From Kiritimatiellia bacterium (GTDB lineage Bacteria > Verrucomicrobiota > Kiritimatiellia > RFP12 > UBA1067): a stretch of DNA of 34,105 nucleotides. The stretch lies in NCBI GenBank assembly GCA_017450695.1, contig JAFSTA010000284.1, forward strand, positions 1 through 34,105. Direction: 5' to 3'. Under the pieces are notes generated by a model. It saw only the letters and a list, made by a program, of their open reading frames with translations. It ran no database searches and had not been told where the DNA came from. Made by a program: the position numbers and the translations under genes. Shown one piece after another: positions 1 to 34,105 of this stretch; the first letter of the stretch is position 1; every line of letters begins with the position of its first letter.

Positions 1-463
1 CCGTCGGATCGAGGTCCGCGACGTAGTCCTCCGCCACCACGTCCTGCAGGAGACGCAGGTTCTCGCGCCAGACCCACGGCAGGGCCTTGCCGTCCGGGAT
101 GGACGCGAAGTTGCGCCGCACGGAGTCGCACGACATGAACCTCTCCACCCCGAACAGCTCCGCCGTGGCCGTGTCGCCGTGCAGCCGGTCGAAGTGCCGG
201 AACCGCGTCGCCCCGTTGACCATCGACACCATCACCGTGGCGATCAGGTCGCGCACCTCCGGCGCGTTGTTGCTCGTCAGCCTCATCGGGCACGTCTCCA
301 CGAGCCGGTCGAAGAACCCGCCGGCCCTCGCGAACTGGCTCAGCAGCGCGGCGTGCGCGTTCACGCTCATCTGCGTCTCGTCGTCCCACCTCAGGACGTA
401 GTCGCCTCCGAGCGTTTCGATTTTCTGCACACCTGCGGCCTGTTTTGTGCTATACTCTCCCAT
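1..463 (-). CDS. IS1380-like transposase, N-terminal part (runs off left edge)
   Basis: An open frame starts at an ATG (complement of 461-463) and runs leftward off the window, giving the first ~154 residues. The start follows a good ribosome site (AGGAAGGA) 8 nt upstream. The protein has a segment with GDTATAELFGVERF and DSVRRNF, and ends at the edge with DYVADLDPT. In transposases of the IS1380 / DDE group-1 type, a DLD-(V/T)K motif like this carries the first catalytic Asp after an N-terminal region of this length; that family match is from memory of conserved patterns. The catalytic core and C-terminus lie outside the window, so intactness cannot be judged. A promoter-like TATACT and a palindrome lie just upstream. 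The neighbouring DNA to the right is AT-richer, consistent with an insertion hotspot. Confidence 0.75.
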   Translation of the reverse strand, partial: MGEYSTKQAAGVQKIETLGGDYVLRWDDETQMSVNAHAALLSQFARAGGFFDRLVETCPMRLTSNNAPEVRDLIATVMVSMVNGATRFRHFDRLHGDTATAELFGVERFMSCDSVRRNFASIPDGKALPWVWRENLRLLQDVVAEDYVADLDPT

Positions 464-498
464 GTCGTTCGTCCTTCCTTTCTAGTTTGGTCACTGAA

Positions 499-541
499 AG
501 TATAGCACGAACGACTTTTCTTTTCACCCACATGGTGAAAA
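499..541 (-). promoter_or_regulatory. Transposase promoter with overlapping palindrome
   Basis: On the minus strand a perfect-consensus-like -10 box TATACT (complement of 499-504) lies 35 nt upstream of the transposase ATG. A perfect inverted repeat, TTTTCACC / GGTGAAAA with a 5-nt loop (521-541), covers the expected -35 position. The block AGTATAGCAC (499-508) recurs inverted at 448-457 inside the start of the gene. The palindrome could be an operator or part of the element's terminal repeat; I cannot decide between these. Confidence 0.45.
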
Positions 542-570
542 CCGCAAGCTCATCGTCCCCCCGAAAACAA

Positions 571-594
571 AGGCCGCAATCTCGATTGCGGCCT
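571..594 (-). terminator. Rho-independent terminator-like hairpin, minus orientation
   Basis: A perfect 10-bp stem AGGCCGCAAT / ATTGCGGCCT closes a CTCG loop. Read on the minus strand it is followed by TTTGTTTTC, so it looks like a terminator for leftward transcription. No leftward gene is visible immediately to its right (the only good frame, 623-1090, reads rightward). It may insulate the transposase from leftward read-through or be a leftover of a lost gene. Confidence 0.5.
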
Positions 595-622
595 CTCAAC
601 TGCGACGCTTAGGTTTATTTCT

Positions 623-1090
623 GTGTTGAACGGGAATCTGAAACGGAGGCGTACGGATAAAGAAAACAGATTGATTGACTTGGCACTTACGCGAATCAAG
701 CTCAAGATGCTTGTCTGTCTCCATCGCTGCATGGACAAACTGTCGAAGATTAAGATCAGGCCCGAAAACGAGCCGTGGCTCTACAAAGGGAAACCGTTTG
801 CTCCGGATGAGTCGTTTATGACAGATCCGAAGGAAATCAAGGCTTGGCGTAACCTGCGGAAGGAGGTTGCGTTCTCAAGGAAAATTCGATCTGTGATCGG
901 AACAATGGAACGCGTTTCAAAATCTTTTCATTCAACGATTCAGCTGAAACTAACGGTAGTGAAGGAGGAAGAACTAGAGGATTATCCGGCCTATAAGAAG
1001 CTGGTGGACGAGTTAGTCCCGGATGAATCGCTAAAGCAGTCGCTTTGGCGACCTTATCCACACTTTATCTTCATCCCCGCAAAGGAATAA
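623..1090 (+). CDS. Hypothetical protein, 155 aa, unrecognised
   Basis: An open frame of 155 residues starting at GTG (623), rich in Lys, Glu and Arg, with no signal peptide or membrane segment. I do not recognise a family. Its base composition is clearly more AT-rich than the window's core genes, which fits recent acquisition, and it sits between a transposase and a housekeeping operon. No convincing ribosome site precedes the GTG; ATG codons at 709 and 730 are alternative starts and would give a protein of about 120-127 residues. The coding call rests on length, codon texture in an AT-richer stretch and the lack of a better frame on either strand, so it is only moderately secure. Confidence 0.45.
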   Translation: MLNGNLKRRRTDKENRLIDLALTRIKLKMLVCLHRCMDKLSKIKIRPENEPWLYKGKPFAPDESFMTDPKEIKAWRNLRKEVAFSRKIRSVIGTMERVSKSFHSTIQLKLTVVKEEELEDYPAYKKLVDELVPDESLKQSLWRPYPHFIFIPAKE

Positions 1091-1103
1091 ACCTCCTCTT
1101 TTG

Positions 1104-1266
1104 ATTCTTGCGCAAAGCCGCAAAGGACGCGGAGAAATCCAGAAAAGGCGGCGAATTTGCGGAACGCGGGCGACGGTCTTCTCTCCGAGATCTCCGTAGT
1201 CTCCTCCTCTCGTCTATCGTTGTCCCTAAAAGCGAACAGCTGAAAGCTAAAAGCCCCCCACAACGC
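1104..1266. repeat. Intergenic phased repeats (CGCGGAGA type, inverted)
   Basis: Between the orphan gene and the K+ transporter no gene is visible. The left part (about 1108-1141) repeats GCAAAG / GCGGAGA words about every 8-9 nt. The right part (about 1178-1208) carries the same words inverted (TCTCTCCGAGATCTCCG), so the region can form a long imperfect hairpin. At 1231-1254 a second family appears, AGC followed by four bases repeated at a 7-nt spacing. Similar words recur in other gaps of this window. Confidence 0.55.
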
Positions 1267-2649
1267 TTACCCGGCGACGATTTCTTCTTCGGGGTAGTGG
1301 ATGCGTTGGGGTTCGGTGGCGCCGCCGATTGTCAGCACGACAGCCAGCGGACCGATTCGCCCGATGTACATGAAGAGGATGATGAAGACTCTGCCGAGCC
1401 AGGTGAGGTGCGCGGTCTGGTTGAGCGACATCCCGTTGGTGGAGGTGGCCGACACGACCTCGAAGAGGAGGCGGCTGGATTCATCCGCGTGCATCGGCGC
1501 TTCGGACCACGCCAGCATCAGGTAGCCGATCAAGTTGAGCAGGAGCATCAGGAAGAAGATCGCGATGGACTCGCGCACGATGTGGTTGGGGATCGTGCGG
1601 GAGAAGATGACGGTCTCGCGGTTGTCGCGGCACATGGCCAGAACCGTCATGAGGAGGATGATGATCGTCGCCGTCTTCACACCGCCCGCCGGGGAGGAGG
1701 GGGAGCCGCCGATGAACATCAGGAACATCGTGTAGATGCGCGAAACCTCCGTCATCTGATCCATCGGGATGACGTTGAACCCGGAGGTACGCGGCACGAC
1801 GGCGTGGAAGAACGCGCTCGACAGCTTGTCGGGAATCGGCATGGAGGCGAGCCCGTGGTTCCATTCGAGTCCGAGGAAGAGAATCAGGGAGAGCGCGATC
1901 AACACCAGCGTACCGGTAAGCGCGACCTTGGAATGGAGGGAGAGCTTGCCGCGTTTCCGCAAATCCTTGCGCCACCACTTGATCGTGACGAGGTTGTACA
2001 GCACGATGAAACCGAGCGAGCTGAAGAAAATGATGAAGTCCATCACGCCGAGGTAGAGCATGTCGTTGTGGAAGCTCTCCAGATTGTCGGGATGCAGCGA
2101 AAAGCCCGCATGGCAGAAGGCGCTGACCGAATGGAAGACGGCGTAGTAGATCGAACGGCCGATCTCCATCTCCGGGTGTCCCGGCTGCGGATGGAGGTAA
2201 CACCAGGTCAACGCCGTCGCGCCGATTCCTTCGAGGATGATGGTGAAGACGATTGTCCAGACGAGCAGGGCGCGCAGCCCCTCGACCTTCTTGACTCCGT
2301 AGGCGTCCATCAGCACGAACTCGTTGCGCATGCTAAGTCGCCGACCGAACAGGACGAGCAGGAAGGTGCTGAGCGAGGCGATTCCCAATCCGCCGAGCTG
2401 GATGAGCGCCAGCACCGTGAGCTGCCCGAAGAGCGAGAGGCGCGTACCGATGTCAATTACGGTCAGCCCCGTCACGCACGTGGCGCTGGTGGAGGTGAAG
2501 AGCGCGTCCAGGAAGGGAAGCGGAGGCTTCCCCTCCGCGCTGGCCACCGGGAGGCAGAGCAGCAGGGTGCCGACCAAAATCGCGAACGCGAAACCGAACG
2601 CGAGGAACCCGCGCGGACTCAACCACTCTTTGGATTCTTTCTTGGCCAT
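1267..2649 (-). CDS. trkH: TrkH/KtrB-type potassium uptake transporter
   Basis: A 460-residue integral inner-membrane protein, the usual length for the K+-translocating subunit of Trk/Ktr systems. The four selectivity-filter loops of the family are visible: SATCVTGL (55-62), SAFCHAGF (176-183), PRTSGFN (286-292) and STNGMS (403-408). The conserved intramembrane loop GGSPSSPAGGVKT lies at 314-326. Each filter Gly is present, so the pore should be functional; HAGF instead of the common NAGF in the second loop is a mild deviation. The family needs a cytoplasmic RCK partner (TrkA/KtrA), and none is in the window. The ORF starts 16 nt downstream of the CBM9-like gene on the same strand and is probably co-transcribed. 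Only a weak GAAGAAG precedes the ATG, suggesting coupling to the upstream gene. TrkH and KtrB cannot be separated safely from this sequence. Confidence 0.92.
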   Translation of the reverse strand: MAKKESKEWLSPRGFLAFGFAFAILVGTLLLCLPVASAEGKPPLPFLDALFTSTSATCVTGLTVIDIGTRLSLFGQLTVLALIQLGGLGIASLSTFLLVLFGRRLSMRNEFVLMDAYGVKKVEGLRALLVWTIVFTIILEGIGATALTWCYLHPQPGHPEMEIGRSIYYAVFHSVSAFCHAGFSLHPDNLESFHNDMLYLGVMDFIIFFSSLGFIVLYNLVTIKWWRKDLRKRGKLSLHSKVALTGTLVLIALSLILFLGLEWNHGLASMPIPDKLSSAFFHAVVPRTSGFNVIPMDQMTEVSRIYTMFLMFIGGSPSSPAGGVKTATIIILLMTVLAMCRDNRETVIFSRTIPNHIVRESIAIFFLMLLLNLIGYLMLAWSEAPMHADESSRLLFEVVSATSTNGMSLNQTAHLTWLGRVFIILFMYIGRIGPLAVVLTIGGATEPQRIHYPEEEIVAG

Positions 2650-2665
2650 CTTCTTCTGCGCCCGC

Positions 2666-3331
2666 CTACTCCAGTGTGAGCGTCCCGAAATAACTCGGCG
2701 TGTGGAAGTTCAGGATCGGGATCGGCGCCCATGCGATGTAATGCGGTTTCGGCGTCTCGTCCCCGCATTTGTAGAAATTCCCGCGCCAGGTCTTCTCCTC
2801 CGGACGGATCGGCCCGACGAACGACTCGAAGACGCCGAACGGAATCCGGTAGCGCAGTTCCCAGTCCGTCATCCCCTCCAGCGGCGGCTCGATGCGTTCC
2901 GGCAGGGTGTGGATGATTTCGATGTGTCCGCCCTGATCGAACGGGACCGGCGTACACTTCCGCATCCCGCCTTTCTTGTCGGGGTCGCGGTACGGATCCT
3001 CCACGTAGGTCAGCAGGAGGGAACCGCCCGCCGTCATCTCGAAGTTGAAGTACCCAAGCCCCTCCTTGGGCTGCACGAAAAATTCGCAGCAGCTGTCCTT
3101 CCAGGAGTGCGCCTGATACCCCACGTGCGTGACACGGACGCTCTGTTCCCGCAGTACGCGGAAGTGAACGTAGAAGGAACGTCCGTCGTGCAGCACCTGG
3201 AAGGTCACGTCCGGACGGTTGTCCGAAGACGCCTCCTCGAACACGTAGCCCAGATGCCCCGTCTCCGCGCGACTGAAATCGACGGCGGCCAGTTCGCTCG
3301 GCTGAATCTTGCGGATTGTGTAGTGGTTCAT
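2666..3331 (-). CDS. CBM9-like carbohydrate-binding protein
   Basis: A 221-residue protein without a signal peptide, starting at an ATG with a strong ribosome site (AAGGAGG, 6 nt spacing). The pattern DVTFQVLHDGRSFYVHFRV near residues 40-58, a middle CCEFFVQP stretch, and a C-terminal WRGNFYKCGD...AWAPI block match the single-domain carbohydrate-binding family 9-like proteins, beta-sandwich proteins related to the CBM9 module. In Bacteroidota and PVC bacteria these commonly accompany polysaccharide-degrading loci, but the stand-alone cytoplasmic form has no firmly established ligand. It lies between miaB (19-nt gap) and the TrkH gene (16-nt gap) on the same strand, so a three-gene operon is likely although the functions are unrelated. 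Confidence 0.8.
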   Translation of the reverse strand: MNHYTIRKIQPSELAAVDFSRAETGHLGYVFEEASSDNRPDVTFQVLHDGRSFYVHFRVLREQSVRVTHVGYQAHSWKDSCCEFFVQPKEGLGYFNFEMTAGGSLLLTYVEDPYRDPDKKGGMRKCTPVPFDQGGHIEIIHTLPERIEPPLEGMTDWELRYRIPFGVFESFVGPIRPEEKTWRGNFYKCGDETPKPHYIAWAPIPILNFHTPSYFGTLTLE

Positions 3332-3350
3332 GCTTTCCTCCTTGTTTGCG

Positions 3351-4694
3351 TTATGTCAGTTCCCCGTACAGCGTCTGCGGCGCGGCCCGCACGATCCGCA
3401 CGGGAACGACCATCCCTTCGCGCACGGCGGGCGTCGGTTCAAAGACGACGATCTTGTTCCCGTCGGAACGCCCCGACCAACGTGCCGCGTTGCGCAGGCT
3501 TTGTCCCTCGACCAGCACCTGCTGGATGCTGCCGACCAGCTGTTCGTTCAACGCCTGTCCGCGACGGTCCTGATCTTCCAGCAACACCTCGTCGCGACGG
3601 CATTTCTCCGCATCGGGCACGTCGTCCTCCATCGCGGCGGAGGGTGTGCCGGGACGCGGCGAATACTTGAAGATGAAGGCGTTTCCGAAACGCGCCTCGT
3701 CCATCAGGGAGCGCGTCTCCTCGAACTCCGCCTCCGTCTCTGTCGGGTAGCCGACGATCACGTCGGTCGTCAGCACGAAATCCGGCATCGCCGCGTAGAG
3801 CTTGTTGCACGCCTCCAGGTACATCGCGCGCGTGTAGCCGCGCCGCATACTCTTGAGGATGCGGTCGGAACCGGACTGTACCGGCAGGTGCAGGTGGTGG
3901 CAGACTTGCGGTAGCGAGGACATGGCGCGGACCAGCTCGTCGGTCACGCCCGACGGATGTCCGGAGGTGAACCGCACGCGCAGGATTCCGGGAATCGCGG
4001 CGACGGCTTCGAGCAGTCGCGAGAAGGGTTCCTGAAACCCGCCCGTGCTCGGCGGGTCGTCCTCGAACCACACCGCGTTCATCCGTCCGTAGTTCATCAC
4101 GCTCTGTCCCAGCAGGGTGACTTCGCGTACCCCGTGTTTTGCCAAGGCCGTGATCTCGGCGATGATCTCGCGCGCGGGACGGCTGTACTCGCGTCCTCGC
4201 ACATCCGGTACGATGCAGTAGGAACAGCGGCGGTTGCATCCCAACAGGATGGTGACAAACGCGGAGAAACCCAAATCCTCGTGCGCCTCCGGCGCGTCCG
4301 GAACCTCATCGGGCGCGGAGAGCTCCAAGATATTCCGTTCGCCGTTCTCCACGCGCTGGACGAGCGAGGGAATCGCGCCGTTGCGCCGCGTACCGACGGC
4401 GAAATCCAGTTTCGGGACGCGACGGAAGACGGCCTCGCCCAACCGCTGCGCCATGCATCCCATCAGTCCGATGATGCGGTGCGGACGATCCCGTTTGGTC
4501 GCGCAGAGCAGACCGAGCTTGCCCAACGCCTTGTCCTCCGCCTTCTCGCGGACACTACAGGAGTTGACGATCACCAAATCCGCCGCGTCTTCCGATTCCG
4601 CATGCCGATGCCCGGCGGCTTCCAGAAGCGCGGAAACCGCCTCCGAGTCGCGCACATTCATCTGGCATCCGTATGTGTGAACAAAGAAAGTCAA
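3351..4694 (-). CDS. miaB: tRNA-2-methylthio-N6-dimethylallyladenosine synthase MiaB
   Basis: Radical-SAM methylthiotransferase that converts i6A37 of tRNAs to ms2i6A37. I place the start at TTG (complement of 4692-4694), because AAGGAG lies 6 nt upstream and the protein then begins directly with the MTTase domain. No ATG fits, and a longer frame extending to 4865 has no ribosome site and runs through intergenic repeats. The 447-residue product has the three auxiliary-cluster cysteines (C10 in TYGCQMN, C46 in NSCSVR, C80 in MGCMAQ) and the radical-SAM CxxxCxxC (C153, C157, C160). The C-terminal ~65 residues fit a TRAM RNA-binding domain. It is followed by the CBM9-like and TrkH-type genes on the same strand. 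All diagnostic residues are present, so it should be active. Confidence 0.95.
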   Translation of the reverse strand: MTFFVHTYGCQMNVRDSEAVSALLEAAGHRHAESEDAADLVIVNSCSVREKAEDKALGKLGLLCATKRDRPHRIIGLMGCMAQRLGEAVFRRVPKLDFAVGTRRNGAIPSLVQRVENGERNILELSAPDEVPDAPEAHEDLGFSAFVTILLGCNRRCSYCIVPDVRGREYSRPAREIIAEITALAKHGVREVTLLGQSVMNYGRMNAVWFEDDPPSTGGFQEPFSRLLEAVAAIPGILRVRFTSGHPSGVTDELVRAMSSLPQVCHHLHLPVQSGSDRILKSMRRGYTRAMYLEACNKLYAAMPDFVLTTDVIVGYPTETEAEFEETRSLMDEARFGNAFIFKYSPRPGTPSAAMEDDVPDAEKCRRDEVLLEDQDRRGQALNEQLVGSIQQVLVEGQSLRNAARWSGRSDGNKIVVFEPTPAVREGMVVPVRIVRAAPQTLYGELT

Positions 4695-4699
4695 TGATG

Positions 4700-4927
4700 T
4701 CTCCTTGCCTATAAGTTCAAAGTTAGGTGGTTGGGTAGTTAGGTGGTTGAAAGGCAAGAACTTATCAAGATGAATGTTCCCGCGCCTGCGCGGGCGGGGC
4801 GCTTGCCTATAAGTTGACCGGTTAAGCGCGTACTCCCTCCTGCCACAACTTACCCTCCTGTACATTCCCTCGTGAACACAAGCGTCGGGCTAACCACCGA
4901 ACCACCCAACCGCCTAACCATCCAATC
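4700..4927. repeat. Intergenic inverted 8-nt-phased repeats upstream of miaB
   Basis: The gap between miaB and the glycoside hydrolase gene has no gene. At 4722-4749 the word GTTAGGTG/GTTGGGTA repeats with an exact 8-nt period. At 4890-4927 the complementary series (CTAACCAC, CGAACCAC, CCAACCGC, CTAACCAT) runs in the opposite sense, so the two can pair as a long imperfect stem around ~140 nt. Inside lie a CCCGCGC/GCGCGGG hairpin near 4783-4798 and a second copy of the 14-nt word CTTGCCTATAAGTT (4704-4717 and 4802-4815). The left copy includes the region just upstream of the miaB ribosome site. Confidence 0.65.
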
Positions 4928-4935
4928 GAGCCGCC

Positions 4936-7230
4936 TTACTTCGTAAACCACTTGACGCGGAACGCGCAGTCGCCCGTGAAACGCGGGACGGAGATGATCA
5001 AGGTGCCGTCCGTTTCCGTCCGCAGATCAAACTTGCGAAGCAGTCCGCTCTTGTAGGTGTTGAAAAACTCGACATGGTACACACCGGGTTTGAAGTTCTT
5101 CAGCGTGACCATAAAATCGTCGATCGGTACCGCCGGCTGGTGTACCGGCGCATACAGGAAACCGCGCGCGTATTCCTGCGAGGCTGTCGCGATGATGGTG
5201 TAGTGCTTGGCGCGTGCGGCGTTCCCGTCCTTTTTCACGCCGACGGGAATCGAAACGTAGTTGGCGGCGGGGTCGCGGAAATCCTGTCCCTCCACAAACT
5301 TCCGCACGGCGGCGTAACGCGGATAGAGGTTCTGCTCGTCAATCACCTGCCACCACCAGAACATCGGGATGCCGCCCATCGGCAGACACGCCGCGCTCCA
5401 GATGCCGAGGTGCTGTTCGCGCAACAGGTGCGCCATCCCCGCCGCCATCGGGGAACCGCCGAACTCCGTGATCAACACCGGCTTCTTGAACCCCGCGCCC
5501 GTGTTGTAGGTCGCCACGCACAACTCGGCGATGTACTCCGCGCGGGAGAAACTGTAGGCGTCCACCGCGTTGTAGGTCATCTCCGGCATGTTGCAGATTT
5601 CGGGATTCCACGTGCGGTAGTCGTAGGAGACGTGCGAGGTCACGAGATGCCGGTTGAGGTCGATCTCCTTCAGGTAGGCGCCCATCAGCTGCGTCCACTT
5701 CACGATGGGCGGCTCGAAGTTCGCCTTCTGGTGGCTCTTCTCGCCGCAGAGGTTGACCTCGCTGCACAGCTCGTAACTGAAGACCGTCGGGTCCCATCCC
5801 CAGCGCGCCTGGGTGTAACGGATGAAACGCCGCTGCATCTCCAGCGCCTGCGGATCCTCGAAGAACTCCATCGAGTGTGTGAGCCAGCCGCGAGCATTCA
5901 CCTTGTTGTACGGGTGGTGCTGCCATTCGGGGTCGAAGGAGGAACTGATCCTCCCGTGGTAATTCAGCACGAGGTTCACGCGCAACCCGTGGCGGTCCGC
6001 CAGCTTCAATACCTGATCCAGCTCCCAGGCGTTGCCCAGGTGGTAATCGTTCACACCGTGGTATCCGCCGATGCCCTCCGCCCATTCGAGACCGAGCGAC
6101 CAGGCCGACATCCAGACCTCCGCCCAGTCCTCGCCGTTCTCCTGCATCCGCTTGAAGTAGCGCGAATAGACCGACGGCCCTTCGTCCCGGCGGAAAATCC
6201 ACGGGAACTTGTCGTCCATGCGCGAGTCGGAGGCGGAACGCGTGTTGTGGCCGATGGGGAAATAGAAGGTCCCGTCGTCGAACTCGAAGTAGCGCGGGTC
6301 TTTGGCGGAGGCGCGCACGAACCCGTGCTTGCCGGGTGCGGGAGGCTGCGCGGTGAAATGGACCGCCTCCGTCAGCGAGACCTCGCCCCACTTGTCGCGC
6401 GCGACCAGCGAACCGCGATAGACGCCCGGTTCGCGCGGGCAGTACCGGATGCGCCATTCCGGCTTGCCGTCCGGTTCCACGGGATGCCCCAGCTCATCCT
6501 CCAGCCGGTAGCAGGGCTGGTAGTAAAACGCATGAATCGTGTTCGTCGCGCCGGAGGGCGTGTAGATCACGGCGGAGACATCGACCTGCGACGGGTCGAA
6601 CGGGTTCTCGTAGCGGTCGGGAAGCTGGAACGAAAGCTCGAACTTCTCCCAGACGCGCGGCGCGGTCGTCAGCTGCCGGATGTTGGAAATGGCGGGGGCG
6701 CCGGATGGCGGTCGCGTCACGAGGTGCGCCGAGACGACCTGACAGGAACCGGTGAAGGCGTCCTCGTAGGCGAAGAGGCGGACGCCGACGGACTGCGGGC
6801 GGATGCGGACGCGGTAATGCCACGCGGCCGAATGCCCCGGCGTATTCCAGCCCGCCGCGTCGGCGGCGAGCGGTACGCTCAAGAGGTTGGTCGTCCCCGC
6901 GACGAGCGTCTGGGGCAGCAGGTACTGGTGCCAGAAGTCGTCGCGGTCCTTGAACCACGCCAGGGCGCGAATCCGCGACGGCGCGTTTGTCGGCAGGGTG
7001 ACGGCTACTTGCAGCGAGTCTGCATCGATCCAGACCATTTCGTTGGTCGAGGAGAAATGGATGTTCCGCTCGGTCGGGAACTGGAGCGGCAGCTCCGCCG
7101 GCAGGGGGACGGGCGCGGCCTTTTCCTCGGGCATCATCTGCACGGGAACATTCGCCGTGTGCGCCGCGAGGGCGGACGCGCACGGAAGGAGCAGCCAAGA
7201 AAGGGCGAAACAGGATGCGATGCGTTTCAT
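4936..7230 (-). CDS. Secreted DUF5060/TIM-barrel glycoside hydrolase
   Basis: A 764-residue exported enzyme. Residues 1-22 form a Sec signal peptide. Residues ~190-295 look like the DUF5060 immunoglobulin-like domain that precedes many GH5-like catalytic domains, and ~310-660 form a (beta/alpha)8 barrel. The barrel shows the clan GH-A pair: E491 in YELCSEVN as presumed acid/base and E589 in ITEFGG as presumed nucleophile. A beta-sandwich-like tail (~670-764) closes the protein. Substrate cannot be read from sequence; related enzymes act on plant or host polysaccharides. The gene lies 8 nt after the lipoprotein gene, whose 3' end contains the AGGAGG that may serve it, so the two are probably translationally coupled and share the promoter at 7799-7827. 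The SEVN rather than NE-P pattern around the acid/base is mildly unusual. Confidence 0.85.
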   Translation of the reverse strand: MKRIASCFALSWLLLPCASALAAHTANVPVQMMPEEKAAPVPLPAELPLQFPTERNIHFSSTNEMVWIDADSLQVAVTLPTNAPSRIRALAWFKDRDDFWHQYLLPQTLVAGTTNLLSVPLAADAAGWNTPGHSAAWHYRVRIRPQSVGVRLFAYEDAFTGSCQVVSAHLVTRPPSGAPAISNIRQLTTAPRVWEKFELSFQLPDRYENPFDPSQVDVSAVIYTPSGATNTIHAFYYQPCYRLEDELGHPVEPDGKPEWRIRYCPREPGVYRGSLVARDKWGEVSLTEAVHFTAQPPAPGKHGFVRASAKDPRYFEFDDGTFYFPIGHNTRSASDSRMDDKFPWIFRRDEGPSVYSRYFKRMQENGEDWAEVWMSAWSLGLEWAEGIGGYHGVNDYHLGNAWELDQVLKLADRHGLRVNLVLNYHGRISSSFDPEWQHHPYNKVNARGWLTHSMEFFEDPQALEMQRRFIRYTQARWGWDPTVFSYELCSEVNLCGEKSHQKANFEPPIVKWTQLMGAYLKEIDLNRHLVTSHVSYDYRTWNPEICNMPEMTYNAVDAYSFSRAEYIAELCVATYNTGAGFKKPVLITEFGGSPMAAGMAHLLREQHLGIWSAACLPMGGIPMFWWWQVIDEQNLYPRYAAVRKFVEGQDFRDPAANYVSIPVGVKKDGNAARAKHYTIIATASQEYARGFLYAPVHQPAVPIDDFMVTLKNFKPGVYHVEFFNTYKSGLLRKFDLRTETDGTLIISVPRFTGDCAFRVKWFTK

Positions 7231-7238
7231 AAGCGGAA

Positions 7239-7772
7239 CTACGGCCTCCTGTTGCGGCGTTTCGGCGAGGGCTGGTAGAACATCAGCACGACGTTCTTCA
7301 GATGCTCCGCCAGATTCTCGTCCGTCGTGAAAATGTCGTCCTGCGATCCGGTCGTGTGGTTGTTGATGTTCGCGATCGCGAAGATCGCCTCATTGGTGTG
7401 GATTTCGTTGCTCCACTTGTAGCGTTTCTTGAACAGCCCCTGGTCCACCAGCGCCTGGAAAATCTGCATCACCTGTTCACGTTCCAGCTGGACCCGCGTG
7501 TGCTGGATGTCGCCCCAGTTCTCGTCCTTGGTGTTGACGGCGAAACTGTTGGCGACCAGGGCGCTCTTGCCTGCGCGGATATCGACAAACCCGTTCCCGT
7601 CCATCGAGATCTTGACGCGGGTGATCGGCTGCTTCCGGTAATTGAAATAGTGGATATCCAGCCAGTTCAAGCCGGAATCTTCCACCTCGAAGAAAGGATC
7701 CTCCTTCACGTACCGGCATCCGCAGACCAGAAACCCGACAAAGAAAACGGTAAAAAGAAAAGCATGTCTCAT
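7239..7772 (-). CDS. Small lipoprotein, unrecognised family
   Basis: A 177-residue protein starting at ATG 7772, chosen because GGTGAGGA lies just upstream. A longer frame from 7808 would put non-signal residues before the membrane segment and include the promoter. Residues 4-18 are hydrophobic and end in V-C-G-C19, a plausible lipobox, so the mature protein should be anchored at Cys19. The rest is soluble, mixed alpha/beta in appearance, and ends in a very basic KRRNRRP tail. I know no family for it. It is the first gene of a unit with the downstream glycoside hydrolase, which suggests a role at the envelope in substrate capture or enzyme assembly. That role is inferred from context only. 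Confidence 0.75.
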   Translation of the reverse strand: MRHAFLFTVFFVGFLVCGCRYVKEDPFFEVEDSGLNWLDIHYFNYRKQPITRVKISMDGNGFVDIRAGKSALVANSFAVNTKDENWGDIQHTRVQLEREQVMQIFQALVDQGLFKKRYKWSNEIHTNEAIFAIANINNHTTGSQDDIFTTDENLAEHLKNVVLMFYQPSPKRRNRRP

Positions 7773-7798
7773 ACTGTCCTCACCTTGTAAGTCCTCCC

Positions 7799-7827
7799 AT
7801 TGTAACAAGTTCCTACCCCCTAGACAA
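7799..7827 (-). promoter_or_regulatory. Sigma70-type promoter of the lipoprotein-hydrolase unit
   Basis: On the minus strand TTGTCT (complement of 7822-7827) and TACAAT (complement of 7799-7804) are separated by exactly 17 nt. The predicted transcript start near 7792 gives a ~20-nt leader carrying the ribosome site of the lipoprotein gene. Confidence 0.65.
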
Positions 7828-8148
7828 GCCCTTATGAGTTCGCTTGTTCCCGGCGCGGCGGTGAGGGGACGGCTCGTCTATAACTTCAACCATAACTTCC
7901 CAAAAATCAACCTAGATTCCTCATTTGGGTTCTCACGCAGAGCCGCTGAGACCGCAGAGTACGCGGAGAAAGTGCCGAAAACAGAGGCTTTTCGATCCCC
8001 GCACACACGTTACGACAGAAAACGGATTTACCCCAAATGGTAAAAGCCTGAAAAATTCCAAAGCGCCATGATTCATTTCCAATTGTCCAACAGAGGAGAA
8101 TTTCGGTTGAAGCGCCCGCGCGACGAATCGCCACCCATTCTTCCATGC
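7828..8148. repeat. Intergenic gap with CGCAGAG-type phased repeat
   Basis: No gene is visible in this divergent gap. At about 7928-7966 the words ACGCAGAG, CCGCTGAG, CCGCAGAG and ACGCGGAG follow each other every 8-9 nt, the same family as near 1108 and 26313. The remainder shows no clear structure to me. Confidence 0.5.
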
Positions 8149-8177
8149 TTGCCCAGCCTGTTCATCTGTGATACACT
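8149..8177 (+). promoter_or_regulatory. Promoter of the first giant surface protein
   Basis: TTGCCC (8149-8154) and TACACT (8172-8177) are separated by 17 nt. The predicted start near 8184 leaves a ~60-nt leader ending in GAGGA 8 nt before the ATG at 8244. Confidence 0.5.
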
Positions 8178-8243
8178 CATCCTTTCTGTATTCAACGATG
8201 TTTTGTTGTTTGTGGGCAGGGAACGTAACAGAGGAAAAAAACT

Positions 8244-11200
8244 ATGAACAAGATTGCACTCCTGTTTTTGGCGTGGACGGCTACCTCTTTTTCCGTGTTG
8301 GCGGAGACGAGGACTTGGTTGTCGGGCGCAACCGGGGATTTCAACGCCCCGGAGAACTGGAAGAACAATGAAGTTCCGGGAACGAACGACATCGCGAACA
8401 TGAGCGGTGGTTCGGCGACGATTTCCGAGGGCATGAACATTTCGGTGAACTACTTGAACATCGCCAGGACGAACACGTTCGATGTGGTGCAGACTGGCGG
8501 ATCGCTCACGGTCCTCTCGACCAGTGGCAGCAGTGACCCCGGTTTCAAGGTCGCGCGCGGCGAAGACAAAGCGAACACTGGTGCGATTGGCAGTTATACG
8601 CTTTCCGGCGGTACGGTCTTTGTGCCTGACTCACGTGTTTCGATCGGGAACAACGGTGTCGGGACGATGACCATTTCCGGTACGGGCAAACTCGTCACGC
8701 GCTATCGCGTGGTACTCTCGCGGTTGGAACATGGCGTGGGAACACTCATCGTAGCAAACGGCGGTACGATCATCGCACCTGTGATCGAGCTGCTCCGTCT
8801 CAACGTGGCCAATCTCACCTTCGACGGCGGCACCTACTGCGCCACCAACACCAGCGGGTATAGCACGCCGAACGATATGTTCCTTGCCGGAGCGTCCGGC
8901 ACCTATGTGACCATCGGCGACGGCGGCGCCGTTTTCGACACCGCAGGGTACGACTGCACAATCTCCCTTCCGCTGGTCGCGCCGGCGGACGGTGTGCAGG
9001 GGGGGGGTATCACCCGCCGGGATTGAGAAAACCGGCGCGGGGATCTTGCGGCTGACGGCCACGAACACCTACGCTGGTCCCACGATCGTGAGCGCGGGTA
9101 CGCTGGTGGCGGAGACTCCGGCGGCTCTGCCCAACTACGCGACGGCGGGCATGGTGACGGTGAAGAGCGGCGCGCGTCTGCTGCTCGGTTCGGCGTGGAC
9201 GGAGACGGAAGCGACGGCCCTGCGCGCAAGCGCGGTGATAGAAGCGGGTGCTTTACTCGACCGCGGCGTGTACGACACCTCGTCGGGAGACATCACGGTG
9301 TCAGAGAACCTGAACCTGACGGCGGGACTGGAGAAGTACGGCGCGAACACTCTCTTCCTGACGGGAGTGAACACGTTGGGCGGCAACGCAAAGGTACACG
9401 CAGGGACGCTGCAGGCGGACTTCGGGCAGGGGCTGGACGCGAACTACGCGGTGGAGCTTCTGGGCGGGGCGCTCTCCAGCGCGAACGGTTCCATCACGGC
9501 GGGAATCGGAACGGGCGCGGGGCAGATCGCGCTTCCGTCGGGGTGTACGCCCGCCTTCACCGCGAAGGGCGTTCCGCTGACCGTCAAACTCGGCAACACC
9601 GACAATCCGATCTCCTTCGGCAGTGCGCTCTATCCGGCGACCTCCCTGATCCTGAACACCGCCGAGGCGAACCAGAAGATCACGTTCGCCAATTCGCTGA
9701 ACGTCAACGGAAAGACCGCCTCGATCACCGTCAACAAGGGAAACGCCGCGATTACGGGTATGCTCACCAACTCCACCCCGGAATGTACGCTGGAGAAACG
9801 CGGTTCCGGCACGCTCTCGCTGGAAGGTCCGATCCAAATCCGGCGGCTCAACACTCACGCCGGCACGACCATCCTCAACACCCAAACTGCGAACGTGTTC
9901 GGGATGCTGAATGTCAACGACGGTTCGCTTCTCACCGCCACGAACCAGACCATCTCCGTCACCCAGAACCTGAACGTTGTAGTCGGAACGCTCCTGCTGA
10001 AAGACTGCGCGGTCACGAACGTGCAATCGTTTACCACCGGAAACAGTGAAGCGAACAACGCCAAGACGAAGAAAGTCATTTTCGACGGCGGGACGGCATA
10101 CGGGAAGACGCTCTATGCGGGAAGCGCCAACTGCGGCAACGGCGAAATCGAAATCGGGAATGGAGCGAACCTCTCGTTCGACAAGATCTACGTGCGCGGC
10201 GGGACAATCACCCAAAACGGCGGAACGATCACCGGCCGTAACGGAGGTGATACATTCCACATCGGGCAAAACACCAACGGCACCTACCTGTTGAACAACG
10301 GGATTCTGAATAGTTCCTACCACTTTCAGGTCGGACTTGACAAAGGACTTGGAGTTGTCCGCCAAAAGGGCGGAACGAACACGGTTCTTGGCGTATGTTC
10401 CATCGGTTGGGGCGCGAACTCCACAGGCGAGGTCTATGTAACGGGCGGCGTCCTGCGCGAGCCGGTCGCGAAGAACTTCCGAGTGGGCGAGGGCGGTGTC
10501 GGTTATCTGGAGGTCAGCGAGAAAGGCGAAGTACAAACCGGAGAGACGCGCCTGAGTCTCGCGCACGAGGGTAATACCGGTGCGGCCGGACGCGTCCTGC
10601 TCGGCTACGGCGGCACGATCGAGGCCACGACGGTTGCTGGAAACAACGGCAAGAACGGCTGCTACTCCGAGTTCTTCTTCAACGGCGGTACGCTCCGCGC
10701 CACAACGACCGCGCCCGCCAAGTACCTCTACAACCTGACGGCGTTTGGCATGGGCGAGCTGGGCGGAACGATCGACACGAACGGACGCGACCTCATCCTC
10801 AGCAACGCGCTCACCGCCACTTCGTCCGTGCTACCGAGCGGCGTGGGGTTGACCCACCGCTGGAGCTTCAACGGCGACCTGAAGGACAGCATCGGCGGCC
10901 AGGACGCGACGGCGTACGTGTATATGTTTACGAACGGCAACAGCGAACTCGCTCTCACGCCAGCGGAAGGTAGTAAGAAGAAGTCGTATGTCAATCTCGG
11001 TTCGAACATCCTTCCCCGCGATGGCTCCGCCGCCACGATTGAGGTTTGGGCGACACAACGTGAGGACAGGAGCTTCAGCCGCATCTTTGATATTGGTGTC
11101 AACGGGAATGACTACCTGACCATGAGTTGGACGAAGAGCGGTGGTATCAACACAGACATGATCCGAATCCGTAATGGTGAGCCGTCTGTTTCGGACAAGA

Positions 11201-12075
11201 TGGCGCCGTACACGCTCGGTACGGAGTTCCACATCGCCTTTGTGTTGGAACCGCTTCCGAATGACGGAAGATGGGTTGCGACAGCCTACAAGCAGGATGC
11301 CACGACTGGAGAGACCTTGAAGACCGTGTCCTTCACGAACGAGACGTGGACGCTCCCTTCGTTGGCGCAGACCTACTGCTATCTCGGACGTTCCGTGCAG
11401 AGTGACAATGACGCCGCCGCGAACTACAACGAGATGCGCGTGTGGAACCGTGCGTTGTCGGAGGAGGAACTGACCGCGAACGCGCTGGCGGGACCGGACG
11501 CCTTGCCACTCCTCACCTTTGTCAAGAAGGGCGCGGGACGCCTCACGCTTACCGGCGCGAACACGTATGCGGTCGATACCCGCGTGGAATCCGGAACGCT
11601 CGCGCTGGGCGCAAACTCCTCGTTACCCTCTTCCACGGGCGTCGAGTTGGTGGACGGCGCGACGCTGGCGCTCGGCGGCAACTCGCAGACGGTTGCGTCG
11701 TTGACCGGAGAGGGCACCGTTTCGGGCGGGACGCTCGTTGTCACCGGCGAGATCAACCCCGGCACGAACGCGACGGAGGCGGCGACGCTGACCTTCAACG
11801 ACGCGAGCGTTTCGGGAACGCTGACGCTGGACGCGACGGAGAACGAGATCGACAGCATCGAATGCACGTCGGGCGTCTTTGACCTGAGCGGCCTGACCCT
11901 GCAAATCAACAACCTCGAAGCGCTGACGGGGGCGAGCTACACGCTGGCGACCTCCGTCCACGGCCTCAGCGGGCAGTTCGCGGGTGCGAACGTGGCCAAT
12001 ACGCCGTGGCGCATCAGCTACAGCGCGAACGCCGTGAAGCTCTCCCGTGGCGGCACGATCTTCATGGTTCGGTGA
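8244..12075 (+). CDS. Giant secreted beta-strand-repeat/LamG surface protein, frame-shifted at G9
   Basis: Read as one gene with a single shift at a run of nine G (8999-9007). The first frame (260 codons, signal peptide 1-20) ends at 9026, and the second frame carries on from the tract to 12075. With eight G the reading is continuous (about 1276 residues) and the protein runs through the junction into a canonical repeat. Repeats of the autotransporter-associated beta-strand type begin with IEKTGAG (~260), LEKYGAN (~362), LEKRGSG (~515) and FVKKGAG (~1091). A LamG-like module (THRWSFNGDLKD to RVWNRALSEEEL) spans ~870-1077. No outer-membrane barrel follows; the chain ends in GGTIFMVR. It is a paralogue of the gene at 12265. 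Either the copy is switched off by phase variation, or the ninth G is a sequencing/assembly error. Function is presumably surface adhesion or glycan binding. Confidence 0.8.
8999..9007 (+). repeat. Poly-G tract (G9) inside surface-protein gene
   Basis: Nine consecutive G around codon 252. Nine G put the downstream 1000+ codons out of frame; eight would restore it. This is the textbook structure of a slipped-strand contingency tract. Confidence 0.8.
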
Positions 12076-12081
12076 GGTAAA

Positions 12082-12101
12082 CCGCGCCGTTTCCGGCGCG
12101 G
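12082..12101. terminator. Hairpin after first surface-protein gene
   Basis: A perfect 8-bp stem CCGCGCCG / CGGCGCGG with loop TTTC starts 6 nt after the stop codon. No T-run follows. The same stem, with the complementary loop GAAA, follows the paralogous gene at 15982-16001. Confidence 0.5.
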
Positions 12102-12103
12102 CG

Positions 12104-12214
12104 CAGAACCCGTCGGCGTGTGGGAGTGCGGGGCGCGGCGCAGAACCCGACGGCGTGTGGGAGTGCGGGGCGCGGCGCAGAACCGGGTGACGCGGGGAAA
12201 CGGCGCAGAACCGG
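12104..12214. repeat. 37-bp tandem repeat between the two paralogues
   Basis: The word CAGAACCCG starts at 12104 and 12141 and again, diverging, at 12178, a strict 37-nt period, with a further shortened unit at 12206. The first two units differ by about one base. Related GCGCAGAAC / GGGGCGGCG words occur at about 20078-20150. It is GC-rich and non-coding. Confidence 0.7.
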
Positions 12215-12229
12215 TGGCGTACCGGGGTG

Positions 12230-12244
12230 CGGGGCGTAGCCCCG
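12230..12244 (+). promoter_or_regulatory. Hairpin just upstream of esterase-fusion ribosome site
   Basis: CGGGGC / GCCCCG stem with a GTA loop ends 10 nt before AGGAA (12254-12258) of the next gene. It could influence translation or be the last unit of the repeat array; nothing proves a role. Confidence 0.35.
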
Positions 12245-12264
12245 TCCATTTGCAGGAAATCAGA

Positions 12265-15200
12265 ATGAAGATCGCGTTTGCCATTTTCGCCTTGCTCGGC
12301 GGTTTTGCGACAGCCGGTGAACTGCCGGAGCTGTTGCGCACGGTGGCGGGCGATCCGGTCACGACCGTGCAACAGTGGGAGGCGGTTCGGCGGCCGGAAC
12401 TCCTCCAGACCTTCACCACGAACGTCTTCGGCGTTCGTTCCGTCGAGCGTCCGGCTTCTCTGACCTTCGAGCAGGCGGGAACGAACCGCGTGATGGTCGA
12501 GGGACGCGCCATCCGGAAGCTGATCGACATCCGCTATTCGGGACCGGGGGGCAACGGTTGCATCCGCGTCCACGCCTTCATCCCGATCCGTTCCACCCCC
12601 GCCCCCGGTTTCCTGCTGATCTGCAACCGCGATCCGGAGGCGAACATCGATCCGGAGCGCATCCAGAAAAGTCCCTTCTGGCCCGTCGAGGAGGTCGTCG
12701 CGCGCGGCTATGCCGCGCTCGCCTTTTACAACGGCGATGTCTGCCCGGACCGTTCCACCGGTTTCACCGTCGGCGTCCATGCGATCTTCGAACCGGATCC
12801 CTCCGTGCGAACGGAAGAGAGCTGGGCGACGATCTCCGCCTGGGCGTGGGGCGCGAGCCGCGTGATGGACTGGATCGAGACCGAACCGCTGCTGGACGCG
12901 GCGCACATCGCGGTGATCGGTCATTCGCGTGGTGGCAAGACCGCGCTCTGGACGGGCGCGACCGATCCGCGTTTCGCATTCGTGATCTCCAACGATTCGG
13001 GGTGTACCGGAGCCAAGCTCAACCACATGGATTTGCCCTCTTCCGAATCGATCGCCTCCATCACGCGCAGTTTCCCGCACTGGTTCTGCACGCGGTACAA
13101 CAGCTTTGCCGGGCAGGAGTTTGAAATGCCTTTCGACCAGCACGAGCTGCTGGCGTTGGTCGCGCCGCGTCTGCTGGCGGTCGGTTCCGCGTCGCAGGAC
13201 AACTGGGCGGGACAACGGGGCGAGCTTGCCTCGGCGGTCTTCGCCTCCCCCGCGTGGGAACTCTACGGAAAGCGCGGCATAGTCGGGACGAACTTCCCGC
13301 CCGCCGAACTGCCGATGCAGGAGGGCAACATCAGCTATCATCTGCGCAGTGGCGGACACAATCTCGTCCTCTACGACTGGAACCGGTACATGGATTTTGT
13401 GGATCGTCACGGCTGGTGCTTCACGCCCGTGGTTGACCACGCGCTTTCGTTCGACACCACCTCCGGCGACCAGCACCACGCGACCAATCTGGTAAGCGCG
13501 GGCGGCTTGCTGAAATTCGGATCCAACACGCTGACGTTGGACGGAACGAATCTGCTCGGCGGCGATACGCTGGTGTGCGGCGGAACGCTCTGCGCCGACT
13601 GGGGCGCGGGGCTGGACAGCAATCACGCCGTACGGTTGCGCGGCGGTTGCCTGTCGAGTCCGTCCGGGGAAATCGCGGGACGGCTGGGGACTGGCGCGGG
13701 CGAAGTGTCGTTTGTTCCGGGTATGGCATCCGGCTTCACGGCAAAAGGTGTTCCGTTGAGCGTAAACCTCGGCGAGACGGGGCGCCCGCTCGTCTGGGGT
13801 TCGGAGCATTTCGCGCCCTCTTCGCTGGTGTTGAACAGCGAAGAGGCCGACGCGCCACTCGCGTTCTGTACGCCGCTGGATCTGTACGGGAATGCGGCGG
13901 TCATCTCTTCTGCGGCGAATGCCGTGGCGTTGCGTGGAGAGATTACCGATTCAATGGGAACCGGGAGCCTGTTGATCGGCGGAGGGAAGATCGACCTCTG
14001 CGCATCGAGCGCGTTTCCCCTGCTGCGGATCGCAGACGAAAAAGGGGTGTTCACGGTCACGAACGGCGCGACGCTCGCGGTCACGCGGTTGGTTGCCAGC
14101 AACGGCACAGTGCGCGTGGCGGAATCCGCCACCCTCCGCACTTCGTCCGGCGGCAATTCCGTGCAGGTCGGGGTGGGCGACACTGCCACGCTGGAACTGA
14201 ACGGCGGCACCTTGGATGCCTCCTACCATTTCCAGTTGGGACTGGCAAAAGGCAGCGGCATCTTCCGTCAGACGGCGGGAACGACAACCGTACACGGCGT
14301 GACGAGCATCGGACATGACGAGGGTAGTTACGGAAACGCCTCCGTCACCGGCGGCGTCTGGAGTCAACCGGTCGCGAAGAATTTCCGTGTCGGCGAATGG
14401 GGCGAGGGTTATCTGGAGGTTTCGGGATCGGGTACCGTGCGGTGCGGGACGCTGGCTCTCAGGCTTGCGGATTACGCGAAGTCGAGCGGACGTGTCGTGT
14501 TGAAAACCGGCGGTCTCATCGAGACACCCAAGATCATCGGCGGTCTCGGCGAGAAACGCGAATTCCTGTTCGACGGCGGCACGTTGTGTGCGACCGGCTC
14601 TTCGGAGAGTTATCTTTCGGGGTTGACGCAATTCGCGATGAGCGAGCGCGGCGGCGCGGTGGATACCGCCGGACACGACATCACGTTCACACAACCCCTG
14701 ACGGCAGCTCGGCTGGCACCTCGGATGGAGGATGCCTTGGTACACCGATGGCGGTTCAACGGCGACTTGACGGATTGCGCCGGAGGGCAGAATGCGACCG
14801 CCGTGGGAAATGTTTCCTTCGTGGATGGGTGCGCCCGTCTCTCCGGCGGTGTTTTCGGCACCTCCTACCTGAATCTCGGCGCGAACGCCCTTCCCAAAAA
14901 CGGAAAGCCGGTGACGCTGGAGATTTGGGCGACGCAACGGGCGATACAGGACTGGAGCCGCATCTTCGATTTCGGGAAGGGAAGCGCGAACGCGAATTAC
15001 GTGACGATGACGTGGACGAAGGGGAGCGACATCCAGACGGACATGGTCCGCATCTACAACGGCGCCCCTTCGCAGTCCAACCACATGGCGCCGTACACGC
15101 TCGGTACGGAGTACCACATCGCCTTTGTGCTGGAGCCGCTTCCGAACGAAGACGGCTGGTTGGCTACCGCCTACAAGCAGGATGCCGTCACGGGCGCGAC

Positions 15201-15975
15201 ACTCGCGAAGTATGCGTTCACGAACGACACTTGGTCGCTTGCCTCGCAAGATCTCGACACCTGTTACCTCGGCCACTCGCGCCAGTCCGGCAACCACGAC
15301 GCTTCGGCGGACTACAACGAGGTTCGCGTCTGGAACCGCGCCTTGTCGGAAGAGGAACTGACCACCAGCGTTTTGGCGGGGGCAGATTGTTCTCCGCCAC
15401 CACCGGGAATGCGCGTGTTGGAAAAGCACGGGGAAGGCGTGTTGACCCTGACGGGAACAAACAGCTACGCGGCCGATACCCGCGTGACAGGCGGTACGCT
15501 CGCGTTGGCTGCCGATGCACAGATGCCGGAGAGTGGCGCAGTCGTGCTGGCGAACGGTGCGACGCTGGCGCTCGGCGGCAACTCGCAGACGGTCGCCGCG
15601 CTGACCGGCGCGGGGACCGTTTCGGGCGGGACGCTCGTTGTCACCGGCGGGATCAACCCCGGCACGAACGCGACGGAGACAGCGGCGCTGACCTTCAACG
15701 ACGCGAGCGTTTCGGGAACGCTGACGCTGGACGCGATGACGAATACAATCGACCGCATCGTCTGCACGTCGGGTGTTTTGGACCTGAGCGGGCTGCCCCT
15801 GCAAATCAACGACCTCGCCGCGTTGACGGGGGCAAGCTATACGCTGGCGACCTCCGTCCACGGTTTCACCGGGCAGTTCGCCGGTGCGAACCTGGCGGGT
15901 ACGCCGTGGCGGCTCGCGTACCGTCCCCACGCAGTCCTGCTCATCCGGGGAGCCTCCACGCTCCTCATCCGGTGA
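12265..15975 (+). CDS. CE15-type glucuronoyl esterase fused to beta-strand-repeat/LamG surface protein
   Basis: 1236 residues starting at ATG 12265 (AGGAA 6 nt upstream). A frame extending further upstream runs through the tandem repeats and has no signal sequence at its head. Residues 1-17 are a signal peptide. Residues ~20-390 are an alpha/beta-hydrolase of the CE15 type: nucleophile S221 in GHSRGGK, the following NDSGCTGAK block, and H365 in RSGGHNL. CE15 enzymes cleave ester links between glucuronoxylan and lignin or other alcohols. From ~405 the protein is paralogous to the product of the gene at 8244: beta-strand repeats (LLKFGSN ~415, LEKHGEG ~1051), a LamG-like module at ~825-1035, and a tail ending in GASTLLIR. 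No membrane barrel is present. The architecture suggests an esterase displayed at the surface on an adhesive scaffold. Promoter not evident; it may depend on read-through from the gene at 8244. Confidence 0.88.
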   Translation: MKIAFAIFALLGGFATAGELPELLRTVAGDPVTTVQQWEAVRRPELLQTFTTNVFGVRSVERPASLTFEQAGTNRVMVEGRAIRKLIDIRYSGPGGNGCIRVHAFIPIRSTPAPGFLLICNRDPEANIDPERIQKSPFWPVEEVVARGYAALAFYNGDVCPDRSTGFTVGVHAIFEPDPSVRTEESWATISAWAWGASRVMDWIETEPLLDAAHIAVIGHSRGGKTALWTGATDPRFAFVISNDSGCTGAKLNHMDLPSSESIASITRSFPHWFCTRYNSFAGQEFEMPFDQHELLALVAPRLLAVGSASQDNWAGQRGELASAVFASPAWELYGKRGIVGTNFPPAELPMQEGNISYHLRSGGHNLVLYDWNRYMDFVDRHGWCFTPVVDHALSFDTTSGDQHHATNLVSAGGLLKFGSNTLTLDGTNLLGGDTLVCGGTLCADWGAGLDSNHAVRLRGGCLSSPSGEIAGRLGTGAGEVSFVPGMASGFTAKGVPLSVNLGETGRPLVWGSEHFAPSSLVLNSEEADAPLAFCTPLDLYGNAAVISSAANAVALRGEITDSMGTGSLLIGGGKIDLCASSAFPLLRIADEKGVFTVTNGATLAVTRLVASNGTVRVAESATLRTSSGGNSVQVGVGDTATLELNGGTLDASYHFQLGLAKGSGIFRQTAGTTTVHGVTSIGHDEGSYGNASVTGGVWSQPVAKNFRVGEWGEGYLEVSGSGTVRCGTLALRLADYAKSSGRVVLKTGGLIETPKIIGGLGEKREFLFDGGTLCATGSSESYLSGLTQFAMSERGGAVDTAGHDITFTQPLTAARLAPRMEDALVHRWRFNGDLTDCAGGQNATAVGNVSFVDGCARLSGGVFGTSYLNLGANALPKNGKPVTLEIWATQRAIQDWSRIFDFGKGSANANYVTMTWTKGSDIQTDMVRIYNGAPSQSNHMAPYTLGTEYHIAFVLEPLPNEDGWLATAYKQDAVTGATLAKYAFTNDTWSLASQDLDTCYLGHSRQSGNHDASADYNEVRVWNRALSEEELTTSVLAGADCSPPPPGMRVLEKHGEGVLTLTGTNSYAADTRVTGGTLALAADAQMPESGAVVLANGATLALGGNSQTVAALTGAGTVSGGTLVVTGGINPGTNATETAALTFNDASVSGTLTLDAMTNTIDRIVCTSGVLDLSGLPLQINDLAALTGASYTLATSVHGFTGQFAGANLAGTPWRLAYRPHAVLLIRGASTLLIR

Positions 15976-15981
15976 TGGAAA

Positions 15982-16001
15982 CCGCGCCGGAAACGGCGCG
16001 G
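15982..16001. terminator. Shared hairpin between convergent surface-protein genes
   Basis: CCGCGCCG / CGGCGCGG with a GAAA loop fills most of the 31-nt gap between two convergent genes (stops at 15975 and 16007). Being symmetrical it could stop transcription from both sides, although it lacks a T-run. Confidence 0.6.
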
Positions 16002-16006
16002 GAGTA

Positions 16007-19000
16007 CTACCGGATCGAGATGACGGTGCCGGAGGGGATGATATCCACCGAGAGGCCGGTCGCCGTGACGGAGAGGCGCGCCTGCAGGCGGTTGATGACC
16101 GCGTCATCGCCGGCGAGCTGGATGACCGGGGCGTTTGCCGTCACGGCGGATGCCGTGACGAGCGGGTAGGTTCCAGGCTCCGGACGGCTTGCGCACGCGA
16201 GAACGACAGTCGCCTCGTCCGGGATCGTCACCGTACCATTCTCGGCGGTAATCGCGTTGGTGACGGCGCCGCCGGAGAAGGTGAAGTTCAGCGGGGTACC
16301 GGTGAACTGCAACTCGCCGGTGAATCCGGCGTCGAAGCGCGGCACGTTCGCGACGGTCGCGCTGAAGAGCTTTCCGGAACCGGAAACCGTGCCCGTGAAG
16401 GTGCCGTTCAGCGTCACTTCGTCGTAGAAGCGGGTTGTCCAATTACCCGCGCCGGTGATGTTCGACTGGCTGCCGGTGAGGGAGGCGCCTGCGGCGACCT
16501 GGACCGTGCCGCCCGCATCCAGCTGTTTCGACAAAAGTCCCCACTTGTTCGCCAGATAGAACTCGACGGTCATCCGTTCGGCTGTCGTCAGCTTGTTCGT
16601 GTAGATGAGGAACTCGGCGTAGTCCTGCCCGCCCCCCTGAGCGGTGTCTTGCGGACATCCGATGTTGCGGAAAGCCCTTCCCTCGGTGCCGGCTTTGTCC
16701 GTATGGAACGAGATTATGTCCCACGAACCGCTCATCGGCGTGTTGGTGCAGACGACGGACGTCCCGTTCACCCAAGTTTCATAAATGTTGGTCTTTCCCC
16801 CCTCGATCTTCGCCTGGAAGATTCCGTTGGCAAGGCTGTAGCCGCTGCCGGTACGCAGGAAGTGGTCGTTACATTGCGGGTTGTGCGTGGCGTTCACGGA
16901 GGTACCGTAATTTCCGTTGTAGCCGCCGAAGATACAACGGCCGCCGCCGCGTTCGGAACCGAACACCATCACGCAGGAATGGATGAACACGGCATGTCCT
17001 TCCGCCGTGACCCCCTCGGGCGGATCCTGCATCAGGTGCATCCGGCGCGACTCGCTAGAATTGCTCTGCCCCGAATAACCATACTGGCTCCATTCGGAGG
17101 AAAGCCCGTTCGCCCCCGCTACCCGGTTGATGCCGAAGGAAAGAATCGGTTTCCCGTTCAGTCCGTTGGGAATAATGAAGGGATAGAATTGCGGATAGAA
17201 GGTGTTGTCGTCGTACTTCCAGCGGTCATTCCAGAAGAAGTTGAGCCGTTGCTCCGCACGCTTGTCGTACCATTTCTCGACGAGCGGGAAATCGTTCGTA
17301 TAGACGTTCGCGGGCTTGTCCGCGCCGAGCAGGGTCGAAGGCGCGTGGAGCGCACCGTTGTTGTGGTAGCTGCTCTTGTAAAGCGGCGCGTAGGTCGAGA
17401 GGTCGGAGGCGTCGAGCCAGAGGGCTGGTTTCGCGCCGAACAGCGTCTCGTCGCCGAGCGTCACCGAGCCGGAGTTCACCTGCACCTCCGCGCCGTCCGC
17501 GACAAAGCCAATCCGGCTTCCGTCGCTCGCGATTACCTTGCCGGGACCGGCGACCAGCGCGACGCCGCCGTGCAGATAGACGGGCTTCGTCTGCTGGGCG
17601 GCGGTGCCGAGGAAGGTGATTTCCTCGATAGTGCCGGAGCCGACCTCCACTACGTTGGAACTGACGGGCGAGGCCATGTAGCGGATCTTCACGCCCTCGC
17701 CGACGGAGCCGAAATGCAGGCGGATGCCGTTCTTCACATACAGGATCGTGTTGTCCGCCACGGTATCGACGGTCAGGTCGTTCGAGTTGTATTTTCCGGC
17801 TGCCGCCGTCGCATGGATCGCGAGCTTGCCGGAGAGTGTGCCGACGTGGATGTGTTGCTTCGCGGAGTACTGGAGACGCGCACCGCCCTCTCCGTTGCGC
17901 GGGCCGATGATGGAACCGCCCTGGAGTTTGGCGACATACCAGTTCTCGTTCGTCGAACCCGAAGTGTTCGGATTGTTGAACCCGAAGGAGACGATGTCTT
18001 GATTCGACCAGTTGAAGTTCATCTTGACCGTGCCGGCGAAATCGGAATTGAGCCGGGCGCCGTTGTTGACGTCAGCGCCGTTCGACCCGATCTGGTTGAT
18101 CGTCAACGTGCTTTGCGCGTCCAATGCGCTAACGTCGCCGTAAAAGTACTTGTAGGTTTGCCTCCAGCTGTCCGGCGCCGTGTTGGCGACGTTGATCGTA
18201 CCGGAGCCGGAGAAGCTGCCCCAATACTGGTAGGTTGAAGCGCCGGTCGAAACCTTGTAGGTGCCGCCCGCCAGCACGATGTCGTTGTACCGCTTGATGG
18301 TCGTGTTGCCGGTGTCTGTTCCGCTTCCCGAATTGGTAGCGGGATTGAACTTCGCGGGCCGGCTTTCGAGTGTCGAGGTGGAGGGGATTGTGATGACGGT
18401 TGTCTCCGGGAAGTTGGTGGCGCTGGTCATGCGGATGGTGCAGTTCGACGGCACGGAGTAGGCGGCGTCCGTAATCATGTTGCCGCCGTAGAAACACACC
18501 AGCACGTTCGTCCCGTAGGCGTAGGGGACGGGGACGCTCCACTTGTCCGGCAGAACCAGCATCGAGGTGTACCCGGCCAACCGCAGCTGCGCGTCCGTCA
18601 CGCCCGGCGCGAAGGAGATCGCGTTCTCCGGCAGAAAGGCGAACTTGTTCGCATCGGTACTGCCGAACCGCGCGGTTCGGGGAAGCACCAGCCGTCCGGA
18701 CGGATCCGTCTGGAAAAACGTCTTGGAAAAACGCACCATCGCGCCGTTGTTGACGACGACCGTCACTTCACCGCCGAGGTAGAAGTTGTGGGCGACGGTC
18801 ACGTCGGAATCGAAGACGATCGTACCGCCCGTCGCCTCGATAGTCTCATTGGCGGCAGGCGCATCCGTATCCCAGACCAGCGTCTCGCCGGGGCCGAGCG
18901 TCAGGGCGTACCCGGCGCCGCCGAGCAGAATCGCGCAAATGAATGAGAGGAGCCTTTTGGCGGGTATGCCCCCCCCTGTATGGCGGCCGAACCGTCCCAA

Positions 19001-19048
19001 AACGGCACTCCCCGAAATCCGGTCCAAGCTGTGCAACGTCATCATCAT
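16007..19048 (-). CDS. Giant secreted surface protein with LamG-like region
   Basis: 1013 residues. AAGGAG lies 3 nt before the first of three consecutive ATG codons (19048). The N-terminus is unusual: ~30 non-hydrophobic residues, including Gly25-Gly27 encoded by a G8 tract, precede a signal-peptide core at 32-47 with probable cleavage after Ala48. Residues ~50-540 are repetitive, beta-rich, Gly/Ser/Thr/Asn-rich passenger. PALWLDASDLSTY begins a LamG/concanavalin-like module that extends to about 840. The final ~170 residues are again beta-rich, and the chain ends in SGTVISIR, resembling the tails of the other two surface proteins here. No membrane barrel, no catalytic signature. Divergent from a PAS/AraC regulator and preceded by a CTAG-phased leader; regulation by that protein is plausible but unproven. 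Confidence 0.82.
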   Translation of the reverse strand: MMMTLHSLDRISGSAVLGRFGRHTGGGIPAKRLLSFICAILLGGAGYALTLGPGETLVWDTDAPAANETIEATGGTIVFDSDVTVAHNFYLGGEVTVVVNNGAMVRFSKTFFQTDPSGRLVLPRTARFGSTDANKFAFLPENAISFAPGVTDAQLRLAGYTSMLVLPDKWSVPVPYAYGTNVLVCFYGGNMITDAAYSVPSNCTIRMTSATNFPETTVITIPSTSTLESRPAKFNPATNSGSGTDTGNTTIKRYNDIVLAGGTYKVSTGASTYQYWGSFSGSGTINVANTAPDSWRQTYKYFYGDVSALDAQSTLTINQIGSNGADVNNGARLNSDFAGTVKMNFNWSNQDIVSFGFNNPNTSGSTNENWYVAKLQGGSIIGPRNGEGGARLQYSAKQHIHVGTLSGKLAIHATAAAGKYNSNDLTVDTVADNTILYVKNGIRLHFGSVGEGVKIRYMASPVSSNVVEVGSGTIEEITFLGTAAQQTKPVYLHGGVALVAGPGKVIASDGSRIGFVADGAEVQVNSGSVTLGDETLFGAKPALWLDASDLSTYAPLYKSSYHNNGALHAPSTLLGADKPANVYTNDFPLVEKWYDKRAEQRLNFFWNDRWKYDDNTFYPQFYPFIIPNGLNGKPILSFGINRVAGANGLSSEWSQYGYSGQSNSSESRRMHLMQDPPEGVTAEGHAVFIHSCVMVFGSERGGGRCIFGGYNGNYGTSVNATHNPQCNDHFLRTGSGYSLANGIFQAKIEGGKTNIYETWVNGTSVVCTNTPMSGSWDIISFHTDKAGTEGRAFRNIGCPQDTAQGGGQDYAEFLIYTNKLTTAERMTVEFYLANKWGLLSKQLDAGGTVQVAAGASLTGSQSNITGAGNWTTRFYDEVTLNGTFTGTVSGSGKLFSATVANVPRFDAGFTGELQFTGTPLNFTFSGGAVTNAITAENGTVTIPDEATVVLACASRPEPGTYPLVTASAVTANAPVIQLAGDDAVINRLQARLSVTATGLSVDIIPSGTVISIR
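18969..18976 (-). repeat. Poly-G tract (G8 on coding strand) before the signal peptide
   Basis: Eight C on the plus strand encode Gly25-Gly27 of the minus-strand surface protein, between its start codons and its signal-peptide core. Eight keeps the frame open; gain or loss of one base would abolish the whole protein. Confidence 0.8.
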
Positions 19049-19074
19049 CCACTCCTTTTTGTCGGTTGGCAGAC

Positions 19075-19135
19075 CTAGAAATCTAGGATTCTAGGAGCCT
19101 AGATTGCTAGTTGCTAGAAATTCTAGCTATTCTAG
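19075..19135 (-). repeat. CTAG octamer-phased array in 5' leader
   Basis: CTAG occurs eight times, starting at 19075, 19083, 19091, 19099, 19107, 19114, 19123 and 19132: a spacing of 8, 8, 8, 8, 7, 9 and 9 nt. The four bases between are A/T-biased and variable. The array lies between the predicted promoter (19149-19177) and the ribosome site of the minus-strand surface protein, so it should be transcribed. CTAG is self-complementary, so many alternative hairpins are possible in the leader RNA. Confidence 0.85.
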
Positions 19136-19148
19136 GCACGGGCGACGC

Positions 19149-19177
19149 ATGTTACCACGTTCCCATGCGAGATACAA
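19149..19177 (-). promoter_or_regulatory. Promoter of the minus-strand surface protein
   Basis: On the minus strand TTGTAT (complement of 19172-19177) and TAACAT (complement of 19149-19154) are 17 nt apart. Predicted start near 19142 gives a ~94-nt leader containing the CTAG array. Confidence 0.5.
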
Positions 19178-19213
19178 ACGTAAAAAATTATCCCATAAAG
19201 CGTTGGTTTTGTC

Positions 19214-19243
19214 TTGTAAAATCGGAAACAAAAAGTGTATAAT
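19214..19243 (+). promoter_or_regulatory. Promoter giving a leaderless mRNA for the PAS/AraC regulator
   Basis: TTGTAA (19214-19219) and a perfect TATAAT (19238-19243) are separated by 18 nt. The ATG lies only 7 nt after the -10 box, at the expected transcript start, and no ribosome site exists. The two divergent promoters are separated by about 36 nt, room for a shared operator. Confidence 0.7.
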
Positions 19244-19250
19244 CTGAAGC

Positions 19251-20042
19251 ATGAACTATCGCACGAGATATTCGAAGAAGACGGTTCCGCGCGAGGAGGT
19301 CGAGCGGATCCGGGAGGCGTTTTTCCAGGCGGCGGGTCCGACGCTCCGGCTACTGATTGACTTCATGGAGCAGTTACCGAACGTGGCGTTTACGCTGAAG
19401 GACGCGAAAGGGCGGCTGGTGCATACCAACCCGTACAACGTGATGATCAGCGGGTGGCGGTCGATGTACGACATGGTGGGCTATACCTCGGAGGAGTTGT
19501 ACCCGCCGGATCAGGCGGCGGTCTATGCGGGACGCGACCGCGAGGTGTTCGAGACGGGCGTGCCGATCGTCAACCGCGTCTTCGGGTTCGTCGCGAACCG
19601 TTCGACCGACCTCAACTGCGTGACGGTGCGTCCGGTCGTGGGGACGGACGGTACGCGCATCGGCACGGCGACGGTCTATTTCCGTGCGCAGGCGAAGATG
19701 CAGGTGGCGAACTGGTACGACCCGATCCGCCACGCGATCACCTATCTGAACGACCACTACAAGGAGAAAGTGGCGATCGAACTTCTGGCGTCGATGTCGA
19801 ACTATTCGGTGGCGCAGTTCCGCAAGTACTTCCGCAAGTTGACGCAGATGTCGCCCTCGGACTATATCGCGCGGGTGCGGGTGAACGCCGCGCAGACGCT
19901 GCTGGCGACGACGGACAAGCTGATCACGGACATCGCGGCGGAGACCGGCTTCTACGACCACTCGCACTTCATCCGTACGTTCCGCCAGCTCACCGGCATG
20001 ACCCCGGCGAAGTACCGCAGCCAGCGCATGGGGCTGGGGTAG
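19251..20042 (+). CDS. PAS-domain AraC-family transcriptional regulator
   Basis: 263 residues. Residues ~35-145 form a PAS-like sensor (FTLKDAKGRLVHTN, GYTSEELYPPD), typical for small-molecule or redox ligands. Residues ~158-258 are an AraC/XylS DNA-binding domain with two helix-turn-helix units at about 176-197 and 223-248 (ITDIAAETGFYDHSHFIRTF is the classic second one). The ATG follows a TATAAT box by 7 nt, so translation is probably leaderless. It is divergent from the giant surface protein at 16007-19048, an arrangement that often means control of the neighbour and of itself. PAS-AraC proteins of this type are common beside glycan-use loci in PVC bacteria, but the ligand cannot be read here. 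Confidence 0.9.
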   Translation: MNYRTRYSKKTVPREEVERIREAFFQAAGPTLRLLIDFMEQLPNVAFTLKDAKGRLVHTNPYNVMISGWRSMYDMVGYTSEELYPPDQAAVYAGRDREVFETGVPIVNRVFGFVANRSTDLNCVTVRPVVGTDGTRIGTATVYFRAQAKMQVANWYDPIRHAITYLNDHYKEKVAIELLASMSNYSVAQFRKYFRKLTQMSPSDYIARVRVNAAQTLLATTDKLITDIAAETGFYDHSHFIRTFRQLTGMTPAKYRSQRMGLG

Positions 20043-20060
20043 GTGACGGCGCGTCCAGGT

Positions 20061-20080
20061 GCGCGGCATGTATGCCGCGC
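20061..20080 (+). terminator. Hairpin after the AraC-type gene
   Basis: Perfect 9-nt arms GCGCGGCAT / ATGCCGCGC starting 18 nt after the stop codon; no T-run. It merges into a GC-rich stretch (20078-20150) sharing CGCAGAAC and GGGGCGGCGG words with the repeat at 12104. Confidence 0.45.
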
Positions 20081-20134
20081 CGCAGAACAGACCGTGCCTT
20101 TCAGCTGCCGCCCCACAGAACCGCGCCTAGGGGC

Positions 20135-20163
20135 TTGCGGGGCGGCGGGAAGTCTGCTATACT
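20135..20163 (+). promoter_or_regulatory. Promoter of the XRE-cupin / acyl-CoA synthetase operon
   Basis: TTGCGG (20135-20140) and TATACT (20158-20163) are 17 nt apart. The leader of about 33 nt carries AAGGAAG and TAGGG ahead of the ATG at 20203. Confidence 0.6.
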
Positions 20164-20202
20164 AACCGCGCTTTTTACAGAACAAAGGAAGTAGGGAATC
20201 GT

Positions 20203-20766
20203 ATGGCAGAGTCGAAGAAACTCGGTGAACGTATCGCGATGTACCGCGAGCGGCTGGAGATGACGGTGGAGACGCTGGCGAAGGAATCGGGCGTGAGCCC
20301 TTCCGTGATCCGCGCCGTGGAGGCGAACGAGGTGTATCCCGCGCTGGGAACGCTGGTGAAGCTGGCGCGCGCGCTGGGGCAGCGGCTCGGCACGTTCATG
20401 GACGACCAGTTCACGCCGGATCCGGTGATCGTGCGCGGTGACAGCCGTCTGCTGGATGAACGCAGTCACCAGCAGACCTCGGCGGCGGGGTTCCGTTACT
20501 TCTCGCTCGGCGCGGGAAAGGTGGACCGCCACATCGACCCGTTCTTCATCGAGATCGCGGCAGACGCGGAGGCGCAGCTCTCGTCGCACGAGGGCGAGGA
20601 GTTCATCATCGTCGTGAGCGGCGAGGTGGAACTGCTGTACGGCGAGGATGTGAAGATCCTGAAGCCGGGGGACTCGGCGTACTACAACTCCGTGGTGAAG
20701 CATCGCGTGAAGGCCAACGGCGGAAAGCCCGCGACGATCTACGCCTGTATCTTCATGCCGTTCTGA
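20203..20766 (+). CDS. XRE-family regulator with C-terminal cupin
   Basis: 187 residues: a helix-turn-helix of the XRE/lambda-Cro type at ~6-61 (TVETLAKESGVSPSVIRAVE) and a cupin_2 beta-barrel at ~110-185 (SHEGEEFIIVVSGEVELLYG, LKPGDSAYYNSVVKHRV). Such proteins bind DNA through the first domain and sense a small molecule through the cupin. It starts an operon with the acyl-CoA synthetase 13 nt downstream. This regulator-synthetase pair is a recurrent arrangement in Firmicutes, Bacteroidota and PVC bacteria, so it probably controls that gene, perhaps in response to the acid or acyl-CoA involved. Confidence 0.92.
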   Translation: MAESKKLGERIAMYRERLEMTVETLAKESGVSPSVIRAVEANEVYPALGTLVKLARALGQRLGTFMDDQFTPDPVIVRGDSRLLDERSHQQTSAAGFRYFSLGAGKVDRHIDPFFIEIAADAEAQLSSHEGEEFIIVVSGEVELLYGEDVKILKPGDSAYYNSVVKHRVKANGGKPATIYACIFMPF

Positions 20767-20779
20767 GAAGGGGGAAGCC

Positions 20780-22510
20780 ATGTTCAAACTGACCGACCCG
20801 TTCGGCACCGCGCCGTCGAAGCCGCCCTTCACGCAGGCCGTCTCGACGGGTGTGCCGTGGCACAACTATCCGGTGACGCGCAACTACACGCTGGGGCAGC
20901 TGCTCGACCAGACGATCGCGCGGTGCGGGCCGCAGGACGCGCTGGTCTATGCGGACCGCGATTTCCGACTCACCTGGTTCGAGTTCGGCGAGGAGGTGGA
21001 CCGCCTGGCGCGCGGCCTGATGGCGCTGGGAATCAAGCGCGGGGAGAAGGTGGCGCTGTGGGCGACGAACGTGCCGCATTGGATCATCCTGATGTTCGCG
21101 ACGGCGAAGATCGGCGCGATCCTCCTGCCGCTGAACATGAACTACAAGGAGGCGGAGATCGACTTCGCGCTGAAGCAGTCGGACACGGAGAACCTTTTCA
21201 TCATCAACGGCTATCGCGACTTCGACTATCTGGAGTGCATCTACAAGCTGATCCCGGAGCTGAAGACGCAGCCGCGCGGCGAACTGAAGTCGGAACGCTA
21301 CCCCTGCCTGAAGCGGCTCTTCTTCCTGGGACCGGAGAAGCACCGCGGCTTCTACTCGCTGAACGAGGCGCTGGCGCTCTCGGTGGAGACGCCGATGGAT
21401 GCGTACTACGCGCGGCAGGCGGAGTGCCGTCCCGACGACGTGGTGAATATGCAGTACACCTCCGGCACGACAGGATTCCCGAAGGGGGTTCAGCTGACGC
21501 ACTACAACATCGGCAACGACGGGTTCTGGATCGGGGCTTGCCAGAACTTCTCGTGCAAAGACCGCGTGTGCATTCCCGTTCCGCTCTTCCACTGCTTCGG
21601 CTGCGTACTGGGCGTGATGTCGTGCGTGAACCACGGCTCGACGATGGTGGTGCTGGAGAAGTACGACCCGGTGACGGTGATGATGTCGATCGAGAAGGAG
21701 AAGTGTACGGCGGTGTACGGGGTGCCGACGATGTACATCGCGATCCTCGACCACCCGCTCTTCTCGAAGTTCGATTTCTCGTCGCTGCGGACGGGGATCA
21801 TGTCCGGCTCGACCTGTCCCGTGAAGCGCATGGAACAGGCGGTGGAGCGGATGAACATGAAGGAGATCACCAACCCCTACGGATTGACGGAGTCGGGACC
21901 GGTGATGACGATGACGCGCTACTTCGAGCCGTCGTTCGAGCGCAAGTGTACGACGATCGGGCAGGCGCATCCGGGCATCGAGGTGGCGATCATCAACCCC
22001 GAGACGGGCGAGCTGTGCGGGATCAACGAGGACGGCGAGATCTGCTGCCGCGGGTTCAACTGCATGAAGGGCTATTACAAGATGCCGGAGCAGACCGCCA
22101 AGTGCATCGACGCGAACGGGTGGCTGCATTCGGGCGACATCGGGCACATGGACGAGCAGGGCTACTACTACATCACCTCGCGCCTGAAGGACCTGATCAT
22201 CCGCGGCGGCGAGAACATCTCGCCGCGCGAGATCGAGGACTTCCTCAGCCACATGGAGGGTGTGCAGGACGTGCAGGTGGTGGGCGTACCCAGCAAGAAG
22301 TACGGCGAGCAGCCCGGCGCGTTCGTGATTCGGATGCCCGGTTCGACGATCTCCGAGCAGGATGTGATGGACTACTGCCGCAACAAGATCTCCTGGTTCA
22401 AGATCCCGAAGTACGTCCATTTCCTGGACGAGTTCCCGATGACGGCGAGCCAGAAGATCCAGAAGTTCAAGCTGCGCGAACTGGCCGCCCAGTTGTGGCC
22501 TGACGCCTAG
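20780..22510 (+). CDS. AMP-dependent acyl-CoA synthetase
   Basis: 576 residues, the usual size of a fatty-acid/aryl acid:CoA ligase (carboxylate + ATP + CoA to acyl-CoA + AMP + PPi). The P-loop motif YTSGTTGFPKG is at ~226-236, the A5 motif NPYGLTESG at ~364, the hinge block SGDIGHMDEQGYYYITSRLKD around 450, and the catalytic Lys in the C-terminal SQKIQKFK block. All residues needed for adenylation and thioesterification appear intact. GGGGGAAG precedes the ATG, 13 nt after the regulator's stop. Substrate chain length is not evident; the neighbouring cupin regulator is likely tuned to it. The first ~30 residues before NYTLGQLLDQ are a short family-typical extension. Confidence 0.93.
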   Translation: MFKLTDPFGTAPSKPPFTQAVSTGVPWHNYPVTRNYTLGQLLDQTIARCGPQDALVYADRDFRLTWFEFGEEVDRLARGLMALGIKRGEKVALWATNVPHWIILMFATAKIGAILLPLNMNYKEAEIDFALKQSDTENLFIINGYRDFDYLECIYKLIPELKTQPRGELKSERYPCLKRLFFLGPEKHRGFYSLNEALALSVETPMDAYYARQAECRPDDVVNMQYTSGTTGFPKGVQLTHYNIGNDGFWIGACQNFSCKDRVCIPVPLFHCFGCVLGVMSCVNHGSTMVVLEKYDPVTVMMSIEKEKCTAVYGVPTMYIAILDHPLFSKFDFSSLRTGIMSGSTCPVKRMEQAVERMNMKEITNPYGLTESGPVMTMTRYFEPSFERKCTTIGQAHPGIEVAIINPETGELCGINEDGEICCRGFNCMKGYYKMPEQTAKCIDANGWLHSGDIGHMDEQGYYYITSRLKDLIIRGGENISPREIEDFLSHMEGVQDVQVVGVPSKKYGEQPGAFVIRMPGSTISEQDVMDYCRNKISWFKIPKYVHFLDEFPMTASQKIQKFKLRELAAQLWPDA

Positions 22511-22556
22511 GATGGTTCGGTGGTTGAGTGGTTGGGTAGTTCGGTAGGTTGATGAT
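22511..22556. repeat. 8-nt-phased GGTTG-type repeat
   Basis: Directly after the synthetase stop codon the words GGTGGTTG, AGTGGTTG, GGTAGTTC and GGTAGGTT follow in an 8-nt frame, the same family as at 4722-4749 and, inverted, 4890-4927. The rest of the gap to 22661 is GC-rich without visible structure apart from a short GGGGCGCTGCCCC hairpin-like stretch. Confidence 0.6.
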
Positions 22557-22661
22557 TTCTCGTGGGGGGCGCTGCCCCGGCCCCACTCCGGCGTGTGCGG
22601 GTGCGCACGTTTCAGGAATGAAGGGTACAGAGAAGGTAACAGCAAAACAAGGAGTCTTTGT

Positions 22662-24074
22662 ATGGCAAAGTTGAGTGTTTCCCGTCGGCGCTTTTTGGAA
22701 GGCGCGTTGTCGTTTCCCGTGATTATTTCGTCCGGGTGCATCGGAATCCGCAAGGGGATGGTTGCCCCGAAACGTCCGCAGCCGTCGGAGCGGATCAACG
22801 TCGGATTCATCGGTTACGGCACGATGGCGCATGACAACATCGGCAATTTCCTGAACAACAAGAGCGTTCAGGTCACGGCGGTCAGCGACCCGAACAAGGG
22901 TACGGACAAGCTCTACGGGTACAACGGCGCGCGCGGCGGCGGCATGAAGCCGTGCAAGGAGCGCGTGGACAAGTTCTACGCCGAGCAGAAGGGCGCGGTC
23001 GCCTACAACGGCTGTCAGACCTTCGCCGACTTCCGCGACCTGCTGGACAGCGGCGTGGATGCGGTCGTCATCAGCACGCCGGACCACTGGCACGCGATGA
23101 ACGCGATCTACGCGATGCGCAAGGGAAAACACGTCTATTGCCAGAAGCCGATGTCGCTGACGATCGGACAGGGCAAGGCGATGGTGCGCGCGGCTCGTGA
23201 AACGGGCATCACCTTCCAGGTCGGCTCGCAGCAGCGTTCCGCCACGGAGTTCCGCCGCGCCTGCGAGTTCGTCCGCAACGGCTACCTCGGCAAGATCCAG
23301 CGCGTGGAAATCGGTCTGCCCGGCGGCAAGTTCACCCCGTGGGGAAAGACCGGCGAATGGATCGAGAAGAAGGCCTGGACGAAGCCGCCGGAATACTTCG
23401 GCGAGGAGGGCTTCCGGATGTGGCAGGGCGGCGCCGCGCTGCGTCCCTTCAACCCCGCCATCCACAGCCCGATGTCCTGGCGTTTCAACCTCGCCTACGG
23501 TGGCGGCATGATCACCGACTGGGGTGCGCACCACCTCGACATCCTGCAGTGGGCGATCGGCAAGGACGGTTCGGGTCCCGTTGCCGTCGAGAACATCAAG
23601 GGCGACATCGACCTCAACGATCCGCTCTGGAACACGGCTGGCGAATACTCCTTCGAGGTCGTCTATGCCGACGGCACGCGCGCCTTCGTCTCCAACAAGT
23701 ACGCGAACGGCCTGCGCTTCTTCGGCGAGGACGGCAAGCAGATCTTCGTGACTCGCGGCAAGATGGAGACCGCGCCCGCCGAGCTGTACCGCACGAAGCT
23801 GAAGGACACGGACCAGAAGCTGTACGTGAGCGGCCAGCACGAGCGCAACTTCATCGAGTGCATCTACTCCGGTCAGCCGACGATCACGCCGTGCGAGGTT
23901 GGGCACCGCTCGATCACGATCTCCCACATCGCGAACATCGGCCTGCGTATCGGCGCCTCGAAGCTCGCGTGGGACCCGGCGGCGGAACTGTTCACCGGCA
24001 CCGACGCCGACAAGGCGAACGCGCTCATCAACCTGCCGCTGCATAACGGCTGGGTGCTGGATCCCGGCGCGTAA
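22662..24074 (+). CDS. Tat-exported Gfo/Idh/MocA-family oxidoreductase lipoprotein
   Basis: 470 residues from ATG 22662 (AAGGAG 7 nt upstream; an extension to 22593 lacks a ribosome site and a sensible N-terminus). The start SVSRRRFLEG is a twin-arginine motif (residues 5-14) and ISSGC26 a lipobox, so the protein should be folded with its cofactor inside and anchored in the envelope. The Rossmann motif GFIGYGTMA is at ~48-56, and the family's conserved Lys lies in QKPMS (normally EKP, here QKP). The C-terminal GFO_IDH_MocA beta-sheet domain includes ITDWGAHHLDILQWAIG. Exported members act on sugars or sugar acids or as NAD-bound glycan-cleaving enzymes (GH109-like), hence a role in glycan processing is likely. 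Confidence 0.9.
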   Translation: MAKLSVSRRRFLEGALSFPVIISSGCIGIRKGMVAPKRPQPSERINVGFIGYGTMAHDNIGNFLNNKSVQVTAVSDPNKGTDKLYGYNGARGGGMKPCKERVDKFYAEQKGAVAYNGCQTFADFRDLLDSGVDAVVISTPDHWHAMNAIYAMRKGKHVYCQKPMSLTIGQGKAMVRAARETGITFQVGSQQRSATEFRRACEFVRNGYLGKIQRVEIGLPGGKFTPWGKTGEWIEKKAWTKPPEYFGEEGFRMWQGGAALRPFNPAIHSPMSWRFNLAYGGGMITDWGAHHLDILQWAIGKDGSGPVAVENIKGDIDLNDPLWNTAGEYSFEVVYADGTRAFVSNKYANGLRFFGEDGKQIFVTRGKMETAPAELYRTKLKDTDQKLYVSGQHERNFIECIYSGQPTITPCEVGHRSITISHIANIGLRIGASKLAWDPAAELFTGTDADKANALINLPLHNGWVLDPGA

Positions 24075-24117
24075 GGTGCTTCGCGGCGGCCTACGCCGCT
24101 AACGGGCGGGCCGGCAA

Positions 24118-24140
24118 GGAGGGACGGAACTCGTCCCTCC
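24118..24140 (+). terminator. Hairpin between oxidoreductase and icd
   Basis: Perfect 9-bp stem GGAGGGACG / CGTCCCTCC with a GAACT loop, 44 nt after the stop codon. No T-run. It is the most stable structure in the 167-nt gap, so it probably ends the upstream transcript. Confidence 0.5.
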
Positions 24141-24241
24141 GAATCGACAGTTCTCGATTGCCATCGACAGCTATCGAAGAGGGTCGGTTTCTTGCTTCGT
24201 TTCACCGGTTGACGCAAAACGGTATTGACTGACAAGGAAAA

Positions 24242-25519
24242 ATGACGATGGCTTACGAGAAGATCAAGGTGCCGGAAGACGGCGAGAAAATCACGATGGG
24301 TTCGGACGGAAAGCTCCGCGTACCGGATCGTCCGGTCATTCCGTTCGTCGAAGGCGACGGAACCGGACCGGACATCACGCGCGCCGCGATGACGGTCTGG
24401 AACGCGGCGGTGGAGGCGGCCTACGGTGGCAAGCGAAAGATCGCGTGGATGGAAGTCTATGCGGGCGAGAAGGCGAATGCCGTCTATGCCCCGAACACCT
24501 GGCTTCCGCAGGAGACGTTGGACGCCTGCCACGAGTATCTGGTCTCCATCAAGGGACCGCTCACGACGCCTGTCGGCGGCGGCATCCGTTCGATCAACGT
24601 CGCGATGCGCCAGCAGCTTGACCTCTATGTCTGTCTGCGACCGGTCCGCTGGTTCAAGGGCGTTCCCTCCCCGGTGAAGCACCCCGAGCTGACCGACATG
24701 GTGATCTTCCGCGAGAACACGGAGGACATCTACGCCGGCATCGAGTGGATGTACGGCACCCCGGAGGCCGCCAAGGTTGTCGCCTGGCTCCAACAGGAGA
24801 TGGGCGTGAAGAAGATCCGCTTCCCCGGAACCGCGTCCATCGGCATCAAGCCCGTCTCGAAGGAGGGGACGGAACGGCTGGTGAAGGCCGCGCTCGACTA
24901 CGCGATCGCGAACGACCGCAAGTCCGTCACCCTCGTCCACAAGGGCAACATCCAGAAGTTCACGGAGGGCGCCTTCCGCGACTGGGGGTACCAGCTCGCC
25001 CGCTGCGAGTACGGTGCGGAGTTGATCGACCAAGGACCGTGGTGCCGCTTCACGAATCCGAAAACGGGCCGCGAGATCGTGGTGAAGGACTGCATCTGCG
25101 ATGCCTTCCTGCAGCAGATTCTCACGCGCCCGGCGGAGTATGACGTGATCGCCACGCTGAACCTCAACGGCGACTATGTTTCCGACGCGCTCGCGGCTAC
25201 GGTCGGCGGGATCGGCATCGCGCCCGGCGCAAACATCAACTACCAGACCGGCGTGGCCGTCTTCGAGGCGACCCACGGTACCGCGCCGAAGTACGCGAAC
25301 CTCGACAAGGTGAACCCCGGTTCGCTCATCCTCTCCGGCGAGATGATGTTGCGCTACCTAGGGTGGACCGAGGCGGCCGACCGCATCATCGCCGCGATGG
25401 ACAAGGTAATCGCCGCCAAGGCGGTCACGTATGACTTCGCCCGCCAGATGGAAGGCGCGACGGAAATCAAATGCAGCGAGTTCGGCAAGGCGCTTGCCGC
25501 CGCTTGTCGGAGTGTGTAG
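24242..25519 (+). CDS. icd: NADP-dependent isocitrate dehydrogenase
   Basis: 425 residues, closely following the Escherichia coli type (416 aa): isocitrate + NADP+ to 2-oxoglutarate + CO2 in the TCA cycle. Visible are [19 protein letters not shown] with the substrate-binding and regulatory Ser, [34 protein letters not shown], the metal-binding block [14 protein letters not shown], and HGTAPKYA, whose Lys-Tyr pair specifies NADP over NAD. AAGGA lies 4 nt before ATG 24242; a second ATG at 24248 is equally possible. kdsB begins 2 nt after the stop codon, so the two are co-transcribed although unrelated in pathway. Confidence 0.97.
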
Positions 25520-25521
25520 CC

Positions 25522-26262
25522 ATGAAAACAATCGGTGTGATTCCCTCTCGGTACGGTTCAACGCGTTTTCCCGGAAAGCCCCTCTTCCCTCTGCTCGGTA
25601 AGCCGCTGGTGCAGTGGGTAGTGGAAGCTGTCCAGCGCGCGAAGCTCCTCGACCGCGTGTTGCTGGCGACGGACGATGATCGGATCGCGCATGCCGTTGA
25701 CGGGATGTGCGAGGTCGTGATGACGGATTCAGACCTGCCGTCCGGAACCGACCGTGTCGCAGTTGCCGCCCGCGCCGAGGACGAGGATGTCGTCATCAAC
25801 ATTCAGGGCGACGAACCGTTGATCAATCCCGCGCTGATCGACGCGCTCGCACAACGGATGGCGGACGATCCGATCGAGATGGCAACGGCGGCGACGCCGA
25901 TCCGCACATTGGAAGATCTTGCGGCGCGGACCGTTGTAAAGGTTGTGACGAACCAGAAGGGCGAGGCGTTGTACTTCTCGCGTCTGCCGATTCCCTGCCG
26001 TCGCGACGGGGAGGCGGATCTGGCGAGCGGTCTCTACTGGCGGCATCTCGGCATCTACGCTTACCGCGGCGCGTTTCTGAACACGCTGGTCAAGACGCCG
26101 CCGTGCGCGCTGGAACAGACCGAGAAGCTGGAACAGCTCCGGGCGTTGTACCTGGGCGCGCGCATCGCCGTCATCCCGGTCGATGAACCGGGCGTCGGCG
26201 TCGATACGCCCGCCGACGCGGCCGCCGTGGAAAAAATCCTGCCTGAGCGGCAGCTGTCGTAA
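25522..26262 (+). CDS. kdsB: 3-deoxy-manno-octulosonate cytidylyltransferase
   Basis: 246 residues, normal length, starting at ATG 25522, 2 nt after icd. Activates KDO with CTP to CMP-KDO for lipopolysaccharide core synthesis in the cytoplasm. The nucleotide-binding start IGVIPSRYGSTRFPGKPL, the middle INIQGDEPLI with the metal-binding Asp, SRLPIPCRRD, HLGIYAYR and the final GVGVDTPADAAAVEK are all diagnostic. Its presence argues for a Gram-negative outer membrane. A ribosome site GGAG overlaps the end of icd, consistent with coupled translation. Confidence 0.96.
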   Translation: MKTIGVIPSRYGSTRFPGKPLFPLLGKPLVQWVVEAVQRAKLLDRVLLATDDDRIAHAVDGMCEVVMTDSDLPSGTDRVAVAARAEDEDVVINIQGDEPLINPALIDALAQRMADDPIEMATAATPIRTLEDLAARTVVKVVTNQKGEALYFSRLPIPCRRDGEADLASGLYWRHLGIYAYRGAFLNTLVKTPPCALEQTEKLEQLRALYLGARIAVIPVDEPGVGVDTPADAAAVEKILPERQLS

Positions 26263-26312
26263 AACCCCGCCGCCCGCATTTTGTCGGGGATGTGTGTGAG
26301 AGTAGAACTTTG

Positions 26313-26634
26313 TCTCACGCAGAGACGCGGAGCCACGGAGGGAGAGGTACAGAGAATGGGAGGGGCACGCCCCGTCCCGTCTCGACCGTTTTGGCAGAAC
26401 CGTCGCACATCGTATATTCTTGCAAAGACGCGAGGCGGGATACAAGCGACAAAAGTGAACGGGTAGAGGTAACCACGAAATACACCGAACTCACGGAATC
26501 GCCGTTCCTAGAAACGGATTGTATTTCTGTGGTTTTAAATCCCGCACCGAATTCGGTCAAATATGGAAATTACCAAAACGGTTGCGACGGGGCACGATCC
26601 TTTATGGCTCCGCGCCTTCGCGTTTCTGTTTGAG
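26313..26634. repeat. Nested inverted phased repeats after kdsB
   Basis: No gene is visible in 26263-26746. An outer pair, ACGCAGAGACGCGGAGCCAC (about 26315-26334) and its degraded inverse around 26608-26634 (CTCCGCGCCTTCGCG), encloses an inner pair of CACGAAATACACCGAACTCACGGA-like words near 26473-26497 and GTATTTCTGTGGTTTT near 26521-26536. Both families recur elsewhere in the window. AT-richness rises sharply from here to 27540. Confidence 0.55.
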
Positions 26635-26746
26635 GTATATCCTACACTTACTTCCCCGTGTGGGACAACTAACACATCCGTTGGCGGTTGTACCCCATCC
26701 GCGTAATCGCCATCGCAATGAAACGGATAATCATCGTTGCAGATTT

Positions 26747-27358
26747 TTAGCCTTCTTGTTTCGACGATTCAGTCTCGGTGCCGCTCGATTTCGTTGACGC
26801 GACAGGGGATTCTGATGTTGCCGATATGTTGGATTCGTTCTTTTTGGCGAGTGGACTGCGGTACTGGAAAGCAACGCCTATGACCACTAGGGCGAGTTCA
26901 ACCAGTAGCTGAGTATTGCGGTCTCCGATGTCGAGAGAATGGGAGACGACCGGAGCGATGAGTTCTGCCCCGAAGAATGATGTCGAGAGAATAATCATGA
27001 ACTTCCGTATGGAGATCGCCAAAATACCGAATACTATGGCGAGAAACATAATTGCAGGTCCTTCGTTGATTCTTGCGGCAATCGCAAAGATCACGCCAAA
27101 CAAGGCACCAATTGCAAAAAAAACCTAGATACCAAAAACGCTACAAAGGATGCCTGCGATCACTCCCCAGAATAATGCCACAGTCCTATCAGTGAATAGA
27201 TTGAGGACGAACGTTACGATAGCGAACCCCGCTAGAAACACACAAAACCGGAATAGCCGGTAGCCGAAAAGCAATGGCACCAAGCCAATGATTAACGCAA
27301 CCAGCAAATGATCTGAATGCCCACCAGTAATGTTAAAAAAAGTATCAAGTGCCATCAT
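26747..27358 (-). pseudogene. DUF4203-like multipass membrane protein interrupted by in-frame amber codon
   Basis: Starting at ATG 27358 (AAGGAGAGG 6 nt upstream), the frame gives 77 residues ending CSVFGI, then a TAG (27125-27127), then continues in the same frame with VFFAIGALFGVIFAIAARIN to a stop at 26747. Without the TAG it would be one protein of about 203 residues with roughly seven hydrophobic segments and a Ser/Glu-rich hydrophilic tail (last ~40 residues), resembling DUF4203/TMEM198-like proteins. The TAG sits in a predicted membrane helix just before a T8 run. Continuity on both sides argues for a point mutation or sequence error; stop read-through is less likely. AT-rich and probably acquired; no function known. 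Confidence 0.65.
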
Positions 27359-27519
27359 GTCACACCTCTCCTTTTTCAATGGCGTCCCATTCCCCCATCG
27401 GATGAGACGAGAATAGTGTTACTTTTGGAGCGGGTGCGGGATACCATATTACCATATTCCCGCCTGAGAAAGCCCATCTCACAAAAACAATGAAAACTGT
27501 ATATACAATCATCCGCTAG

Positions 27520-28469
27520 ATCGCAGCGCTTATTCCGCGCGAGATCGTCAAGGATGCGTCGGCGACACACGGCGTCAAGTGGCGCCGTTCAACTCGTGGA
27601 GCCACCTGATCGCGCTCGTCATCGAGCAGCTCTCGCGGCAGGAGTTGCTGAACGGGATATGAGACGCCACGAGGGCATTCGCGTACGAGTGGGATCGGGC
27701 TGCCGCACCGCAACACGCTGTCGAACGCGAGGCGCAATCTGAAGATGACGGAGGATGTGTTCTGGAAGTTGCTCACGCATTTCAGGGAGACCGCCAACCC
27801 AGACTTCTGTTCCGGGAAGTATGCGGGCTACCTCTCCCGCCTCAAGAGGCTCAGCGTGTTCCTGCTCGCCCCGTGCACGATCAGGCTGACGCTCAACTGC
27901 TTCGACTGTGCGAGGCACAGGTGGCAGAAGGCGGCCGCCAATCTCCACATGACGATGGAGCTGTCAAGCCGGTTGTCATCGTGGAGGTCTCGTTCCTCAC
28001 GAACAACCTCGAGTTCTCCGCCCAGACGATAGCCGAGCTGTACAGGGCCAGGTGGGGCATCGAGACGTTCTTCCGGGAGCTGAAGCAGACCTGCCAGATC
28101 CACAACTTCATCGGCTACAGCGAGAACGCGGTCAGGTGGCAGGTCTGGGCAGGCCTCATCGCCCACCTGCTGCTGCGCTACATCCGGTATGTCGCGGAGT
28201 GGGGGCACAGCTTCTCACGGCTCGCCGGCGTCATACGGGGCAGTCCCTGGCTGAAGAAGCGGCTCCTGTCGCTCCTCGCCCTGTATGGGACAGCAGGGGC
28301 TGAAAAGCCGCAAAAAACGGCATCCGGGGCGCGGTGTTTTGCACACGGGTTTACTGGACAGCGACGAAACAGCCCCGAAAACATCAAAACTTGCGCGAAA
28401 ACGCAACCGAAAACGCGGTTGCGGCGCCCCCCCATTCTCTCAATGGGATGCTATTGTTCCGAGCTCTAA
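27520..28469 (+). pseudogene. Decayed IS4-family transposase
   Basis: Pieces of a DUF4372/IS4-type transposase lie in order but in different frames: an N-terminal LIPREIVKDAS piece, FNSWSHLIALVIEQLSRQ (from ~27589, shifted), GLPHRNTLSNARRNLKMTEDVFW (~27702), a DDE-domain piece TIRLTLNCFDCARHRWQKA (~27880), and a C-terminal piece with VSFLTNNLEFSAQTIAELYRARWGIETFFRELKQT (~27990-28090) carrying the conserved YxxRWxIExFFRxLK signature with the catalytic Glu. At least two frameshifts and an internal deletion between the early and catalytic parts make it non-functional. The head of the gene is missing. GC-rich compared with flanking DNA. Confidence 0.85.
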
Positions 28470-28630
28470 CGTTCCGAGATGGTGGAAGTTACCCACTCCC
28501 GTGCGGGCTAAATTCCTTGCGGTTCTGCGTGAGACTCCAAACTGGGAGCTAAAAACCTCCGCGGGTATTTAGTGAGAGAAGTTTTAAGGCGGAACTGAGC
28601 GTTCGCACACGCATGAAAACGAGTGTTCCG
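28470..28630. other. Gene-free stretch after the transposase remnant
   Basis: No gene or clear structure seen. The word GTTCCGAG occurs twice near 28455 and 28471, possibly a relic of the element's end. Confidence 0.3.
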
Positions 28631-28727
28631 TGTAGGAACATTGGTTCTTGTCGCAATCCAACGCAAAACAACCTTGGTTTTCGTCCAAAATAATGCAAAA
28701 ACAACCTTGTTTTTCGTCCGGAAATAG
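28631..28727 (+). repeat. ~32-bp tandem repeats upstream of the DUF4143 ATPase
   Basis: Three consecutive units start at 28631, 28663 and 28695. Units two and three share GCAAAA(A)CAACCTTG(G/T)TTTTCGTCC; the first is degenerate (AGGAACATTGGTTCTTGTCG). The third unit contains the -35 element. They look like operator repeats for autoregulation rather than a CRISPR array, since no spacers exist. Confidence 0.65.
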
Positions 28728-28735
28728 GGTTTAAT
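28707..28735 (+). promoter_or_regulatory. Promoter of the DUF4143 ATPase
   Basis: TTGTTT (28707-28712) and TTTAAT (28730-28735), 17 nt apart; TAATAT at 28732 is an alternative -10. A GGAAGG ribosome site follows before ATG 28767. Confidence 0.5.
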
Positions 28736-28766
28736 ATCTGTCTCCGAAGCGAAAGGAAGGTTGTAA

Positions 28767-30191
28767 ATGAGGCGGAAACTTGAAGAAAGTCTCGAAAATT
28801 GGAGAAAAAGGTCCAATCGTCATCCGTTGATCTTGAGGGGGGCGAGGCAAGTCGGCAAGACATACCTTGTAAGAGAGTTTGCCCGTTCGCATTTCAAGCA
28901 CTTTATCGAGATCAATTTCGAGGAGGATCCGTCACTTGTCAATCTCTTCGAGTCGAAAAGGCCGGATATCATTTGTGAACTTTTGGAAGCCCGTTTTTCC
29001 TTGCCCGTCAAGGACGGTGAGACATTGATCTTTCTCGACGAACTGCAGGCGGCCAAGCCTTATGTTTTCGAGTCGCTCCGTTACTTTTACGAGAAACGTC
29101 CCGCTCTTCATGTGGTCGCGGCGGGGTCGCTTTTGGAATTCATGCTCGACGCCGCGACGCAGAATCCAGACAAGGCATTCCCGATGCCGGTAGGACGCAT
29201 CGAATACATGTACCTTGCACCGCTTGATTTCGAGGAATTTCTGGCTGCAGTTGGTAAAACGGGGCCGTTGGACTTTATCGGCAGGTATTCGGCAGGAGAC
29301 GACGTTCCGGAGCCGCTGCACAAAGAACTGACGTTGTGGTTTCGGCGTTATCTTGTTATTGGCGGGATGCCGGCGGCCGTGAAAGCCTACGTCGAAAGCG
29401 GACTCGACGAGGCGGAGCGCGAACTCGACGCGATCTTGGTAACCTATCACGACGACTTTCCCAAATACGGCAAGCGGGCGAACGCGGAACTCCTGCAAAA
29501 AGTGTTTACGTCCGTGCCGCGTCTCCTCGGCCGCAAATTGATCTATTCGCATATCGATCCGGGGGTCAAGTCAAACGAACTTTCAAAGGCGTTTGCCCGC
29601 CTCGCGCTTGCGCGCATCGTGGCAAAGGTCTGCCACGTGCCCGCGAATGGGATTCCGATTGGCGCGATGGCCGATTCGGATACGTTCAAACCGCTTTTTC
29701 TCGATGTGGGTCTCGCCTGCCATGCGGTCGGGCTGCGGCTTGACGATTTTATGGACGACAGAGATTTCATGCTCGCCAACAAGGGCGAGATTTGCGAGCA
29801 GTTCGTCGGGCAGCACCTCCTTTATTCCGGTAAGGACTACGAAGCTCCTGTCGCATATTGCTGGATACGCGAATCGAAAAATTCATCAGCCGAAGTCGAT
29901 TACATCATGCAGATAGGGACAGATATCATACCGGTCGAGGTCAAGAGCGGTACGACCGGTAGCCTTAAGTCGTTAAATCTCTTCCTGAATGAAAAGAAAC
30001 GACATTTCGCCGTCCGGTTTAACATAGACAGACCTTCGTTTCTCGTCGATGCCGAAGTCACCGATAGCCTCCGCCGCAGATGCCGATACTCTCTGCTGTC
30101 CCTGCCGATGTACATGATCTGCCAGCTGAAACGTATTGTATGCGAGACAATTGGCAAGACCTCCGCCGGCGCTGCTTCAGGAACTGCGTAG
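28767..30191 (+). CDS. AAA ATPase with DUF4143 domain
   Basis: 474 residues. Residues 1-160 are the AAA_14 ATPase: Walker A GARQVGKT (25-32), Walker B LIFLDE (87-92) and the sensor-like AAGSLLEF (118-125). The middle is the DUF4143 domain, and the end contains SAEVDYIMQIGTDIIPVEVKSG, which resembles a PD-(D/E)xK nuclease-like core (D...EVK). Such ATPases are widespread in anaerobes, often in many copies; they are suspected of roles in defence or mobile elements, but the function is unknown. The normal C-terminus appears to be near SLPMYMICQLKRIV, so the last ~15 residues may be read-through into degraded sequence. AT-richer than the core genes, next to transposon debris; likely horizontally acquired. 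Confidence 0.9.
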   Translation: MRRKLEESLENWRKRSNRHPLILRGARQVGKTYLVREFARSHFKHFIEINFEEDPSLVNLFESKRPDIICELLEARFSLPVKDGETLIFLDELQAAKPYVFESLRYFYEKRPALHVVAAGSLLEFMLDAATQNPDKAFPMPVGRIEYMYLAPLDFEEFLAAVGKTGPLDFIGRYSAGDDVPEPLHKELTLWFRRYLVIGGMPAAVKAYVESGLDEAERELDAILVTYHDDFPKYGKRANAELLQKVFTSVPRLLGRKLIYSHIDPGVKSNELSKAFARLALARIVAKVCHVPANGIPIGAMADSDTFKPLFLDVGLACHAVGLRLDDFMDDRDFMLANKGEICEQFVGQHLLYSGKDYEAPVAYCWIRESKNSSAEVDYIMQIGTDIIPVEVKSGTTGSLKSLNLFLNEKKRHFAVRFNIDRPSFLVDAEVTDSLRRRCRYSLLSLPMYMICQLKRIVCETIGKTSAGAASGTA

Positions 30192-30312
30192 GAGGACGCT
30201 TGGACGGGAGACGTCAAATAGCGGTTAGCACCGCCATACGGGAGGACACAAACCCACACTCTCCCAAACATCCGAGCCAATTGCAAAACCTCCCGCCTGT
30301 CGATTGTTCAAC

Positions 30313-30389
30313 CCACGGAACACACGGAATACACGGAAAATCGCAAGTTTTCCGAAAGGGTGATTCCGTGAGTTCCGCGTATTCCGTGG
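30313..30389. repeat. CACGGAAT-type inverted repeat
   Basis: Two 26-nt arms (30313-30338 and 30364-30389), each built of three 8-9-nt CACGGAA words, are inverted with about 22 of 26 positions pairing, around a loop that itself holds CAAGTTTTCCG. Part of the gene-free gap 30192-30655. Confidence 0.7.
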
Positions 30390-30551
30390 TTTTGAAATTA
30401 CTTCATCCGTCGGAGGCAGATACAAAACCGGTTGCGACTCGTCGCTACGCATCCTCCGTGCCTCCGCGTGAGACATTTCCTCGCCGAACAGGTCAAGCTG
30501 CGTGTAGGCGACGGGCGATCCGTCGTAGCAGGTGGCGATGAGCTTCTTCAG

Positions 30552-30626
30552 CCACAGAGGACGCAAAGCGCACAAAGGTTTTTTCTTCGCGTCCCGCTCT
30601 CTTTGTGATCTCTGTTTTCTTTGTGG
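30552..30626. repeat. CACAGAGG-type inverted repeat
   Basis: CCACAGAGGACGCAAAGCGC continues to about 30578, and the same words in inverse order (CTCTTTGTGATCTCTG, then TTTCTTTGTGG) occupy 30597-30626. A lone CCTCCGTGCCTCCGCGTGAG of the same family is at ~30454-30473. The unit ends about 30 nt downstream of the serine-hydrolase stop codon. Confidence 0.65.
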
Positions 30627-30655
30627 CAGAAAAGCCGCCTCCTACTGCCTTCCCG

Positions 30656-32170
30656 TTACTTTCCCGTTAGGTTCGCACGGCCGTTTCCCCATCCGGTTAG
30701 GTTGTAGGAGAGGGAAAGGTTGCCGTCGTTCGCGAACTGGAAGGTTGCGTCGAGGCGGAAGAAACCGTCGTTCAGGTATGTCCGCACACGGAAGGTGTCG
30801 GGCGCAGTCCATGCGCCGGAGGAGGCGACGGACTGTTCGCCGATGATGCCGCCCAACCCCTCGTAGGTTTTGTTTTCCAGCTTCACTTTTCCTTCGCGCC
30901 ATTCTCCGAAGCCGATGGGGAAATGTTGTTCGCCGGTGTCCCCGGTGGTGATCATCTCCCAGCCGTTATCCCGCTTCTCCAAACGGACGCTCGTGAAATG
31001 GAAGCGCGGCTGGTTTCCCTCCAGCGCGTACGTGCGCCCGAAGATCGTTTCGGTTCCTTCCTTTTTCCCGTCGATGGTTTTCAGCGAGAGCGCCGCGCAA
31101 CGCGCCTCCAGCGCGTTTGCCGCATCGGGATTGGCGGGCAGGGGCGCGTTTTGGAAGGCGGGCAAGAGGTGTTTCCAGATCAGGTCGAGTTCTTTCTGCA
31201 TCGGGCCAAGTCCGGCGTGGACCGACAGGACGGCGTCCTGGTCGGGCATCACGACCGTCAGCTGTCCGCTCGCCCCGTCGGCGCGGAAGCAGTTGAAGCG
31301 GCAGCGCCAGAACTGGAAGCCGTATCCCTGCGACCAGTCGCTCTGGTCGATCTGTTTCACGCCGATTTTGCCGCCGTTGTAGGTTTGGCGAGAGGTCGCC
31401 AGCCGCACCCATTCCCGCGAGAGGATGCGGTTCCCGTCCCACATTCCTTCCTGCAGGTAGAGTTGGCCGAAACGGGCCAGCTCGCGAGTCGTCATGCTCA
31501 TGCCCCAGCCGCCGCAGGCGATTCCCGTCGGGCTGCAGTTCGACCACGCCTTCGTGATGCCGATCGGATCGAAAAGCCGTTCCTTCAAGAAATCCATCAG
31601 CTTCTTCCCGCTCCGCTTCTCGACGATTGCGGCGAGAACGTGCGTGGCGCAGGAGTCGTACCGGAAACGGGTTCCCGGACGGTCTTCCACCGGGTTCGCC
31701 AGAAAGAGGTTGACCCAATCCCCGCCGATGTCCTTCCGCTCCGCGTCGGTGTACGGCATTCCGGTGTTCATCGTCAGGAGATCGCGGACGCGAAGGCGTT
31801 TGAGGTTGTCCGGCTGATTTTCCGGAAGCTGGTCGGGGAAGATATCGACCAGGCATTCATCGAGGTCCAGTTTCCCGTCGTCGATCAAAAAGCCGATCGC
31901 GGTGGAGGTGAAACTTTTGGAATGGGAATAGAGGATGTGCGTCCGTTCGGCGGAGAAAGGCTTCCACCACCCCTCCGCGACCGTCTTGCCGTGGCGGAGG
32001 AGCACGAAGCTGTGGACGGCATCCAGCTCCCGTTCACAGGCGGTGATCCACGCGTCGATCGCGGATGAGGAAATCCCCTCCGCCTCCGGCGTCGATTTTT
32101 CCAACAGCGCAAAACCGTTGCCGGCCAAGACCAGCGCAACGGCGCACGACAACATACCCAATCTCTTCAT
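30656..32170 (-). CDS. Secreted serine beta-lactamase-family hydrolase
   Basis: 504 residues starting at ATG 32170 (AAAGGAG 9 nt upstream). Residues 1-21 are a signal peptide. The class C beta-lactamase/esterase fold covers ~28-350: nucleophile S82 in SHSK (SxxK), Tyr171 in YDS (YxN-like), and ADGASGQ near 295-301 in place of KTG/HxG. The ~150-residue C-terminal extension is a lipocalin-like beta domain of the type found in D-aminopeptidase or esterase relatives. It is not an antibiotic-resistance enzyme on this evidence; likely substrates are peptides or esters in the periplasm. Transcribed after the mini-hairpin array at 32199-32400, which probably lies in its leader or in a shared transcript with the upstream GDYXXLXY-type gene. 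Confidence 0.9.
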   Translation of the reverse strand: MKRLGMLSCAVALVLAGNGFALLEKSTPEAEGISSSAIDAWITACERELDAVHSFVLLRHGKTVAEGWWKPFSAERTHILYSHSKSFTSTAIGFLIDDGKLDLDECLVDIFPDQLPENQPDNLKRLRVRDLLTMNTGMPYTDAERKDIGGDWVNLFLANPVEDRPGTRFRYDSCATHVLAAIVEKRSGKKLMDFLKERLFDPIGITKAWSNCSPTGIACGGWGMSMTTRELARFGQLYLQEGMWDGNRILSREWVRLATSRQTYNGGKIGVKQIDQSDWSQGYGFQFWRCRFNCFRADGASGQLTVVMPDQDAVLSVHAGLGPMQKELDLIWKHLLPAFQNAPLPANPDAANALEARCAALSLKTIDGKKEGTETIFGRTYALEGNQPRFHFTSVRLEKRDNGWEMITTGDTGEQHFPIGFGEWREGKVKLENKTYEGLGGIIGEQSVASSGAWTAPDTFRVRTYLNDGFFRLDATFQFANDGNLSLSYNLTGWGNGRANLTGK

Positions 32171-32198
32171 ACGATTTTCTCCTTTATAAGCAGTTTTG

Positions 32199-32400
32199 GT
32201 TCCTTCGGAACTAAGTGCCCTTCGGGCTAAGTGTCCTTCAGACTAAGTGCCACATACGTGGCTAAGTGTTCCTTCGGAACTAAGTGCCCTTCGGGCTAAG
32301 TAACTTAGTGGCGAAGCCACACTTAGGGCGTAAGCCCACTTAGGACGAAGTCCACTTATCCACTTAGGACAAAGTCCACTTACTCCACTTATTCACTTAG
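32199..32400. repeat. Symmetrical CTAAGTG / mini-hairpin array
   Basis: Five copies of CTAAGTG (starting 32211, 32227, 32243, 32262, 32280) and a sixth half at 32296 run forward, and CACTTAG or one-base variants (32320, 32337, 32353, 32361, 32377, 32386, 32394) run backward, around the palindrome CTAAGTAACTTAG centred on 32302. Between the heptamers lie tiny hairpins: GTTCC-TTC-GGAAC, GCCC-TTC-GGGC, GTCC-TTC-AGAC, GCCAC-ATAC-GTGGC, again GTTCC and GCCC types, then GTGGC-GAA-GCCAC, GGGC-GTAA-GCCC, GGAC-GAA-GTCC and GGAC-AAA-GTCC. The hairpin flanks share bases with the heptamers. The last heptamer overlaps the final Lys and stop codons of the upstream minus-strand gene. The forward and backward halves can pair, producing a branched cruciform. 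No open reading frame inside. Confidence 0.9.
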
Positions 32401-33034
32401 CCTCGCCGCCCTTCATCGCCCTCTCGATGACGGAGGTGCCGCCGATTTCGATGTCGGTGATTACGATCTCGCCGTCTTTCACACGATAGACGGCGACCGC
32501 CCCCTTTCCCTTCGCCGAAGTCGCCTCGCGGAGCACCTCTTCCGCCTTCGGCGCGAGACGTTCGTTCACGAAGAGCTGGTCGGGCATCGGCACGGTAGCC
32601 ACGAGAGGCGAAGCTTCACGGCGTTTCCGGAATGCCTCATACGGTTCGTCTTTTCCCTGTGCAGACCAGCTCAACAAATGGTTAAGCGTGGTTCGATCCC
32701 GTTTCACCCAAAGACCGCCGTCTTGCTGGGGCTTGTCGGCAACCGTCGTGACGCGCCAAAGTCCGTTTGTCCCCGGTTCCAGTTTCGCGTAGAGCCTGAA
32801 TCTGGCATACGCTTTCGTGTTGTTGATGAGGATGTTCGTGCAGCTCTCGCGCACGGTCGTGCGGAGATAGCGTCCGCGAAGCGGGTCGTAAGGATCGTAT
32901 GCCTCGCAACGGAAACGCACTTCGGTACCGTGGCGAACGATTTGCTCGTAACGCCAGATGAGCCATCCTATGCAGACGCTTTGTACGGCGAGCGCCGCCA
33001 CCGCCAGAATCGCCTTCTTTGTATTTGACATCAT
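32393..33034 (-). CDS. GDYXXLXY-type membrane-anchored protein
   Basis: 213 residues from ATG 33034 (GGAAGGA upstream; a second ATG follows at 33031). A single membrane segment at ~8-28 anchors an extracytoplasmic domain. The stretch AYDPYDPLRGRYL at ~50 corresponds to the family-defining DPRDPLRGDYxxLxY motif, but Asp is replaced by Arg and the end reads LRTTV, so this is a divergent member. The family usually occurs beside DUF2157/DUF4401 membrane proteins, as it does here: the preceding gene ends 2 nt upstream. The function is unknown; a membrane complex is the likely context. The last codons (GCT AAG TGA) are built from one unit of the CTAAGTG array. Confidence 0.85.
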   Translation of the reverse strand: MMSNTKKAILAVAALAVQSVCIGWLIWRYEQIVRHGTEVRFRCEAYDPYDPLRGRYLRTTVRESCTNILINNTKAYARFRLYAKLEPGTNGLWRVTTVADKPQQDGGLWVKRDRTTLNHLLSWSAQGKDEPYEAFRKRREASPLVATVPMPDQLFVNERLAPKAEEVLREATSAKGKGAVAVYRVKDGEIVITDIEIGGTSVIERAMKGGEAK

Positions 33035-33036
33035 GA

Positions 33037-34105
33037 TTAGTCCTTCCTTTTCCGCAGACGGATGAGAACCATGTTGAGCGCTGTGAGCGCCAATCCAGCC
33101 ACGATCAGCACAACCCCCTTGATCGTGAATGAAATGTGGCTCGTGAAGAATTTCGCCAACACCAGCCAGAGAAGCGTGACCGCGCCGACGTTCGTGAGGA
33201 AGAGTCGCATTTTGCGGATGCCGAGTGTGATGATGGCGACCGCCAGCGCCAGCGCGAGGAGATACATCTCGCCCCCATCCATGAACGGTGTCGGGAATGC
33301 GGCGCCCGCGGCAACAATGGCACCGACCGTTCCCCAGACGGGGAGCGCGAAAATCCGTCCCGTCAGCGCGACCAATCCCGCACAAGCCCAGTAAGTACAG
33401 ATGGTGGCTGACACATAACGGTAGAACCGAAAATCCAGGGTGGTTGTCAGGAGGATGGGCAGACCGACAGAGTAGATAAGGCCAGTTGCCGCTTGCGCCG
33501 AATACAGTGCGGCTTTCGGCGGACGACTGCGTAAAAACGCGATGTAGAAGGGAAGGGAAAGCAACATCAGAACAACGGACTTCACGGCAAGCGAAGATCC
33601 CCCTATTCCAATGTAATCGACTTTCATCAGCCCCCAGACGATCGCAAAGATCGGCCAGAGCGCGGTCGGCACCACGGCCCGTGTCGTCCAGAGTACCGGC
33701 AGCATCAGCAACGCGACCAGGAGGATCAATCCCGGCACGTTCCCGCCGACCTGGTAGGTCTGCGCGACCAGACATGTCGCCGCCCCGACCGAGACGCACC
33801 AGAGGATACCGAGCGGTTCCCAGAACGCGCGCGACATCCAGCCCTTGACATGGGCGAAGATCGCAAGACAACCGCAGATGGCGACGGGCGCGATCGCGAT
33901 TGCCGCGCGGGCCGGGCGACCGAATTCGCTCCAGTTCGCCGCGAAAAGCGCGATGATACCCAGTCCGATCATCAGCGCACCGAATCCGCCGGCGATAATC
34001 GCACCCCACGAAAGGCGTCCTGCGCCGAGTTCGGCAGAAAGCGCCTTCCGTCTTTTCTTCAGTTCTGCGATTTGCCGATCGATCTCCTCGATCTTGCGCC
34101 TCGCC
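33037..34105 (-). CDS. DUF2157-type multipass membrane protein (partial, runs off right edge)
   Basis: The 3' part of a gene whose start lies beyond the window. The visible ~355 residues begin with a charged helical stretch (RRKIEEIDRQIAELKKRRK), likely coiled coil, followed by about ten hydrophobic segments from AIIAGGFGALMIGLG to the C-terminal NMVLIRLRKRKD. WSEFGRPARA after the second segment and the long membrane domain fit DUF2157. An apparent start at 33972 is internal: the open frame continues upstream through sensible DUF2157 sequence to the edge. Overlap-free coupling to the following GDYXXLXY-type gene (2-nt gap) supports one operon. Its biochemical role is unknown. Confidence 0.82.
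   Translation of the reverse strand, partial: ARRKIEEIDRQIAELKKRRKALSAELGAGRLSWGAIIAGGFGALMIGLGIIALFAANWSEFGRPARAAIAIAPVAICGCLAIFAHVKGWMSRAFWEPLGILWCVSVGAATCLVAQTYQVGGNVPGLILLVALLMLPVLWTTRAVVPTALWPIFAIVWGLMKVDYIGIGGSSLAVKSVVLMLLSLPFYIAFLRSRPPKAALYSAQAATGLIYSVGLPILLTTTLDFRFYRYVSATICTYWACAGLVALTGRIFALPVWGTVGAIVAAGAAFPTPFMDGGEMYLLALALAVAIITLGIRKMRLFLTNVGAVTLLWLVLAKFFTSHISFTIKGVVLIVAGLALTALNMVLIRLRKRKD

Follow-up and report, generated by a model that had tools for sequence, protein, structure and literature searches.

Which kind of element is the array of short hairpins that fills one intergenic gap of this Kiritimatiellia genome, and how did it come to lie there? The window (the whole 34,105-nt stretch of DNA that was analysed) contains nine exact copies of the heptamer CTAAGTG at 32211-32400, five on the + strand followed by four on the − strand, as compared to a mean of 1.3 and a maximum of 5 for the whole window after shuffling. 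The original prediction, made from the letters alone, described heptamers alternating with mini-hairpins in an orientation that flips at 32302. Both features are present: ten local hairpins lie along 32199-32377, the array folds as RNA far better than dinucleotide shuffles (z = −6.3 for the + strand and −4.6 for the − strand), and the inversion centre CTAAGTAACTTAG has its midpoint at 32302. The heptamer-plus-hairpin format holds, apart from a single imperfect hairpin and with the correction that the ends of the heptamer belong to hairpin pairs. Because the terminal C and G of the heptamer pair within the hairpins, the unit is better read as an unpaired 5-nt tag, TAAGT, and a hairpin with an outer G-C pair. 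Hairpins stand exactly 5 nt apart (TAAGT or ACTTA) in the left arm and more loosely at the centre and in the right arm, where certain spacers are shorter, just AA, GAG or GA. A long stem of CTAAGTG paired with CACTTAG had also been proposed. Its computed energy is indeed lower (−74.8 kcal/mol for + strand RNA with the long stem versus −53.3 kcal/mol with local hairpins only), but the heptamer pairs are near-invariant and thus give no comparative evidence for it. The features of the array and the flanking genes are collected in Table 1.

Table 1. Features of the hairpin array and its flanking genes, in window coordinates.
Feature	Position	Strand	Basis
Whole array, '>>>>>> centre <<<<', BIME-like inverted arm pair	32199..32400	.	
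Y-type arm, six hairpins, CTAAGTG strand	32199..32296	+	local fold; arm typing
Y-arm hairpin 1, GTTCC(TTC)	32199-32211	+	local fold
Y-arm hairpin 2, GCCC(TTC)	32217-32227	+	local fold
Y-arm hairpin 3, imperfect, GTCCTTCAGAC	32233-32243	+	local fold
Y-arm hairpin 4, GCCAC(ATAC)	32249-32262	+	local fold
Y-arm hairpin 5, GTTCC(TTC)	32268-32280	+	local fold
Y-arm hairpin 6, GCCC(TTC)	32286-32296	+	local fold
Inversion centre CTAAGTAACTTAG (CTAAGT-A-ACTTAG), midpoint 32302	32296..32308	.	sequence; homologous centres elsewhere, e.g. CTAAGTTGACTTAG
R-type arm, four hairpins	32308..32377	-	local fold
R-arm hairpin 1, loop GAA on +	32308-32320	-	local fold
R-arm hairpin 2, loop GTAA	32326-32337	-	local fold
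R-arm hairpin 3, loop GAA	32343-32353	-	local fold
R-arm hairpin 4, loop AAA	32367-32377	-	local fold
Tag copies without hairpins (TAAGTG, GAG / AA spacers)	32378..32400	-	
Serine beta-lactamase-family hydrolase gene (PF00144), start ~29 nt past the array	30656..32170	-	
GDYXXLXY-domain protein gene (PF14345), 3' end in the array, TGA stop from the last CTAAGTGA	32393..33034	-	
DUF2157 membrane protein gene, cut at the contig end	33037..34104	-	

The window genome (G000; 5.03 Mb, 287 contigs) contains many such arrays. A search for adjacent CTAAGTG pairs (CTAAGTGN{6,16}CTAAGTG) gave 95 matches, as compared to a single match when the pattern was reversed as a control. G000 has at least 46 arrays, all intergenic save for one that overlaps a weak gene call only, and the loci examined there hold 230 units. 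Array-pattern matches occur in 21 of the 162 genomes of the order, among them G001 (73), G036 (19), G074 (15) and G076 (24). Genus g1 has arrays of the hairpin type in G000 and G001, and genus g13 has them in G036, G074 and G076; the array-pattern search found none in G002 and G003, which belong to the same genus as the window. The window and all three of the hairpin-bearing genomes that were studied have TAAGT as their tag. The original prediction had named two outcomes that would refute it, absence of the pattern elsewhere and stems that do not covary in other copies, and neither was observed. A scan of contigs with a looser pattern returned, among the matches listed, mostly scattered singles resembling chance. 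Viral origin was considered and set aside when the strict pattern gave no match in viral contigs, as was a known RNA family, for no Rfam family reaches the gathering cut-off.

Other repeats were observed beside this family. Five genomes (G005, G023, G042, G046, G072) carry hairpin-free arrays of GACTAAG[TC]G with words of 4-6 nt between the copies (L269-L284 in G046, G005, G023 and G042); the array pattern occurs 96 times in G046 alone, where the arms are arranged '<< >>' around a partly conserved centre, the opposite of the window's '>> <<'. Tandem arrays of the heptamer GTGAATC occur in G043, G057, G051 and G022 (L225-L236, L286-L288), nearly pure in G043, G051 and G057 and with CCAG/CAAT-like spacers in G022. 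In G001 and G036 (L266 958-1354, L251 4491-4763), related hairpins are joined by different, AT-rich linkers (TTTAAATC, TTAAGTC) and are apparently a sister family. Another dispersed repeat, likewise intergenic and made up of ACGCAGAG/CGCAGAG-like words (L172 5156-5348, L178 5436-5607, L244 4252-4395, L176 2096-2201) has copies about 80% alike and lies a few hundred bases from certain arrays.

Across the family, the unit consists of the unpaired TAAGT tag and a hairpin of 4-6 bp (stems also given as 3-6 bp) with a loop of 3-4 nt. Fully paired units account for 161 of 230 in G000 and 37 of 44 in G036, where shuffled spacers give 4.3 and 0.45, respectively. Among 85 distinct 13-nt spacers, taken unselected from three groups, the three variable pairs are Watson-Crick in 219/255 cells versus 95 after shuffling (maximum 121), although the copies are kin by descent, so that neither these pairs nor the mismatches counted below are independent events. 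Each of the three variable positions exhibits all four pair types. A hand-typed alignment of 72 of the 85 13-mers gave a covariation score of 0.629 versus 0.160, and sliding the partners abolished the signal. Stems thus change and stay paired, as had been claimed. With the many dispersed copies, this agrees with the proposal that pairing is maintained by selection or by some form of copying.

DNA mini-hairpins that have a GNA or GNNA loop and two or more G-C pairs are exceptionally stable (PMC4686876). On the CACTTAG strand, 145 of the 161 paired G000 units (90%) have a GNA (100) or GNNA (45) loop, and the loop-closing pair is C-G in 160 of the 161. All 37 loops of the paired G036 units are GNA closed by C-G. 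The odd loop of the window, ATAC, corresponds to GTAT on the opposite strand, presumably a further class of stable DNA tetraloop. Imperfect pairs in G000 comprise 13 GT and 14 AC, and those in G001 10 and 9, with no wobble preference on either strand; selection on the RNA of one strand is therefore not favoured.

The order of hairpins around the centre, for example GGAC(TTC)GTCC, GGTGGC(TGGC)GCCACC, CTAAGTTGACTTAG, GCCGC(GCA)GCGGC, GTCCC(GCA)GGGAC, recurs at many G000 loci with unrelated flanks, which argues that blocks were copied between sites. The two arms carry different stem sets, one mainly of purine-led words and the other of pyrimidine-led words, a rule that G000 follows clearly and G001 and G036 less strictly; in the window the pyrimidine-type arm is on the left. 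Recurrent hairpin order together with unlike arms thus indicates a dispersed, copied element. After copying, arrays were lengthened by repetition of units (L173, L182, L184).

The gap orthologous to that of the window was found in G001 (contig C262, L263), where the locus is syntenic and the GDYXXLXY and DUF2157 proteins are 79% and the hydrolase 95% identical to those of the window. The gap measures about 115 nt in G001 versus 222 in the window and contains three degenerate hairpin units, unlike the window's in sequence, that begin directly after the stop codon. The two GDYXXLXY proteins end differently (MKGGEAK against KGDSDEE), each at the array border. A unit had been said to have invaded the end of the upstream gene; what stands of this is that the gene's TGA stop sits inside the terminal CTAAGTGA (32393-32400). 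Among further relatives searched for the same gene pair, the GDYXXLXY gene was found but not with the same neighbour, and no empty site was found. At 34087-34105 the window's contig stops a few codons into the DUF2157 gene. Directly before this gene, G001 carries both an array and a gene for a RAYT-like protein; the coincidence suggests that the repeat broke the assembly here.

Taken together, the array probably belongs, as a single copy, to a REP/BIME-type family of palindromic repeats, dispersed and non-autonomous, whose hairpins we infer to act as DNA and whose blocks would be copied by an HUH enzyme acting in trans. When one strand is single, as on the lagging strand, the units would fold into very stable DNA mini-hairpins. 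The TAAGT tag with the folded mini-hairpins would be recognised by an enzyme that cleaves and joins DNA, for which an HUH (Y1/RAYT-type) transposase is the most plausible candidate. This enzyme would copy blocks to new intergenic sites, after which slippage or recombination could lengthen or shorten the arrays. Unlike arms may prevent the halves of an array from pairing into a single long hairpin that could be cleared, a role proposed for REP heterodimers, and any effects on the 3' ends of mRNAs would be incidental to where the arrays lie. It is mobility by an HUH enzyme, in particular, that we infer here.

A sharper form of this reading, which we regard as possible yet tentative, is that of a RAYT-mobilised REP family (a REPtron) whose enzyme is the RAYT-like protein of G001 C262. 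This 335-aa protein matches Pfam Y1_Tnp above the cut-off and NCBIfam REP_Tyr_transpos below it (E 3.6e-13), and its stop lies about 10 nt before another array (L347/L263). Its nearest relatives in other genomes, RAYT-like genes of 52-67% identity (L304-L311), mostly have hairpin repeats of their own on their flanks, which bear CAGGTTG/CCTGGTTG-like tags and are probably ordinary REP systems of the phylum. The window contig ends just where the counterpart of the G001 gene would sit. Against this, a REPtron has its RAYT between two inverted repeat copies; the array in G001 is on one side only, the critical spot in G000 falls at the contig end, and only 1 of the 30 Y1 loci examined in array-bearing genomes adjoins an array, with CTAAGTG not found near the other 29; the single adjacency could be chance. 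The G001 RAYT subfamily also occurs in the array-free genomes G002, G004, G019 and G127 and was not found in G000, G074 and G076 despite their arrays; G000 has only distant RAYT relatives (28% identity). A RAYT as a simple explanation was accordingly rejected: Y1_Tnp does not track the arrays, the array-rich G046 has no Y1 gene, and close RAYT homologues sit in array-free genomes. Rather less likely is a separate class of tagged single-stranded DNA mini-hairpin arrays (TAAGT, C(GNA)G/C(GNNA)G loops) served by a non-RAYT enzyme, in which the CTAAGTG tag, common to the hairpin-free arrays across the order, would be read by one conserved factor.

The position of the arrays bears on whether they act as RNA. 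Genes were called by a simple script of our own and exact gene starts are rough. In same-strand gaps, 13 of 16 arrays lie closer to the upstream stop codon, and several, including that of the window, begin at or within a stop codon. Such positions, along with covarying stems and folding far better than shuffles, would suit transcribed elements in which selected RNA hairpins stabilise or terminate 3' ends. We consider this improbable. Arrays lie between divergent genes in 11 of 38 cases in which both flanking genes were typed, versus 20 of 103 in the background, a share that is no smaller and argues against a general terminator role; mismatches exhibit no wobble excess on either strand, and no Rfam family reaches threshold. 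No T-run follows a GC-rich hairpin in the window region, and the terminator reading, one of several that the original prediction left open, is not supported.

A purely mutational origin, in which tandem slippage and template switching at quasi-palindromes make and repair hairpins with neither function nor transposase, is likewise unlikely. Perfect stems of many kinds, mismatches free of strand bias and the turnover of units at the orthologous gap fit it, but for the same block order to recur at dispersed loci, blocks must have been copied from site to site, and template switching alone would not be expected to restrict loops to GNA and GNNA. Least probable is an array bound by a nucleoid protein or regulator at CTAAGTG with hairpins as spacers: the hairpin-free arrays of other genera could be sites of the same protein, but the GNA-loop hairpin spacers of genera g1 and g13 are left unexplained, the spacing is irregular (15-22 nt), and the G000 neighbours are ordinary genes of many kinds with no apparent common function (GroEL-, UvrB- and threonyl-tRNA synthetase-like proteins and acyl carrier protein, named by sequence reading rather than family search).

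The REP/BIME-type reading extends such repeats, with a new tag, to a poorly studied phylum. The family also offers clean natural data on loop choice, and the identity of the loops (GNA/GNNA) suggests that single-stranded DNA is recognised in its folded form. With the same heptamer present with and without hairpins in related genera, one can ask whether an enzyme needs the tag or the hairpin.

A literature search on the heptamer itself returned only unrelated primer-type matches, and among the papers searched none joined Kiritimatiellota with REP. The original prediction could name no published element of this kind; REP/BIME elements, however, are built in just this way, as tagged palindromes that form inverted, heterodimeric groups adjoining stop codons (PMC3733652, PMC2817692). 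A RAYT-like gene bordering one G001 array, and related RAYTs in the order mostly with their own hairpin repeats, recall the RAYT, REPtron and REPIN systems (PMC2817692, PMC3116915), although no RAYT has TAAGT arrays on both sides and the distributions of RAYTs and arrays differ. The TAACTGA direct repeats of Beggiatoaceae (PMC4679880) are likewise TAA-containing heptamers, tandem and intergenic at many sites, but they have no hairpins between heptamers, lie mostly upstream of start codons and practically lack inverted arms. GNA/GNNA DNA mini-hairpins share the loop class and C-G closure, but those described are synthetic or isolated and form no repeat family. The likeness to REP/BIME goes further: a conserved unpaired tag at the hairpin foot, many intergenic copies (over 100 units per genome), complementary stem changes, inverted heterodimers and clusters with opposite units often of two kinds (here '>> <<' arms, mostly of opposite R/Y types in G000), and placement next to stop codons, within 20 bp of 3' ends for REPs, where the tag may supply the stop. 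A dedicated transposase is missing for CGTC REPs (PMC3733652), and likewise none has been identified for the TAAGT arrays. The differences are that the terminal unpaired tag is TAAGT rather than GTAG or CGTC, which places the family outside those described, that the stems, at 3-6 bp, do not reach the length usual in REPs, and that many different hairpins stand in tandem in each arm. By analogy of anatomy and placement, the array would thus work like a REP/BIME element, one with an unlisted tag and very small hairpins with special loops.
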